Shown here one piece after another: positions 1 through 60,967 of a stretch of DNA of 60,967 bases. Under the pieces are notes generated by a model that was given only the letters and a program-made list of their open reading frames with translations, did not search any database and was not told the DNA's origin. The stretch comes from a candidate division FCPU426 bacterium (GTDB lineage: Bacteria; Oederibacteriota; Muellerivitia; Muellerivitales; DAHXKG01). Within the stretch, counting starts at the first letter, position 1. Each line of letters begins with the position of its first letter. The stretch lies in assembly GCA_027366525.1 (NCBI GenBank), contig DAHXKG010000011.1, positions 1 through 60,967 of the forward strand, given 5' to 3'. Made by a program: the position numbers and the translations under genes.

Positions 1-78
1 GTACTCGTCGGGGTATTCGTCACGGTATTCGTGGGTGTGTTTGTTGGTGTACTCGTCGGGGTATTCGTCGGCGTATAA
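1..78. repeat. 12-bp tandem repeat encoding Thr-Pro-Thr-Asn/Ser units
   Basis: The plus strand shows degenerate 12-bp units of the form GTATTCGTCGGG / GTACTCGTCGGG repeated about six times and continuing past the window edge. On the coding (minus) strand each unit reads Thr-Pro-Thr-Asn or Thr-Pro-Thr-Ser. Such repeats can change copy number by slippage. Confidence 0.8.
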
Positions 79-1616
79 GTAAGAGTCGGTGCACAGACCG
101 CACCTGCACTTATTCCGGGAATATCGGAAAATGTAATGTTTGTTAGGATTTGATCTGAGTTTGGACTTTCACCTGATGTTGCTCCATATGAATCTTCCGA
201 CGTTGTTGTAAATCCATGCGAACCAGGATTAACCGATTCACTTCCAGCTATTCCAGAGGTATATATATATCCTCCTCCTCCTCCTCCTCCAGGACCGTGC
301 TGATTTCCAGGCGTGCCATTTTGTCCAACTGTGATCCATGCATCGCCACCATTACCACCCATTGCTTCTAATGTTAACCCATTCAATCCTATATTGTTTT
401 TTGAAATAATAATTATACTTCCACCAGCACCACCACCACCGCCACCATCATTTTGAGCTGACTGCCCATTTTCACCATTTGCCAAAATAATTCCTGAATC
501 ACTTATATTACCCGTTTGAACTATAGCTATTCCTCCTCCACTACCTCCACTGGAATCTACACCACTTGAGTTGTTTCTATCGCCTGCGCCTCCACCTCCT
601 CCCATAACAATTTGATTACTATTAGCTGGAAAAACAGCTCCACCAAGTCCCCCAATATTATCTTGCGTATACCAAGCATATCCGCCTTGCCCTCCAGAAC
701 TTCCATTACCTCCACCACCGCCACCGGAATTTTGGTCATTATTAGTTGGATCGCTATCATCGCCACCACCTCCAGCATTTCCAGGTGCTCCACGTCCTCT
801 ACTTAGTTCCCCTGGATACTGATCCGAACTTAGTTGATCAACTGTATTAGTTTGAACATCATAAATATATTCTGGAGTTCCTGCTATTCCTTCACCTTTT
901 TCGCCATAGTATTGTTTGTAGTATTTTACTCTATAATCTGTTCCGGTACCTCCAGAGCCACCGTTTAATTGTTGACCACCTCCCCCTCTAAATCCAAATC
1001 CATCTAAATTTAATGTTACGCCATTCATATTTAAATTGTATGCAACATCTATTGCAAAAACACCTCCAACGCTTCCATTCCATGGCAATGCAGAAATTCC
1101 TGCTTCAAATGTAACCGACGCGTACTGCGGCACCCGAATAACTTGAAAGGTTTCTATACCATGATATTTATTTCTAGAAGCTGAAATATAGTTGTTTAAT
1201 GTTCCCCCGCCAGTGCCGTTTCCTAAAATAGTTACATATCCACTTTGGGCACTCGATAATGCTTCGACATATTCGTATTCCCCAGTATTGCCAATCGATG
1301 TAACTCCATTCCCTGTACCTAAACCACTTCCATAATTAATCGTGTTTGAGTTATTAATGAATGCATCTTGCATTTCAATTATTAGCAATAAGTCACCACT
1401 TTGAATTCCCGTACTAGCTCCTTGAGGACTTCCAATTTGTATTACAGTACTACCTGCAGAAAGTTTGTTAATACCAGGGTAATATGTATTGACAATTCCA
1501 GTAATATTTCCAGATCCATCTTTCCCAGGAATTGCACAACTATTGGCATTTTTTATTATAAAAAATAAAAAAGTCGATAAAAATAAAGTTATAAGTGTTT
1601 TATTGTTATTTTTCAA
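1..1616 (-). CDS. Glycine-rich secreted surface protein with TPT repeats (C-terminus beyond window)
   Basis: An uninterrupted minus-strand frame runs from a TTG start at 1616 off the left edge, giving about 538 residues without the true C-terminus. Residues 1-25 form a signal peptide (Lys/Asn-rich start, hydrophobic core, then Ala-Asn-Ser-Cys). The first ~210 residues are a beta-rich adhesin-like region. Residues ~215-470 are extremely glycine-rich with runs of up to seven Gly, recalling PE_PGRS-like or autotransporter glycine-rich proteins. The last visible ~20 residues repeat Thr-Pro-Thr-Asn/Ser, the linker type that precedes a C-terminal anchoring domain in many candidate-phylum surface proteins. 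A promoter-like pair upstream supports the TTG at 1616; another in-frame TTG at 1634 would lie almost on the predicted transcription start. No enzymatic motif is seen. A surface or envelope role is inferred. Confidence 0.75.
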   Translation of the reverse strand, partial: MKNNNKTLITLFLSTFLFFIIKNANSCAIPGKDGSGNITGIVNTYYPGINKLSAGSTVIQIGSPQGASTGIQSGDLLLIIEMQDAFINNSNTINYGSGLGTGNGVTSIGNTGEYEYVEALSSAQSGYVTILGNGTGGGTLNNYISASRNKYHGIETFQVIRVPQYASVTFEAGISALPWNGSVGGVFAIDVAYNLNMNGVTLNLDGFGFRGGGGQQLNGGSGGTGTDYRVKYYKQYYGEKGEGIAGTPEYIYDVQTNTVDQLSSDQYPGELSRGRGAPGNAGGGGDDSDPTNNDQNSGGGGGGNGSSGGQGGYAWYTQDNIGGLGGAVFPANSNQIVMGGGGGAGDRNNSSGVDSSGGSGGGIAIVQTGNISDSGIILANGENGQSAQNDGGGGGGAGGSIIIISKNNIGLNGLTLEAMGGNGGDAWITVGQNGTPGNQHGPGGGGGGGYIYTSGIAGSESVNPGSHGFTTTSEDSYGATSGESPNSDQILTNITFSDIPGISAGAVCAPTLTYTPTNTPTSTPTNTPTNTVTNTPTS

Positions 1617-1646
1617 AATGAATACGTTTTCCAAAATAATTTTTAA

Positions 1647-1675
1647 ATTATAGTCTATAAAAATATATTCAACAA
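1647..1675 (-). promoter_or_regulatory. Putative sigma-70 promoter of the glycine-rich surface protein
   Basis: On the minus strand a perfect TATAAT (-10) at 1647-1652 is preceded by TTGTTG (-35) at 1670-1675 with a 17-bp spacer. Transcription would begin near 1640, leaving a leader of about 24 nt before the TTG at 1616. Confidence 0.5.
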
Positions 1676-1865
1676 TATTTTTAAATTTAATAATTTGTCA
1701 ACATATTAAATAAAAATATAAACAAATTTAATAATGAGTATAATTATTGATAAAATAAGCAATTTAGGTTTATGAACTTGCTATATATTTCATAAACTAA
1801 TTGCATAATATTTGCTGGAGAAACACCATTCTTATCAGATAACTTAATTTATTTATGGTAAGTTC

Positions 1866-1968
1866 ATGAATCATGATCGCCCCGCTTGGGTTAATGGATA
1901 GCAGAAATTTATTTGGCGATGATCGTAGTAGATGCTATCTTGCACGTTTTGATAGTCTTCGGCAATAG
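1866..1968 (+). pseudogene. Relic of a Y1/RAYT-like transposase N-terminus
   Basis: The frame from ATG 1866 reads MNHDRPAWVNG and then hits TAG. The +1 frame, entered around ATG 1894, reads on as NLFGDDRSRCYLARFDSLRQ before TAG at 1966-1968. Joined, these resemble the start of IS200-like/REP-associated tyrosine transposases, where an R-P-x-x-V-x-G start is followed by an R-G-N-x-R-Q turn and an F-x-D-D-x-D-x-x-x-F helix. The histidine pair and the catalytic Tyr region are absent, so only a frameshifted fragment remains. The family assignment rests on pattern recognition only. Confidence 0.35.
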
Positions 1969-2160
1969 TAAAAACCAATCAGATTTTGCAATAAAAGCAA
2001 CATTTATATATAAATTTTTTTAGAGTTAACGAAGAAACAAAAATGAAGTTTAGTCGAAGGGAAATATATAGTGATAATCATTTAATCATTCAAAAAAAAT
2101 GCGCATAGTTAAATCAATACTTAGAATTGAAATCCTATTTTAAAATTGATAAAGGAAAAG

Positions 2161-2177
2161 TTTATCAAAGTGATAAA
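2161..2177 (-). terminator. Weak hairpin downstream of rsfS
   Basis: TTTATCA at 2161-2167 and TGATAAA at 2171-2177 form a 7-bp stem with a 3-nt loop. On the minus strand it is followed by CTTTTCCTTT, a poor U-tract. It is the only terminator-like structure after rsfS. Confidence 0.25.
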
Positions 2178-2197
2178 ACAAATTCTTTATTAAAATT

Positions 2198-2530
2198 TCA
2201 AAATACTATTTTAGGAGCATCTCCCCATATGCTCTCTAGAACATAGCGATATTGCAACTCTGGTAAAAAAACATGCACAACAATATCAATAAAATCCAGT
2301 ATCCACCAACCGCTCTCTGCAGATCCACTTATATATGTAGGCCTTTCTTCAAAAACATTTTTAACCTCATCAACTAGGGATTCAATCTGTCTTGAAGATG
2401 ACCCACTACAAATAATTAAATAATCAGTATAAGAAGTCAGTCCACTTAATTTTAAAATTAATAATCCATCTGCATGCTTGGCTTCTAATAGTCGAGCTAG
2501 ACTAATAACTCTTTTAAAATTATTTTTCAT
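2198..2530 (-). CDS. rsfS: Ribosomal silencing factor RsfS
   Basis: This is a RsfS/Iojap/YbeB-family protein of about 110 residues, the normal family length. It binds ribosomal protein L14 and blocks subunit joining under nutrient stress. The diagnostic D-Y-x-I-I-C-S-G-S-S-x-R-Q-I core and the S-G-W-x-L-x-D motif followed by V-V-H-V-F are present. The start is placed at ATG 2530 (MKNNFKRV) because the upstream-extended frame is a low-complexity shadow of comFB. This gives an 11-nt overlap with comFB and implies translational coupling, since no Shine-Dalgarno is seen. It closes the nadD-comFB-rsfS group; nadD-rsfS adjacency is widespread in bacteria. Confidence 0.9.
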   Translation of the reverse strand: MKNNFKRVISLARLLEAKHADGLLILKLSGLTSYTDYLIICSGSSSRQIESLVDEVKNVFEERPTYISGSAESGWWILDFIDIVVHVFLPELQYRYVLESIWGDAPKIVF

Positions 2531-2813
2531 AATTATTATTATTGGAAATATTGGATTCAACATGCTGAATCGCTTTAGTAATTTCAACCAAAATATTCGT
2601 TTTAAATTGCTCACGTAATTCATTTAATTTTGTATAGACATGTCCACGCTCAGTAACAACATATTTTGGTGGCAACCTATTTAGCGCAAATGCTAGTATA
2701 TCAAGTTTTATCTTTTCATCTCCAGCAAGCCTTTTATATTCATCACGTTTTAACAAGTCTGATAATATATTGGCCGTAACATCCTCCATATAATTTGCAA
2801 TTTTCATGATCAT
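2520..2813 (-). CDS. ComFB-family protein
   Basis: This 97-residue protein matches the late-competence ComFB family: an N-terminal N-Y-M-E-D helix, then L-D-I-L-A-F-A-L-N-R-L-P-P-K-Y-V-V-T-E-R-G and a C-terminal helix ending before an Asn-rich tail. Most relatives have a Cys pair before the A-L-N-x-L-P-P motif; none is seen here. The gene overlaps nadD by 4 nt (ATGA), so it is translationally coupled, and it is followed by rsfS. ComFB of Bacillus lies in a competence operon; relatives elsewhere have been described as cyclic-dinucleotide receptors (from memory). A signalling role here is inference. Confidence 0.8.
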   Translation of the reverse strand: MIMKIANYMEDVTANILSDLLKRDEYKRLAGDEKIKLDILAFALNRLPPKYVVTERGHVYTKLNELREQFKTNILVEITKAIQHVESNISNNNNYEK

Positions 2814-3445
2814 TCCTGAAAATAAAGATGCTTATGATAAATAAACTGTTCGACTGATTCTGGAACTAAGTATTTAATACTCTTGCGCTTCTCGATTCTA
2901 CTCCGAATTTCGCTTGAACTAATATCATAATAATTTGTTTCTTCAATTACTATATTATCCAATAAAGTTTGAGCTGCAGAGGTTGCGTTGGAACTTAGAA
3001 ACATCCTATTAATGATGTCAGTAGCATTATATCCCTTGCGAGATACAACAATAAATCGACACATTTTAATTATTTCATCAATATTTTTCCAACTAGGTAG
3101 TTGAGCCAATATATCCGCACCAATTAAAAAATACAACTGACAATCTTCTACACTTTCATACACTTTTTTGAAAAAATAAACTGTATCAATTGAATAAGAT
3201 TTACCACCACGGTTAACTTCGATATCAGAAACATCAAAAGAAGGGTTTGAAACTGTGGCCAGAAAAGTCATTGTTAACCGATATTGGGCATCAATTACTC
3301 CATCAGCTGTTTTATGTGGAGAAACATATGATGGGACAAAAATGATCTTTTGAAACTCATATCTATTTCTTATTTCCTCAGCGATCAATAAATGTCCATT
3401 ATGAATAGGATTAAAAGTTCCACCGAAAATACAAATTGAGTTCAT
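2810..3445 (-). CDS. nadD: Nicotinate-nucleotide adenylyltransferase
   Basis: NadD transfers AMP from ATP to nicotinate mononucleotide in NAD synthesis. The nucleotidyltransferase signature G-G-T-F-N-P-I-H-N-G-H at residues 8-18 contains the HxGH motif (15-18), and the I-S-S-S-E-I-R motif lies at 175-181. The length of 211 aa is normal. It starts 3 nt after the dnaK-like stop and ends in a 4-nt overlap with comFB. With nadC at 53060-53902 the window covers two steps of NAD biosynthesis. Confidence 0.95.
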   Translation of the reverse strand: MNSICIFGGTFNPIHNGHLLIAEEIRNRYEFQKIIFVPSYVSPHKTADGVIDAQYRLTMTFLATVSNPSFDVSDIEVNRGGKSYSIDTVYFFKKVYESVEDCQLYFLIGADILAQLPSWKNIDEIIKMCRFIVVSRKGYNATDIINRMFLSSNATSAAQTLLDNIVIEETNYYDISSSEIRSRIEKRKSIKYLVPESVEQFIYHKHLYFQE

Positions 3446-3448
3446 AAT

Positions 3449-5176
3449 TTATTTAAGTTCTTTATCATTAAGTATATTTTTAAACATATCGCCAGTTAAA
3501 ACATCTTCTTCATTTGAATTCTTTAAAATAATTGGTGATTCTTCCATCTCAAATTCCAAATCTAAAACTTTTGGATTTGAATCCGACGATTTTAATTCCA
3601 TTTTTGAAATTATCCTATTTTGGGCTTTTTGAATCAATTCGTCCAACTTCACTTGGCTCAACCCGCTAGTAGATGAAACTTTAATTTCTTGAATTTGACC
3701 CGTTGTAATATTTTTAGCTGCTACTTGAACTATTCCATTGGCATCTATTGAAAACGTGACTTCAACCTGAACTTCTCCGGCCAAGCCCGGAGGGAGGCCA
3801 ATTAGTGAAAAAAAACCCAATACGCGATTGTTTTTAGCAATATTAGATTCGCCTTGTAATACTTTAATATTAACTGAAGTTTGATCATTTTTGATCGTCG
3901 AGTATAATTTACTTTTCTTTGTAGGAACTGTGGTGTTCCTAGGAATAATTATACTTACTGTCCCCCCCGTAGTCTCTACACCCAATGAAAGCGGTGTTAC
4001 GTCTAATAATAAAGTATTTTTTATTTCTCCTGATATAATTCCTGCTTGTACAGCCGCCCCTATTGCTACTGCTTCATCTGGATTAATTTTAATATTTGGC
4101 TCACGATTGAAAAAAATTTTTACCACCTCTCGAATTCTAGGTATTCGTGTCATTCCACCCACTAAAATAACCTCACTTAAATCATTTAAAGAGATGGCAG
4201 CATCTTTTATTGCTTTTCGGCATGGCTCCAATGTTCGATTTATTAATTCTTCTGTCATATTCTCAAATTCGGAACGGGATAAATGATACGATAGGTTAAT
4301 ATTACCCTGTGAACTTTGGGCAATAAATGGCAAATTAATATCCACCGATTGAAATACAGAAAGTTCGCATTTAGCTTTTTCAGCAGCTTCTCGAATTCTT
4401 TGAAGTGCCACTGCATTTTTTTTTAAATTTACCGAATACTCTTGTTCACATTTTGCGCATATCCAGTTAATAATTATTTGATCAAAATCATCTCCGCCCA
4501 AATGATTATCTCCGCTGGTAGACAAAACTCTATATAAGCCATTTAATAACTCCAAAATAGTAACATCTAAGGTACCTCCCCCTAGATCATAAACTGCAAT
4601 CTTTTGATTCTTTTTTGTATCTAAGTCGTATGCCAGTGCTGCCGCCGTAGGCTCATTAATAATTCGCAAAACTTCTAATCCCGCAATTTTTCCCGCGTCT
4701 TTGGTTGCTTGTCGTTGTGAATCCGAAAAATATGCCGGAACCGTAATAACAGCATGTTTGATTTTTTGTAAGAGTTTTGCTTCAGCATCTTGTTTCAATT
4801 TTTGAAGGATCAGAGATGAAATTTCTTCGGGTGATTTTAACTCGTTTTGAAGTTTTATGCGGATTTCATGTTGTTCATCCCCTACAACTTCATATGGGAT
4901 ACTATCCAAATCTCTTTTTAACTCGGCATCTGTTATTTTTTTTCCTATAAATCTTTTGACAGAAAAAATCGTATTTTGAGGATTTAGCAGTGCTTGATTT
5001 TTAGCATCATTTCCAACTAACCACGTTTTATTCTCTGTCAAGGCGACAATTGAAGGAGTAATCGTGTTACCTTCAGAATTTTTTATTACTTCTGGTTCTC
5101 CTGTATTTAAATAAGCCATACAAGAGTTTGAAGTTCCTAAATCAATACCGATAGTTAACCCAAGATTTTTTCTCAT
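3449..5176 (-). CDS. Hsp70 (DnaK-like) chaperone with shortened C-terminus
   Basis: A 575-residue Hsp70. The actin-fold ATPase domain carries D-L-G-T-S (12-16), the D-L-G-G-G-T-L-D-V phosphate loop and V-G-G-M-T-R-I-P. The interdomain linker D-V-T-P-L-S-L-G and a complete beta substrate-binding domain follow. Canonical DnaK is ~610-640 aa; here the alpha-helical lid is cut to a short charged tail, and no usual C-terminal end motif is present. The gene lies 4 nt downstream of a J-domain/TPR gene, so the two look like a dedicated chaperone pair. No grpE is in the window. It could be the main DnaK of the cell, but the short lid and the unusual partner favour a specialised paralogue. Confidence 0.9.
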   Translation of the reverse strand: MRKNLGLTIGIDLGTSNSCMAYLNTGEPEVIKNSEGNTITPSIVALTENKTWLVGNDAKNQALLNPQNTIFSVKRFIGKKITDAELKRDLDSIPYEVVGDEQHEIRIKLQNELKSPEEISSLILQKLKQDAEAKLLQKIKHAVITVPAYFSDSQRQATKDAGKIAGLEVLRIINEPTAAALAYDLDTKKNQKIAVYDLGGGTLDVTILELLNGLYRVLSTSGDNHLGGDDFDQIIINWICAKCEQEYSVNLKKNAVALQRIREAAEKAKCELSVFQSVDINLPFIAQSSQGNINLSYHLSRSEFENMTEELINRTLEPCRKAIKDAAISLNDLSEVILVGGMTRIPRIREVVKIFFNREPNIKINPDEAVAIGAAVQAGIISGEIKNTLLLDVTPLSLGVETTGGTVSIIIPRNTTVPTKKSKLYSTIKNDQTSVNIKVLQGESNIAKNNRVLGFFSLIGLPPGLAGEVQVEVTFSIDANGIVQVAAKNITTGQIQEIKVSSTSGLSQVKLDELIQKAQNRIISKMELKSSDSNPKVLDLEFEMEESPIILKNSNEEDVLTGDMFKNILNDKELK

Positions 5177-5180
5177 TCAA

Positions 5181-5756
5181 CTATCCAGTACTAGCTTTTC
5201 TACCATAAATAAAACCCATAGTTATATTCATTAGTGTTTTTGACTCGAGATCCACTGGAGAAATTTTTACAATCGTCTCAAAACATTTCAAAGCATCTTT
5301 AAACTTACCTTGGTACCCAGAAAGAATACCTAAATTGAAATGGGCATTAACAAAGCCAGGAATAATTTTTATACATTGCAACCACTGATATTGAGCTTGA
5401 TTCCAGGTGTCCATGCTTTCAAAAAAATGAATTCCTGTTTTAAACCAATTTTCTGCATTAATTTCTTCTTGCGTTTTTCTTATTTGCCATATTTTTTTGG
5501 ATACTCCAATAAACTGCCCAATATCGGCTCTAATATTAAATTTAAGTTGAAAATCAAAAACTTCTCGCTTTTCAGGATTAATTAATATACTATATCCTTC
5601 GACAATTTCCATTGTCTTTTCAATTGCCCATTCTTTTCTATCTGGGTTCCGATCTGGATGAAATTCAAATACCAATTGTCGATATGATTCTTGTAATCGG
5701 TTGATATCAATTGGTGGATACACACCAAATATTTCATAATAATCTCTTTTAATCAT
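5181..5756 (-). CDS. J-domain protein with TPR C-terminus
   Basis: The N-terminal ~70 residues are a J domain (Y-Y-E-I-F-G-V at 6-12, HPD at 33-35), which would stimulate the ATPase of the adjacent Hsp70. There is no G/F region, zinc finger or DnaJ C-terminal domain, so this is a class C J-protein. Residues ~100-185 form TPR-like helices (W-F-x-x-G-I-H-F; N-A-H-F-N-L-G-I-L; D-A-L-K-C-F), a likely client-binding part. Length is 191 aa. The start has an AAAGGT Shine-Dalgarno 6 nt upstream. The gene has its own promoter overlapped by a palindrome. Confidence 0.88.
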   Translation of the reverse strand: MIKRDYYEIFGVYPPIDINRLQESYRQLVFEFHPDRNPDRKEWAIEKTMEIVEGYSILINPEKREVFDFQLKFNIRADIGQFIGVSKKIWQIRKTQEEINAENWFKTGIHFFESMDTWNQAQYQWLQCIKIIPGFVNAHFNLGILSGYQGKFKDALKCFETIVKISPVDLESKTLMNITMGFIYGRKASTG

Positions 5757-5783
5757 TTTTTACCTTTGCAGAGGTATTACTTA

Positions 5784-5817
5784 ATTATAACAATTTGTTA
5801 TAAATTTTGTAACAAAA
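5784..5817 (-). promoter_or_regulatory. dnaJ/dnaK promoter with overlapping palindromic operators
   Basis: On the minus strand a perfect TATAAT (-10) at 5784-5789 lies inside a perfect inverted repeat at 5785-5803 (TTATAACAA-T-TTGTTATAA). A second, shorter palindrome, TTTTGT-A-ACAAAA, sits at 5805-5817, next to the -35 zone, which itself is weak. The arms share a TTGTTA/TTGTAA core, as expected for a repressor binding tandem sites. It does not match CIRCE (TTAGCACTC-N9-GAGTGCTAA). Transcription would start near 5777. Confidence 0.5.
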
Positions 5818-5824
5818 AATATTA

Positions 5825-7075
5825 TCACTCTCGAATCTGACCCGAACCACGAATAATATATTTATATGTAGTTAATTCCTGAAGCCCCACTGGTCCACGA
5901 GCATGAAGTTTTTGTGTACTAATGCCGATTTCAGCACCAAATCCAAACTCTCCACCATCTGTAAACCGAGTAGAGGCATTTGAATAAACACAAGCTGCAT
6001 CGACTTCACTTAAAAATTTTCTTTCATTTTCAAGCGAATTGGTAACAATTACCTCTGAATGTTGTGATCCAAATTTCGATATATGATCCAATGCTTCCTC
6101 TATGGATTGAACCACACGAACAGCTAATATTAAATCAAGAAATTCATACCCATAATCTTCCGGACAAACCGCTTTAGCTTCGGGAATCCATTTTAAAGTT
6201 TCTCGATCACCCCTAATTTCCACTCTATTCATCAATAATTGAGGACCAATTTTTCTGAGAAATTGCTCCGCAATCGTTTGATGCACTAATAAGCACTCAA
6301 TGGCATTACATACAGAAGGATTAGAGGTTTTGGCATTTATCACGATACGCATTGCCATTTCCAAATCGGCTGTTTCATCAATAAATGCATGACATATGCC
6401 TTGATTCTGAAAAATAACTGGAATTTTAGAATTTTCGACAACCATTTTAATTAATGCTTTACCGCCACGCGGAATAACAACATCAATGTATTCTGACAAC
6501 TTTAATAGTATTTTAATATCCTCATGTTTAGGAATTTCAAGAAATTGAATTATTTCTTGAGAAATTTTTGAATTTTCTAATCCCTTTTTTAAAAAATGAG
6601 TAATTACTGCATTTGTGTGGGTTGCTTCTATACCCCCTTTAAGAATGATTGCATTACCCGATTTTAAAGCAAGTGCGCACACATCCGAAACAACATTCGG
6701 CCTTGATTCAAAAACTACTGCGATCACTCCTAATGGGACTCGAATTTTTGAAATTTGCAATCCATTGGGACGTGTCCAACCATTATCAATTTTTCCAATT
6801 GGATCCTCTATATTAATAATTTGTTCGATTCCTTTTATCATTTCATTTATTTTTGCATCAGTTAATTTTAAACGCAAAAAAAAAGACTCATTTTTCCCCA
6901 TTTTTTGTGTTTTTAAAATATCCAGTTGATTAGCTTTTAGAATTTCCGACTTCCCTTTTTTAAGCGAACGAATCATTTCATACAATGCAGTATTTTTCTG
7001 GGAAGATGAAAGATAGGCTAAAGCATGTGATGCGTCTTTGGCTAGTTTTAATTGATGTGAAATTTTAGATTTCAT
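5825..7075 (-). CDS. proA: Gamma-glutamyl phosphate reductase
   Basis: ProA reduces gamma-glutamyl phosphate to the semialdehyde with NADPH, the second step of proline synthesis. The 416-residue aldehyde-dehydrogenase-fold protein shows V-I-F-E-S-R-P-N-V, L-K-G-G-x-E-A, I-P-R-G-G-K-A-L-I and the catalytic-Cys region N-P-S-V-C-N-A-I-E. The C-terminal D-G-G-E-F-G-F-G-A-E-I-G-I-S motif is intact. It overlaps proB by 1 nt (TAATG), so translation is coupled. Confidence 0.97.
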   Translation of the reverse strand: MKSKISHQLKLAKDASHALAYLSSSQKNTALYEMIRSLKKGKSEILKANQLDILKTQKMGKNESFFLRLKLTDAKINEMIKGIEQIINIEDPIGKIDNGWTRPNGLQISKIRVPLGVIAVVFESRPNVVSDVCALALKSGNAIILKGGIEATHTNAVITHFLKKGLENSKISQEIIQFLEIPKHEDIKILLKLSEYIDVVIPRGGKALIKMVVENSKIPVIFQNQGICHAFIDETADLEMAMRIVINAKTSNPSVCNAIECLLVHQTIAEQFLRKIGPQLLMNRVEIRGDRETLKWIPEAKAVCPEDYGYEFLDLILAVRVVQSIEEALDHISKFGSQHSEVIVTNSLENERKFLSEVDAACVYSNASTRFTDGGEFGFGAEIGISTQKLHARGPVGLQELTTYKYIIRGSGQIRE

Positions 7076-8214
7076 TAGGGTTTCTCCAAAACAACTAGAT
7101 TATCACGATGAATAACTTCGGCATACCCAGTGTATCCTAGTATCGTTTCAATTTCAGCGGTTTTGCATCCTTTGATTTTTTTTACTTCTTCTGAGTCATA
7201 ATTAATAATGCCACGGGCAATTTCTTTCTTATCATGATTACAAATACGTACTATTTCCCCTGAATCCCAAGTTCCCAAAACATCCCGGACACCGCTGGGC
7301 AATAAGCTAGTGTTTTTAGTAAGAATTGCCTTTTGAGCACCATCATCAATAACAATTATTCCATGCGGTTTTACACCCCATGTCAACCATCTTTTGCGAT
7401 TCGTCATTTTTTGAGACTTGGGATAAAAAAAAGTTCCGATGGGTTTAGCTTGAAAAATTTGAGTTAATGTATCTTTTTTGGTTCCATTGGCGATTATCAT
7501 TGGAACACCTGATTTCATCATTTTTTTAGCAGCTTGAAGTTTGGTAAGCATTCCACCAGTACCAACCTTGGATTCTGTATGAAAAATTTTTTTTTCTAAT
7601 TCCGCATCCCATTGAAATATTTCCGAAATTATTTTAGCATTCAAATCATGTTTTGGATCGGTTTCATATAACCCATCCGTATCCGTTAATAGAATTAACA
7701 AATCAGATCCGATCATGTGACTTACTAAAACTGCAAGTGTGTCATTATCTCCAAACTTAATTTCATCGGTTGATACGGTGTCATTTTCATTGATCACCGG
7801 TATGATTCCAAATTCAAACAACTCCTTGAACGTGTTTCTGGCATTTTCATACCGCTTACGGTTTGAAATATCGTCCCATGTCAAAAGAACTTGAGATAAT
7901 TTTAAATGGAATTTCTCAAAAACAAGTTCATACTTATACATTAAGTTGCTTTGTCCAATTGAAGCTAAAGCTTGAAGTTTAGGGATGTGTTTCGGTCGCA
8001 TCAATACTTTTAATTTCTGCATACCTAACGCAATTGCTCCTGATGTGACAATTACAATATCTTTTTTTTTCAATTGATTAATTTGATATGCCAATGTTTC
8101 AAGAAATAAATCAGGCGATTGTTGAATATCTTTTCCAGTTAGCAAACTGCTTCCGATTTTGATTACAATCCGGTGAGCATTCTGAATATAAGACGGTCTA
8201 TTGAACAGTTTCAT
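7075..8214 (-). CDS. proB: Glutamate 5-kinase
   Basis: ProB phosphorylates glutamate at the gamma-carboxyl. It has the amino-acid-kinase fold: V-I-K-I-G-S-S-L near the N-terminus, V-T-S-G-A-I-A-L-G, N-E-N-D-T-V and K-F-G-D-N-D-T-L-A. A C-terminal PUA domain (from about residue 280; P-S-G-V and the G-x-I-I-N-Y region) gives a total of 379 aa. The start is set at ATG 8214 (MKLFNRPS); the longer upstream frame only shadows obg. This leaves a 17-nt overlap with the obg 3' end. ProB with PUA is typical and is usually feedback-inhibited by proline. Confidence 0.95.
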   Translation of the reverse strand: MKLFNRPSYIQNAHRIVIKIGSSLLTGKDIQQSPDLFLETLAYQINQLKKKDIVIVTSGAIALGMQKLKVLMRPKHIPKLQALASIGQSNLMYKYELVFEKFHLKLSQVLLTWDDISNRKRYENARNTFKELFEFGIIPVINENDTVSTDEIKFGDNDTLAVLVSHMIGSDLLILLTDTDGLYETDPKHDLNAKIISEIFQWDAELEKKIFHTESKVGTGGMLTKLQAAKKMMKSGVPMIIANGTKKDTLTQIFQAKPIGTFFYPKSQKMTNRKRWLTWGVKPHGIIVIDDGAQKAILTKNTSLLPSGVRDVLGTWDSGEIVRICNHDKKEIARGIINYDSEEVKKIKGCKTAEIETILGYTGYAEVIHRDNLVVLEKP

Positions 8215-9517
8215 TGATATTGGGTTTCCTCCTATCCTCCATTGGATCAAATATAAATTCTTTCCCCTCACAAATAACTGTAGCACCTTTTTTAATTCCC
8301 AATTTGTACATTGCTTTTAAAACACCCATGCGCTTCAAAATTTTATAAAATCGTTCATTTGCGGCTCTATTCGAAAAGTCACTCATCAAAACCCATTTTT
8401 TGATTTCAGAACCGTAAATTTCAAAAACATTGTTTTGATGGATAATTTCAAATCGTTTTGCCGGTTTAAAAACTACCGACTCTGTGGGTTGTGGAACAGT
8501 ATTTTCATCAATCATTAAATTTAAATTTTCAAATCTTTCCAATAGATGTTTTAATAATTTATCTATGCCCTCACCTGTGGCACCTGAAATAATAAAAACT
8601 GGTATAGCATATTTTTTTGAAATTCTATCTTTCCATATATAAATTTGATTGCGGTTATTACAAATATCAATTTTATTAAACACCACAATTTGAGGAATAG
8701 CACCTAATTTCAAACTATATGATTTTAACTCATTATTAATAATTTGTATTGAATGAAGTAAATTTTGATAATTTGATATCGAAAATATATCAATTAAATG
8801 AATTAAAAGTCTGGTTCTTTCTAGATGTTTTAAAAATTTTATACCTAGACCTTTTCCTGAACTAGCGCCTTCAATGAGCCCGGGAATATCTGCTAAAACA
8901 AAACTAGGTCCTGCAATCATTTTAACAACGCCCAACTGAGGTTCAAGCGTGGTGAAAGGATAGTTCGCGATTTTAGGAGTGGCATTTGTTAATCGCGATA
9001 GTAGACTAGATTTTCCAGAATTAGGTAGTCCAACCATCCCAACATCTGCAATTAATTTCAATTCAAGTCGAAGTTCTTTCGACTCTCCAACTTCTCCCTT
9101 TTCAATCAACCTTGGAGCTTGTTGTGTCGAAGTAGTAAAACTTGCATTACCTTTACCTCCTCGACCACCTTTGGCAACTAAAACAATCATTCCATTTTTG
9201 CTCATATCTGCTAGTAATTTTTCACCCTCCCAAACTACTGTTCCAACCGGCACTTTAATGTGAATTGGGTCTGCATCTCGTCCAAATTGATTCTTACCTT
9301 TTCCATGTTCCCCGTGACTGGCAATAAATCGAGGATGATAAAAAAAATCAACCAAAGTATGAGCATCCTCGGTTGCTATAATAAAAATATCACCACCTCG
9401 TCCTCCATTTCCACCATTTGGCCCACCCTTAGGGACATATTTTTCACGTCTAAAACTCAAACAACCATTTCCACCACGACCCGCTTCAACAAATATTTTT
9501 ATTTCATCAACAAACAT
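8198..9517 (-). CDS. obg: Obg-family GTPase with C-terminal OCT domain
   Basis: Obg/CgtA acts in late 50S ribosome assembly and stress signalling. The glycine-rich Obg fold spans residues 1-158 (many G-G-x-G-G turns). The G domain follows with G1 G-L-P-N-S-G-K-S-S at 163-171, G3 D-I-P-G-L-I-E-G-A and G4 F-N-K-I-D. A C-terminal OCT domain (from about residue 345) completes the 439 aa. Obg follows rplU and rpmA, the usual order, but a hairpin terminator lies between rpmA and obg. Its Shine-Dalgarno is AAAGGC. Confidence 0.96.
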   Translation of the reverse strand: MFVDEIKIFVEAGRGGNGCLSFRREKYVPKGGPNGGNGGRGGDIFIIATEDAHTLVDFFYHPRFIASHGEHGKGKNQFGRDADPIHIKVPVGTVVWEGEKLLADMSKNGMIVLVAKGGRGGKGNASFTTSTQQAPRLIEKGEVGESKELRLELKLIADVGMVGLPNSGKSSLLSRLTNATPKIANYPFTTLEPQLGVVKMIAGPSFVLADIPGLIEGASSGKGLGIKFLKHLERTRLLIHLIDIFSISNYQNLLHSIQIINNELKSYSLKLGAIPQIVVFNKIDICNNRNQIYIWKDRISKKYAIPVFIISGATGEGIDKLLKHLLERFENLNLMIDENTVPQPTESVVFKPAKRFEIIHQNNVFEIYGSEIKKWVLMSDFSNRAANERFYKILKRMGVLKAMYKLGIKKGATVICEGKEFIFDPMEDRRKPNINETVQ

Positions 9518-9530
9518 GTCTATTGCCTTT

Positions 9531-9584
9531 TTAAAACAAAAAACCCTATCCTCATTTAATAAATTATGCTGATGGATAGGGTTT
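9531..9584 (-). terminator. Rho-independent terminator/attenuator between rpmA and obg
   Basis: Perfect 11-bp arms lie at 9541-9551 (AAACCCTATCC) and 9574-9584 (GGATAGGGTTT) around a 22-nt loop. On the minus strand the stem runs straight into TTTTTTGTTTT at 9531-9543. It would end or attenuate rplU-rpmA mRNA before obg, lowering Obg relative to the ribosomal proteins. Confidence 0.7.
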
Positions 9585-9591
9585 AAAAAAA

Positions 9592-9849
9592 TTAAATTTG
9601 TGGAACAATATTAATAAGCTTGCGCCTATTTTTAATTTCCCGGAAATTAACTGTTCCTGAAATTTTTGCAAAAAGAGTATCATCTTTACCGACACCCACA
9701 TTAAATCCAGGTTTATATTTCCTTCCACGTTGCCGCACTAAAATACTACCTGCTGAAACATAGGTTCCACCATATTCTTTAATACCCAACCTCTGACTAT
9801 TACTGTCTCTTCCATTTTTTGAACTTCCCCCGGCTTTATGCTGACCCAT
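9592..9849 (-). CDS. rpmA: 50S ribosomal protein L27
   Basis: L27 lies near the peptidyl-transferase centre. The 85-residue protein has the hallmark start [15 protein letters not shown] and R-L-G-I-K. The N-terminus begins directly with MGQHKAGG, without the Prp-cleaved extension of Firmicutes, supporting a non-Firmicute origin. A strong Shine-Dalgarno (TAGGAGAG) precedes ATG 9849. It lies 10 nt after rplU. Confidence 0.98.
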
Positions 9850-9859
9850 GTCATCTCTC

Positions 9860-10186
9860 CTAATTAGTTGAAGATTCTAATATTTTCTCAATACGGATTG
9901 TCGTGAATTTTGGTCGCATTCCTTTAGTTTTCATTGTATTTTTACGTCTTCGATAGCGAAATGTTCTGATTTTTTCACCAGAGCTTTTATTAATAATGCG
10001 CCCTACAATTTTTGCATCAGATAACTGCGAGATTACAGAAATTTTTCCTTCCTTTTCAATAAAACTTATATCCGGAAATTTAATTTCAATTTCATCTCCA
10101 ATTTTTTCCCTCATTTGATCAACAGAGATGGTTGACCCTTCAGAAACTTTATATTGATGCCCATTCATCTGAACCACTGCGTACAT
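9860..10186 (-). CDS. rplU: 50S ribosomal protein L21
   Basis: L21 binds 23S rRNA. The sequence [17 protein letters not shown] and the C-terminal [15 protein letters not shown]-x-F-T motif are diagnostic; length is 108 aa. The start is placed at ATG 10186 because GAGAGG sits 4-5 nt upstream; a start four codons earlier has no ribosome-binding site and would add MRGI. First gene of the rplU-rpmA unit. Confidence 0.96.
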
Positions 10187-10644
10187 AATGCCTCTCATTT
10201 CTAGTTACTTATGTTCTTTAATTAAATCTTAAAAGCTATAAATTTTCTATATTTAAACATACCTTCGCAATTCTTGCAAGTTTATTTGGAACACCTGAAA
10301 TTAGAATTAATGGCATAATTTTAAAATCTTAATTAAAACAAGTGAAAAGCGGCTAATAAGAGGAACCGCCCAAGAAAAATCCTTATCTCTACTTGTCCTT
10401 GCAATCCACAAACGTCGTAATATCATCCTCGTCAGAAAAACATTCAACAAAAGACATTTGTTGCAATTGTAGTAAGCAAATCCCAAACCGTCAAGTACCG
10501 TGAGTTACATTCAGGTAATACGCAAGACTAAGTTATTTACTTTTTATTGTTTGCGTTTTCTTGCTCACTGTTTTCTTTAAATTTAAAAAATTGTTTTAAA
10601 ATGTTTCTCTTAGCAAGTTTTCCGATCGTGCTTTATTCGCAATA
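10187..10644. other. Intergenic stretch upstream of rplU
   Basis: No gene is visible on either strand. On the minus strand a TTGCAA / TTAAAT pair with a 17-bp spacer lies near the rplU end. A short GCGG...CCGC hairpin is present near 10350-10370, and a TTGTTGCAATTGTAG-type AT-rich zone near 10460. I looked for RNase P, tmRNA, SRP and 6S signatures and recognised none. Confidence 0.5.
10251..10279 (-). promoter_or_regulatory. Putative rplU-rpmA promoter
   Basis: On the minus strand TTGCAA (-35) at 10274-10279 and TTAAAT (-10) at 10251-10256 are separated by 17 bp, each matching consensus at 4 of 6 positions. The leader to ATG 10186 would be about 58 nt. Confidence 0.35.
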
Positions 10645-11565
10645 TCATAACCAAATCAAAATGCCAAATGTATTTGAATTAACTGTAAATCCTTGAATAA
10701 CACTTGCTGGGTGCCATGCATAACCAAATTCACATTCAAAAATACCAAAATTATGGCGGATAGCTGCCCCTAATGAAAAACCATTGTCCAAATTATTGGG
10801 ATCATTTCGATATCCCATCCGCAGTGCTATAAAGCGTTGTCGCCAATACTCAATCCCAACTGATTCTTGAAAACCTTGATCAAAAATTTGAACCAATTCA
10901 ACTGCAACCAATAAACTTGAAGATAAGTTTGTAATTAAAGGCCTTCCTATTCCTAATCTATAAGTTAATGGCAATGGATCTGTTATATTCGGCCCTGGCT
11001 CAAACCTTACACCCGGTCCAACGTTTTGAACTGATGTTGCTAACCTAAATCCCAAAACTCTTAGAGCTATGCCAAAATCAAATGCTGTAGTAAATGCATG
11101 TTCATTAGCCAGTTCAGAAAAAATATTTTTAATATTGACTCCAACATCAATTCCACCCAATCGATATCCATCTCCAATGATTACTACAGAATCATATGCT
11201 TGGACAGCTGGATCCGTTGCCAAAAGATTTTCAATAGTCGGAACACCTCGGTAAATAATTTGTGCTCCGAAGGTTCCATAGGTTTCAGTTGGAATAGCCA
11301 GGCTAATGGATTGCGTATCAATGCCAGCAAATGACTGCAAATTATCAAGACCAATACTAGGACTGTCAATACGAACTAGCCCTGCCGGATTGTAATCAAT
11401 AATATAAACATCATCTCCCAAAGCTGAATAGGCTCCACCCAATGCCGTTGGACGAACTCCAATTGGTACCTCGAGGATGTCTGCACCAGTAATTCCTGCT
11501 CCAAGCATAATTGAAGGGATCATACTCATTACAACCAAAATTAAGCCACAAAAAATAATTTTCAC
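10645..11565 (-). CDS. PorV/PorQ-type outer-membrane beta-barrel protein
   Basis: A 306-residue protein with an N-terminal signal peptide (cleavage likely around residue 22, L-G-A). It has the PorV/PorQ/UPF0164 hallmark G-V-R-P-T-A-L-G-G-A-Y-S-A-L-G-D-D followed by Y-N-P-A-G-L. Alternating amphipathic strands continue to a C-terminal aromatic/hydrophobic end (G-I-L-I-W-L), as in outer-membrane barrels. PorV is part of the type IX secretion system in Bacteroidetes, but relatives are scattered through candidate phyla without that system, so export function here is unproven. The start is GTG. It follows the plug-like barrel gene at 11667-13190 by 101 nt. Confidence 0.75.
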   Translation of the reverse strand: MKIIFCGLILVVMSMIPSIMLGAGITGADILEVPIGVRPTALGGAYSALGDDVYIIDYNPAGLVRIDSPSIGLDNLQSFAGIDTQSISLAIPTETYGTFGAQIIYRGVPTIENLLATDPAVQAYDSVVIIGDGYRLGGIDVGVNIKNIFSELANEHAFTTAFDFGIALRVLGFRLATSVQNVGPGVRFEPGPNITDPLPLTYRLGIGRPLITNLSSSLLVAVELVQIFDQGFQESVGIEYWRQRFIALRMGYRNDPNNLDNGFSLGAAIRHNFGIFECEFGYAWHPASVIQGFTVNSNTFGILIWL

Positions 11566-11666
11566 AGTAACTCATTATTAATATTTATTTGGTTTTGATA
11601 GTATTTTGATTTCATTATATTCAATCATTCTACTCTAGTTATTAAAATTTATAAATTGGTGGTGAA

Positions 11667-13190
11667 TTAATCAATTTGGCTTTTTAATTGAATCAAAAAA
11701 GTTTTTCCCGCAAATGGAGTAAGAGTGTTCAAATTTTCAAAAATTGGCCATTCATTTAACCAAGAAAGCGATATGACGGTATTATGGTATATATTTTTAT
11801 TAATTTCAAATTCTGAAAAAAGCTGTTGGTCAATCAATGCTCTTCCAATCCATTCAAATGATATCTTATGAGAAGCTGTTAGTCGAATCTCCCCTCCCAT
11901 ATCACTAGTCCAGCCATCGTTAGATGTTTTAATAATTCTTTCTGTCACATTTAAAAAAGCTTTTTTTAAAAAAAACGTTCGATCCATAAAAATAACATTT
12001 TTAACATTTATTTCATAGCCATCATAAATTTGACTACTCGCAAAACCATTTAAAAATTTTATTTTGAATTTTAAATTTGATGTTATTCCAATACTTATTC
12101 CAATGCTTCTTTCTAAAATATTAAACGGTATTGTGGCTTGATCAAATGTACTAAATAAGCATATCGATTTAAAATTCTTTTTCACGCCAAAACTAGACGA
12201 AAAAGAAGGATGTTGAAAATCTTGAAAATCCCATCGGAGAATATCATCCAATTCAAACATACCTAAAATATTAAAAATTTGATAATTTTGGAAACTTGCG
12301 CTTCTTAAAAAACTACTATTTAGCCCATGGTCAAATTTCCCTTCTCCACGCCATCCGCTTTCGATTATACTACCAAAATTCAAACCATAATCGAATATTG
12401 CCCCTTCTTCCGTAACCTGAGATGCATTCATATTTGCATATTGAACATATGGTTTAAGTTTAATCGTTTGAAAACTCCCTAAATTCCACTGAAATTTCAA
12501 GTATGCAACCGTCCATCTTTCATTCCAAATGGATTTCGAGCTATAAATGGCATCTTCAAACTTTATTAATTGTGAAGTGTAAATATTGTTATTTACTAGT
12601 ATTGACCAACCAGTTAATACATTATGGTTGATATTATTCGAAAAAAAATTTTGATATGATGCCTCTAAATTCGAATTGTGATCCTGAATCGAAAATGCTA
12701 TTCCAGCGGCTGAAGGCCATCCGCTTGACAATATATATTTTGTTCTCAAACAATTGGAAAATGCGGGAGTCGTTAAATACACACTACTGGAGGATGCCTG
12801 CGACCCCCACCAAGCCTCCTCTGGCTCATTTGAAAATTCGATGTTTTGTCGAATTAGTGGTATCCATCCCAATGTAGTTTGTGGGCTTAGTGGACAAGTA
12901 ATTCCATTAAAGACCAGACCTGTATTTAAAAATTGGTTTGCAATCCTGCCGTGATTTAATATATTTCTCCAGCCGGGTTGAAAAGATAAAAATTCTCCTA
13001 TGAATTGATCGGGAAATATTGATGACACACTCCGTATTGCCTCGGGATAATCACTTTGATATCCCCAAGTTCCAGGAAACATAATTTTTTGATTCGAACT
13101 AAAAATGGATTGTGAATAGCTAATGCCACAAAAAGAAAATTTCAGAATTATAAATACAATTATTAATAGATACCAAAGCCTGATTTTCAA
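11667..13190 (-). CDS. Large outer-membrane beta-barrel with degenerate TonB-receptor plug-like N-terminus
   Basis: A 507-residue exported protein with a signal peptide at residues 1-27. Residues ~70-145 read like a worn TonB-dependent-receptor plug: G-L-V-F-N-G-I-T-C-P-L (compare V-L-I-D-G-V-P-L), then I-R-Q-N-I-E-F-S-N-E-P-E-E-A-W-W-G-S-Q-A (compare I-E-R-I-E-V-V-R-G-P-x-S-A-L-Y-G-S-x-A) and S-V-Y-L-T-T-P. The rest alternates like beta strands. At 507 aa it is shorter than most TonB receptors and no TonB box is evident. The TTG start has GGAG 6 nt upstream. Substrate unknown; a plug-domain relative that lost TonB coupling is the best reading. Confidence 0.55.
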   Translation of the reverse strand: MKIRLWYLLIIVFIILKFSFCGISYSQSIFSSNQKIMFPGTWGYQSDYPEAIRSVSSIFPDQFIGEFLSFQPGWRNILNHGRIANQFLNTGLVFNGITCPLSPQTTLGWIPLIRQNIEFSNEPEEAWWGSQASSSSVYLTTPAFSNCLRTKYILSSGWPSAAGIAFSIQDHNSNLEASYQNFFSNNINHNVLTGWSILVNNNIYTSQLIKFEDAIYSSKSIWNERWTVAYLKFQWNLGSFQTIKLKPYVQYANMNASQVTEEGAIFDYGLNFGSIIESGWRGEGKFDHGLNSSFLRSASFQNYQIFNILGMFELDDILRWDFQDFQHPSFSSSFGVKKNFKSICLFSTFDQATIPFNILERSIGISIGITSNLKFKIKFLNGFASSQIYDGYEINVKNVIFMDRTFFLKKAFLNVTERIIKTSNDGWTSDMGGEIRLTASHKISFEWIGRALIDQQLFSEFEINKNIYHNTVISLSWLNEWPIFENLNTLTPFAGKTFLIQLKSQID

Positions 13191-13355
13191 CGATCACTCC
13201 AAATGCTCAAAAATTTCTACAACAGATACTCAAAATATCATAATGTTATTCGTATGAACAATAATACAACTTTCATAAGTTTCTAATATCAATTTTAAAA
13301 AATTATTTTAAATGTATGATTTTTCAGATTAGATTCAAGCACTACGCAAAAAAAC

Positions 13356-13430
<75 letters not shown>

Positions 13431-13689
13431 AGTTACATTTGGCTTACTTTATTAAAAATTAAATTCAATACATGTTTAATATGCTTCAGATTCACTAGAA
13501 CTATTTTATTTTATAATGTAAATTGATTTTGTAAACAATTGTATTTAGTGAAATCACCCCACTCAATCTATAATATTTATACTGCCTTTTGCATTGTTAG
13601 TGAAAAGTTCAAATTTTAACATCTTCGTCTTTATATTTAAGAAAAAGCAATTCCCTTACCTAAAAAGCTTCAAATTAAAAATCAGATAA

Positions 13690-13977
13690 CTAAAAATTAG
13701 TCTTCTTAATCCGTAGAAGCCTTATTTCATGAAAATAATTTCCTGAACCATAATTTCCGATATAACGTTATCTTACTGTACTTGTATTTGGAGTGATCTT
13801 CCTAACCAATTGCAGATTGCTTAGTTAAAATGAACCTATTGTCCAACGCTTTTAAATTCATTCAACAACTATAGCATAATTATGCATATTTCGATTCAAA
13901 GGAGTCACACCAATTTCACATACCCAACTTTGAGTGAAATGTTTACACTTAGTATACTTTGAAGACAAAATTTCTAG
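13690..13977 (-). pseudogene. Decayed fragment resembling an F5/8-type C (discoidin) surface domain
   Basis: One minus-strand frame contains blocks that read like protein, such as FTQSWVCEIGVTPLN and VR-stop-RYIGNYGSGNYFHEIRL, separated by four in-frame stops (TGA, TAA, TAA, TAA) and ending in TAG at 13690. W-V-C-E-I and R-Y-x-G-N-Y-G-S-G-N-Y-x-x-E-I recall strands of discoidin/F5-8C domains (A-R-Y-V ... E-I). A neighbouring frame just upstream reads ARNFVFKVY, suggesting one more frameshift. No start codon or promoter is seen. Confidence 0.3.
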
Positions 13978-14267
13978 CTAAGTTACACTTGCTTTTGCGT
14001 CATAAGGTATGAGGTTAAAATATTAAAATCAAAAAACATCCTGATGCAGACCTACATTCCAAAAAAGCATTCAAAAATTTTTAATTTTTAATGGTGAATA
14101 TTAAACACAATCTATGATTCACCACAATTTCAATAATACTTACCTATCAATTATGTAGCCATCTATCGTCACAACAAGTCACGGACTGAAATGCAAATAC
14201 TATTAATCACCACCTAATTATAACTATAACTTACCATTTTTTTATTTTGCAGTATTCTAGTTGTTCC

Positions 14268-14296
14268 TTGACACAAAATGGTTTGTAACATAAACT
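14268..14296 (+). promoter_or_regulatory. Strong promoter of the plus-strand island, predicted leaderless
   Basis: A perfect TTGACA (-35) at 14268-14273 and TAAACT (-10) at 14291-14296 are separated by 17 bp. Transcription would start about 14303, right at the ATG at 14304, and no Shine-Dalgarno precedes that ATG, so the mRNA may be leaderless. Confidence 0.55.
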
Positions 14297-14303
14297 TGTT
14301 TGT

Positions 14304-14969
14304 ATGAATAAAAATATTCAAGATTATATAGCTCGGCCTAAACGATATGAAAATATTGATGGAACCTCTGAAATGATTGTGAGCCTTACGCTTTTTGGTT
14401 TTGCATTGGCCGGCTACCTAGAAGAATTGTTACCCGAGCATTCGATGACCTGGATACGTGTGATGGTAGTCTACGCAAGCTTGTGGCTTGCCGTAGGTTC
14501 TGCTTATTGGATTCGTCGTATGATCAAGAGACATATCACTTGGCCACGCACCGGTTATGTAGCATATCGTCGGGGAAAATCATGGTGGCTTAAAATCACC
14601 TTAATCATCATCAATGCACTTGTTTTTGTCGTCATGGTTGCTTTCTTAATCAAACGGGGTCATGTGATGAGCATGTGGAATTTAAGTACGAAAACATGGA
14701 ATCCACGTGTCGTGTTGCTGGTCGCCATTAGTATAATCGCATATCTGTTTCAGATTTCCCGCAGAAATAATGGACACCGGTGGAAATGGAGTATATTGTT
14801 TTTGATGATCCTGGGAGTTATTATATTTGTCTTCTTAGCTCCTAGAGACTTTGGACAATGGGCACGACCTCCTGTTTTGCTTATCGCTTTCCTGTGGCTC
14901 TGTTCCTCCATCGGTACCTTTTATTCATATGTTCACAATACAAAACCAGTGGCCCTAAAATCAGAATGA
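14304..14969 (+). CDS. Six-helix integral membrane protein of unknown function
   Basis: I do not recognise the family. The 221-residue protein has about six predicted membrane segments (roughly residues 24-40, 49-68, 96-116, 133-150, 161-177 and 186-207) with positively charged loops such as W-I-R-R-M-I-K-R and Y-R-R-G-K. No catalytic motif is seen. It overlaps the downstream winged-helix gene by 4 nt (ATGA), a common arrangement for a membrane protein with its own regulator. Codon use and G+C are clearly higher than in the neighbours, and it is one of only two intact plus-strand genes in the window. Both facts suggest horizontal transfer. Confidence 0.75.
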   Translation: MNKNIQDYIARPKRYENIDGTSEMIVSLTLFGFALAGYLEELLPEHSMTWIRVMVVYASLWLAVGSAYWIRRMIKRHITWPRTGYVAYRRGKSWWLKITLIIINALVFVVMVAFLIKRGHVMSMWNLSTKTWNPRVVLLVAISIIAYLFQISRRNNGHRWKWSILFLMILGVIIFVFLAPRDFGQWARPPVLLIAFLWLCSSIGTFYSYVHNTKPVALKSE

Positions 14970-15313
14970 ACGAACAATTGAAGGCAATTTCTAAATTAGA
15001 TCGAGTCATCCATGAGCCTAGTAGGTTGATGATTATTTCCGTACTCTGGGCAATAAAAGAATGTGACTTTCTTTATCTCCTTCACGAAACTAAAATGAAT
15101 AAAGGAAATCTTTCCTGTCATCTTACTCGCCTCGAAGCGGCCAATTATATTAAAATTGAAAAAACGTATCGAGGCAAAGTACCCAAAACCTTGTTATGTC
15201 TCACCCGAATAGGTCGTACAGCATTTGACCGATATTGTAAAAATTTGAAGATTGCATTTAACCCAGATTTTGAAAAAACACCTAAAAAAACTATTCCCCC
15301 AATACCACATTAG
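14966..15313 (+). CDS. Winged-helix transcriptional regulator (ArsR/HTH_34-like)
   Basis: A 115-residue single-domain DNA-binding protein. The start is ATG 14966 (MNEQLKAI), which gives the ATGA overlap with the membrane-protein gene. The pattern L-D-R-V-I-H-E-P-S-R-L-M-I-I-S-V-L, then M-N-K-G-N-L-S-C-H-L-T-R-L-E recognition helix and a wing (K-T-Y-R-G-K-V-P-K-T-L-L-C-L-T-R-I-G-R) is typical of the winged-helix family PF13601. It probably controls its own operon; the inducer is unknown. Same higher G+C as the partner gene. Confidence 0.85.
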   Translation: MNEQLKAISKLDRVIHEPSRLMIISVLWAIKECDFLYLLHETKMNKGNLSCHLTRLEAANYIKIEKTYRGKVPKTLLCLTRIGRTAFDRYCKNLKIAFNPDFEKTPKKTIPPIPH

Positions 15314-15346
15314 CCCCAGTATTTATTAAACTTAAGGCACTTTAAT

Positions 15347-15602
15347 CTAAAACACACCATCAAATGAAGCTCGCATTTTATAACTTTCGGTATATTCAGA
15401 GCGGTTGTTCGATAGTGACATTTCATAACCGTCTGGTGTTTTTTGAATGCCAACATGGCCATCTTGCGAGTGAGAATAATATTTTGACCTTCCATCCCTC
15501 TTCAGTTTCCAATCGATTATATCCTGAATCTTGACTTCCATCGACTGCTGTATACTTCTCGCCTCCATCGTGACCGATTATATTTTTAATAAATTTTTCC
15601 AT
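15347..15602 (-). pseudogene. Small broken ORF (two overlapping frames)
   Basis: From ATG 15602 one frame reads MEKFIKNIIGHDGGEKY and continues plausibly for about 38 residues. The protein-like continuation (Y-Y-S-H-S-Q-D-G-H-V-G-I-Q-K-T-P-D-G-Y-E) lies in another frame, which ends at 15347. Joined they would give an ~85-residue soluble protein with D-G-x turns. This looks like a single frameshift near 15480-15490. The second frame also has its own ATG at 15568, so an intact 73-residue protein cannot be excluded. The family is not recognised. The remaining bases of 15314-15659 hold nothing else I can identify. Confidence 0.35.
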
Positions 15603-15659
15603 AAAATCTACGATTAAGAAATAGAATTTGATTACGAATTATAGCAAAGATAAATTTAC

Positions 15660-16205
15660 TTATTTAGAACTCACTTCAATGAATTTGGGTCGGGTGTTAC
15701 AGCACTCTATTATCTTATAATGCCTGACGATTTTATGAACAATTGTATTTAATGAAATGGCCGCATTCACTGTATAAGCATTGATAGGTTCTTCCAATAT
15801 TTCAAACTGACTATCCATTAACTTGGAGTTAAAAAATTTATGTTGTCTGTTTTTTAAACGTTCCGCAATCAAATTTCTCGACGCTTTCAAATAAATAAAA
15901 TCAACGCGTTCAAAATCAACCTGAAGAGCCTTGCGATACTTTTCTTTTAAAGCAGAGCAAGACAGTATCATATTTTGGTTATTCCGCAAGTGCTTTTGGA
16001 TTAGAGCTCGAAGCTTTTTTAACCACGGTTGACGATCACCGTCTTCGAGAGGAATACCTCGTTTCATCTTTTGAATACTTTTCAATGCATGAAATTTATC
16101 GGCATCATAAAACTTATATTTTGTTTTTTGAGCCAATAATCGACCCACACTAGTTTTTCCACTCGCAGCCACACCCACAATTATAAAAATTCGAGATGTA
16201 ATCAT
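15660..16205 (-). CDS. gntK: Gluconokinase (GntK family)
   Basis: It phosphorylates gluconate to 6-phosphogluconate with ATP. Walker A is G-V-A-A-S-G-K-T at 11-18 (most relatives have G-V-S-G-S-G-K-S/T). Diagnostic family motifs follow: D-A-D-x-F-H, K-M-x-x-G-I-P-L-E-D-x-D-R-Q-P-W-L, C-S-A-L-K-x-x-Y-R and S-Q-F-E-I-L-E-E-P. Length 181 aa is close to the usual ~175. The C-terminal ~20 residues are unusual. No gluconate transporter is adjacent. Confidence 0.88.
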   Translation of the reverse strand: MITSRIFIIVGVAASGKTSVGRLLAQKTKYKFYDADKFHALKSIQKMKRGIPLEDGDRQPWLKKLRALIQKHLRNNQNMILSCSALKEKYRKALQVDFERVDFIYLKASRNLIAERLKNRQHKFFNSKLMDSQFEILEEPINAYTVNAAISLNTIVHKIVRHYKIIECCNTRPKFIEVSSK

Positions 16206-16224
16206 ATTGGCTAGACTAAGAAAT

Positions 16225-17571
16225 TCACTTTCCTATCCTTAAATAAGTTGATGGATGAAATTTTTGTCTGTACATGCGATATCTTAAATAATAGCCTGAT
16301 ACCTTTTTAATAAATTGGAATGCAGAAGTATTCGGGAAAACATGGATGCGTCGAATTTCAAATAAATCTTGCGTGAATTTAAATGGGCCGCTATCCACTG
16401 CAACCCCAAAATAAAAACCGCTTTTTTTAACATAATTTTTTATTTTTTCATTTAAATTCCCATAGGGATATGCAAAAGAATAAATTGATTTTTGAACAAG
16501 ATTTTCAATATGGTTCTTTGAATTACTGATTTCTGTTTTAATTTTTTGAAACGATTGATCTGGCAATGAGCAATGCGTCATTGAATGAGCTCCAAACTCG
16601 ACAAATTCACTTTTAGACATTTTCAAAATTTGATTTTTTTTTAACAGTTTATATTCACATTCACCTTTTGGAATATCCCAAAAATTTTTTCTAATATTAA
16701 AATTGCCCAAAATATAAACAACCGCTTTCATTTGATATTTTTCGAGCAATGGTAAAAGATACCTATAATGATTTTCATATCCATCATCAAATGTCAGTAT
16801 GACTGACCTGGGAGAAACATTTTTTGAAAACAAATCACTAAATGTAATTGTTTCTTTTTTCAAAAATTTTAAAATTTTCAATTGTTCTTCTAATTTTGAG
16901 ACAGTAATATTCAGATGGAACTTTGAAAATTCAGGTTGCGTTGCAAAGACTTGATGGTACATCAATACAGGAAGTTCTTTAATTTTTTTTAAATTATTTT
17001 CAAAAATAGTCTGATTATAAAGATGCTCGATTTTTTCTTCTACATTCTGACTATTATATTCACTTTTTAAAAGCTTATATCCATTACTTATAATATTGGT
17101 TCGTAATTTAAATTTTTTTAAACAGCGAATAATATCCTCCGCCATTAAATCCCAATCAAAATACTCTTTGTCGTCACAATCTCCAAAATTTGTTTGTTGA
17201 GCCGTCAAAATGGATTTTTCCAATAAAGGCCCTATATAACGACATTCACCAATGGCAATAACAGGTTTTTTCAATTTTAATGCTTCTAATATCACACGAC
17301 CCGATCCAATAATTAAGTCTGCTTTTTGGTAATATGGCGTTATATCTCGTTGAAAACCTAAAAATTGTATCCAAGAATATTTTTTGGCTAAATTTAAGTG
17401 TGTGTCTAAAACTGGAGCCCCGACAACTTGAAATTGTATATGCGGAATTTTTTGAACAACTAAGGGACCCGTTTTCTGCAAAATATTAAGAATCACATCG
17501 TTTTTGGGACCGGAAAGTCTGCCCGCAATTAAAATTTGATATTTAGATTTTAATCCCATTTCGAATGACAA
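16225..17571 (-). CDS. Glycosyltransferase C-terminal half fused to polysaccharide deacetylase
   Basis: Residues ~8-200 match the nucleotide-sugar-binding C-terminal half of a GT4/GT-B glycosyltransferase (I-L-I-A-G-R-L-S-G-P-K-N, F-L-G-F-Q-R-D-I, Y-Y-Q-K-A-D-L-I-I-G-S-G-R-V-I-L-E-A). Residues ~205-430 form a NodB/CE4 deacetylase (L-M-Y-H, I-L-T-F-D-D-G-Y, G-A-H-S-M-T-H, F-A-Y-P-Y-G). The T-F-D-D and H-S-x-x-H motifs supply the metal ligands. The matching N-terminal GT half lies in another frame upstream with a 29-nt overlap (17543-17571), so this is the 3' part of a split gene. The only starts at its head are TTG 17571 and an internal ATG. It probably makes or trims an envelope polysaccharide. 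Confidence 0.8.
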   Translation of the reverse strand: MSFEMGLKSKYQILIAGRLSGPKNDVILNILQKTGPLVVQKIPHIQFQVVGAPVLDTHLNLAKKYSWIQFLGFQRDITPYYQKADLIIGSGRVILEALKLKKPVIAIGECRYIGPLLEKSILTAQQTNFGDCDDKEYFDWDLMAEDIIRCLKKFKLRTNIISNGYKLLKSEYNSQNVEEKIEHLYNQTIFENNLKKIKELPVLMYHQVFATQPEFSKFHLNITVSKLEEQLKILKFLKKETITFSDLFSKNVSPRSVILTFDDGYENHYRYLLPLLEKYQMKAVVYILGNFNIRKNFWDIPKGECEYKLLKKNQILKMSKSEFVEFGAHSMTHCSLPDQSFQKIKTEISNSKNHIENLVQKSIYSFAYPYGNLNEKIKNYVKKSGFYFGVAVDSGPFKFTQDLFEIRRIHVFPNTSAFQFIKKVSGYYLRYRMYRQKFHPSTYLRIGK

Positions 17572-18019
17572 ATACGTGTTCCTTTTTATAATATTTGGTA
17601 AACTTCAGTAGTTGATCTTTAATATTCTCACAAACGGCAATACAATTGGTTCCATAGACATTAAAATTTGAAAATGAGTAATGGATATGTTGACGACCAT
17701 GAATGGATGAAAGATAGGCTACTCGCGTTAATTGGGTTGCCCAAAAACAAACCCAGCTTGCTGCACGAGAATGCGCATGGACAATATCGATTTTTTCATT
17801 TTTAATGAATTTAACAACCTGATAAACATTCTTAAGTCGTTGAATCCAGTTTCTTTTAAAAATGGGTACAGAATAAACCGTTGCCTTCGTTTGCGGAGTA
17901 AAATGTCCTGCAATTACAAAAACCCGATGCCCTCTTTTAAGTTGATATTCAATTAATAAAGCTGTTGATGTTTCCGCACCAGTTAAAAAATCACCGCTTA
18001 ATACATGTAAGATTTTCAT
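17543..18019 (-). CDS. Glycosyltransferase family 4 N-terminal half
   Basis: 158 residues with the GT-B acceptor-domain pattern: H-V-L-S-G-D-F-L-T-G-A-E near the start, H-R-V-F-V-I-A, I-V-H-A-H-S-R-A-A and the hinge V-F-V-I-R-N-G-I. It stops just after the hinge, where an intact enzyme would continue into the donor-binding half, which is found immediately downstream in the +1 frame. Skipping one A in the AAAA run at about 17556-17559 would join N-G-I-K to S-K-Y-Q-I-L-I-A-G-R-L. So this is either a frameshifted GT-CE4 fusion, a sequencing error in a homopolymer, or a programmed frameshift. Confidence 0.75.
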   Translation of the reverse strand: MKILHVLSGDFLTGAETSTALLIEYQLKRGHRVFVIAGHFTPQTKATVYSVPIFKRNWIQRLKNVYQVVKFIKNEKIDIVHAHSRAASWVCFWATQLTRVAYLSSIHGRQHIHYSFSNFNVYGTNCIAVCENIKDQLLKFTKYYKKEHVFVIRNGIKI

Positions 18020-18096
18020 TTTATTTTCAAATAAAGCGTTTACCCCAAAAGATTCCAGAACGGTTGAATTTCATGAAATCTTTTAGGGATAAAAAC

Positions 18097-18441
18097 TCAT
18101 TTAACAACTAAAAAATTCACACCTTTTGTTTTATATACTTCACCCTTAATTGTTATCATTTTTCCCGCTTTGGAAATAAGTGCTGTACGAATCGGTTGAA
18201 AATTTTTATTCACTGGGATATATAAGTTACCATGGCTATCGCGCAATAATAATACGCTTCCACTTTTCAAGCATTTCAAAGCACATGCGCTATTTTTTAC
18301 TCCATGATTTCCAGTGGTCACATCACATCGAGCATCAACCACCTGACACTTCAAAGCAATTGTTTTAAGGGGCTTCGCATGAACAATAGAAATCCACGCT
18401 GAAATTCCCACTAGTCCGACCAAAACTAAAATTTTTTTCAT
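18097..18441 (-). CDS. Small secreted Cys-containing protein
   Basis: A 114-residue protein with a clear signal peptide (residues 1-22, ending in V-H-A). The mature part contains a G-N-H-G-V-K-N-S-A-C-A-L-K-C-L-K-S-G motif, then a beta-rich segment with L-Y-I-P-V and a final strand pair (I-T-I-K-G-E-V-Y). This pattern (H-x-x-x-x-x-C-A-x-x-C-x-x-x-G plus a small OB-like tail) recurs in periplasmic proteins of unknown function in many Gram-negative bacteria. Four Cys could form disulfides or hold metal. It lies between the glycosyltransferase gene and tRNA-Lys with no obvious partner. Confidence 0.65.
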   Translation of the reverse strand: MKKILVLVGLVGISAWISIVHAKPLKTIALKCQVVDARCDVTTGNHGVKNSACALKCLKSGSVLLLRDSHGNLYIPVNKNFQPIRTALISKAGKMITIKGEVYKTKGVNFLVVK

Positions 18442-18501
18442 GTCTATTCTCCTCTATGACTTGAAATCATTTCAAATTACTCAATCTACTACAAAGATTC
18501 T

Positions 18502-18577
18502 TGGTGAGTCGTCCGGGAATCGAACCCGGGACACCCACATTAAAAGTGTGGTGCTCTACCAACTGAGCTAACGACTC
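18502..18577 (-). tRNA. tRNA-Lys (anticodon TTT)
   Basis: Acceptor stem GAGTCGT (18571-18577) pairs with ACGACTC (18506-18512). The anticodon loop CTTTTAA gives TTT. D-arm AGCTCAGTTGGTAGAGC and T-arm GGGTTCGATTCCC are standard, and CCA is encoded. It lies 27 nt downstream of purA and may be cotranscribed with it. Confidence 0.97.
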
Positions 18578-18604
18578 ACCCAAAATCCTAAGGGTTTATT
18601 TATA

Positions 18605-19924
18605 TCAAATTTTCAAAAATATTGAAGCAGTATTTTTGAAAATTTGTTTTCGATCCTGACCTACTGAAACCCATATAATAGGGACTTGAACTGCTTTTTC
18701 AATAAATTGAATGTATTTTTTAATCTGAGTTGGTAATTCCAATGCAGAAGTGATTTTAGTAATGTCACTAGACCATCCCTCAAAACGCCTATACACGGGT
18801 CGACATTGGGATAATACAGTTAGACTGGAAGGCATTTCTGTAATTAAATTTCCCTGATACTGATACGCCACACATACATCCACATATTCAAATGAACTCA
18901 ATACATCTATCTTAGTCAGCAACAATCCGCTAAATCCATTCACATAGCATGCATATTTCAAAGCAACCAAATCCAACCATCCACATCTTCTTGGGCGGCC
19001 TGTTGTAGCCCCAAACTCTGCACCTTTTTCGCGTAAAATTGCGTCAAGAGGAGCACCCATTTCCGTTGGAAATGGTCCTTCGCCCACCCGAGTGGTATAT
19101 GCCTTTGTAACCCCATATACATCATTAAACCATTTTGGGCCAATCCCTAATCCAGTACATGCCCCCCCCACGCTTGCATTTGATGATGTAACATAGGGAT
19201 AAGTTCCAAAATCGATATCTAACAAAGTACCTTGTGCCCCTTCTGCTAATAAATTTTTTCCCATGGACAATTTTTTTTCTAAAAAATACGGCATATTTCT
19301 AACCATTAATTTTATTTTTTTAGTTATCCGAAGGTGATCGTGAATTGTTTTTTCAACATCAATTGGAGATTTTTGAAAATATTTTCTCAACAAAAAATTT
19401 TTTTCCTTAACAACTGAATAAAGTTTTTTTCTAAAATAGCTAGGTTCAAATAAATCAATCATGCGGATCCCTGTTCTTCCCATCTTATCCATATAAGCAG
19501 GTCCAATCCCTCGGTTGGTAGTACCTATTTTGGATCCCCCTTTCTGATTTTCGCGTGCTTGATCTAATAATCGGTGATATGGCAGTAATATATGTGTTCG
19601 ATCACTTATTATTAGCTGATTAAACACATCCACTCCACAATTTTCCAAATACTCAATCTCGGTCATCAGTTCAATCAAATCCAATACAACTCCATTACCA
19701 ATAATACAAATTTTATTTTTTCGAAGAATGCCGGATGGGATTTGATGAAAAACAATTTTTTTATTCTGTGTAACTACGGTATGACCTGCATTGCTCCCAC
19801 CCTGATATCTAGCAATTAAATCAACCTGCTCACTCAAGACATCTACCATCTTTGCTTTACCTTCATCACCCCATTGAGCACCAATAATGATAAAATTCTT
19901 TTTTTTGTTTTTAAATGAGACCAA
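18605..19924 (-). CDS. purA: Adenylosuccinate synthetase
   Basis: PurA joins IMP and aspartate with GTP in AMP synthesis. The 439-residue protein has W-G-D-E-G-K-A-K (usual G-D-E-G-K-G-K), Y-Q-G-G-S-N-A-G-H-T-V (usual second His-type motif), I-P-S-G-I-L, G-T-T-N-R-G-I-G-P-A-Y, T-T-G-R-P-R-R-C-G-W-L-D and a typical C-terminus. The Ala in the P-loop motif and Ser before N-A-G-H also occur in a minority PurA group, so activity is expected. The start is TTG. It is last in the topA-argB-nrdR-DUF1015-cysM-mec-purA run. Confidence 0.95.
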   Translation of the reverse strand: MVSFKNKKKNFIIIGAQWGDEGKAKMVDVLSEQVDLIARYQGGSNAGHTVVTQNKKIVFHQIPSGILRKNKICIIGNGVVLDLIELMTEIEYLENCGVDVFNQLIISDRTHILLPYHRLLDQARENQKGGSKIGTTNRGIGPAYMDKMGRTGIRMIDLFEPSYFRKKLYSVVKEKNFLLRKYFQKSPIDVEKTIHDHLRITKKIKLMVRNMPYFLEKKLSMGKNLLAEGAQGTLLDIDFGTYPYVTSSNASVGGACTGLGIGPKWFNDVYGVTKAYTTRVGEGPFPTEMGAPLDAILREKGAEFGATTGRPRRCGWLDLVALKYACYVNGFSGLLLTKIDVLSSFEYVDVCVAYQYQGNLITEMPSSLTVLSQCRPVYRRFEGWSSDITKITSALELPTQIKKYIQFIEKAVQVPIIWVSVGQDRKQIFKNTASIFLKI

Positions 19925-19973
19925 TTTTTTATCCTAATTTTTATTTTTATCTTCTATTGCCAACAAATTCATT

Positions 19974-20408
19974 TCAAACATTTTCAGTTAATGTAATATC
20001 AATTTTTTCTTCTTGAAACTGCATTGTCTTTTCATTTAATACCCATGATTTCATTGAAAAAAATTTTTGATTTTGAATTGACATTATAACATAAGAAAAT
20101 TCTGGCCAAGCTGCTTGACGATCGGTTTCAGAGGCCATATCCGGATGATCGGGATGCGAATGAAAAATACCCAAAACTTGCATATGATTTTTTGCAGCAA
20201 GCTGCTCTCCATTTATATAATCTTTCCCATCCATCTCATATCTTGTTTCAGGTTTAAGCTTATTTAAATTTTTACACTCAAATATTTTTTCAACCACCTT
20301 ATACTCTTTAACTGTGCCAATTAATAACCCACATATTTCAAAAGGATACCCTTTAATTCCAATTTCTATCATTTGATCGCATGTCACTTGGTCAATAAAC
20401 TTAATCAT
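19974..20408 (-). CDS. JAMM/M67-family metalloprotease (Mec-like)
   Basis: A 144-residue single-domain JAMM protease. The catalytic glutamate is E24 (P-F-E-I-C-G) and the metal motif H-S-H-P-D-H-P-D-M-A-S-E-T-D (H83, H85, S93, D96) is complete. Bacterial single-domain relatives such as Mycobacterium Mec cut cysteine or other adducts from the C-terminal Gly-Gly of a sulfur-carrier protein (CysO/ThiS-like). Here it lies 11 nt after a cysM-type gene, the same pairing, so release of cysteine from a carrier is the likely role. No carrier gene is in the window. Confidence 0.88.
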   Translation of the reverse strand: MIKFIDQVTCDQMIEIGIKGYPFEICGLLIGTVKEYKVVEKIFECKNLNKLKPETRYEMDGKDYINGEQLAAKNHMQVLGIFHSHPDHPDMASETDRQAAWPEFSYVIMSIQNQKFFSMKSWVLNEKTMQFQEEKIDITLTENV

Positions 20409-20419
20409 TTAATTCTCAC

Positions 20420-21319
20420 CTATTCCCAAACCCGATTTGATAAATATTTGTCTCCAGAATCTGGAAATATTGTTACTATACATCCTTTTTGAATTTCATT
20501 GGAAAGCTGTGCACAACCAGCTAATGCACCACCACTAGAAAGACCCGCAAGAATTCCCTCACTTTTAGCTAACAATTTAATCATTTCATAACTTTCATCG
20601 GTATCAATAGAAATTTTTCTATCATACATTTTTTCATTATAAATTCCTGGTACGATTGATGAAGCCATATGTTTTAATCCCTCTAATCCATGAAATGGTT
20701 CCGTGGGTTCCAAAGCAACTATTTGAATCCAAGGAAATAGTTCTTTCAATCGTTTCCCAGTTCCAATCAAGGTACCGCTTGTCCCAATACCAGCAACAAA
20801 ATGAGTGGCTCTGTCGCCAATTTTTTGAGCAATTTCTTCCGCCGTAGTTAAATAATGTGCTTGAGGGTTCTCTACATTATTATATTGATCAGGGACAAAA
20901 TATTTATCTGGATTTTCTTGATATATTTTTTTGGCCAATACTATTGCCCCATCGGAACCATCCATTGGACTTGAAAAATGGACTTCCGCTTTAAAAGCCT
21001 GTAATATTTTCTTCCGCTCATCACTAACATTCATGGGAACAGCTAAAATCACCTTGTAACCCAAAGCAGCGCCAATCATGGCATACGCAATGCCAGTATT
21101 GCCTGAAGTTGCATCTAATATTGCCTTATCACGAGTTAAATGTCCAGATGCAATGCCCGATAATATCATTTTTAAAGCGGGCCGATCTTTCACAGACCCA
21201 CCGGGATTGAACGATTCCAATTTTGCATAAATTTCGACCTTGGGATTAAATCGAGTTTCAAGTTTTATCAGTGGTGTATTACCGATGAGTTCAGTAACAT
21301 TGTCGTATATACGATTCAA
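20420..21319 (-). CDS. cysM: Cysteine synthase, CysM-type PLP enzyme
   Basis: A 299-residue fold-type II PLP enzyme. The Schiff-base lysine is K44 in N-P-G-G-S-V-K-D-R; the phosphate/substrate loop T-S-G-N-T-G is at 71-76; G-I-G-T-S-G-T-L-I-G binds the PLP phosphate. The G-L-E-G-L-K-H-M...I-V-P-G-I-Y segment and the C-terminus ending in V-W-E resemble CysM-type enzymes that use O-phosphoserine and a thiocarboxylated carrier, unlike CysK. TTG start with AAAGGA upstream. It sits between a DUF1015 gene and the JAMM protease. The substrate assignment is inference from context. Confidence 0.88.
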   Translation of the reverse strand: MNRIYDNVTELIGNTPLIKLETRFNPKVEIYAKLESFNPGGSVKDRPALKMILSGIASGHLTRDKAILDATSGNTGIAYAMIGAALGYKVILAVPMNVSDERKKILQAFKAEVHFSSPMDGSDGAIVLAKKIYQENPDKYFVPDQYNNVENPQAHYLTTAEEIAQKIGDRATHFVAGIGTSGTLIGTGKRLKELFPWIQIVALEPTEPFHGLEGLKHMASSIVPGIYNEKMYDRKISIDTDESYEMIKLLAKSEGILAGLSSGGALAGCAQLSNEIQKGCIVTIFPDSGDKYLSNRVWE

Positions 21320-21340
21320 ATTTAATCCTTTATATTTTGA

Positions 21341-22648
21341 TTAAAATGAATTCAAATCATTAAAAAGCAATCCGGTTATCAATTTTGGATAAAAAAATGT
21401 TGATTTTTGAGGCATTTTTTCACCTAGCATTGCAATTTCTTTTAATTGACTTAATTTCACGGGATTTAAAAAAAAGGCTAATGGCGTCTTTTTTTGTTTC
21501 AATTGTACAAGAACATCCTGAAAGTCACTAGTAAAGCGAAGACTGTGTTCAATATCAGAACTATCAATTCCCAATATTGGAGATAAAATCAAATTTTGCA
21601 ATAATGTTACATCGAGTTTTTTTTGTGCGCTAGAAATATTAGACAAACATTCTGATGTTATTTTTTCATAAAATTTTAAAATATAAATTCTTTTTCCATT
21701 AAAAGAAAAACCAATTGCCGGACTTTTTATTCCACACTCATGCAATTTTTTTTCAACTTGAACATAATTTTTGACAGGATACGTTTCAATTGATCCTAGT
21801 TTTTGTAATTGAAACAGGATGTTTGATGAATCGATTTTGTGATTTTTTAAAACCATACGATGCGTCGGCAATACAAGCAATCCTGGATCTTTCATTGAAA
21901 CAAACATCATCATCGTATAATCATAAGGTCTCTGACCATGAACATGGCTATCTCGTTTAGAACGAAATATTTGATAATTTTTTGCAGTTTCATAACGGTG
22001 ATGTCCATCTGCAATAAAAAGAGTCTCTCTTTTCATTAATAATTGGAGCTTTTTTATAATCCTCCTATCGGAAACTTTCCAAATTTGATTTAAAGTTTCT
22101 TTTGGAAAATAAGCTTTCATATCTGGTTTTTTATTTTCAATACATGAACTTAAAAAGCCAGAAATATTGTGATCATCATTATATAATGAAAAAATTGAGC
22201 TGAAATTTGCCTTGCACGATTTCATCAATTTAAGACGATCGGCTTTAGGACCTTCTAATGTGCGTTCGTGTGCCAATACTTGATCATGGTTTGAATTTAT
22301 GAGCGGCAGAAGTACTGTTGAAATAAATCCTGTTCTACTTATTTTTTCATTGCGAAAATTGAATGTTTGTCGATATATATATATCGATTTTTCTACATCA
22401 CGAGTGAGTATTTTGTTTTTTATCCAATTTGAAAATGTTTTTTTAGCATTTTGATAATCGTGAGGATGATGGTGTTCATAACTTGGATTCCCCAAAATAA
22501 GTCGAATCACATTATATGGATTTGATCGTTCATATTTTTTTTTATCGGAAACAGAAATCACATCGTATGGTGGCGTTAACAGTTGATCTAACTGAAAATT
22601 TTTATTTAACGCATAATGCAAAGCACGAAATGGAAAAATTTTAGCCAC
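21341..22648 (-). CDS. DUF1015 family protein
   Basis: A 435-residue DUF1015 protein: T-P-P-Y-D-V-I near the N-terminus, H-E-R-T-L-E-G-P-K-A-D-R-L in the middle and the signature A-D-G-H-H-R-Y-E-T-A. The family lacks a settled biochemical role; from memory it has been tied to serine or phosphoserine metabolism and proposed to be related to free-serine kinases. Its place 21 nt before cysM and mec fits a supplier of O-phosphoserine. GTG start. Length is typical. Confidence 0.8.
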   Translation of the reverse strand: MAKIFPFRALHYALNKNFQLDQLLTPPYDVISVSDKKKYERSNPYNVIRLILGNPSYEHHHPHDYQNAKKTFSNWIKNKILTRDVEKSIYIYRQTFNFRNEKISRTGFISTVLLPLINSNHDQVLAHERTLEGPKADRLKLMKSCKANFSSIFSLYNDDHNISGFLSSCIENKKPDMKAYFPKETLNQIWKVSDRRIIKKLQLLMKRETLFIADGHHRYETAKNYQIFRSKRDSHVHGQRPYDYTMMMFVSMKDPGLLVLPTHRMVLKNHKIDSSNILFQLQKLGSIETYPVKNYVQVEKKLHECGIKSPAIGFSFNGKRIYILKFYEKITSECLSNISSAQKKLDVTLLQNLILSPILGIDSSDIEHSLRFTSDFQDVLVQLKQKKTPLAFFLNPVKLSQLKEIAMLGEKMPQKSTFFYPKLITGLLFNDLNSF

Positions 22649-22665
22649 AGGTTAAAGTCCTTTGT

Positions 22666-23124
22666 TTAATTTTTTCGACTCATCAGTTTTTTTACTTCAT
22701 CCATAAAGGCGCCAATATCTTTAAATTGTCGGTAAACACTTGCAAATCTTACATAAGCCACATCATCTAAGTTCCGCAAATAGCTGCTCACCATTTCTCC
22801 AATTTCGGTTGAATGAATTTCTTTGAGTGATTTTTCCATTAGTTTGTTTTCAATTTCATCCACGAGTGATTCTATTTTTTCTGATGAAATAGGTCGTTTC
22901 TCCGCCGCTTTCCGAATCCCAGCGATAATTTTCAAACGGTCAAAAGATTCTCGCCGAGAATCTCGCTTAACCACGACTGGCATAATATCTTCAATTTGCT
23001 CATATGTCGTAAATCGTTTTTGACAATTCAGGCAGGCCCTCCGACGTCGGATGGCAACTCCACCTTTACTGGGTCGAGAATCAATAACCTTATCATTTAA
23101 ATAACCGCAAAAGGGACACTTCAC
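22666..23124 (-). CDS. nrdR: Transcriptional repressor NrdR
   Basis: NrdR represses ribonucleotide-reductase genes in response to (d)ATP. The N-terminal zinc ribbon C-P-F-C-G-Y...C-L-N-C-Q-K-R-F-T-T-Y-E and the ATP-cone domain (V-V-K-R-D-S-R-R-E-S-F-D-R-x-K-I) are complete; 152 aa is the usual size. GTG start. It follows argB by 24 nt. No NrdR box or nrd gene was noticed in the window. Confidence 0.96.
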   Translation of the reverse strand: MKCPFCGYLNDKVIDSRPSKGGVAIRRRRACLNCQKRFTTYEQIEDIMPVVVKRDSRRESFDRLKIIAGIRKAAEKRPISSEKIESLVDEIENKLMEKSLKEIHSTEIGEMVSSYLRNLDDVAYVRFASVYRQFKDIGAFMDEVKKLMSRKN

Positions 23125-23148
23125 ATTTTTCTCACTTAATCGTAGTAT

Positions 23149-24030
23149 TTAATGAATAATCTGAGTGCCAATTCCATCAGGCGTAAACATTTCTAACAAT
23201 AATGCGTGCGAAACTCGCCCATCAATTATATGGGTTTTTTGAACCCCTGATTGAAGTGCATAAACACATGATTCCACTTTTGGTATCATTCCACCGGTAA
23301 TTATTTTATTTTTTATCATCATTTTCAATTCATTTAAGCGTATAGTTGAAATGAGTGTAGGTTGTTGTTTAATCCGCTTTTGAATGCCGGGAACATCGGT
23401 TAAAAAAATCAACTTTTGGGCCTTAAGTGCTGCCGCAATATGTCCCGCAACCTCATCAGCATTAATATTATAGGTATCTCCGGTTTTACTCATACCGATT
23501 GGAGCAACCACCGGAATAAATTTTTCTTGCAAAAGCTTTTCTAAAATTTCAGAATTAACGCTACTAACTTTTCCAACCCAACCAAGATCTCGAGATTTTC
23601 GTTTTGAAACCTTTTCAGCTAATAATAAACTGCCATCTTTTCCTGAGAGTCCAATAGCTGAAGCTCCCAGTTTATTTAAAACTAAAACTATCTCTTTATT
23701 GATTTTCCCGCTTAAAACCATTTCAACAATTTCCATAGTTTTCTTATCTGTAATCCTCAATCCATCAATGAATTTTGAAACAATGCCCAGACGTGTTAAA
23801 AAATCCGAAATATCTTTGCCACCACCATGAACAATAATCGGTTTCAGTCCCACATATTTTAGTAAAACGATATCACGCAAAGTGGACTCAAGTTCTTGAT
23901 TTCCAGATCGTGTGCTCCCACCGTATTTAATTACCACAATAGAACCATACCATTGCTTAATATATGGCAGTGCTTCTACTAAGGTTTCAGCTTTTAAAAT
24001 TAAATCGTGCATGTTTTTATTCAATCTCAT
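23149..24030 (-). CDS. argB: Acetylglutamate kinase
   Basis: ArgB phosphorylates N-acetylglutamate in arginine synthesis. The amino-acid-kinase fold shows V-I-K-Y-G-G-S, I-V-H-G-G-G-K-D-I, L-R-I-T-D, N-I-N-A-D-E-V-A and G-G-M-I-P-K-V. Length is 293 aa. Many arginine-sensitive enzymes carry an N-terminal extension, and the first ~20 residues (L-I-L-K-A-E-T-L-V-E-A-L-P-Y-I) look like that helix. It lies between topA and nrdR, not in an arginine cluster. Confidence 0.95.
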   Translation of the reverse strand: MRLNKNMHDLILKAETLVEALPYIKQWYGSIVVIKYGGSTRSGNQELESTLRDIVLLKYVGLKPIIVHGGGKDISDFLTRLGIVSKFIDGLRITDKKTMEIVEMVLSGKINKEIVLVLNKLGASAIGLSGKDGSLLLAEKVSKRKSRDLGWVGKVSSVNSEILEKLLQEKFIPVVAPIGMSKTGDTYNINADEVAGHIAAALKAQKLIFLTDVPGIQKRIKQQPTLISTIRLNELKMMIKNKIITGGMIPKVESCVYALQSGVQKTHIIDGRVSHALLLEMFTPDGIGTQIIH

Positions 24031-24045
24031 TGTAAATTAGTTATA

Positions 24046-26355
24046 TTATTCCGTCGATTTTTCAGCAGATGCATCACTGGGTTCTTCATGATAATCGCAT
24101 TCTTTATTTGGGCATGCAATATATGCACCTTGGGTCTTATTATATTTTTCAATTAAAAATACTGACCCGCATTTCGGGCAAGGTCGATTAATCGGCTTAT
24201 TCCATGATTGAAATCGACATTCTGGATAGCGACTGCAACCATAAAAAACTGATCCCCGTTTCGCGTGACGAACAACAATTTCTCCTCCACATCCAAGTGG
24301 GCACGGTATTTTCAGAGTAAACGACTTAGTTGTTTTACACTCTGGGTACTTTTCGCATGCTAAAAATTTTCCAAAACGCCCAGCTCGAATAATCATAGCA
24401 TTGCCACATTTAGGACATTTTTCGTCCGTATGCGTATCTTCAACTACCAGCGATCCATCCAATGTTTCTTTCAAATTTTTTGTGTTTTGGCACGTCGGAT
24501 ATGCCGAACAAGCTAAAAATTTTCCATGCCTGCCCCACTTAGTTATCATTTTTTTTCCGCACTTCTCACAAACAATATCGGTTTCCTGTTCAATAATGCT
24601 TTTTTGTTCCAAGAAAAATTTTTCTGCTTCTTGAAGTTTGTTTTTAAATGGATCGTAAAATTCCTGAATAATTTTATGCCAATCTTCTCGTCCATTTTCA
24701 ACATCATCCAGTTCTTTTTCCAATTTAGCAGTAAATTCGTAGTCCAATATATTAGAAAAATTTTTCATTAATAGGTTGATTATTAAATCACCCAATTCTG
24801 TCAAAAAAAATCGCCCATTGTTTTTTTCAATATAACGACGTGTTTGAAGTGTTCCAAGTGTAGGTGCATATGTGGATGGACGTCCAATCCCTAGTTCTTC
24901 CAAAATCTTTATTAGTGATGCATCTGTGTATCGCGGTGGGGGTTGCGTGAAATGCTGATTTTGAAAAATATTTTGGTATTCTAATTTTTGATCAATCTCC
25001 ACTTTAGGAATTTTAATATCACTTTCATTTTCTTCGCTCTCCTGATTTTTCTTATCCTCGTCAATTATTTCTTGATAAATTTTTGTAAACCCATCAAATG
25101 CAACTGATGTTCCCGTGGCGCGAAAAACAAATTCATCCCCTGTAATATTAACTGATGTAACTTGATATTGTGCCGCACTCATTTGACTAGCAACAAATGC
25201 CTTCCATATTAGTTGATAAAGCTTAAACTGGTCAGGCAATAAGTATTGTTTAATCGATTCTGGCGTCCTAAAAACACTCGTTGGGCGTATAGATTCATGT
25301 GCATCTTGGATTTTTATTTTTTTAGCATTCGATTTTTCAGTTTGATCGATATATGTAGGGCCATAAATTTCTTGAATGAATTTTCGTGCTTCTTCTTTGG
25401 CTTCAGGTGAAATACGTTGCGAATCCGTTCGCATATACGTAATGAGACCGATTAATCCTGTTTCAACTTCTACTCCCTCGTAAAGGCCTTGAGCAACCGC
25501 CATAGTTTTTTTGGCACTAAACCTCAATTGTTTATAAGCCTCTTGTTGCAATTTAGACGTAGTTAGCGGTAATGGAGAACGCTTTATTTTATCTTTTTGA
25601 ATAATATCTGAAACTTTAAAACTTGCTTTCTCAATTTTTTCTTTAATTATTGTTGCGGCTTCTTGGCTTTTTATATCAATTTTTTCATTATTGATTTTAA
25701 CTAATACCGCATGAATTATTTGATTCTCAATAGTTTGAAAATCAGCTTCAATGCTCCAATATTCTTCTGGTTTAAACGCTTTAATATCAAGTTCTCGTTC
25801 AGAAACCAGACGCAAAGCTACTGATTGGACTCTACCAGCGGATAGCCCGCGCCGAATATGTTTCCACAATATTGGACTAATTCCATACCCGACAAGTCGA
25901 TCTAAAACTCGTCGAGCCTGTTGAGCATTGACCATACTTATATTTACATCCGAAGGCGACAATATAGCAGTTTCAATTGCTGACTTCGTGATTTCGTTTA
26001 ATCGAAGTCTATATAGGGGAGGTGTATTTGCATTTACGCTTAAAAAATTCTTAATATGCCATCCGATCGCTTCACCTTCGCGATCAGGGTCAGTGGCGAT
26101 AAAAATTTTTTCAGAATTTTTAGCTGCTTTTTTAAGCTCATTGATAATTGAGGCTTTACCGCGAATTTTTATATAAATTGGCTCAAAACCCTTTTCCACA
26201 TCAATACCCAATTTACTTTTAGGTAAATCTATCAAATGGCCTTTTGACGCTAAAACAACATAGTTATTTCCAAGATATTTATTGATTGTTTTAGCTTTAG
26301 ACGGAGATTCAACTATAACTAAATTTTTTTTTTCAATCTGTTTTTTTTTATTCAC
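24046..26355 (-). CDS. topA: DNA topoisomerase I
   Basis: Type IA topoisomerase that relaxes negative supercoils. The Toprim domain begins I-V-E-S-P-S-K-A-K-T-I and contains D-P-D-R-E-G-E-A-I-G-W-H. The active-site Tyr lies in T-Y-M-R-T-D-S-Q-R-I. Four C-terminal Cys4 zinc ribbons follow (C-E-K-C-G, C-P-K-C-G, C-P-L-G-C-G, C-P-K-C-G). Length is 769 aa. The GTG start at 26355 follows a well-formed promoter. It heads the topA...purA unit. Confidence 0.97.
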   Translation of the reverse strand: MNKKKQIEKKNLVIVESPSKAKTINKYLGNNYVVLASKGHLIDLPKSKLGIDVEKGFEPIYIKIRGKASIINELKKAAKNSEKIFIATDPDREGEAIGWHIKNFLSVNANTPPLYRLRLNEITKSAIETAILSPSDVNISMVNAQQARRVLDRLVGYGISPILWKHIRRGLSAGRVQSVALRLVSERELDIKAFKPEEYWSIEADFQTIENQIIHAVLVKINNEKIDIKSQEAATIIKEKIEKASFKVSDIIQKDKIKRSPLPLTTSKLQQEAYKQLRFSAKKTMAVAQGLYEGVEVETGLIGLITYMRTDSQRISPEAKEEARKFIQEIYGPTYIDQTEKSNAKKIKIQDAHESIRPTSVFRTPESIKQYLLPDQFKLYQLIWKAFVASQMSAAQYQVTSVNITGDEFVFRATGTSVAFDGFTKIYQEIIDEDKKNQESEENESDIKIPKVEIDQKLEYQNIFQNQHFTQPPPRYTDASLIKILEELGIGRPSTYAPTLGTLQTRRYIEKNNGRFFLTELGDLIINLLMKNFSNILDYEFTAKLEKELDDVENGREDWHKIIQEFYDPFKNKLQEAEKFFLEQKSIIEQETDIVCEKCGKKMITKWGRHGKFLACSAYPTCQNTKNLKETLDGSLVVEDTHTDEKCPKCGNAMIIRAGRFGKFLACEKYPECKTTKSFTLKIPCPLGCGGEIVVRHAKRGSVFYGCSRYPECRFQSWNKPINRPCPKCGSVFLIEKYNKTQGAYIACPNKECDYHEEPSDASAEKSTE

Positions 26356-26387
26356 ATCCTATGCCTCACAGGAATAATAACCTTGAA

Positions 26388-26417
26388 AGCATAATGTAAA
26401 TATCAAATGTTTGTCAA
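26388..26417 (-). promoter_or_regulatory. topA promoter
   Basis: On the minus strand a perfect TTGACA (-35) at 26412-26417 and TATGCT (-10) at 26388-26393 are separated by 18 bp. Transcription would start near 26381, about 26 nt before the GTG. Confidence 0.6.
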
Positions 26418-26560
26418 GGTTTCTTATCTTAATCTTTTAAAATAACAACTTTATAGCCCAAAATTTTCAAATCCTGACAAATCTTGAAAATCAAACTAAC
26501 AAAAAAACACCAAAACTTATTCAAATCATATAAGACTCAATATGATTAATGCTGAAACGC

Positions 26561-26597
26561 AAAACACAAAAAGCAACTTATATAAATAAAAGTAGCT
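26561..26597 (-). terminator. Rho-independent terminator of the efflux operon
   Basis: On the minus strand AGCTACTT (26590-26597) and AAGTTGCT (26572-26579) form an 8-bp stem with one mismatch and a 10-nt loop, followed directly by TTTTGTGTTTT. It lies about 40 nt after the tolC-like stop. Confidence 0.55.
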
Positions 26598-26637
26598 TGA
26601 TGACTGAAATTTACTCCAAAAAACACCTATTATAAAA

Positions 26638-27963
26638 TTAGTCTTTTGAAAATTTGCCGACCGCTATTTCTAAATGAATAAGCGACTCCGCAGCATCTAA
26701 TTTGGCCTCAACCGCACCAGCTTGAGCTTGAAATAAATCGGTTTCTGCATCCAAAAGATCTATTTGAGTTCCTTCCCCTGTCTTAATATCCATCAAAGCC
26801 AATCGTACACTCTCTTTTGATGTTGCAATATTTTTCAGCTGAGCTCGATAAAACTTAACATCGTACACATATTGCCGTTCCCATTCCAATTGATTTTCTT
26901 GAGCATTTACTATTAAATTTTTGATGGTTGCCTTTTGAGCTTGATACAAATTCTTTAATCGATTCGCTTCAAAAATATTTCTTCCACCATTTAAAACATT
27001 CCATGTTAATTCAACACCCACTGAATAATCATTCTGAAATTGGGCATTGGGTAAAATTAGTGGAGAATAATTCCCGTATTTGTAAAATTGTCGTACTCCA
27101 AATACGTCAATTTGGGGAACCCATTGCATTTCATCGGCCAATAATTTAGCATGAAGTGCTTGTTTTATTTCTATCTGTCCTTCGATATCTTCACGATGTT
27201 TAATTTTCATTTTCCATTTTTTTATCTTTATAATTTCCATTTTATTAGGAGTCGGCAGCTTTCCTTCTATCTGTTCACCCTTATCCGGAAGTTCTAAAAC
27301 GTCAAAGAGTTCCTGCCGATCAATTACAATCGCATTTTGATCTAAAACTTTTTGAGCTAACGCATTTTCCAATTTCGCTTTAATTCTTAAAACATCAAAT
27401 CGGGTTCCTTCCCCAACCTTTTGACTTATTTTGGCAATGGTTAAATGTTTTTGCAGGGTTTTAATATCTTGAATTGCCACTTTTAAAAAGGCTTTGGATG
27501 CTAGAACTTCATAATACAATGCTTTTATTTTTTCTAACATTAAACATATTTGATATTGATTGGTGTTATTCGATGATTTATTCATCCATGATTCCGAAAC
27601 ATGATTTTCAAAATCTGGAAGATTTAAAATGGGCATTGAAGCTTCTAAATTCAAAGTGGCCTGCGGAACCGCCTCGGGAAATAAAATTGTTTCGCCTCCA
27701 AAAATAACTCCTACTTGTGGATATATCATATTAAAAAAGTAATCTCCATTAATTGATACCTGAGGTAAAAGCGGGCTCCAACTCAAGGCATTTTCCCAAT
27801 TAGAAGCTGAATTTAAAAATTTCAGTTTTTGAATCGTGAAATTATTTCTATAGGCAATACGCAATATCGTCTTCAAATTCAATTCTTGCACCGGTTTGTT
27901 TTGGGCTTGAACAATTGACGAAATGCCCCAAAAAACAATACTTATGATTATTATTTTCTTCAT
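26638..27963 (-). CDS. TolC-family outer-membrane efflux channel
   Basis: A 441-residue protein with a signal peptide (residues 1-20, V-Q-A-Q). Two OEP repeats show long amphipathic helices; the typical V-G-E-G-T-R-F-D-V-L-R in the first repeat and the equivalent T-G-E-G-T-Q-I-D-L-L-D-A-E-T-D-L in the second are clear. Each ends in an A-x-x-x-L-x-x-A-x-G-like stretch. It is the last gene of marR-emrA-emrB-tolC, 5 nt after emrB, and would form the outer-membrane duct of the tripartite pump. Confidence 0.9.
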   Translation of the reverse strand: MKKIIIISIVFWGISSIVQAQNKPVQELNLKTILRIAYRNNFTIQKLKFLNSASNWENALSWSPLLPQVSINGDYFFNMIYPQVGVIFGGETILFPEAVPQATLNLEASMPILNLPDFENHVSESWMNKSSNNTNQYQICLMLEKIKALYYEVLASKAFLKVAIQDIKTLQKHLTIAKISQKVGEGTRFDVLRIKAKLENALAQKVLDQNAIVIDRQELFDVLELPDKGEQIEGKLPTPNKMEIIKIKKWKMKIKHREDIEGQIEIKQALHAKLLADEMQWVPQIDVFGVRQFYKYGNYSPLILPNAQFQNDYSVGVELTWNVLNGGRNIFEANRLKNLYQAQKATIKNLIVNAQENQLEWERQYVYDVKFYRAQLKNIATSKESVRLALMDIKTGEGTQIDLLDAETDLFQAQAGAVEAKLDAAESLIHLEIAVGKFSKD

Positions 27964-27968
27964 TACCC

Positions 27969-29567
27969 TTACTCCACCATCGACATAATTTCTGATTCTT
28001 CCTGTCCCTTTTTATTTTCCAAAAAATAATCAGCTTTAGCAGGCAATAAAAACACCGGAATAAATGAAATTAAAACCAAAATAGCACCTACTAAAAAAGT
28101 TTCTTCAAATGCTCCTGTTGCCGCTAATATTTGAATATAGTTGGCCAAGGCCATTTTGGCGGCTATCGCTGCATTCATAAAATTCAAGCCCAGATGATGT
28201 GCGGCTAACGTTAATTGAGTTAATCGTTGTATTAATCTCGGGTTATGCGCATTTAAATAGGGTGCTAAATTATTCATTTGAAAAACTGTTCTGTCGGTCA
28301 AAAAAGTTCCAAAAAAAGCAATTCCGATTGATCCTGATAATTGTTGGAACAAATTCAACATAGATGAGGCCATACCGGCTTTGTTTTTGGGAACTGAATT
28401 TAATGCCGCAGTCATTATCGGTGCAATTAAAAAAGCCAATCCAACACCTCGAATCAATGTTGGCCATAATAATCCCATCACACTTGTACTATATTGTAAA
28501 TTTTTATACATATACATAAATTCAAAGATGCCAACCAATCCAATAATGGTTGGAAGCCGTGGTCCTACTTTATCCGTCCACTTCCCAATCCAAATCATAA
28601 GAAAAGCCATTAATAATGGGCTTGGAAGAAGTAATAATCCAGTGTCAATAACACTATACCCCATAATATTTTGCATATAGAGAGGCAATAAAAAAACTCT
28701 GCCAAAAAGAATAATTGATCGAATAGAAATTAACAACATCGATGAACTAAACACCGAAGATCGGAATAATTGCAAATCTATAATTCCAGGTTCTTGTACA
28801 ATTGATTCTACGAAAAAAAAGCCAACAGTTCCTATAATCGTTAATATATAACAAGAAATGATAAATGTAGAAGTCCATCCATCTTGTTCACCTAAGGATA
28901 ACGCTAGCAAAAAAAATGTTACTGCAATAGTTAAAAATATAAATCCTGCAAAATCAAAGGACTTGAAATTTTTCACTTCTATCTTATCTGTCTTTAAAAT
29001 CTTTGATGAAAAAATTACTCCTAAAATTCCTATTGGAATATTAACTGTAAAAATTGATCTCCAGCCAAATATTTGTGTCAAATAACCACCTAATGTTGGA
29101 CCAAATGCTGGACCTAAAATAATTCCAACACCCCAGTATCCAATGGCTTTGCCTCGCTCCGTGGGTTCAAAAACTTCTGCAATTAAGGCCATGCCTGTCG
29201 GGGTTAGCGCACCTCCTCCAATTGCTTGAATTATTCTTGCAATAATTAAAACTGATAAATTTGGAGATATGCCACATAGAAAAGAACCAACTGTAAAAAC
29301 ACTTAAACTAGTAATATATAATTTCTTATATCCTATACGTTCGCGAACCCAAGTAGTTAACGGAATAAATACTGCAAAACTAATCATATAGCCTGTCAAA
29401 ACCCATTCTACACTGGTAACCGTGGTCCCTAAATCTGCCATAATGTTGGGGAGTGAAACGTTCACAATGCTTTGATCTAAAGCAGCCATGAGCGTTCCAA
29501 TCATCACAACCCCAAGCACTTCCCACTTATAATTTTTTGACTTGGTATTTGATAAATCAGCATTCAT
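27969..29567 (-). CDS. emrB: EmrB/QacA-type (DHA2) MFS multidrug exporter
   Basis: A 532-residue inner-membrane protein with about 14 membrane segments. The DHA2 motifs are present: L-D-Q-S-I-V-N-V-S-L-P in TM1 and G-P-A-F-G-P-T-L-G-G-Y in TM5 (motif C). The loop motif A reads W-V-R-E-R-I-G-Y-K-K-L. It exports drugs or toxic compounds with protons, through the EmrA adaptor and the TolC-like channel encoded alongside. It lies 2 nt after emrA. Confidence 0.92.
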   Translation of the reverse strand: MNADLSNTKSKNYKWEVLGVVMIGTLMAALDQSIVNVSLPNIMADLGTTVTSVEWVLTGYMISFAVFIPLTTWVRERIGYKKLYITSLSVFTVGSFLCGISPNLSVLIIARIIQAIGGGALTPTGMALIAEVFEPTERGKAIGYWGVGIILGPAFGPTLGGYLTQIFGWRSIFTVNIPIGILGVIFSSKILKTDKIEVKNFKSFDFAGFIFLTIAVTFFLLALSLGEQDGWTSTFIISCYILTIIGTVGFFFVESIVQEPGIIDLQLFRSSVFSSSMLLISIRSIILFGRVFLLPLYMQNIMGYSVIDTGLLLLPSPLLMAFLMIWIGKWTDKVGPRLPTIIGLVGIFEFMYMYKNLQYSTSVMGLLWPTLIRGVGLAFLIAPIMTAALNSVPKNKAGMASSMLNLFQQLSGSIGIAFFGTFLTDRTVFQMNNLAPYLNAHNPRLIQRLTQLTLAAHHLGLNFMNAAIAAKMALANYIQILAATGAFEETFLVGAILVLISFIPVFLLPAKADYFLENKKGQEESEIMSMVE

Positions 29568-29569
29568 AA

Positions 29570-30394
29570 TTAATATACTTGAATGCGAACTTCAACCGAT
29601 TGCCCGGCAAACAATCTTACTTTTGGATGTGGATTTAACTTGATTTTAATGGGTATCCGTTGCACAAGTTTAATAAAGTTCCCCGATGGGTCTTCTGCTG
29701 GCAACAGTGAAAATTCTGCTTCTGTAGCGGCTGTTATCTCTGAAACCTTTCCAGTTAAATCGCCACCTGAATCCACCGTAATGTACACTCGATCCCCGGT
29801 TTTTACTGCGCCAATACTCGTCTCTTCAATATCCGCAGATATCCACGCATGTGCCATGTCCGCTACTTCAAATGCAACTTGTCCCGGCGCCAAAATATTT
29901 CCTAGATCAGTAAATCGCTTTACAACATATCCGGTAACTGGACTTCGGACATAACTATAATTCAAATTTAATTGAGCCATTTTTTCATTGGATTTAGCAA
30001 TTATATATTGCGCTTTTGCCACATCGAAAACGCGGACTGGTACTCCTTGAGATTCCACGAGTTTTTCATCTCGAATGTAGTTTAGCCGGGCTAAGGTTTC
30101 CGCCGCCTTTGATTTTTCCAACTGAGCCTGAAACATTTGATGATCCAATTCTAACATTATTTCACCTTGGGTAACCCAATCTCCCGCATCGACATCTAAT
30201 TTAGTAACTTGTCCGCCAATATTTTCAGGTCCGACTTCACTAATGTTGGCCGAAACTCTTGCATCTTCTGAAAAGACATACGGGCGGAAAAAAAAGAACC
30301 AAATTATCACTCCGATTAAAATAACAATTAATGAAATTATAGCGATTTGTTTACTGCGTGGATGCTGCATCCAAGATTGTTTATTTGCGTCCAT
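29570..30394 (-). CDS. emrA: EmrA/HlyD-type membrane fusion protein
   Basis: A 274-residue periplasmic adaptor. One N-terminal membrane anchor (residues ~16-34), a lipoyl/barrel-sandwich start (E-N-I-G-G-Q-V-T-K-L-D-V-D-A-G-D-W-V), a fairly short coiled hairpin, then the second lipoyl half (V-R-S-P-V-T-G-Y-V) and the beta-barrel. The hairpin is shorter than in E. coli EmrA (390 aa). It overlaps marR by 1 nt (TAATG). Confidence 0.9.
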   Translation of the reverse strand: MDANKQSWMQHPRSKQIAIISLIVILIGVIIWFFFFRPYVFSEDARVSANISEVGPENIGGQVTKLDVDAGDWVTQGEIMLELDHQMFQAQLEKSKAAETLARLNYIRDEKLVESQGVPVRVFDVAKAQYIIAKSNEKMAQLNLNYSYVRSPVTGYVVKRFTDLGNILAPGQVAFEVADMAHAWISADIEETSIGAVKTGDRVYITVDSGGDLTGKVSEITAATEAEFSLLPAEDPSGNFIKLVQRIPIKIKLNPHPKVRLFAGQSVEVRIQVY

Positions 30395-30831
30395 TAAAAA
30401 TTACCCTGATGATGATTGTTTTCTAAATTTTCAATTAATTTTTTCATTATCGTCAAAAAATACATTTTTTCCTTTTGAGTTAATACGCCAAACAAACATT
30501 GTGCACTCTTCTTCTGAATCTTCGCAATTTCTTTGGCAACCTCTTTCCCACGAGAATTTAGTTGGATAATTTTACATCTCTTATCTTTCGTATCACTTTC
30601 ACGAATCACTAAATTTTTATTAATCAAATTTTCAACTGCACGAGTTATCGCCGCAGGATCTGTAATCGTTTTTTGAGCAGCTTCTTTAAGCAAAACAGAT
30701 TTGTTCTTTTTTAAATATAAAATCAAGCGAGCTTCGCCAGGTCCAATTTTCATTTTTTTTAAAGCAGACGTAAAAAAAGCATTAACCTGATTGCGCAACT
30801 GACTGAATCGTTTTAGTAATATTAACTCCAA
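30394..30831 (-). CDS. MarR-family regulator of the efflux operon
   Basis: A 145-residue winged-helix protein. The recognition region (L-L-K-E-A-A-Q-K-T-I-T-D-P-A-A-I-T-R-A-V-E-N-L-I) and the D-T-K-D-K-R-C-K wing are typical of MarR. The TTG start has AGGA 6 nt upstream. A perfect 12-bp palindrome lies 24 nt before the start, probably its own operator. It likely represses the pump until a ligand binds. Confidence 0.9.
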   Translation of the reverse strand: MELILLKRFSQLRNQVNAFFTSALKKMKIGPGEARLILYLKKNKSVLLKEAAQKTITDPAAITRAVENLINKNLVIRESDTKDKRCKIIQLNSRGKEVAKEIAKIQKKSAQCLFGVLTQKEKMYFLTIMKKLIENLENNHHQGNF

Positions 30832-30854
30832 TTGAAATCCTAGTCAAGAATTTA

Positions 30855-30866
30855 TTGATGCATCAA
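30855..30866. promoter_or_regulatory. Palindromic operator of the marR-emrAB-tolC operon
   Basis: TTGATGCATCAA is a perfect 12-bp palindrome, flanked by TTTA on one side and GTAAA on the other, extending the symmetry imperfectly. It lies 24 bp upstream of the marR start, where the promoter must be, as expected for MarR autoregulation. Confidence 0.6.
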
Positions 30867-30916
30867 GTAAATTGTTTTAAAAAAACATTTCCTTAAATTC
30901 AATTGTAAATTAGCAG

Positions 30917-31963
30917 CTAGTGTGGAAGTATCGCTTTATTGGGGCCATTGCCTAATGAGTCAGTTAATAAGTTTTCAACTTTTCCTAATAATTCCAAGTC
31001 GGTCAAAGCATGCTTGGGAAATGATGAGGCACTAATATTTAAATAAATTTCTTGTGATTTAAAAATAGATTTGAATAATTTAAAAATACGCTTAACAATA
31101 ATTTCATATGTATGATTATCCGTATCGGGTAAAATCAATGCGTATTTATCCATTGCTATCCGGCAAATGATATCAATGCGTCTAAGACTAGTCATGAGAA
31201 TTTTTGAAATTTGTTTTGCAATCTCTTCTTCATTAGCCAATTGCGGACTATGAATTTGAAGTAAAATAAGACTTACCGATCTTGAAAATCGTTTCCCTCT
31301 TTCAACTTCTTCTGCCAGTCTTTCTTTAAAATAATCAAGGTTATACAATCGAGTAATTTCATCCACCAAAATCAAAGATCGCTGTTTTGAATTCGTTTCA
31401 TTCGATTTTAAATGCTTTGCTTCTTTTAAATTAGCTTTTAACTCATTCGATTCTAATTCTTTTTGAATCTTTTCTTTAAATTCAATTAAAAAATTGGCGA
31501 GATTCATTTCCCAATTTTTAAAAACCCGAGATATTTCATCCAAGGTTTGAGGCAAATATTTTTTTGAAAATTGATCCACTAATCCCAAAATAATATAAAT
31601 ATTTTCATTGATACTAGAAGCTAAAAAAATCCCACTTGAGGGATTCTGCATTTTAAGTGTACCGTGCGGGGAAAATTGTGGTTTATCCGTTATATCCAAA
31701 AAAAATTTCAACGATATTTTTTTCAATGCTTGTCGTTCTTCATATCCTAGACGATCCAAACTCTTCTTTAAAAGTTCGTTTTTACCTATGCAACTTAAAA
31801 TTTTCGGTTCACTCTCGGATGAATCAGATATCAACAAAAAAACAAGATCCGTTGAAAAGGCAGATTTTATTGCATTTAAACAAGCCTCAATAGCCAAAAG
31901 TACATTTTGATTCGTTTGATATTGCTGAAACATTTTCTCAGATAAATTAATATTTGTGGTCAT
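30917..31963 (-). CDS. GAF-like sensor with degenerate GGDEF domain
   Basis: The N-terminal ~165 residues look like a GAF-type sensory fold (L-A-I-E-A-C-L-N-A-I-K-S-A-F near the start; G-I-F-L-A-S-S-I-N-E). A coiled-coil linker (K-E-K-I-Q-K-E-L-E-S-N-E-L-K-A-N) leads to a GGDEF fold (Y-N-L-D-Y-F-K-E-R-L-A-E-E; R-R-I-D-I-I-C-R-I-A). At the active site A-M-D-K-Y replaces G-G-D-E-F, so diguanylate cyclase activity is unlikely; a scaffold or receptor role is inferred. The start is put at ATG 31963; a TTG at 31981 would overlap the FtsA-like gene. Last gene of the chemosensory block. Confidence 0.75.
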   Translation of the reverse strand: MTTNINLSEKMFQQYQTNQNVLLAIEACLNAIKSAFSTDLVFLLISDSSESEPKILSCIGKNELLKKSLDRLGYEERQALKKISLKFFLDITDKPQFSPHGTLKMQNPSSGIFLASSINENIYIILGLVDQFSKKYLPQTLDEISRVFKNWEMNLANFLIEFKEKIQKELESNELKANLKEAKHLKSNETNSKQRSLILVDEITRLYNLDYFKERLAEEVERGKRFSRSVSLILLQIHSPQLANEEEIAKQISKILMTSLRRIDIICRIAMDKYALILPDTDNHTYEIIVKRIFKLFKSIFKSQEIYLNISASSFPKHALTDLELLGKVENLLTDSLGNGPNKAILPH

Positions 31964-31973
31964 AATTTTATCA

Positions 31974-34100
31974 TCACTCAAATTTAATTATTAACTCTGA
32001 TCCATTTCTCACTTCAGTTGTAAATCCTGCAGGTAAATTATCCACAAGAAGCTTTAATCGTTGGCTACTAGTCTCTGGTTTAGGTAGTTCCATTGCTGCT
32101 AGAATTGAAGAAACTGTACCCAAAGCAGTTTTCCCATCATAAGTTACTATATTCGCTTGATCAATAATAAATTCATCTAATGTAACCAATCGTCCATTCA
32201 TGTAAACTTTACCCAATTCACCCGTCAATGTAAACGGTTGCCCATTTACAAATACATGCAATGGTTGACCATTTTGGGGGGGATTAATAATATCGCGAAT
32301 ACGATATTGTGATTGAACTCGGGTTGAAAATTCAATGACATCATTTTTTTTTATTTCATATTCCAAACTTGTTTCTGTCCCGTTCACAGTTAACAAATAA
32401 GTTTTCTGTGTTAAAATCCTAGGTTCGCCATTAATTGATATCAAGATTTCTCGAGAAATCTCATTTGTTAAATCATATCCTTGACTTTCCAAAAAATCTT
32501 TTAATCGAATTGGAAAAAACGTTTTGATTTCGGCATTCGAGGGAATATAATCGTCAAAAGTAGATTTTTTTTCATTAATCCAAACTACCATCTGAACTTT
32601 TGTGGCCATCCCGTTTAAAAAACAAGGAATTTCAAAATCTTGTGTAAACATATTTTTAATCTGCAGAGATGCGGATGTTCCCGATTTAGGAGCAATGAAT
32701 TCAATTTCCGCGTCCGCTGGCAACAAACTACTCCAACTAACCATCTGCTGATTGATCTTAACTACAGCAGGAACGGCTAATTCACCTTTGACCACTTGCG
32801 TAATTCCATTTAATTTATAAATAAGATCTTTCCCATTTTCAACTTTATCATCTACCAGCTTTAAACCGAGTTGTGAAAACAATTCTAAAACCGACAATGT
32901 TTCTGATGAATACGCTAATGCACGTTCAATACCATTTAAAAAGTATCGATATATTTTTAACCCCTTTTGTCGAGCAGCAATCAACATAATTCCAGCTGGA
33001 GTTGCTCCCCAAGTTTCGGTTAAGCTATGGGTACGATCAATTAAATCCAAATTTTGATTTGGGCGTCTTGGACCAATGGATCGTTCACTCATGCTCATTT
33101 GAGTCGATAAACATTTGACTAAACCAATTAATTCACTACCGCCACCAACCAAAATTATTGCATCTGGTTTCCCATTATTCATTTCGATAATTTTATTCAT
33201 TAGTACTAGAGTAAACTCGTTTAAAAAATCCGTAATTAATCTTTCAAATTCCGCATATTCTATTGATAATGCTTTCCCAAATATATCCATGCTTTCTACT
33301 TTTTTTAATTCCACTTGGGAAAAGCTTTTTTTAATCTTTTCAGCTTGATTAAAATCGACTAACCAGTTTTTACAAATAAATTCAGAAATCTCGTCTCCTG
33401 CAATTGGAATCATTTCAAATCCAGAAATAGTTCCATCGTTAACAACAGCAAGATCCGATGTTCCCGCACCAATATCAATCAAAACCAAATTAAGCATGCG
33501 TAAATCGGGCGGAATAACCGCCTCTAGGGCTGCAATGGGTTCCAAGGTTAGTGAACTGATTTTTAATCCACTTTTAACAATAACTTGCCAAAGACTTTCA
33601 AATACCACTTTAGGAAGAAACGTGGCTAAAATTTCAATTTCCAAAACATTCCCAAAATGTCCTTCAATAGTTTTAAAAGGGATTTTATCTAATCGATAGG
33701 TACTTGGTGCATATCCTACACAGCAAAACTCTGTACCAATTTTTTCAACCGCATGCCGCAGTGCTAAACTTTCAACAAAAATCACATCGCTCTTAGCAAT
33801 TGGTGAGATGTTTGAAATGCGGGTCTCCGCCACTCCCGAAATAACTCGAAGTGATCTTCCAGCAGCAGCAATAGCAACTTCCTGAAGTGGCTCTCCAATT
33901 TTTTTTTCCAAGGCATGTGTAATTTCACGAACAATATTAGCCACACCTTCAATATCATGTACTTGTCCATCTAGCATAACTCTTTTGAGATGTTCTTGCG
34001 TTTCCGTTGCAATAATTTCCACACCCATTGCCGTTCGACGCCCTACTAATCCCATAACTTTTCGTGTCCCAATATCTAATCCATAAATCCACTCACTCAT
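31974..34100 (-). CDS. FtsA/PilM-superfamily actin-like ATPase with long C-terminal extension
   Basis: The first ~380 residues are an FtsA/PilM-type ATPase: G-L-D-I-G-T-R-K (7-14), an SHS2-like insert, D-I-G-A-G-T-S-D-L-A-V (phosphate 2) and I-I-L-V-G-G-G-S-E-L-I-G (adenosine motif). At 708 aa it is far longer than FtsA (~420) or PilM (~350). The extra ~320 residues hold repeated ubiquitin-like beta modules (I-S-I-N-G-E-P, L-T-V-N-G-T-E, V-F-V-N-G-Q-P, V-Y-M-N-G-R). Similar long FtsA-like proteins occur in some Firmicutes. It lies inside the che block between cheC and the GGDEF-like gene, so a role in positioning pili or the array is more likely than septation. Confidence 0.75.
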   Translation of the reverse strand: MSEWIYGLDIGTRKVMGLVGRRTAMGVEIIATETQEHLKRVMLDGQVHDIEGVANIVREITHALEKKIGEPLQEVAIAAAGRSLRVISGVAETRISNISPIAKSDVIFVESLALRHAVEKIGTEFCCVGYAPSTYRLDKIPFKTIEGHFGNVLEIEILATFLPKVVFESLWQVIVKSGLKISSLTLEPIAALEAVIPPDLRMLNLVLIDIGAGTSDLAVVNDGTISGFEMIPIAGDEISEFICKNWLVDFNQAEKIKKSFSQVELKKVESMDIFGKALSIEYAEFERLITDFLNEFTLVLMNKIIEMNNGKPDAIILVGGGSELIGLVKCLSTQMSMSERSIGPRRPNQNLDLIDRTHSLTETWGATPAGIMLIAARQKGLKIYRYFLNGIERALAYSSETLSVLELFSQLGLKLVDDKVENGKDLIYKLNGITQVVKGELAVPAVVKINQQMVSWSSLLPADAEIEFIAPKSGTSASLQIKNMFTQDFEIPCFLNGMATKVQMVVWINEKKSTFDDYIPSNAEIKTFFPIRLKDFLESQGYDLTNEISREILISINGEPRILTQKTYLLTVNGTETSLEYEIKKNDVIEFSTRVQSQYRIRDIINPPQNGQPLHVFVNGQPFTLTGELGKVYMNGRLVTLDEFIIDQANIVTYDGKTALGTVSSILAAMELPKPETSSQRLKLLVDNLPAGFTTEVRNGSELIIKFE

Positions 34101-34114
34101 ATAATAAACTCGTA

Positions 34115-34729
34115 TTATTTGACTTTAATTGCTTGAAAAATTGCTTTTAATGATGCGGCATCTGGAATTAAAATAAAATAGCCATCGATAATTTCATTGA
34201 TATCAATAAATTTTGTTTCAATACAAATTACTTTATATGAATTCCCCATTTCGATCCCAACTGTTGATAACAATGCGCCTGCCATATCAAACACAAGTGA
34301 TGGTACAGAAATTAGCAAAAGCATTCCCAAAAATTCGTTTAACGCGCTTAAATAAGCACCTATTAATATATTTCCAGCTTCCTTAATAGCAGAATATCCT
34401 AATTCGGTTAATATCTTGTTGGTTCCTGGAGCCTGCTTCAATAAAAGATCTGCCATATGCAATGCAGAATCTCTTGGGAAAAGAAGAAAAATTTTCCCAG
34501 TAGCATCTCCAAGAATCGATAATGACAGTCCAGCAACTAAAGTATTTGGATTCCCTAACAACTGTGGAATTTGATCTACTGTTAAAATATTGGCTTTTGG
34601 GACAGTAATGGTTACCTTTTTTCCAAGGAGTTGCGAGAGTGCCGTAGCTCCATGGCCTGCTCCAATGTTACCCACTTCTTTCAGTGCATCAATTTGTTCT
34701 AGCGATAATTCATCAATAATATTAATCAT
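34115..34729 (-). CDS. cheC: CheC-family CheY-P phosphatase (copy 1)
   Basis: 204 residues with the two pseudo-repeats typical of CheC. Site 1 reads L-K-E-V-G-N-I-G-A-G-H-G-A-T-A-L-S and site 2 I-K-E-A-G-N-I-L-I-G-A-Y-L-S-A-L, each keeping the E-x-x-N pair that removes phosphate from CheY-P. It is 18 nt after cheA. A second cheC lies at 39284-39922. Confidence 0.93.
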   Translation of the reverse strand: MINIIDELSLEQIDALKEVGNIGAGHGATALSQLLGKKVTITVPKANILTVDQIPQLLGNPNTLVAGLSLSILGDATGKIFLLFPRDSALHMADLLLKQAPGTNKILTELGYSAIKEAGNILIGAYLSALNEFLGMLLLISVPSLVFDMAGALLSTVGIEMGNSYKVICIETKFIDINEIIDGYFILIPDAASLKAIFQAIKVK

Positions 34730-34747
34730 GTCGTCATTCTTTCTTAC

Positions 34748-36796
34748 CTAATCTTCCTCATTCTTCAAAACACCTTTCAACTGTGACGTCTTCAAACTAT
34801 CCAATAGCCCTAAAATATCTAAAACAAAAGCAATTTGTCCATTCCCAAGTATTGTAGCACCAGCAAGCCCTTTCAGCTCTTTTAAAAATGCTTCTAATGG
34901 TTTAATGGCTATATCGATCTGATTTACAACCTCGTCAACAATAAGTGCTAACTTGGCATCTCCAATCTCTAATATCAAAATAGTTGATAACTCCGGATTG
35001 ATGTAAGCATTATCGGAGAACTCCAGTAATTCACGTAAATTATATAATGGCAAAATTTCATTGCGATGTACAATTGTAGGACGTTGTTGAAGAACTTTGG
35101 GCGCGACTGTCAAAACATCCAGGGTTTCAATTACATTTCCAATGGGGATAGCAAAGATATGATTATTACAGCGAATTATAAGAGCTTTAATAATCGCCAT
35201 TGTGAGTGGAAATCGAAAAATAAATGTTGTTCCCTTCCCTTTCCAACTTTGAATTTTAAAATTTCCACCTAAGGATTCAACTTTAGTTTTTGCAATATCA
35301 ACCCCCACGCCTCTTCCAGAAATTTCATTGGCCTTTTCTCGCGTTGTAAATCCTGGAAGCGCTATCAGATTAATAATATCATTATTAGACATATGGCTTA
35401 TTTCATCTAATGTCACTAATTTTTTTTCTAAAGCCTTTTGTTTTATTAATTCAACATCCAATCCTTGGCCATCATCTGTAACAGAAATGGATATAAAACT
35501 TTTTTCACGTTTTGCTTCTAATTGGATTAAACCGACAGGAGATTTTCCAAATGCCAAGCGATCTTTAGAATTTTCAATGCCATGGTCAATTGCATTTCTC
35601 ACCAGGTGATTTAATGGTTCCCCAATTTCGTCAACAATCGTTCGATCGATTTCAACGGATGAATCATTAATTTCAAGAGATACGTCTTTATTTAATTGTT
35701 TAGACAAATCTCGAACAATTCGAGGGAATCGATCAAAAACTTGTTTTATGGGAATTAAACGAATCTGCATCACTTCACCTTGTAATTGTTCCAACGTTCT
35801 CCGAAAGTGTCTTAAAGATTCTAATAAGCTATCATCAACATAAGAGCTTAATATCTGATCAAGATTAACTTTTATTATCATCAACTCTTGAATTAAATTC
35901 ATTAATCGATCTAATTTATCGGATTTAATTCGAACAATGGATGAAAAGGTATCTTTGGACACTTTAGGAGCAGGCACAATTTTTAAATTCTTGTCCTCGG
36001 TATTTTTAAGTGCATCTGCTGATGTAGCTACTTCATCTGTATTTACATGATATCTATTATCTTGCCATCCCTTAATTTGAACATTTTTAACTTCCGAAAT
36101 GCTCATGATTTTTTTTTGGATCCAATCTGCATTTTCTTTTGAAATAACAATATGTGTCAGTTCATTTCCTAGTACAACCTCTTGACTGTTTGGATAGGAC
36201 TTAACAACTTTCCCAATTTCATTAAGCGTTTTAGAAATCATGTAAATACGCGCTTCTTTAAATATACACACTTCGTCCAATTGTGTACTTATTTCCCAAA
36301 CAAAATACCCATTTTGCTTTGAATCAGCAATAAATTGTATTTCTTCATCGTTTAATTGGAAATTTAAATCATTCCGATTGGATTCTTTAATTTCATTTTG
36401 AGAAACTACTGCGATGGGTTTTTCGTAATTTATAAGAGCATCAATTAAATAACTCAAATTTTCGTCTTCAATTTCATTATTTAAATTCAATTGTTGAATC
36501 CATTTTTCCAATTGATCTAAGCACAATAGAAGCACATCAATTAACTGAGATGTAAGTATTGTTTGGCCTGATCGAATGGGTTCTAGTACACTTTCCATTT
36601 GATGGGTCAATTTAGCAATGGCATCATACCCCATCGTTGCAGACATTCCCTTTAATGTATGCGTCGCTCGAAATATTTCATTAATTGAATCCGGTGATTT
36701 TGGATTTTTCTCTAAAAGCAACAGTGCATTGCCTAGAATCGAAAGATATTCCTGAGACTCCGCAATAAAAACAGATTGATATTCTTTTAAGTTCAT
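34748..36796 (-). CDS. cheA: Chemotaxis histidine kinase CheA
   Basis: A 682-residue CheA. P1 Hpt domain at 1-105 with phospho-accepting H46 (R-A-T-H-T-L-K-G). A P2-like, poorly conserved region lies at ~145-265, followed by P3 dimerisation (~295-345), P4 kinase (N box H-L-V-R-N-A-I-D-H-G; G1 D-D-G-Q-G-L; G2 G-R-G-V-G-V-D) and P5 CheW-like coupling domain (from ~530). All catalytic motifs look intact, with only one Hpt, unlike Pseudomonas ChpA of the type IV pilus system. It follows cheB by 28 nt. Confidence 0.97.
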   Translation of the reverse strand: MNLKEYQSVFIAESQEYLSILGNALLLLEKNPKSPDSINEIFRATHTLKGMSATMGYDAIAKLTHQMESVLEPIRSGQTILTSQLIDVLLLCLDQLEKWIQQLNLNNEIEDENLSYLIDALINYEKPIAVVSQNEIKESNRNDLNFQLNDEEIQFIADSKQNGYFVWEISTQLDEVCIFKEARIYMISKTLNEIGKVVKSYPNSQEVVLGNELTHIVISKENADWIQKKIMSISEVKNVQIKGWQDNRYHVNTDEVATSADALKNTEDKNLKIVPAPKVSKDTFSSIVRIKSDKLDRLMNLIQELMIIKVNLDQILSSYVDDSLLESLRHFRRTLEQLQGEVMQIRLIPIKQVFDRFPRIVRDLSKQLNKDVSLEINDSSVEIDRTIVDEIGEPLNHLVRNAIDHGIENSKDRLAFGKSPVGLIQLEAKREKSFISISVTDDGQGLDVELIKQKALEKKLVTLDEISHMSNNDIINLIALPGFTTREKANEISGRGVGVDIAKTKVESLGGNFKIQSWKGKGTTFIFRFPLTMAIIKALIIRCNNHIFAIPIGNVIETLDVLTVAPKVLQQRPTIVHRNEILPLYNLRELLEFSDNAYINPELSTILILEIGDAKLALIVDEVVNQIDIAIKPLEAFLKELKGLAGATILGNGQIAFVLDILGLLDSLKTSQLKGVLKNEED

Positions 36797-36824
36797 TTGA
36801 ATTTTTCACTAAATTTATTCATTT

Positions 36825-37874
36825 TTAGTCGCATTTATTCTTTATAATCCTAACAATCTTATCGGCCATCTGCGGAATTGTCTCTTGAAAATCAACTACC
36901 TTTGATTCAACGGCAGAACGCGGCATACCATAGACAATGCAACTAGCCGCATCTTGAGCAAATGTGATACCTCCGCCTGCCTTGATATATTTAAGGCCCA
37001 GAGTCCCATCTTTTCCCATACCAGTTAAAACTACCCCAATCAATGTTGACTGAACATTTTGAGCAACTGATTTCATTAAAATATCTATGGCTGGTTTTAC
37101 ACCTAAATACGTCTCCCCATCCTCTAAACCAACTTTATATTTCTCATTACTTTTTTTTAAAACCATGTGCTTGCCACCAGTTGCTAAATATCCACAATTC
37201 TGGTAAATAGAAGTTTCATGAATAACCTCTTGAATAGGAATTTGACTAATTGAAGATAAATGTTTGGCCAAAGCTGCTGTAAATCCGCTAGCCATGTGTT
37301 GCACAATTAGAAACGCTGCTCCAGAATCTTGGGGCAGATATGAAAACAATTCCATCAAAGTTCTAGGTCCTCCTGTTGATGCTCCAATAACTACAATATA
37401 TGAAGGGGGATTTTTGGAAGTAGATAAAGTTGATTGAAAACTTGAAGTTCCCCTATTATGTTGGGAAATTGATTTAACAAAAATTTGAGATGCTGTTTTT
37501 ACTTTATCAATTAACTCTTGTTGAATTTTAGACATATCATCCCAAAGTTGCGATCGAGGCTTTTCAATATTATCTACTGCGCCCAATTCAAATGCTTGTA
37601 TAGTAATTTGGGCTTCATTAGCAGTATGTGAAGATACCATAATAACAGGAGTAGGATATTTTTCCATAATTTCGCGAAGTGTAGCCAAACCATCCAAAAT
37701 AGGCATTTCAACATCTAATGTAATGACATCTGGTTTTAATTTTTTTAATTTTTCAATAGCTTCTAATCCGTTTTGAGCAGTTCCAACGACTTTAATTTCA
37801 TCAGACGTTAAGATATTTGATATTAATTTCCTCATAAAAAAAGAATCGTCCACAACCAAAACACGAATTGCCAT
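36825..37874 (-). CDS. cheB: Chemotaxis response regulator methylesterase CheB
   Basis: 349 residues. Receiver domain with D54 (L-D-V-E-M-P) and the acidic pair at 9-10, a linker, then the methylesterase domain with the triad S166 (G-A-S-T-G-G-P), H193 (V-Q-H-M) and D289 (G-M-G-K-D-G). It removes methyl groups (or deamidates) on receptors, implying MCPs elsewhere in the genome. Confidence 0.97.
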   Translation of the reverse strand: MAIRVLVVDDSFFMRKLISNILTSDEIKVVGTAQNGLEAIEKLKKLKPDVITLDVEMPILDGLATLREIMEKYPTPVIMVSSHTANEAQITIQAFELGAVDNIEKPRSQLWDDMSKIQQELIDKVKTASQIFVKSISQHNRGTSSFQSTLSTSKNPPSYIVVIGASTGGPRTLMELFSYLPQDSGAAFLIVQHMASGFTAALAKHLSSISQIPIQEVIHETSIYQNCGYLATGGKHMVLKKSNEKYKVGLEDGETYLGVKPAIDILMKSVAQNVQSTLIGVVLTGMGKDGTLGLKYIKAGGGITFAQDAASCIVYGMPRSAVESKVVDFQETIPQMADKIVRIIKNKCD

Positions 37875-37930
37875 ATTAATATCCAGACTGTTCTAAAATA
37901 ATGTCAAGCATTTATGGCTTAATACTCCAA

Positions 37931-38293
37931 TCACTCAAATACTCTTTTCAATGCTTCCTGTACTCTAATAGGTTGGAATGGCTTAATAATAAAATCACGT
38001 GCTCCAGCTTGAATTGCTTCAATTACCATCGATTGCTGTCCCATAGCCGACACCATTACAATTTTAGCATTAGAATCCAACTCGCGAATTAATTTAACTG
38101 CTTCAATTCCGTTCATAACCGGCATAATAATATCCATGGTTATTAAATCCGGCTTTAATTCCTGAAATAATTCAACCGCCTCTTGTCCATTGGTGGCTTC
38201 TCCAACTAAAACAATTTCATCTTTAATAATAATATTCTTCAAAAGAACTCTCATAAACGATGAGTCATCAACAATCAGTACCCGCATTGCCAT
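37931..38293 (-). CDS. cheY: Response regulator CheY (copy 1)
   Basis: A stand-alone 120-residue receiver with D9/D10, phospho-acceptor D54 (M-D-I-I-M-P), S82 and K104 (I-I-K-P-F-Q-P). It is nearly the same length and closely similar to the second copy at 39927-40292, with the shared M-G-Q-Q-x-x-V-x-E-A-I-Q-A-G-A motif. It is between cheW and cheB. Confidence 0.95.
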   Translation of the reverse strand: MAMRVLIVDDSSFMRVLLKNIIIKDEIVLVGEATNGQEAVELFQELKPDLITMDIIMPVMNGIEAVKLIRELDSNAKIVMVSAMGQQSMVIEAIQAGARDFIIKPFQPIRVQEALKRVFE

Positions 38294-38327
38294 TCCATTG
38301 ACCTTTCATCCTCATAAATTTGATTAA

Positions 38328-38789
38328 TCATTTTTCATAGAAGTCCAAAAGTTTTTCAAAATTGAGAACAAATATTCTCCGGTTGGTTTTTTCAATAACA
38401 CCTGTTAAATATGGTTTCCAAATTGGAATAATAATTTCATCATTAAACTGAACTTCAATTTTTAATTCCTTAGCAACTTCAATAACGCGATCCACTAAAA
38501 AACCGATCAATTGACTTTTTATTTCTATTACAATAATTCGAGTTTTAGAATCCGTGTCCTCATTTTCTAATCCTAATTTTTGTTTCAAGTTAATAATAGG
38601 AAGAATTTTACCACGAAAATTACTAACTCCTTTTAAAAACTTTGGGGTTTTTGGGATAGGCGTTATTGCCGGCACACGAATAATTTCACGAATTAATTCA
38701 ATCTCAAATCCGAACTCATACGTGGATAAATTAAAAATTAATAAATCACAGGTTTGAGAATAAACATCATTCGAAAATTCTGTAGTCAT
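38328..38789 (-). CDS. cheW: Chemotaxis coupling protein CheW
   Basis: 153 residues with the CheW fold: F-G-F-E-I-E-L-I-R-E-I-I-R-V at the N-terminal third, F-L-K-G-V-S-N-F-R-G-K-I-L-P-I-I-N-L-K in the middle and V-D-R-V-I-E-V at the C-terminal third. It connects receptors to CheA. One of three CheW-type modules in this cluster. Confidence 0.94.
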   Translation of the reverse strand: MTTEFSNDVYSQTCDLLIFNLSTYEFGFEIELIREIIRVPAITPIPKTPKFLKGVSNFRGKILPIINLKQKLGLENEDTDSKTRIIVIEIKSQLIGFLVDRVIEVAKELKIEVQFNDEIIIPIWKPYLTGVIEKTNRRIFVLNFEKLLDFYEK

Positions 38790-38802
38790 TTATTTTCCAA
38801 GT

Positions 38803-39297
38803 TCAAATGTATTTTTCTAATTTATTAACCGTTTTAACTTGAACAAGTCCAGTATCCAGAAAAAAAGCAATCGTTCTTCCATGCTCCCCACCTGTATCCT
38901 CCGCAACAATTGGAATATCATATTTTTTAATTTTTTCGTGTGATGCTTGAATATTTCTAAATCCAACTGTTTCCAAATTATCACTTTTTTGTAAATTGCC
39001 AAACATATTAGAACCACCAATAATTTTAGCAACCAATCGATTGATTTGAACACCCTCGGTCAACTGAATTTTTTCCAGAACATCTTCAACAGATGTATCC
39101 ACATATTTCATACGCAATTGCGGGTTGGAGTCGACTCGATAATAAGGTAACATCGCATGAAGGAGTGCTCCGATTTTGGTGGTCGGATCATAAAATGTAA
39201 TTGCTACACAAGATCCCAGACCTCTTGCTAATAATCGATTGGGGCTTTTAGCAATTTGATATTCGGCAATTTTCACTACATAATCAGTTGTGTCCAT
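38803..39297 (-). CDS. cheD: Chemoreceptor glutamine deamidase CheD
   Basis: 164 residues with the catalytic pair C30 (L-G-S-C-V-A-I) and H47 (A-L-L-H-A-M-L-P) followed by Y-V-D-T-S-V. CheD deamidates receptor glutamines and partners with CheC to tune CheY-P removal. It overlaps the upstream cheC copy by 14 nt, matching that partnership. Confidence 0.95.
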   Translation of the reverse strand: MDTTDYVVKIAEYQIAKSPNRLLARGLGSCVAITFYDPTTKIGALLHAMLPYYRVDSNPQLRMKYVDTSVEDVLEKIQLTEGVQINRLVAKIIGGSNMFGNLQKSDNLETVGFRNIQASHEKIKKYDIPIVAEDTGGEHGRTIAFFLDTGLVQVKTVNKLEKYI

Positions 39298-39922
39298 TTT
39301 TTTTCAATACTGCATCTAATTTATTAATTAAATTAATCAATCCATCCTTATTTGGGATAAAATAAAACTTTATATTAAAACTTTTTTGAATAATTTTTAA
39401 TTGACTTTCAATTAAAAGTCCCATACTTTCTTGATAATCTAAATCCGTAATTAAACTTTCCAACAAAGCATCTTCCATGTCAAACTTCAATTGCGAAACA
39501 CTATGTAGGATTTTAATATTCAAAAAATTCGAAAGGGCTCTTAAATAAGCTCCTGTTAAAATATTTCCGATTTCTTGAAGTGCTGATTTTTGCAATTCCG
39601 ATAAATTTTGCGGATTTTCTGGAGAAACCTTTAAAAAGGTTTGAATAAACTCAGAAAGCGCATTCAGTGGGAAAAAGATTAAGGTTGTTCCATTCAACTC
39701 ACCACTCATGGAAAAAAATAATGAAGCTACTGTCTGAGAATTAACCATTGGAAATTCCGACGACGAATTTAACGGAAAAATAATTAACTTGGGGATTGAT
39801 AAATCAACCGTCAATTGAATCATCTGTGAAAGTGCCGTTGCAGCATGCCCAGCCCCAATATTACCAATTTCTTTAAATGCATCTAAGTATTCCGCTGGGA
39901 TCGTTTTATCTTTCGGATACAT
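39284..39922 (-). CDS. cheC: CheC-family CheY-P phosphatase (copy 2)
   Basis: 212 residues with both CheC half-sites, F-K-E-I-G-N-I-G-A-G-H-A-A-T-A-L-S and L-Q-E-I-G-N-I-L-T-G-A-Y-L-R-A-L. It overlaps cheD by 14 nt and follows a cheY by 4 nt. Sequence similarity to copy 1 is clear only at the motifs, so the two are probably old paralogues. Confidence 0.92.
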   Translation of the reverse strand: MYPKDKTIPAEYLDAFKEIGNIGAGHAATALSQMIQLTVDLSIPKLIIFPLNSSSEFPMVNSQTVASLFFSMSGELNGTTLIFFPLNALSEFIQTFLKVSPENPQNLSELQKSALQEIGNILTGAYLRALSNFLNIKILHSVSQLKFDMEDALLESLITDLDYQESMGLLIESQLKIIQKSFNIKFYFIPNKDGLINLINKLDAVLKKNGHN

Positions 39923-39926
39923 ATTT

Positions 39927-40292
39927 TTAACCTTCTAAAACTTTTTTCACAACATCAATGACATTAGCGGGCTGAAATGGTTTAATAATAAAATCTTTTG
40001 CCCCCGCTTGGATAGCTTCGACTACTAATGCCTGCTGTCCCATTGAACTACACATCAAGATTTTAGCTTGTGGTTGAATTTTCATTATTTCCCGCACACA
40101 ATCAATTCCGCCCATCTCAGGCATAATAATATCCATAATAACTAGATCAGGATGCGACCCGCTAAAAATTTCAAGTGCTTTTAATCCATTGTCCGCTTCT
40201 GCCACGACTTCATATCCAGCACCTAATAAAATGTTTTTTAAAATCATCCTCATAAAAGCAGCATCATCAACCAACATAATTTTTTTTGCCAT
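39927..40292 (-). CDS. cheY: Response regulator CheY (copy 2)
   Basis: A 121-residue receiver with D9/D10, D54 (M-D-I-I-M-P), S82 and K104. The start is ATG 40292 (MAKKIMLVDD), preceded by GAGGAG; a longer upstream frame adds only eight non-conserved residues. It is 4 nt before cheC copy 2 and 33 nt after the PII gene. Confidence 0.95.
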   Translation of the reverse strand: MAKKIMLVDDAAFMRMILKNILLGAGYEVVAEADNGLKALEIFSGSHPDLVIMDIIMPEMGGIDCVREIMKIQPQAKILMCSSMGQQALVVEAIQAGAKDFIIKPFQPANVIDVVKKVLEG

Positions 40293-40325
40293 TTGATTCT
40301 CCTCAAAATAAATCAAGCTATCGAA

Positions 40326-40667
40326 TTAGGATAATGCACTTTCACCATGCTCTCCGGTACGAACGCGTATAGCATCCTCTAGCGGAAGAACAAAAATCTT
40401 CCCATCGCCAACTCGCCCAGTTCTCAAAACCTCCATGAGCAAATTTATTGTCGAAAAAAGTTCTTCATCTAAAAGAGCAATTTCAAGTCTATGTCTAGGT
40501 TGGAATTGAACTTTATAATCATTTCCTTGAATGGAAGCCACTTGAACTTTTTGATATCCATACCCCTCTGCTTGTGAAATAGTAACACCGCGAATCCCAG
40601 CATCCCAAAGCATCTTTTTTACTTGCTCTATTTTTTTGGGAGAAATAAAACATATTAATAATTTCAT
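40326..40667 (-). CDS. PII-family signal protein
   Basis: A 113-residue GlnB-type PII protein. Landmarks fall at exactly canonical numbers: Q39-K40, T-loop Y51, K90 (G-D-G-K-I-F-V) and R101/R103 (I-R-V-R-T-G-E), so ATP/ADP and 2-oxoglutarate binding is plausible. The T-loop itself (V-Q-V-A-S-I-Q-G-N-D) departs from the usual G-H-T-E-x-Y-R-G-x-E, implying a different partner. There is no amtB, glnA or uridylyltransferase nearby. It is tucked between a large TPR gene (7 nt) and cheY (33 nt). Confidence 0.93.
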   Translation of the reverse strand: MKLLICFISPKKIEQVKKMLWDAGIRGVTISQAEGYGYQKVQVASIQGNDYKVQFQPRHRLEIALLDEELFSTINLLMEVLRTGRVGDGKIFVLPLEDAIRVRTGEHGESALS

Positions 40668-40674
40668 CGTGATC

Positions 40675-42891
40675 CTATTTTATTAGTTTCGATATCACTG
40701 CCGATGGAGAAATCTGCAATTGCTTCTTCCATTTCTTAATCACTTGAAGATTTTCACGTGCTTGAATCACCTTGTCTTCTTCTACTCCTTCTGTATTTAA
40801 GTATTTTTCAAACTCATTAACGGCCTCATCCCACCAGGATTTAGCTTGATAGACCTGACCCAAATAAAAATGAACTTCAGATAAATTTGGAGTAATAGTG
40901 ATGATTTTTTTAAATTCAACTAATGATTCATCCCACCAACGTCTTTTTAAATAAATTTCTCCCAATATTAAATGGACATCGGCAGCATTGCTATCTAAAT
41001 TTAAAGCCTTAATGGTTGTCTTAGTTGCCGAATCAAAATCATCATTTAATAAATATGTTTCCCCCAATTGCATCCATGCTTCTCTAAATTTAGGATCAAG
41101 GCGAACGGATTCATTGTACTCTCGAATTGCCTCTGAATATTGTTTTATATTTTTGTAAATACCACCTAAATCAAAGTGCAATTTAGGATTTTCTGGATCT
41201 GACATAATCTGTTTAATTAATGTTTCAATAGATTCTGTAACTGAAATCTTTTTTTTAAGAACAGCGGCAAGATTATTTTGAGCCGTTTTATAATCCGGTT
41301 CAATTTCCACCGCCCGCCTAAACGATTGAATGGCTTGATCGTACTTACCCAATTTAAAATACACTACGCCAAGATTATTGCAAGCTTTAGCATATTTAGG
41401 ATTTAACCGGATCGCCTCTAAATAATGAGAAACTGCCTCATTTAATAAACCGGCATTTTTATAAGCAACTCCTAAGCTATTATGAATAATTGGATTCGTC
41501 TTATCAAATTCCAGTGCCTTTTTATATTCATTTACTGCCTCTTCAAATCTACCTTTATCTGCCAATGCCAATCCTAGATAGATTAATGCCTCTGCACTTG
41601 AAGCAATGGAAGCATCCAATTCCATGGCATCTTTAATTTCTCGAATAGCCTCATCATATAAACTAATTTTATAATAATAAACACCGAGATAATAGTGAGC
41701 GGCAGAATTATGGGAATCAATTTCTAATGCTTTACGAATTTGATCCGTAGCTTTCTCTGCTTCGCCAATCTTAAAATAAGTCACACCCAATTCAAAACGA
41801 GCCGAACTTGACCCGGGAAGAATTTGAATTGCCTTGGAAAACTGGTCGACTGCCTCCGAATATTTTCCCTTTTCTCGAAATGAAATTCCGAGTTGAATAA
41901 AATGGTCGACTCCATTCGAGTTTAAAGAAATAGCTTTTTGAAAAACTCGTATTGCTTCGTCAACATTGCCCATCGCTAAGTAAGTTTCACCTAATCCAAG
42001 ATATAATTTATCTTCTTGAGGGAAAGCATCTAATGCACGTTTATATTCGCGAACTGCTTCATCAAATAATTTTTTATTTCTATAAACGACCGCTAAATTT
42101 ATAAAGGTATCTAATCCTGTCGTAGCCGTTTGCCGCGAAGTTTCTAATTGCCCAGCTATTTTTTCCTCTAGTGTTTTAGAACGATCGATTGTTAACAAAG
42201 ATTGAGTATTCGGGCCAAAATTAGGATTCAATTCAATTGAACGGTGCAGTGCTTCTTCAGCTTCTGTCAACATATTTTTGTCACCATAAACATAGCTAAG
42301 ATTATAAAAGGCCTTCGCATATTCAGGATTAATTGAAATAGCTTTTTTAAATTCTACCAATGCTTCATTTAGCAATCCTTTTTTATAATAAACTTCTCCT
42401 AAGTGGTTATGTAAATCAGAAAAATTTGGATTTTTTTCAATGATCTTCTTAAATTCATTAACTGAATCATCCAGACGGTCTTCATGCTTATAGCACAAGG
42501 CTAAATAATACATCCCCAAAATGTGATCTTGTTTAAGCTCAATACATTTTTGATATTCCAGAATCGCCTGTTTGTAATCGCCAATATAACGGTATGCATT
42601 TGCCAGATTATAGTGAGCTTCCGGATCCTGAGGAAAAAGTTGAATTGATTTTTTATATGCGTCAACTGTTCTCGTCAAAATACCAGTTTGTTGATTGATT
42701 GCGTTTAAATTCTCTTGGATTTGAATGCTATCTGAATCTATTTCTAACGCTGTTTTAAATTCTTTGACTGCTTCTTGATGCATACCTTTCGAATAATAAA
42801 ACATACCTAGATTGTTATGGGTAGAGGCATCCCCTTGATCATTTCCATTCGATATTTCACGTAAAGTTTTTATGTCAGCAGAATGTTCCAT
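40675..42891 (-). CDS. Large TPR-repeat protein
   Basis: 738 residues made almost wholly of ~20 tandem 34-residue TPR units (repeating N-L-G-x-x-Y, D-E-A-x-x-E-F-K-K-A-I-x-x-x-P). There is no signal peptide or membrane segment, so it is cytoplasmic. It is 7 nt before the PII gene and 8 nt after the MshEN-CheW gene. It probably scaffolds protein partners in the chemosensory/pilus block. Confidence 0.88.
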   Translation of the reverse strand: MEHSADIKTLREISNGNDQGDASTHNNLGMFYYSKGMHQEAVKEFKTALEIDSDSIQIQENLNAINQQTGILTRTVDAYKKSIQLFPQDPEAHYNLANAYRYIGDYKQAILEYQKCIELKQDHILGMYYLALCYKHEDRLDDSVNEFKKIIEKNPNFSDLHNHLGEVYYKKGLLNEALVEFKKAISINPEYAKAFYNLSYVYGDKNMLTEAEEALHRSIELNPNFGPNTQSLLTIDRSKTLEEKIAGQLETSRQTATTGLDTFINLAVVYRNKKLFDEAVREYKRALDAFPQEDKLYLGLGETYLAMGNVDEAIRVFQKAISLNSNGVDHFIQLGISFREKGKYSEAVDQFSKAIQILPGSSSARFELGVTYFKIGEAEKATDQIRKALEIDSHNSAAHYYLGVYYYKISLYDEAIREIKDAMELDASIASSAEALIYLGLALADKGRFEEAVNEYKKALEFDKTNPIIHNSLGVAYKNAGLLNEAVSHYLEAIRLNPKYAKACNNLGVVYFKLGKYDQAIQSFRRAVEIEPDYKTAQNNLAAVLKKKISVTESIETLIKQIMSDPENPKLHFDLGGIYKNIKQYSEAIREYNESVRLDPKFREAWMQLGETYLLNDDFDSATKTTIKALNLDSNAADVHLILGEIYLKRRWWDESLVEFKKIITITPNLSEVHFYLGQVYQAKSWWDEAVNEFEKYLNTEGVEEDKVIQARENLQVIKKWKKQLQISPSAVISKLIK

Positions 42892-42899
42892 ATTCCACT

Positions 42900-43514
42900 C
42901 TATACCCCATATAAAGGATTACTAATTTGTATTGGTAATAACTTATCAGGATTTATGATGGAATAAAATATATTTTTTGACTTTGCAATACAATAATATA
43001 GGTCACTTCTTTTACCAAAAAGAAATGGTGGAACAGGTTCAATTTCAGTTGTCTGGAATTTTTGAACATCAATTACTTTATCTACCCATACTGCGAACAG
43101 TTGATCTTGAAATGGGAATAAGATGAACCAAGTCATATTAAAATCACTATGAGGCGATAGATCTAAAATAGTTCTTAAAGATATGACCGGGATTGGTTCT
43201 CCACGCAAAGCAATCTCTCCAACAAAGGGGGATAATAAAGATGGCTTATATTCGATTGGGACATAATTCATCACCTCTTTAATTCGATACGTTTCTATGC
43301 CGAAAAATTCCTGATTGCATGAAAACGTTAACGTCAACATGCCTTTTAGAACTTCTAAAATATCGACTTCACGTACAAAACCCAATCGAATAACGATTTT
43401 CCCAAAAGGTTCGCGCGTAATTTTTTGCTCCCCTAAAACCATTTGAACTTGTTGCTCACTTAGTTTTCCAGCTTGCTTTAGTAATTCACCTAAAGTTTTT
43501 TCTTGAAAAGGCAT
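42900..43514 (-). CDS. MshEN-like domain fused to CheW
   Basis: Residues ~7-55 match half of an MshEN/T2SSE_N domain: T-L-G-E-L-L-K-Q-A-G-K-L-S-E-Q-Q-V then G-K-I-V-I-R-L-G-F-V-R-E-V-D-I-L. Residues ~60-204 are a CheW fold (F-F-G-I-E-T-Y-R-I-K-E-V, V-G-E-I-A-L-R-G-E-P-I-P-V-I-S-L-R, F-A-V-W-V-D-K-V-I-D-V). MshEN domains of pilus/secretion ATPases bind c-di-GMP; the key leading Arg of the R-L-G motif is Thr here, so binding is doubtful. The start is ATG 43514 (MPFQEKTL) with AAGAAAG upstream, 1 nt after the TPR stop. It could couple the pilus machinery to CheA. Confidence 0.75.
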   Translation of the reverse strand: MPFQEKTLGELLKQAGKLSEQQVQMVLGEQKITREPFGKIVIRLGFVREVDILEVLKGMLTLTFSCNQEFFGIETYRIKEVMNYVPIEYKPSLLSPFVGEIALRGEPIPVISLRTILDLSPHSDFNMTWFILFPFQDQLFAVWVDKVIDVQKFQTTEIEPVPPFLFGKRSDLYYCIAKSKNIFYSIINPDKLLPIQISNPLYGV

Positions 43515-43515
43515 A

Positions 43516-44688
43516 TTATCTTTCTTGAACAATTTTTAAATTTGATCTTAATATCTCATTATTGGGTTCCAGTTCCAGCGCTTTATTCCAATTAGCAATT
43601 GCCAAGTCTTTATCATGCCGTTTTAAAAAAATATTACCTAATTTTGCATAAGCATCTGCATGTTTTGAATCAATTTCTAATAATTCTTTGAATTCCACAA
43701 TTGATTCATCTAATCGTCCAGTTTTATAATAAAGGTTTGCCAGCGTATCTAAAATCATCAAATCTTTAGGTGTTATTTTTTTAGCCTTTTCATATTCTTG
43801 AATCGCTTTTTCCCATTCTCCTTGACGATCGTAAATATATCCTAAAACATTGTGTGCACTGCTATCATGTGGATTGATTTCCAATACCTTCTGATACATC
43901 TGAACCGCTTCATCATGTTGCCCTCGACTTGCATATAAATTTCCAAGTTTAAAAAAAACTTCAGGATTTTTTGGATTTTTCTCGAGTGCTTGATTCAAAA
44001 GTTCAAAGGCTTTGTCTAATTGTCCCAACGTCATGTACGCCTGTCCAAGTTTAATTGGAGTTTCCAAATCAAACGGATTTAAATTTAATGCCATTTCATA
44101 TGTTTGGATGGCCTCTGAAAAAGAACCTTTTTTTAAATACGCATTACCTAAAATTGAATAAATAGCTGCATGCTTAGGATTGATTTTGAGTGCCGTCTCA
44201 TAAGCCATAATCGCTTCATCTAACTGTCCTAATTGCTCAAATACAAAACCTGTTTTGAAATGAAACTCTGCATTATTAGAATTAATTTTCAAACAGATTT
44301 GATATTCTTGTAGCGCTTCTTGAAAACGTCCTACTTTTGAATACACATTACCTAAATTATTATGTAAACCAGCATCTTCAGAATTTAATTCGATTGATTT
44401 TTTAAATTCAAGAATAGCCGAATCATACTTGCCTTGAACTTCAAATAATAATCCCAATTTGCAGTGCGCATTAATATTTAATGCATTAATGGATAATGAT
44501 TTTAAATAATACTGTTCTGCTTCAGAATAATTCCCAATATTTGCGTAAATTGTTCCAAGGTGAGCAAGTACTTCGGCATCATTGGGATTTAAATCTAAAG
44601 CTTTTCGGAATTCCTGGATTGCATCATCATAGCGTTTCGAAATTAAAAAAGCCAATCCCAAGTTGATATGATCTTGAGCTTTTTCCAC
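43516..44688 (-). CDS. TPR-repeat protein
   Basis: 390 residues, about 11 continuous TPR units (G-x-x-x-x-x-x-x-R-Y-D-D-A-I-Q-E-F-R-K-A) and nothing else. Cytoplasmic, no signal peptide. It lies between cheR (15 nt) and the MshEN-CheW gene. CheR proteins are often fused to or paired with TPRs, so it may act with CheR. Confidence 0.88.
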   Translation of the reverse strand: MEKAQDHINLGLAFLISKRYDDAIQEFRKALDLNPNDAEVLAHLGTIYANIGNYSEAEQYYLKSLSINALNINAHCKLGLLFEVQGKYDSAILEFKKSIELNSEDAGLHNNLGNVYSKVGRFQEALQEYQICLKINSNNAEFHFKTGFVFEQLGQLDEAIMAYETALKINPKHAAIYSILGNAYLKKGSFSEAIQTYEMALNLNPFDLETPIKLGQAYMTLGQLDKAFELLNQALEKNPKNPEVFFKLGNLYASRGQHDEAVQMYQKVLEINPHDSSAHNVLGYIYDRQGEWEKAIQEYEKAKKITPKDLMILDTLANLYYKTGRLDESIVEFKELLEIDSKHADAYAKLGNIFLKRHDKDLAIANWNKALELEPNNEILRSNLKIVQER

Positions 44689-44703
44689 TATTTTCTATTC
44701 TCC

Positions 44704-45519
44704 TTAATTTATCATTATGGTTTTCTGATACAAACGATTTGAAGTATCAATACATATAAATAATTGTCTCGCTGGACCCATCATAGTTTCAGTATTTCCA
44801 AGTACTAAAACTCCATTATCTTTTAAGCTCTCGTGCAATGCTTTAAACAGCCATTGTTGTTTATCTTGAGTTAAATAAATCAAAACATTTCTACATAATA
44901 TAAGATTATATGCATTGAGTTCAAAAACATTTAATGAAAATATATTTTGAATTTGAAATTCAACTCTGCGGGCTAGCTTAGGTAACACTTTTATTTTACC
45001 AGAACCGATTTCTTGAAACCAGTTTTGAATTTGAATTTTTGTTAAATTTCTAGTTGCAGAAAGCTGATATTCACCATTTAAAGCAAATTGAACGCTTTGT
45101 GGATCAATATCAATTGCATGCACTTTGAAAAATTTAAAATATTTTAAAGCCAGTATAGCAATTGAATAAGCCTCTTCTCCTGTACTACATCCCACAGATA
45201 AAATTTTAAAGTGATCGTTGCGTCCATCAGGTTTTAGAGAATTAAATACTAATGTTTCAATCGCGGTATATACAGACGGATCTCTAAAAAACTCAGTTAC
45301 ATGAATCGTTAAACGTTCGAATAAATGTTGGATCTCTTCAGAATCATTGAAGAGAATTTTTAAATAATCATTATAATGAGAAATCCCATATACTCGCATT
45401 CGAGCCATTACACGTCGTTGAATATATTTGGCTTTATAAAACTCGCCATTGAAATCTTTTTTAGCCAAAATAAAAGATAATATTTTTTGAAAAGCTTCTT
45501 GTTCTTCTTGTTCCACCAT
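44704..45519 (-). CDS. cheR: Chemotaxis protein methyltransferase CheR
   Basis: 271 residues. N-terminal helical domain and SAM-binding domain with S-V-G-C-S-T-G-E-E-A-Y-S-I and N-L-I-L-C-R-N-V-L-I-Y-L. It methylates receptor glutamates, opposing CheB. The start is ATG 45519 with AGGTG 6 nt upstream; a GTG three codons earlier is possible. No fused TPR, but a TPR gene follows directly. Confidence 0.95.
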   Translation of the reverse strand: MVEQEEQEAFQKILSFILAKKDFNGEFYKAKYIQRRVMARMRVYGISHYNDYLKILFNDSEEIQHLFERLTIHVTEFFRDPSVYTAIETLVFNSLKPDGRNDHFKILSVGCSTGEEAYSIAILALKYFKFFKVHAIDIDPQSVQFALNGEYQLSATRNLTKIQIQNWFQEIGSGKIKVLPKLARRVEFQIQNIFSLNVFELNAYNLILCRNVLIYLTQDKQQWLFKALHESLKDNGVLVLGNTETMMGPARQLFICIDTSNRLYQKTIMIN

Positions 45520-45551
45520 GAGATACACCTAAAATAAGCAAAAAACTATTC

Positions 45552-46316
45552 TTATTTGCGACATTTAACCATAAATCCCTTTTGTATGGGGATTTTAGCA
45601 TTTAAAATTTTTGCAATTGAATAATTCTTCCCCAATTGAACAATTTTCAAAATGCCAATGGTTGGAAAAATACTTAATCGATTACTATTTAGCGGTCTTT
45701 TGATCAAAAATTGTTGGCCTAGTAATGCTCCTTCTTTTGTACCAACATTTATAATGACTAATTGGTTTACACCAGAATAAAATGTCACTGGGCTAGTATA
45801 AATTCCACTCACAATTTTACCACGTATATGGGTTAGCTTGGTCTTTTGAACGTAATTTTTCTCATATTGAAACCGTGATTGTTCGACTAAAAAGGGACTA
45901 ACTAAATCACCACGTTTAATTTGATGAATAGCATATATAATTTCAGCCAAACATTGTTTATGACTAGATTTTAAAATTTTAGCGATGCCTAAATTTTCAA
46001 CGTAATTTCCATATCCTGGAATGCTTCGTGGAATTTCGAAGATGGTCATTTTTTCATTAACTTTGGGATAATAATTTGAAATTAAATGAACAATCAACAA
46101 ATCATGTGAAGTTAAATATGACGGATTGCGTGATATTCGTGAAATTTTTCCAATTAGTGGTATTTGGGAACTGGAATTTACTAGAAAACCTGCTCTGAAA
46201 AACTCATAGAATGTAATTTTATTAACATCTTTAAAATTCCCCCAGTTTTGTCCATACGAAAAAGATATCAACGATAAAGTGAGCATCATAAAAAAACACA
46301 GGATTTTAATTTTCAT
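45552..46316 (-). CDS. Secreted protein of unknown function, FlgT-C/LysM-region-like C-terminus
   Basis: 254 residues with a signal peptide (1-22, S-Y-G-Q). The C-terminal ~90 residues (I-V-S-G-I-Y...V-I-I-N-V-G-T-K-E-G-A-L-L-G-Q-Q-F-L-I-K-R, then S-I-A-K-I-L...I-Q-K-G-F-M-V) fit the small beta domain seen at the end of FlgT and in envelope proteins associated with motors and pili. The N-terminal part shows an earlier, more diverged copy (R-N-P-S-Y-L-T-S-H-D-L). Placement between pilT-TPR and cheR suggests a periplasmic pilus accessory. The family itself is not recognised. Confidence 0.6.
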   Translation of the reverse strand: MKIKILCFFMMLTLSLISFSYGQNWGNFKDVNKITFYEFFRAGFLVNSSSQIPLIGKISRISRNPSYLTSHDLLIVHLISNYYPKVNEKMTIFEIPRSIPGYGNYVENLGIAKILKSSHKQCLAEIIYAIHQIKRGDLVSPFLVEQSRFQYEKNYVQKTKLTHIRGKIVSGIYTSPVTFYSGVNQLVIINVGTKEGALLGQQFLIKRPLNSNRLSIFPTIGILKIVQLGKNYSIAKILNAKIPIQKGFMVKCRK

Positions 46317-46337
46317 AGATATTCCTTAAATTGAAAT

Positions 46338-46736
46338 TTATCGAACAATTAAAATTTTCGATTTTAACAAGCGAGCTTTCCAAATCCATTTTTTTTCTGT
46401 TGGAAATTGATCAATCATATTTTGCAAGCTTGATAACGCAACACGCGGCTGACCATTATCAGACGCAATGATTGCCAAATCGTATAAAGCTTTGCACGCA
46501 TCATTGATGTGCTCTGGATATTTTTGATAAATCTCTTTATATATTTTTTCAGCTACCAATGAACCACCTGTTAAATCACACCATTTAGCCGTAAAAAACA
46601 TTAACTCAACATTATTGCTATTTGGATGTTTTCTTATCCACGTTTCAAGTTCTTTATATACAAAATTCGAATTTAATGAAATTCCAAAAACAATTAACAT
46701 AAGTATTGAAAAAACAATTGCTATTTTTAATCCCAT
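46338..46736 (-). CDS. Small membrane-anchored TPR-like protein
   Basis: 132 residues. One N-terminal membrane segment or signal peptide (residues 4-24), then helical repeats (A-K-W-C-D-L-T-G-G-S-L-V-A-E-K-I-Y; A-L-Y-D-L-A-I-I-A-S-D-N-G-Q; A-L-S-S-L-Q-N-M-I-D-Q-F-P) of TPR character. Probably periplasmic. It follows pilT-TPR by 23 nt. Confidence 0.6.
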   Translation of the reverse strand: MGLKIAIVFSILMLIVFGISLNSNFVYKELETWIRKHPNSNNVELMFFTAKWCDLTGGSLVAEKIYKEIYQKYPEHINDACKALYDLAIIASDNGQPRVALSSLQNMIDQFPTEKKWIWKARLLKSKILIVR

Positions 46737-46759
46737 GCTTCTATCCTAATATTTTAAAA

Positions 46760-49063
46760 TTAACCGATTTTAGAAAAGATACCTTTTAAAAGACCTTTTT
46801 TATTTTTAGCTTCTTCAATACGTCTTTTCACTCGATCGTTCGATGCATCATATTCCAAAATTTTATTCCAAAACTGAATGGCTTTATCAAATTCATTTTT
46901 TTCGAATGCTTCTTTGCCTTTTTGATAATAATCATTGCTTAATTGCTCTATTTTCACTTTAAGAGCATCTAGTTGACGAACAGCATTAGGGTGTCCAGCA
47001 GAAATTTTTAAAACCTTATTAAATTCTTGTTGAGCCGATAGTAATTCATTGTGTTCCATTGCTTCCATGCCATTTTTGTAAATTTCTTCAATTTGTTGTT
47101 CAAGCATTGATGTCGACTTGACCAAATATGCTTCCAAATATGCATTGCCTGGAGCTTTTGAAATGGCTTTTTTAAAAAGTGTAATAGCCGATGTAAAATC
47201 ACTGTGAATATAACATTTAATTCCCTGTTCAAAAAGGCTGAAAATCGCATCCTTATCTTGATTTGTTTCAATACCGCTGATTTGAAATGATAAAAGTTTT
47301 TGTGTTCCCTGCTGTAAGTATTGTGCAACCTCTTCTAGTTCTGTATTGATTTCATACGCCTTTTGCCATGTTACTAACGCCCCTAATAAATCTCCAGATT
47401 GATAACATTCAATTGCTTTTTGATTTAATTCATTTGCGCGTTTTTTAAATTGCTGTTTTTGAATTGAATTTTTCAATTCTTTTTGAGCTGCTATCGCTTG
47501 TTCATTTTCAGAGTCAATAGCAAGTGCTTCGTTAATTTTTTCATATGCCTTTTCATATTCTGAATTATTTTGCAACTGGAGTGCTTGTTGAATATACTCG
47601 CGAGCCGCTACCTGATTTTCTAATTCCTTTTGTATGGTTTGAATATATGTTTCAATTTGTTTATTATTGGGATCAATTTCCAATCCTTTTTTCAATTCAA
47701 CAATAGCACTTTGTATCTTCCCTTCGCGATAAAATTGCAATCCGGCTTTTAAGTTAATAGATGCATCCTTTTTTCGATCACTTTGAGCATCTAATTTTCG
47801 AAGTTCTGCCATAAGCGCATTGGCTTCCGGATGATCTGGTTTTTCCTGCAATATGCGTTTAAGTTCAATACGCGCCTCATCATAACGCCGTTTATCATAA
47901 TATTCTTGAGCACGATGGAACCATGACGACATTCGTTCTTTTTGTTGAGACAATTCCATTTGTGTAATCAATGACTGAGCGGATGCACGTGAAGAAGATA
48001 TCCCTTTTAATCCAAGATCAATTTCACTTGGAGAAGTGGCCTGTTCCATAGCACTTTCTCGCGTAATCAGAGATTCTCGAACTAATTGAATTAATGATTG
48101 GTCAAACGTTTGCATACCATATTGACTCCCACCCTCAGCAATGAACCCTTTTATTGAAGAAATTTTCCCTTCAAAGATAAGCGATTTAATTGTTGGCGTA
48201 ACTATCATTATTTCACAAGCAGGAACTAATCCAATTTTATCAGTTTTTGAGACCAATCGTTGTGAAATCACCGCTTTTAATGTATTAGAAAGTTGAATAC
48301 GAATTTGGTTTTGCTGTTCTGGAGGGAAAAAGTCTAAAATTCTTTCAATGGTTTGTGTGGTATCCATCGTATGAAGTGTAGATAAAACTAAATGTCCAGT
48401 TTCTGCAGCCGTAATGGCCGCTTGCACTGTTTCCATATCTCGCATTTCACCAATTAAAATGACATCTGGATCCTGTCTTAAAACATATTTTAGTGCACTT
48501 TGAAATGATGCTGTATCAATTCCCACCTCGCGCTGTGATACACTAGATCTTTTATCCACATGAACAAACTCAATTGGATCTTCAATAGTAACAATATGAG
48601 CCGCTCGATTTTCATTCATTTCATTAATCATTGCTGCTAACGTAGTTGATTTACCTGATCCAGTAATACCAGTAACCAAGATCAATCCTCGTTGTTCTAG
48701 CGAAATTTGTTTCAATGCAGCTAACGGAAGATGAATGTCTTCTAATCGTGGAATTATCTGTGGAATTAGTCTCATAATAATTTCTGGTAGTCCACGCTGC
48801 CACATAACATTGCATCGAAAGCGTGCGATGCTTTCCAAGGAATACGCTAAGTCAATTTCATGATGATCCTCAAAAAATACTTTTTTTTGTTTGTCATCCA
48901 ATAATTGTGACACCACTTCGTAAACATTTTCAATCGTCAACAATTCCTCGGATTGAGGTCGTAAATCTCCGTCAACACGGAAAAGCGGTTTAGCACCCGC
49001 TTTAAAATGCAAATCCGATGCCTTGGACTCTACCATGCTATGCAATAATTGATTTAACTCCAT
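46760..49063 (-). CDS. PilT-type retraction ATPase fused to C-terminal TPR domain
   Basis: Residues 1-350 are a complete PilT: N-terminal S-D-L-H-F, Walker A G-I-T-G-S-G-K-S-T (132-140), Walker B with G-E-M-R-D (205-209), the H box S-T-L-H-T and the PilT-specific I-x-x-L-I-F-E-G-K...G-M-Q-T-F-D-Q-S-L segment. Residues ~380-760 carry about nine TPR or TPR-like repeats, giving 767 aa instead of ~350. PilT powers pilus retraction. AAGGTGG precedes the ATG. It is the first gene of the chemosensory block. No pilin or PilB gene is in the window. Confidence 0.9.
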   Translation of the reverse strand: MELNQLLHSMVESKASDLHFKAGAKPLFRVDGDLRPQSEELLTIENVYEVVSQLLDDKQKKVFFEDHHEIDLAYSLESIARFRCNVMWQRGLPEIIMRLIPQIIPRLEDIHLPLAALKQISLEQRGLILVTGITGSGKSTTLAAMINEMNENRAAHIVTIEDPIEFVHVDKRSSVSQREVGIDTASFQSALKYVLRQDPDVILIGEMRDMETVQAAITAAETGHLVLSTLHTMDTTQTIERILDFFPPEQQNQIRIQLSNTLKAVISQRLVSKTDKIGLVPACEIMIVTPTIKSLIFEGKISSIKGFIAEGGSQYGMQTFDQSLIQLVRESLITRESAMEQATSPSEIDLGLKGISSSRASAQSLITQMELSQQKERMSSWFHRAQEYYDKRRYDEARIELKRILQEKPDHPEANALMAELRKLDAQSDRKKDASINLKAGLQFYREGKIQSAIVELKKGLEIDPNNKQIETYIQTIQKELENQVAAREYIQQALQLQNNSEYEKAYEKINEALAIDSENEQAIAAQKELKNSIQKQQFKKRANELNQKAIECYQSGDLLGALVTWQKAYEINTELEEVAQYLQQGTQKLLSFQISGIETNQDKDAIFSLFEQGIKCYIHSDFTSAITLFKKAISKAPGNAYLEAYLVKSTSMLEQQIEEIYKNGMEAMEHNELLSAQQEFNKVLKISAGHPNAVRQLDALKVKIEQLSNDYYQKGKEAFEKNEFDKAIQFWNKILEYDASNDRVKRRIEEAKNKKGLLKGIFSKIG

Positions 49064-49112
49064 TATCCACCTTATATATTTTTTATGACGATCTCACCAA
49101 TTCACTACTCCC

Positions 49113-49118
49113 ATTATA
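49113..49118 (-). promoter_or_regulatory. Possible -10 element of the pilT-che block
   Basis: A perfect TATAAT on the minus strand lies 50 bp upstream of pilT in the only sizeable gap (86 bp) before the block. A -35 is not convincing. Confidence 0.35.
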
Positions 49119-49149
49119 TCGTTATCAAATTATAAAATCACCTGAATAT

Positions 49150-51477
49150 TTATTGATTTACCAACTGCCATAACTTTTTTTGAATTTTTTTGTCCACCGG
49201 ATCTTCAACTAAAATAGAACGATATATTTTTTCTGCTTGAATTTTATTGCCAAATTTTTTATAAATGTTTCCAAGTTCTACCTGCAGATGTATTCGCTCC
49301 GAATTCATCTTTCGTGATAAATGCGATAAATGTCGCGCTAGCATTTTTTTACCTTCCAACATATAAATTTTAGACAACGCACTCTGAACTTCTGATAGTT
49401 GGGCATTTACAGAAATTATTTTTTTTAAAATCCCGATAACTTTGAAAATATTTTTGGCACTTTGGGCTTCTTTCTCCTGAGTTTGAAGTTTGCTTAAAAT
49501 GAGTGGATCCTTGGTAAGTGTTTTTTCATACTTAAGTTTAGCTGCTACGATAATTTTATATTTAGAATACATTAGATTTAAATAATGCTTGGCGGGATAA
49601 AACTTTGGGTTCAAACTCAAAGCATACTCAAAATCGACAATTGATTTTGAGTATGCTTTGAGTGAGTAAAAATATATTCCCATCTGATATAAACCAGCTA
49701 CATACTTTTCTATACATTTATTAAAGGAATTTTTGCTAGACCACTCTACATTATTTCCAAATGCAAATTGTCTCAATAAACTCGAAACGGATTTTATGGA
49801 ATTAAATCGGAAATGTTTGAGCCCATAATTTTGAGATGAATAAGAAATTTGATTTACTAATAAATGGGGTACTAAAACAAGTTTATTAATATTTAACCAA
49901 TGTTTAAATTTAGAATCAGGGTTGGAACGAGTTATAAAGATGGAATGCTGATTTATATTATCCAAAATAATATTTTCTAAAACATGCCACGTATCTGACG
50001 ATGTTTTCGAAAAGAGGATCGATGGATATTTAACGATAACTTGTTTAAGATACCAGCGGTGACTCAAATATTTTCGGATTAAAATCATGGGGCATTTTGA
50101 AACAAGTCTTAAACGCTTTAATTCAAATAGTGAATTTTGTGTAAACGCCTTATTCACGATTAAAATATCGTTTTGATCTCTCGGCCCTTTTAGATTAAGC
50201 GCGTATTCCATTGGGAAATACATGTTTTGTTGAAAACACGTTTGATAAGGAATAAAAAATATCAATCCACCCACTACGACTTCAAAACTCAATAAAAAAT
50301 AGATTTTCTTTTTAAAATTCAATGAAAAATCCAACATCTGTCCGAGCACTGTCATGCCGACACTGTACAAAACAAAAAAAACACTATCGACACTTTTAAT
50401 TTGAGTACCAGCGCTGATCATGAGACCCAAAAATGAAACCCACAAAAAAATTCTATCTTTTTTACTCATTAATCGAAATTTAAAACTAATTACTAATAGT
50501 GTCCCAAATATTATTAACCATATTACTCCCGGCGCAATTAATAGTGATTTCCCAAATACAATTTTTAAATTTTGAAAATTTTTAAAACTATACAATATAA
50601 ATTTAGAAAATGGGTGTTCCCCACCCCAAGATGGAAAAACTTTTTCGGCACGAAAAAAAATCCACAAATACCCTGAACATCCCCACAAAAAGGAAAAAAT
50701 ATTTTTAAAAGAAACGTGTGCTTTTCTATTAGACGTGAAAATATGTTGAATAATTCCCAAACAACCCCAAATCCAATTAACAGAAAATAAAAAACCGATT
50801 AAAGCAATTGAAAATGGCTCATTTTCTTCAGAAAGTGATAAAACCTTTTTTTGAATTAAAAATAACAAGAAACCTAATAACTCTACCGAACCAGATAAAA
50901 TCGTTGCATGTTCCCAAAATATTTTGCTGATCCCCATCAATCCAATTAAAATGGCAACGAAACTATATTCTAAAATATTTTTTGATTTTTTCTTAAATAA
51001 ATCATAGCTCAACATCCCTATACACAAACTAGCTAAAATTGGTGATAATAACGTTAATGCAAGAGTTGAATGCTTCCCACTCAAAAACAAAATTGCATCA
51101 CCCACTAGATATGTCAATGGACTCCATAAAGGCGATATAACTTCTCCATTTTGAATAGCTATCCATATACTCGGATCCTTACCCCATAAAAAAACCGGGG
51201 CTTTTGTATAACTAAAAAAAAGAAAACTGCCTATCATGAAAAAAAATGCAAAGGATAAGTTATCCATGTGGATCTGGTTTTTTTTAAAGAAAATTCCAAC
51301 TATAAAAAAAACAAATGCAAAAACTATAAGTGCTGACCCTAAATAAAAGTTATAAAAACGAAATTCAATCCACCCTAAAATCCATAAGCCCAAAATAATA
51401 AAAAAAACTACTTTATTAATTAAAGATTTTTTAAGAACGGGTTCAAATTCTGTTTCTACTTCTTTAATTTGGCGCAT
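49150..51477 (-). CDS. Polytopic membrane protein with C-terminal TPRs (DUF2723-like)
   Basis: 775 residues. The N-terminal ~420 residues have about 12 hydrophobic segments; the early loop G-K-D-P-S-I-W-I-A...S-P-L-W-S-P-L-T-Y and W-E-H-A-T-I-L-S-G-S-V-E resemble DUF2723-type GT-C glycosyltransferase-like proteins. A soluble middle domain follows, then TPRs from ~residue 600 (Y-S-K-S-I-V-D-F-E-Y-A-L-S-L-N-P). A glycosyltransfer role is a guess. Overlap with coaX is 22 nt. A 21-bp perfect inverted repeat lies inside the coding sequence. Confidence 0.65.
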   Translation of the reverse strand: MRQIKEVETEFEPVLKKSLINKVVFFIILGLWILGWIEFRFYNFYLGSALIVFAFVFFIVGIFFKKNQIHMDNLSFAFFFMIGSFLFFSYTKAPVFLWGKDPSIWIAIQNGEVISPLWSPLTYLVGDAILFLSGKHSTLALTLLSPILASLCIGMLSYDLFKKKSKNILEYSFVAILIGLMGISKIFWEHATILSGSVELLGFLLFLIQKKVLSLSEENEPFSIALIGFLFSVNWIWGCLGIIQHIFTSNRKAHVSFKNIFSFLWGCSGYLWIFFRAEKVFPSWGGEHPFSKFILYSFKNFQNLKIVFGKSLLIAPGVIWLIIFGTLLVISFKFRLMSKKDRIFLWVSFLGLMISAGTQIKSVDSVFFVLYSVGMTVLGQMLDFSLNFKKKIYFLLSFEVVVGGLIFFIPYQTCFQQNMYFPMEYALNLKGPRDQNDILIVNKAFTQNSLFELKRLRLVSKCPMILIRKYLSHRWYLKQVIVKYPSILFSKTSSDTWHVLENIILDNINQHSIFITRSNPDSKFKHWLNINKLVLVPHLLVNQISYSSQNYGLKHFRFNSIKSVSSLLRQFAFGNNVEWSSKNSFNKCIEKYVAGLYQMGIYFYSLKAYSKSIVDFEYALSLNPKFYPAKHYLNLMYSKYKIIVAAKLKYEKTLTKDPLILSKLQTQEKEAQSAKNIFKVIGILKKIISVNAQLSEVQSALSKIYMLEGKKMLARHLSHLSRKMNSERIHLQVELGNIYKKFGNKIQAEKIYRSILVEDPVDKKIQKKLWQLVNQ
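49615..49663. repeat. 21-bp perfect inverted repeat inside a TPR coding sequence
   Basis: Arms at 49615-49635 and 49643-49663 are exact reverse complements, separated by 7 nt (GACAATT). The encoded residues are an ordinary TPR helix pair, and the mRNA would form a very stable hairpin. Confidence 0.9.
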
Positions 51478-52220
51478 ATAGTTTGAGTAAAAATTTCTAT
51501 CCCTTGAAGAGTTAAATCTTGATTGATTTTATGAAAAATATTCATTTCATGGAACAAATAGCTCCATCCTCCTGTTGCAATTGCAGGAGCAACTACTCCG
51601 ATTTCTTTACGAACTCTGAGCAAAATTTCACGCAACTGTCCAATCATACCCCAAAAAATTCCTGATCGAATTGCAGATACCGTGTCTTTAGCAATTGTAT
51701 AATCCATTTTTTTAAATGAGACCAGGGGTAATTTTGCTGTATAGGTATGTAGTGCTGATAACGATATATTAATGCCTGGAAGAATTACGCCGCCGTAATA
51801 GTCACCTTTGCGATCAATAACATCAAAGGTAGTGGCGGTTCCAAAGTCCACTATAATACAAGGAAATCCATATAATATTTTTGCAGCTATACTATTGGCC
51901 CATCGATCAGCACCAAGTGTTTGGGGTTTCAAAATTAATATTTTCATTTTAAATGCATTGGGCCAAATCGGTTCAACAAAAATCGGATTAAGATCAAAGT
52001 TATGTTTAATTGTTTTTTTAAAGATTGGTTCTAGTTTTGGAACAACATTAGAAATACCGACAATATTTGTATTTTTTATTTTTTTTAATTTATTAATCCA
52101 TTTATTTAATTCTGCAATTTCAAAAAATCTTTTGGAAGAAATACGACTTCGATAAATTACTTTTCCATCTTGAATATACCCAGCAACGGTCTGCGTATTG
52201 CCAATATCAATAGCCCACAT
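51456..52220 (-). CDS. coaX: Type III pantothenate kinase
   Basis: CoaX phosphorylates pantothenate in coenzyme A synthesis. The N-terminal A-I-D-I-G-N-T-Q-T-V motif, T-L-G-A-D-R-W-A-N, V-D-F-G-T-A-T-T-F-D-V and Y-Y-G-G-V-I-L-P-G-I are diagnostic of the ASKHA-fold CoaX family. 254 aa. It follows birA by 11 nt, a common pairing. Confidence 0.95.
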   Translation of the reverse strand: MWAIDIGNTQTVAGYIQDGKVIYRSRISSKRFFEIAELNKWINKLKKIKNTNIVGISNVVPKLEPIFKKTIKHNFDLNPIFVEPIWPNAFKMKILILKPQTLGADRWANSIAAKILYGFPCIIVDFGTATTFDVIDRKGDYYGGVILPGINISLSALHTYTAKLPLVSFKKMDYTIAKDTVSAIRSGIFWGMIGQLREILLRVRKEIGVVAPAIATGGWSYLFHEMNIFHKINQDLTLQGIEIFTQTICAKLKK

Positions 52221-52231
52221 ATGCCCCTCAT

Positions 52232-53032
52232 CTATACGGATAAAATACGAATCTCACCAGCATTGATTTTTTTTACCACTCCCTGATCTGTCCGGATATA
52301 CAAATTTCCATTTAAATCGATCTTCTGTACTTCTCCAAAAAATGATTTATTATTGTTAAAAACTTCAACTTGACGACCCATGATCTTAGTGTGGTGTTTC
52401 CATGCCGTCAAAATATATTCGTGTTCTCCCTTTTGAATTTTTAAAAAAATACCTTCAAGTTTGCTTAAAATGATTTGTAATAATTTAAATTTCGAAATCC
52501 GTATTTTTTTTTCCAAAAAAATACTCGTTGCATACCGCTGAATTTCTATTGGAAAATCTTTACGGGATTGATTAACATTGACACCAATCCCAATAATAAG
52601 AAATTTTTCGTTTTGGGGAGAATAACCAACTTCTGTTAAAATACCACATATTTTTTTATTATTCAAGAACACATCATTGGGCCATTTAATTGTTGCTTTA
52701 AGTTTGAATGTTTCAAAAGCTTGAACTATTCCTACTGAAGTGGCAATAGTAAAAAAATCCGGAATTTTATTGTTATAATTACTAATATTGAGAATAATTG
52801 AAAACCACAAACCCTTATTCGAAGAAAACCATTTTCGTTTGAATCTTCCCCTTCCAGCAGTTTGAGTATTTGCAATAATAATACTACCTGTTTTAACAAC
52901 TTTTTGATTAATCCATTGAAGTGCTAAATCGTTTGTTGATGTAACATTTTTATAGAAGAACAATGATTTACCTAACCATTTTGTTTTTAATTGAGATAAG
53001 ATTTTCTTTACAATCAAGATTTCATTGTTCAT
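52232..53032 (-). CDS. birA: Biotin-[acetyl-CoA-carboxylase] ligase
   Basis: 266 residues, biotin protein ligase without the N-terminal repressor HTH. T-S-T-N-D-L-A-L-Q-W, T-Q-T-A-G-R-G-R-F-K-R-K-W, I-K-W-P-N-D-V-F-L-N-N-K-K and G-I-L-T-E are the catalytic motifs, followed by a short C-terminal SH3-like cap. It would biotinylate the carrier of acetyl-CoA carboxylase, whose AccA subunit is encoded at 57926. Confidence 0.95.
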   Translation of the reverse strand: MNNEILIVKKILSQLKTKWLGKSLFFYKNVTSTNDLALQWINQKVVKTGSIIIANTQTAGRGRFKRKWFSSNKGLWFSIILNISNYNNKIPDFFTIATSVGIVQAFETFKLKATIKWPNDVFLNNKKICGILTEVGYSPQNEKFLIIGIGVNVNQSRKDFPIEIQRYATSIFLEKKIRISKFKLLQIILSKLEGIFLKIQKGEHEYILTAWKHHTKIMGRQVEVFNNNKSFFGEVQKIDLNGNLYIRTDQGVVKKINAGEIRILSV

Positions 53033-53059
53033 TAATTAATATTTTCAAAACAAATATTT

Positions 53060-53902
53060 TTATTTTTCTATTTCAAAAGAAAAATTCATTGCCGGTGCAG
53101 AGTGCGTCAATGCACCAACAGAAATTCGATTAATCGCGAATTTAGAATATGAATGAATATTTTTAAGATTAATTCCTCCAGAAACTTCCAATATTGCTTT
53201 AGTTTTTAATTTTGATAATATAATCGATAATTTTTGAGGTGAAATATTATCAAATAAAATTACATCTGCTCCAGCTTGTGCCGCCTCTAGTGCCTGCTCC
53301 AGATTTTCAACCTCGACTTCAATTACGGTTTGTTGCCCACAATAAGTTCGAACTGCATTTATACAGTTGGTAATTCCATCGCCTAAAATTAAGTGGTTGT
53401 CTTTTATCAAGATTTTTTTTGATAAATTAAATCGATGATTCTGCCCTCCTCCCATACAAACCGCATATCTCTCTAATGTTCGCCATAGTGGTGTGGTTTT
53501 TCGAGTATCAAAAATACTTATTTTTTTATTCTCAAGCTTAGTAATAAATTCATGGGTTAGTGTGGATATACCAGTCAAATGACTTAAAAAATTCAAAGCT
53601 ACTCGTTCACCCGATAACAATGTTATTCCAGGGCCTTCAATTTCAGCCACAGATTCCCCACACCCAATTTGATCGCCATCAGTTTTAAGAAATTTGAATT
53701 TTATTTTTTTATCTAAAATTTGATATATTTTTTTGACAACCGGTAACCCTGAAATAACGCAATCACTTTTAGCAGAGATTATCCCTTTGCCCATTTTTTT
53801 CCCAGAAAGAATGGCTTTACTCGTTAAATCATTCCATGCACTATCTTCAACAAGGGATTCTCGCAATAGGGTTTCTGTTATTTTATCAATTTTAAGGATC
53901 AT
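53060..53902 (-). CDS. nadC: Nicotinate-nucleotide pyrophosphorylase (quinolinate phosphoribosyltransferase)
   Basis: NadC converts quinolinate and PRPP to nicotinate mononucleotide, the substrate of NadD. E-D-S-A-W-N-D-L-T-S, F-D-T-R-K-T-T-P-L-W-R, K-D-N-H-L and I-E-V-E-V-E-N-L-E-Q-A are intact in 280 aa. 7 nt after valS. Confidence 0.96.
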   Translation of the reverse strand: MILKIDKITETLLRESLVEDSAWNDLTSKAILSGKKMGKGIISAKSDCVISGLPVVKKIYQILDKKIKFKFLKTDGDQIGCGESVAEIEGPGITLLSGERVALNFLSHLTGISTLTHEFITKLENKKISIFDTRKTTPLWRTLERYAVCMGGGQNHRFNLSKKILIKDNHLILGDGITNCINAVRTYCGQQTVIEVEVENLEQALEAAQAGADVILFDNISPQKLSIILSKLKTKAILEVSGGINLKNIHSYSKFAINRISVGALTHSAPAMNFSFEIEK

Positions 53903-53909
53903 GGTTTTC

Positions 53910-56558
53910 CTATTTGTTTTTTAAATATTTCAACATATTCTGAAGGCGATCCGCCTTCGCCTCTGACTGAGTTAGTTTATTCTTTTCATTTTCAATAACA
54001 TGATTTGGAGCACGTGATACAAAATCATCATTTAAAAGCTTGTTCTTTAAATTTTGTATATATTGGTTCAATTTTTCAAGTTCCTTGATTTTCTTAATAT
54101 ACTCTGAACTCACATCAAGATGTTCCGACATGTTAAGATAAATTTCTCCGCCTGATACCACTGCGGCCACTGTCCCAAGCGGTCGCTCAGAAACCGGTTG
54201 GATGTTTTCAAGTTTACAATATAATTTCAAAAGACGCTGAATATCAATGTCTTTCAATAATTCAATAAAAGACTGATCCCCCAAGTAACTGCTGTTTAAT
54301 TTCAGATTGGGCAATAATGAAAATTCACTTCGAATTGTGCGAATTGCTGTAACCATTTCCATTAACCGGTTGAATTTCTCAACTACAAATAACTGCTTCT
54401 CATTTGTCGAGCCACTATAATTTATCCATTTTTCAAGACTTAAATTTGCTTCCCGATTTGGCAATTGATGATACAGTTCCTCAGTTACAAATGGAATTAT
54501 TGGATGCAGCATTTTTAAGATAACTTCAAAAATGGCTATTAAATGATTTATCGCTTGGTTTTTTCCTTCTGACACAATTTTAGTTTTCACACATTCTAGA
54601 TACCAATCGCAAACTTCATGCCATATAAAATGATAAAGGGTTTGACACAGTTCAGCCGTTTCATAATTTTCATAATTATTTGTAACTTTTTTAAATATTT
54701 CACCTGTTCTAATCCATATCCATTGATCTTCTAATGAGGTTAAATCATCAAAAGACAATGTTATTGGTTTAAAAGTATCATCTAAGGACATCATAAGAAA
54801 TCGCATGGCATTATAGATTTTATTTATAAAATTTCTTGACGATTCAATTTTATCGGGTGTTAGTGAAACATATCGTTGATGATTTTCAATCCAAGCTAAT
54901 GTAAATCGCAATGTATCGGCGCCATATTTTTCCACTAAATCCAGCGGATCAATTACATTACCTTTCGATTTACTCATTTTTTTCCCATGCTCATCAGTAA
55001 TAATTGAATGAATATAAACTTCTTTAAATGGGATTTGATTCATAAATTTCAATCCCATCATCGTCATACGCGCAACCCAAAAAAACAAAATATCCCATCC
55101 CGTAACTAAAATATTGGTAGGATAGAATTGTTGTAGTTCTGTTGTGGCATTGGGCCAACCTAGAGTACTGAATGGCCACAATGCTGAGGAAAACCATGTA
55201 TCCAAAACATCTGGATCTTGCGTGAATGTTGTTGACGTACACCGTGGACAATACTCCGGAATGGATTTAGAAGCTATTTGCTTACTACATCGATTGCAAT
55301 TATAAACAGGTATGCGATGGCCCCACCAAATTTGTCGGCTAATACACCAATCCTGAATATTATCTAGCCATTTTTTAAATTCATTTTTCCAATTTGAAGG
55401 CACAAACTTTAGTTCATCACCTTCAATTGCTTTCAATGTTCGCTGAGCTAAGGGTTGCATTTTAACAAACCATTGTTTTGAATAGTAAGGTTCAATAATA
55501 GTTGAACATCGGTAACAGTGGCCAACGCTGTGTTCATGTGGTAGAATCTTAACTAGAGATTGATTTTTTGATAAATCTTCAACAATTTTAGTTCGCGCAA
55601 TTAGTCGATCTAGACCCTGATATTCCTTTCCATTTTCATTTAACGTTCCATTTGAGTTTAAAATATTAATTCGATTTAAATTATGGCGCACTCCAGTTGC
55701 AAAATCATTAAAGTCATGTGCCGGAGTAATTTTCACTACACCGGTTCCAAAATTTGGATCTACCGTTTCATCAGCAATGATAGGAATTTTACGATTGATC
55801 AGAGGAATAATGACTTGTTTCCCTAACAAATCTGTATAGCGTTCATCTTGCGGATGAACCGCTAAAGCAACATCTCCTAAAAGTGTTTCAGGCCGAGTCG
55901 TGGCTATCTCAACATATTTATTTAAATTTTCTTCATAGTTATATTGAATATAATAAAGATTCCCATTTACCAGTTTATGTTCCACTTCAATATCTGATAA
56001 TGCAGTTTCACATCGTGGACACCAATTCACAAGGTAATAATCCTGATAAATAAGATCCTCGTGAAAAAGAGAAATAAAAACTTCTTGCACGGCATCCGAT
56101 AATCCTTCATCCATTGTAAATCTCTCATGCGACCAATCGCATGAAAAACCCAACCTTTTTAATTGCTCTATAATTGCTGACCCATATTTAAATTTCCAGT
56201 CCCATGTTTTTTTTAAAAATGCTTCTCTTCCAATTTCAAAACGAGTTTTGCTTTCTTTTTTTAATTCTCGTTCAATTACATTTTGAGTAGCTATTCCAGC
56301 ATGATCACACCCTGGAACCCAAAGGACATTAAATCCATTTAACCGTTTGTATCGTGCAATAATATCTTGCAAAGTATTATTCAATGCGTGACCCATGTGA
56401 AGCCGACCAGTTACATTAGGCGGAGGCATAACCATACAAAATGGTGGATTCGAACTAGGCAATTGAACCTGATAATACTTCAGGGATTCCCAATAAGAAC
56501 TCCATTTTTTTTCTATTAATTCAGGATAATAACTTGATGGGATTTTTTCTTGATTCAT
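53910..56558 (-). CDS. valS: Valyl-tRNA synthetase
   Basis: Class I synthetase of ~882 aa. P-P-P-N-V-T-G-R-L-H-M-G-H-A (HIGH), K-M-S-K-S-K-G-N (KMSKS), the editing domain, C-P-R-C zinc motifs and a C-terminal coiled-coil arm (E-L-E-K-L-N-Q-Y-I-Q-N-L-K-N-K) are all present. The start is put at ATG 56558 (MNQEKIPS) with GGTGG upstream; a GTG four codons earlier is possible. Confidence 0.97.
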   Translation of the reverse strand: MNQEKIPSSYYPELIEKKWSSYWESLKYYQVQLPSSNPPFCMVMPPPNVTGRLHMGHALNNTLQDIIARYKRLNGFNVLWVPGCDHAGIATQNVIERELKKESKTRFEIGREAFLKKTWDWKFKYGSAIIEQLKRLGFSCDWSHERFTMDEGLSDAVQEVFISLFHEDLIYQDYYLVNWCPRCETALSDIEVEHKLVNGNLYYIQYNYEENLNKYVEIATTRPETLLGDVALAVHPQDERYTDLLGKQVIIPLINRKIPIIADETVDPNFGTGVVKITPAHDFNDFATGVRHNLNRINILNSNGTLNENGKEYQGLDRLIARTKIVEDLSKNQSLVKILPHEHSVGHCYRCSTIIEPYYSKQWFVKMQPLAQRTLKAIEGDELKFVPSNWKNEFKKWLDNIQDWCISRQIWWGHRIPVYNCNRCSKQIASKSIPEYCPRCTSTTFTQDPDVLDTWFSSALWPFSTLGWPNATTELQQFYPTNILVTGWDILFFWVARMTMMGLKFMNQIPFKEVYIHSIITDEHGKKMSKSKGNVIDPLDLVEKYGADTLRFTLAWIENHQRYVSLTPDKIESSRNFINKIYNAMRFLMMSLDDTFKPITLSFDDLTSLEDQWIWIRTGEIFKKVTNNYENYETAELCQTLYHFIWHEVCDWYLECVKTKIVSEGKNQAINHLIAIFEVILKMLHPIIPFVTEELYHQLPNREANLSLEKWINYSGSTNEKQLFVVEKFNRLMEMVTAIRTIRSEFSLLPNLKLNSSYLGDQSFIELLKDIDIQRLLKLYCKLENIQPVSERPLGTVAAVVSGGEIYLNMSEHLDVSSEYIKKIKELEKLNQYIQNLKNKLLNDDFVSRAPNHVIENEKNKLTQSEAKADRLQNMLKYLKNK

Positions 56559-56599
56559 AGTTTCCACCACAATTTACACTTCGGATCAACAAAGCATCA

Positions 56600-57169
56600 T
56601 TAAAAACTAGTTTTTATTACATAATGTCCTGGAAAAGTATTTGTTAGTTTTCCATTAACTAAAAAACGTACTTTTTTTATTGCTTTGAAGTTTTGCTTTA
56701 AAGTCATTGTTATACCCTGAGTAATTAAAAAAGACTCCCACAAACCGATGTGAGATCTTAATTGCTCTGGAATTCGAAAATCTAATACTAATGCTCCATT
56801 GCTTAAAAAATACAAATCATTTAATTTCAGTCCACGAGGTACTGGAACTTGAATTGGACCTTGCCGAGGTCCTTTGAGAAAACAAATAACAACTTGAGCT
56901 ATACTATTGATACGATGAGTACTTTTATATATGATTTCTTTATAATTTGTCCATTGATATTTTTGAATATTTATTGCTTTTATGTAGATCCGCTCTGGGT
57001 GTCCATTGTTTTCCCCAATCCACATAAATTTATGTTCGCGTGATGTAGTCTTTAACGGGGCCTTCCTTGAATTACCGATTTTTAAAAAAAACATTACACC
57101 AACTACAGCGATTGTTAAAATGATAATTATTATACCTACTTTAACTTGATTTTTTTTAATTATTTCCAA
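56600..57169 (-). CDS. Membrane-anchored GerMN-domain protein
   Basis: 189 residues. One N-terminal membrane anchor (residues ~9-29), then a GerMN domain: V-V-I-C-F-L-K-G-P near the middle, V-P-V-P-R-G-L-K-L-N-D-L-Y-F-L-S-N-G-A-L-V-L-D-F and a closing V-R-F-L-V-N-G-K-L. GerMN occurs in spore-germination and cell-wall proteins and is often next to an amidase, as here, with a 14-nt overlap. No sporulation genes are seen, so a general envelope role is likelier. Confidence 0.8.
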   Translation of the reverse strand: MEIIKKNQVKVGIIIIILTIAVVGVMFFLKIGNSRKAPLKTTSREHKFMWIGENNGHPERIYIKAINIQKYQWTNYKEIIYKSTHRINSIAQVVICFLKGPRQGPIQVPVPRGLKLNDLYFLSNGALVLDFRIPEQLRSHIGLWESFLITQGITMTLKQNFKAIKKVRFLVNGKLTNTFPGHYVIKTSF

Positions 57170-57929
57170 ATTGATTTCCTGAAAATTTTCTTTTTCTCAA
57201 CTGTGTTGAATCCAAAATATTTAGAGCATTTTGAATTCCCATAAAAATCTTTTTTGCATACGCATCAATTCTATCGGTATTTGAAAATTTTTTTAAATCA
57301 AATTTTGAGGTTAAAAACATGGGTATTAAGACAATTGAGGGAATTGTTGCATATTGAATATCTTCATCTGGGAGACAAAGCACACGTCCGTGTGTGCTCG
57401 TTGGAGTCGTTGATTTAAAATAAAAATTTGACCAAGAATTTAACTTTGGATTCTCACTTAAACTTTCGATTATATTTTCGGCTATTAACCTATCCTGCTT
57501 ATATAAGGAGTAAGGTAAAGATCCCCATTTTTCAAGGCCATTTGAGTCAAGCGATGGTTGCCTGGTTGGCGGGGAAATAATAACCCAAGTGCCTTGGCAA
57601 CTATAGGTCCATTCTCTGTCTGCTTGAATCGAAATAGCTAAAAGCGCTTTTGATGTGTTTATTTGAAAAATTCGCGATTTTTCAGGGATCTGCTGATCAC
57701 CTGTTCTTATCATTAAAACCTTGTATTGATGCGCAAGGAATGTTTGTTGTAATGCCAATGCAAATTTTAAATTCCAAACTTTACTTAATTGATTCCCAGA
57801 AATAGGACCTGTTTGTGATCCACCATAGTCTGCATTTATTACAATTAATTTTTTCGCTAATAAAAGTGATGGCGTTAACCATAACAACAAAAACAACACT
57901 GCTAATTTTTCATATAAAAGTCGTTTCAT
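57156..57929 (-). CDS. Amidase_3-fold protein lacking catalytic residues
   Basis: 257 residues, signal peptide at 1-25. The fold of N-acetylmuramoyl-L-alanine amidase (AmiC type) is visible: V-I-N-A-D-Y-G-G-S-Q-T-G at 30-41, L-A-L-A-L-Q-Q-T-F, V-L-M-I-R-T-G-D, A-I-S-I-Q-A-D at 98-104. The expected zinc and catalytic residues are replaced: the His of G-H-G-G is Tyr35, the ligand Glu near 50 is missing, His of S-I-H-A-D is Gln102 and the C-terminal E-x-G-F reads P-M-F. It is probably a non-enzymatic peptidoglycan-binding or regulatory protein. It overlaps accA by 4 nt and the GerMN gene by 14 nt. Confidence 0.75.
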   Translation of the reverse strand: MKRLLYEKLAVLFLLLWLTPSLLLAKKLIVINADYGGSQTGPISGNQLSKVWNLKFALALQQTFLAHQYKVLMIRTGDQQIPEKSRIFQINTSKALLAISIQADREWTYSCQGTWVIISPPTRQPSLDSNGLEKWGSLPYSLYKQDRLIAENIIESLSENPKLNSWSNFYFKSTTPTSTHGRVLCLPDEDIQYATIPSIVLIPMFLTSKFDLKKFSNTDRIDAYAKKIFMGIQNALNILDSTQLRKRKFSGNQFGNN

Positions 57930-58786
57930 GATTTCATTTCTTCAAACTCACCAATAGACCTAAATCGCTTATACCGTTGTTCAACAATTGTTTGCGGTGA
58001 TAGTTTTAGCAGTGGCTTTAAATTCAAAACTATATTTTTTTTAAAATTTTTATATGTCTCCGCGTAGTTCAACTGCGCTCCGCCTACAGGTTCTGGAATA
58101 ATACCATCAACAATATGTGCCTTGAATAAATCCAATGCTGTTAAGCGTAATACTTCTGAAGCTTGTTGGACTAGCTCGCGATTTTTCCAAAGTATTGTGG
58201 CACACCCTTCTGGAGAAATAACCGAATAAATTGAATTTTCCATCATTAAAACTTTATTCGCAACACCAATTCCTAATGCTCCGCCACTTCCACCTTCGCC
58301 AATCACAACAGAGATAATCGGAACCTTAATTTTAGCCATTTCAAATAAATTTTTAGCAATTGCTTCAGCCTGTCCTCGTTCTTCAGCACCTACGCCGGGG
58401 AAGGCACCACTTGTATCAATCAATGTAATAATTGGTTTTAAAAATTTTTCTGCCAGTTTCATCACACGTAATGCTTTTCTATATCCTTCTGGATGCATCA
58501 TTCCAAAATTTCTTTCCAAATTTTCTTTGGTATCACGACCACGTTGTTGACCAATAAGCATAACAGGGAGATCATCCAAAAAAGCGGTTCCAGCAATAAC
58601 GGCAGAATCATCGCCAAAAAAACGATCTCCATGTATCTCTTGAAATCCATTGAATACATTCAAAATATAATCTAGCGCTAAAGGACGTTGAGGCAACCTT
58701 GCTAATTGAACACATTCCCATGCTGTTGGCTTTTTCTTTACTTTACTCACTTGTTTCGCATTTTTTTTGATAATTTGCGCGCGCAT
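57926..58786 (-). CDS. accA: Acetyl-CoA carboxylase carboxyltransferase subunit alpha
   Basis: AccA, with AccD, moves the carboxyl group from biotin to acetyl-CoA in fatty-acid synthesis. A-W-E-x-V-Q-L-A-R-x-P-x-R-P, D-R-x-F-G-D-D, Q-R-G-R-D-T-K-E-N, N-F-G-M-M-H-P-E-G-Y-R-K-A, D-T-x-G-A-F-P-G and G-E-G-G-S-G-G-A-L are all present. The start is ATG 58786 (MRAQIIKK) with AAGGAG 7 nt upstream; a longer frame would overlap glgB. 286 aa. accD is not in the window. Confidence 0.95.
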   Translation of the reverse strand: MRAQIIKKNAKQVSKVKKKPTAWECVQLARLPQRPLALDYILNVFNGFQEIHGDRFFGDDSAVIAGTAFLDDLPVMLIGQQRGRDTKENLERNFGMMHPEGYRKALRVMKLAEKFLKPIITLIDTSGAFPGVGAEERGQAEAIAKNLFEMAKIKVPIISVVIGEGGSGGALGIGVANKVLMMENSIYSVISPEGCATILWKNRELVQQASEVLRLTALDLFKAHIVDGIIPEPVGGAQLNYAETYKNFKKNIVLNLKPLLKLSPQTIVEQRYKRFRSIGEFEEMKS

Positions 58787-58811
58787 TATTAGCTCCTTAA
58801 AGTAATTAATT

Positions 58812-60967
58812 TTATTTTGGTGTTTCAAACCAGAGCGTAGATAGTGGCGGAAGATTCACTTCAATTGAAAATGGAAATCCTTTATATGGCAATGTTTGAG
58901 CTCGTACACCACCCCAATTACCTATGTTCGTTCCCCCAAACCAGCGAGAATCTGTATTCAATATTTCAGAATAGTAACCCAATTTAGAAACTCCAATTCG
59001 ATAATTCTCTCGATAATTTCCAGAAAAATTCCCAACGCAAATAATTTCTGAAATGGCCATGGTAGATATCCGTTTAAATACAATTATATTTTCATTAAAT
59101 TGATCAACTTCAATCCATTTAAATCCTTCAGAATCGCAATCATTTGTATAAAGTGCTGGATAAGTTTTATAAAGTCTATTGAGTTCAGAAATCAAATATT
59201 GAATGCCTCGATGATCTCCTGCATCCAAAAGATGCCAGTCCAAACTTTGAGAATGATTCCATTCTCTCCATTGCCCCCATTCATTTCCCATAAATAAATG
59301 TTTTTTACCAGGATAGGCCCACATGTAACCATATAAAGCTCTTAAATTTGAAAATTTCTGCCAGTGATCCCCGGGCATTTTTTCTATTAATGACTTTTTT
59401 CCATGAACTACTTCATCATGCGAAAGCGGTAAAATAAAATTTTCATTCCAAGCATATAAAAAACCAAAGGTAAGATCTTGATGGTGGTATTTTCTAAAAA
59501 CCGGATCCTTACTAAAATAATTTAATGTATCATGCATCCATCCCATATTCCATTTAAATCCAAAACCTAGTCCGCCAAGGTATGTTGGTCTAGAAACCCC
59601 ATTCCAATCGGTGGATTCCTCAGCGATCATCAGCGGTTCTGGAGACGTACTATAAACCAATTCGTTCAATTGCTTTAAAAATTGAATGGCTGATAAATTT
59701 TCTCTTCCGCCATTCTCATTAGGGATCCACTCCCCATCTTTTCGACTATAATCCAAATAAAGCATTGATGCAACTGCATCTATTCGGAGTCCATCCACTT
59801 GAAAATTCAAAATCCAGTAGAGGGCATTTGAAATCAAAAAATTTCTAACTTCATTTCTTCCAAAATTAAATATATACGTTCCCCAATCCGGATGCTCTCC
59901 TTGGCGAGGATCTTGATGTTCGTATAAAGAAGTTCCATCAAATCGTCCCAAAGAAAATTCATCTTTCGGGAAATGGGCAGGGGCCCAATCTAAAATAACT
60001 CCAATATTGCGTTCATGAAATGAATCCACCAAAAACTTAAAATCATCGGGATTACCAAATCGAGAAGTCGGGGCAAAATATGAAGAAATTTGATATCCCC
60101 AAGAACCACCGTAAGGATGTTCCATAACCGGCAAAAATTCAACATGCGTAAATCCCATTTTTTCAACATAATCTGGCAATTGTGCAGCCAATTCCTTGTA
60201 TGTCAACGATCGATTTTGTTCATCCGGAACTTTTCTCCATGATTCCAAATGCACTTCATAAATAGATATCGGTTTTTGAAGATTAGAGGATTTTTTGGTG
60301 CCATTTTGTCCAATTTTTGTATTTTTAAATTGATAACCAGATTTAAAAATAATTGAAGCCGTTTTAGGAGGTTGCTCTGCATAAAATGCAATTGGATCTG
60401 TTTTCAAGTGTTTCTGGTAATTTTGATCATGTATTTCAAATTTATACTTTTCATTTTCTTTAATTTGGGGAATAAAAATTTCCCAAATCCCGGATCCCAA
60501 CATTCTCATCATATGTTGCCGACCATCCCAATAGTTAAAGTCACCTACTACGCTTATACTTTGGGCATTCGGAGCCCACACGGAAAAGGAAACCCCTTCT
60601 ATTCCTTGCCAAATCATTACATGCGAGCCAAGTTTTTTATACATCTCATGATGTTGTCCCTCCCCAAGCAAATGTATATCCAAATCGCCGAGTGTAGGCC
60701 AAAAGCAATATGGATCAATATACTTGTAACTATTTTGGTTGGCATATACGACTTCAACTACATAGGGGTTAAATTTATCCAGAACTCTATATGGAATCTT
60801 GGCAACAAAAAAACCCGGCATGAATTGATTGACCGCTTTAAATTTTTTTTTATTGATACTAATATTGACCTGAATAACATCAGGTTTCCAAATATTTATC
60901 ACCCATTCTTTGTTATCGGTTGGATGAATCCCCAAAAATGAATGTGGATTGCTATGACGAAAATTCA
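58812..60967 (-). CDS. glgB: 1,4-alpha-glucan branching enzyme, 5' end beyond window
   Basis: GlgB makes alpha-1,6 branches in glycogen. The frame stays open to the right edge: just before the first available start codon it reads R-H-S-N-P-H-S-F-L-G-I-H-P, matching the N-terminal CBM48-like module of GlgB, so the true start is outside the window. About 718 residues are visible. A second CBM48 (V-S-F-S-V-W-A-P-N-A) precedes the GH13 barrel, with nucleophile Asp in G-L-R-I-D-A-V, acid/base Glu in I-A-E-E-S-T and L-S-H-D-E-V-V-H-G. It lies 25 nt before accA. No other glycogen gene is in the window. Confidence 0.97.
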   Translation of the reverse strand, partial: NFRHSNPHSFLGIHPTDNKEWVINIWKPDVIQVNISINKKKFKAVNQFMPGFFVAKIPYRVLDKFNPYVVEVVYANQNSYKYIDPYCFWPTLGDLDIHLLGEGQHHEMYKKLGSHVMIWQGIEGVSFSVWAPNAQSISVVGDFNYWDGRQHMMRMLGSGIWEIFIPQIKENEKYKFEIHDQNYQKHLKTDPIAFYAEQPPKTASIIFKSGYQFKNTKIGQNGTKKSSNLQKPISIYEVHLESWRKVPDEQNRSLTYKELAAQLPDYVEKMGFTHVEFLPVMEHPYGGSWGYQISSYFAPTSRFGNPDDFKFLVDSFHERNIGVILDWAPAHFPKDEFSLGRFDGTSLYEHQDPRQGEHPDWGTYIFNFGRNEVRNFLISNALYWILNFQVDGLRIDAVASMLYLDYSRKDGEWIPNENGGRENLSAIQFLKQLNELVYSTSPEPLMIAEESTDWNGVSRPTYLGGLGFGFKWNMGWMHDTLNYFSKDPVFRKYHHQDLTFGFLYAWNENFILPLSHDEVVHGKKSLIEKMPGDHWQKFSNLRALYGYMWAYPGKKHLFMGNEWGQWREWNHSQSLDWHLLDAGDHRGIQYLISELNRLYKTYPALYTNDCDSEGFKWIEVDQFNENIIVFKRISTMAISEIICVGNFSGNYRENYRIGVSKLGYYSEILNTDSRWFGGTNIGNWGGVRAQTLPYKGFPFSIEVNLPPLSTLWFETPK

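Follow-up and report, generated by a model that had tools for sequence, protein, structure and literature searches.

The 60,967-nucleotide stretch of DNA analysed here, which we call the window, carries a same-strand gene cluster running from position 49063 down to 30917, in which we found only che, TPR, pilT-like, pilM/ftsA-like and GGDEF genes and two small proteins whose roles are unassigned (Table 1). The order is PilT-type ATPase with TPRs, the two small proteins, CheR, TPR2, CheW2, TPR1, PII, CheY1, CheC1, CheD, CheW, CheY2, CheB, CheA, CheC2, FtsA/PilM-like ATPase and GGDEF protein; the PII gene sits mid-cluster between TPR1 and cheY1, inside one cheR-to-cheA operon. This gene content agrees with the original prediction that the neighbors are chemotaxis and not nitrogen genes. 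The names CheA, CheR, CheW2 and TPR come from Pfam, and CheC, CheD, CheY and CheB from sequence inspection and mutual similarity. Like other bacterial CheA-CheW-CheY-CheB-CheR-CheC-CheD systems, the cluster has the full core and adaptation enzyme set, to which it adds several near-constant parts: a pair of long TPR proteins, a CheW extended by an additional N-terminal domain, and the PII protein.

Table 1. Genes of the che cluster surrounding the PII gene (positions in the window).
Feature	Position	Strand	Evidence
PilT-type ATPase with C-terminal TPRs; upstream cluster end in families f1 and f2	46760..49063	-	T2SSE 6.2e-50 and TPR
CheR methyltransferase	44704..45528	-	PF01739 4.4e-40
TPR2, 390-aa TPR protein	43516..44688	-	Pfam
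CheW2: N-terminal domain of about 60 aa from an unnamed family, plus CheW domain	42900..43532	-	CheW 4.9e-16; alignment A1 of relatives
TPR1, 738-aa all-TPR protein	40675..42891	-	Pfam TPR 8e-108; directly upstream of PII in 26/26 genomes having TPR1
che-linked PII protein, 113 aa	40326..40667	-	PF00543 2e-21; PDB PII chains; AF2 model; orthologues in 27 genomes
CheY1 response regulator, next gene downstream of PII	39927..40316	-	Inspection: receiver domain, DD and D conserved; adjoins PII in relatives
CheC1, CheC/CheX-family protein	39284..39922	-	Similarity to CheC2; motif EIGNIGAGHAATALS
CheD deamidase	38803..39297	-	Sequence inspection; cluster-conserved in relatives
CheW	38328..38789	-	CheW part matched by model A1 at 5e-28
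CheY2 response regulator	37931..38293	-	Sequence inspection; conserved in relatives
CheB (receiver and methylesterase)	36825..37874	-	Sequence inspection; conserved in relatives
CheA (Hpt, P2, dimerisation, kinase and CheW domains)	34748..36796	-	Pfam; relatives known
CheC2	34115..34729	-	53-77% identity to relatives
FtsA/PilM-like actin-fold ATPase, 708 aa	31974..34100	-	FtsA 1.7e-12; PilM_2 1.4e-7
GGDEF-domain protein with degenerate signature (RIAMDKYALILP)	30917..31981	-	PF00990 4.6e-11

Several of the neighbors have features of their own. The PilT-type ATPase has a long C-terminal TPR region, and the protein is kept at 65-67% identity in families f1 and f2. The FtsA/PilM-like ATPase carries a long C-terminal extension with a weak ThiS-like match, and in many relatives it lies where the che cluster ends downstream. 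The open reading frame listed for CheY1 starts with TTG and has an in-frame ATG inside. The GGDEF-domain protein reads AMDKY in place of GGDEF and is probably not an active diguanylate cyclase, since its signature is degenerate. The N-terminal domain of CheW2 has the conserved pattern LGELLxQAG...LGKxLVRLGFV and no Pfam name; its identification as a c-di-GMP-binding MshEN/T2SSE_N domain finds no support in Pfam, which gives only weak matches to DUF4388 (in 11 of 18 relatives). The relatives listed for full-length CheW2 in a search of 289 genomes belong to this phylum only, with none from the out-of-phylum genomes among the matches listed.

The PII open reading frame begins with ATG and ends with TAA. 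Its product matches the PII family profile over positions 1-102 of 102 (76.7 bits against a cut-off of 25) and matches solved PII structures in the PDB with a best E-value of 1.8e-27. A single-chain AF2 model, with 27 relatives as input, has the PII fold (beta-alpha-beta twice) at a pLDDT of 84.7, with the T-loop block below the rest at 57; all 50 PDB matches listed for the model are PIIs at a Foldseek probability of 1.00, and structural alignments with known PIIs have roughly 33-42% identity. In E. coli GlnB numbering, which we use throughout, the T-loop comprises residues 37-55, the B-loop reads TGRVGDGK and the C-loop RVRTGE. The original prediction placed Q39, K40, Y51, K90, R101 and R103 at their textbook positions and described a T-loop lacking the usual E-x-Y-R-G-x-E segment, and alignment confirms both statements: the loop has normal length, but positions 41-51 read V-Q-V-A-S-I-Q-G-N-D-Y instead of the usual G-H-T-E-L-Y-R-G-A-E-Y, with E44, Y46, R47 and E50 gone (E50 replaced by D). 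Scores against the NCBIfam equivalog models fall below both cut-offs (91.8 bits against 181, and 78 against 202), a result of little weight because the models look narrow. Fold, length, B- and C-loops, nucleotide-binding residues and T-loop length are shared with the GlnB/GlnK family (PF00543; E. coli GlnB and GlnK, S. elongatus PII, A. brasilense GlnZ). By these features the predicted 113-residue protein is a true PII. It is not an ordinary GlnB or GlnK, as its phylogeny and surroundings show (see below).

Our conservation survey covered 45 genomes of the window's phylum, with G000 denoting the window's own genome. The original prediction proposed looking for other PII genes adjacent to che genes, and this search recovered the same PII (hereafter che-PII) at the same cluster position in 27 of the 45 genomes, spread over ten families; none of the 45 has a PII of the che clade without this che cluster. 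TPR1 has an orthologue in 26 genomes, in every one of which the PII gene comes directly after it, usually with CheY1 next. The TPR1 stop codon lies 7 bases ahead of the PII start codon in the window, and the two genes touch or overlap in several families, which suggests coupled translation. In G012, the 27th genome, TPR1 has been lost and PII is kept between CheW2 and CheY1; the T-loop of this PII is shortened, and its branch is longer than any other in the che-PII clade. Two genomes of family f3 keep PII and TPR1 without CheW2, a point against the reading that we prefer below. Neither TPR1 nor a che-type PII was found in G039 and G041, two genomes of one genus (family f14) that retain the rest of the che genes. 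Their cluster is split, with CheR-TPR2-CheW2 on one contig and CheY1 through CheA to PilM on another, both junctions lying inside contigs. TPR1 and PII were likely lost here, although these assemblies are 83-84% complete, a third locus could be missing from them, and a single genus represents one event at most. Outside the phylum we surveyed 80 named loci and the out-of-phylum genomes of the CheW2 search. Only one of the 80 loci, L137 from Planctomycetia, pairs a che cluster with an adjacent PII, and that PII follows amtB, identifying it as an ordinary glnK beside a che cluster.

In a tree of 149 PIIs, all 27 che-PIIs group in a single clade (SH-aLRT 91) that excludes E. coli GlnB and GlnK, the PIIs of other phyla and, from the same genomes, those that are amtB-linked, permease-fused or NifI-like; with about 100 columns, the tree does not settle the deeper order. 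We tested whether the altered T-loop produces this grouping artificially. Without the T-loop columns and the long G012 row, the free quick tree split the che-PIIs once, needing two changes to unite them, yet the one-clade tree had a likelihood slightly above that of the free tree and a single clade was not rejected (p-AU 0.54). The original prediction had named beforehand, as the finding that would count against it, a grouping with ordinary GlnB/GlnK and relatives beside amtB or glnA; what we found is a separate clade with che neighbors, and neither amtB nor glnA is close to any of its 27 members. Among the other PIIs, about half have amtB nearby, and the 94 other PIIs of the phylum have no true che neighbor. 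Eight other PIIs had apparent che neighbors, which proved to be CheY-like receiver domains only, probably of NtrC-type regulators. The window's genome encodes three further PIIs (one next to amtB, one at the C-terminal end of a permease that looks APC-type, and one near metH), so nitrogen-type PII capacity is present elsewhere in the cell.

These data bear on the possibility that the che-PII is an ordinary GlnB or GlnK whose position in a che operon is accidental and whose role is still the regulation of nitrogen metabolism. The full PII fold and length and the retained Y51 are what such a protein would have, but its separate clade, fixed synteny in ten families, altered T-loop and 2-oxoglutarate site (see below) and equivalog scores below both cut-offs are not, and the genome has three other PIIs, one of them amtB-linked, in a phylum where 94 other PIIs lack a real che neighbor. 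We therefore consider this explanation hardly credible. Between close che-PII relatives, dN/dS ranges between 0.014 and 0.07 (pairs with unsaturated dS), and synteny, clade and dN/dS together rule out a chance gene in the operon. The che-PIIs, one old clade, are tied to the che genes by conserved linkage and co-occurrence in 27 genomes of ten families, and a dedicated role linked to the che system is very probable.

In solved structures, PII proteins hold ATP and ADP through residues 29, 38, 39, 64, 87, 88, 90, 92, 101 and 103. Their contacts to 2-oxoglutarate are made by Mg on the Q39 side chain, by the main chain at residues 39 and 41, and by R9 and K58 through salt bridges (PMC8395244; PMC3198391). 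We scored 13 positions of the ATP/ADP site (T29, G35, G37, E62, T83, G84, G87-K90, F92, R101 and R103), all of which are kept in 24 of the 27 che-PIIs, the window's included, and 12 of which are kept in the other three. At the 2-oxoglutarate site, the combination of Q39, G41 and K58 is complete in 0/27 che-PIIs versus 114/122 other PIIs, and K58 alone is present in 8/27 versus 122/122, figures that we give as counts and without a probability because the rows are related sequences. Residue 9 is never K or R across the 27. Q39 occurs in 17 of them, with H39 accompanied by R58 or Q58 in f3 and most of f9, and E39 in f13. The window's PII, with S9, Q39, V41 and R58 and with K40 also kept, is among the milder cases; the original prediction did not mention its changes at residues 9, 41 and 58. 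Judged by residue conservation, the ATP/ADP site, which would lie between subunits of the predicted PII homotrimer, is intact across the clade and the 2-oxoglutarate site is altered. The expectation that effector binding should work thus stands for the ATP/ADP site residues and not for those of the 2-oxoglutarate site. Similarly, the idea that the protein reports ATP/2-oxoglutarate status to the che system is right about a specialized che-linked PII, but reporting of 2-oxoglutarate is doubtful because substitutions at the residues that bind it run through the whole clade.

Archaeoglobus fulgidus GlnK2 is a naturally occurring PII to which ATP/ADP bind and 2-oxoglutarate does not (PMC3198391), and the che-PII, as predicted from its sequence, would resemble it in this respect; GlnK2 differs in being a close orthologue of the Amt-regulating GlnK3 and has no che context described (PMC3198391). 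In cyanobacterial PII, 2-oxoglutarate no longer binds after the K58N substitution, whereas ATP still does and ADP binds more weakly (PMC6908673). The che-PII might nevertheless be a working sensor of both ATP and 2-oxoglutarate that conveys carbon/nitrogen status to the chemosensory system, with Arg58 replacing Lys58 and other contacts compensating at residues 9 and 41. Consistent with this, Q39 and K40 are kept in the window's protein and in those of f1 and f2, R58 is still basic, Q39 persists in 17/27 and Q9 is common among ordinary PIIs. However, not one of the 27 has the complete Q39, G41 and K58 set or a K or R at residue 9, H39 comes with R58 or Q58 in f3 and most of f9, f13 has E39, and Lys58 is otherwise invariant (122/122). 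We regard a functional 2-oxoglutarate sensor as unlikely.

Y51, the residue uridylylated in a GlnD cascade, is present in the window's PII and in 16/27 che-PIIs. A domain search found no GlnD/GlnE-type domain in the window's genome, which makes a uridylylation cascade there, and with it modification of Y51, unlikely. Compared with the GlnB/GlnK family, the che-PII stands apart in its own clade, in a T-loop without E44, Y46 and R47, in replaced residues 9, 41 and 58, in an arginine at B-loop position 85 (25/27 che-PIIs versus 7% elsewhere), in having che neighbors instead of amtB or glnA, and, by the domain search, in the absence of GlnD from the window's genome.

The T-loop of the che-PIIs is at least as conserved as the body of the protein within families and widely different between them, a pattern that would be expected of a docking element fitting one partner per lineage. 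These lineage-specific T-loops are under strong selection. In a mirror-tree comparison, T-loop distances correlated best with CheY1 (partial r 0.54, 0/300 permutations) and next with TPR1 (partial r 0.24), which is weak evidence since both are direct neighbors that share history or local linkage. Among the targets named by the original prediction, we infer that the TPR scaffold, TPR1, is the best-supported candidate partner because of its fixed adjacency to PII (26/26) and their joint absence from two genomes, with CheY1 second. PilT is an unlikely partner, as pilT adjoins the cluster in two of the ten families only. G012, which retains PII without TPR1, speaks against docking on TPR1. PII could instead act straight on CheY1 (or on CheC/CheD), for example by holding CheY-P or its phosphatase, leaving the TPR protein a mere neighbor. 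CheY1 is the next gene downstream, gives the best T-loop correlation, and in G012 lies side by side with PII where TPR1 is missing. Yet G039 and G041 retain CheY1 with neither PII nor TPR1, several families have PII and TPR1 genes that abut or overlap, and the shared history of neighboring genes makes the correlation a poor guide. We think it improbable that CheY1 is the direct target in this way, and TPR1 remains our first candidate.

The window's genome and most relatives have FliG, but our search found none in four f9 genomes with the che-PII, so an output through flagella only is not supported. The ends of the cluster carry PilT- and PilM-like genes, which makes type IV pili a candidate output. 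A system without MCPs was also rejected, since the window's genome has two MCPs and some clusters of relatives hold one; with these two MCPs, PII would add to receptor input and not replace it. PII could conceivably be aimed at the PilT-type ATPase, the PilM-like protein or the degenerate GGDEF protein, and so at pilus or c-di-GMP output. The PilT-TPR gene lies upstream in f1 and f2, A. brasilense GlnZ binds diguanylate cyclases (PMC7646526), and the che-PII is kept in the four f9 genomes where FliG was not found. However, PilT-TPR adjoins the cluster in f1 and f2 only, the CheA, CheC2 and PilM-like genes are on other contigs from PII in f3 and f9, and the GGDEF motif is degenerate, making such a target quite improbable. 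Separately, G001 (family f2, 99% complete) has FliG but lacks MCPs, a CheA of this kind and the che-PII, and is a case of a flagellar gene without this chemosensory system.

The reading we prefer, to which we give a probability of about one in two, is that the che-PII is a dedicated paralogue that senses ATP/ADP and docks on TPR1 (or CheY1) as a cytoplasmic energy input to the chemosensory system, the partner and the effect being inferred. ATP and ADP would bind the PII trimer in competition, and the exchange of one bound nucleotide for the other would set the shape of the T-loop. The T-loop would then dock on the TPR1 scaffold, encoded just upstream, or on CheY1, encoded just downstream, and the docked PII would shift CheA-CheY signaling. 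Energy charge would thereby act on movement from within the cell, in addition to the input of the few receptors, with flagella and/or type IV pili as the output. We hold more tentatively to a stricter form, which falls somewhat short of even odds, in which the trimer has given up 2-oxoglutarate sensing and become a soluble energy-charge receptor, which through a TPR scaffold sets CheA-CheY output by ATP/ADP and bypasses the methyl-accepting receptors. Against a response to ATP/ADP only, the window's protein keeps Q39 and K40 and has a mild change of K58 to R, and may here bind 2-oxoglutarate weakly; the weakened ADP binding of cyanobacterial K58N also counts against sensing of ATP/ADP.

PII proteins are among the most widespread signaling proteins, and with few exceptions they are linked to nitrogen, carbon or transport. 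For this family, a PII that is fixed in a che operon throughout a phylum and has both an altered effector site and a distinct T-loop would represent a new output; if the reading above is true, it would also provide a direct molecular route from the energy state of the cell to its movement. Energy taxis without a dedicated receptor could then be tested through a 113-residue protein and one named candidate partner. The open-licence full-text literature that we searched yielded no PII in a che operon. The nearest precedent found is A. brasilense GlnZ, a PII with an effect on motility: c-di-GMP enzymes are among its binding partners, and aerotaxis changes when it is lost (PMC7646526). GlnZ has many targets and serves nitrogen regulation in general, whereas the che-PII is encoded in, and conserved with, the che cluster. 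The PII-like protein BB0017 of Borrelia, returned by a text search, is unrelated.

Two further arrangements appeared among the other PIIs of the phylum. The permease-fused PII of the window's genome (G000:C29:123798-124133; L163:9796-11736, minus strand) is the C-terminal domain of a 646-aa permease that, read from its sequence, looks APC-type. Several more genomes of the phylum (G003, G004, G005, G012 and G016 among them) have PIIs that fall into its group in the tree and lie within open frames of 499-719 aa. At L181 (G004:C6, 2652-3866) and L229 (G007:C304, 383-1599), three consecutive PII genes lie beside a gene for a CheY-like receiver domain, which is probably an NtrC-type regulator.
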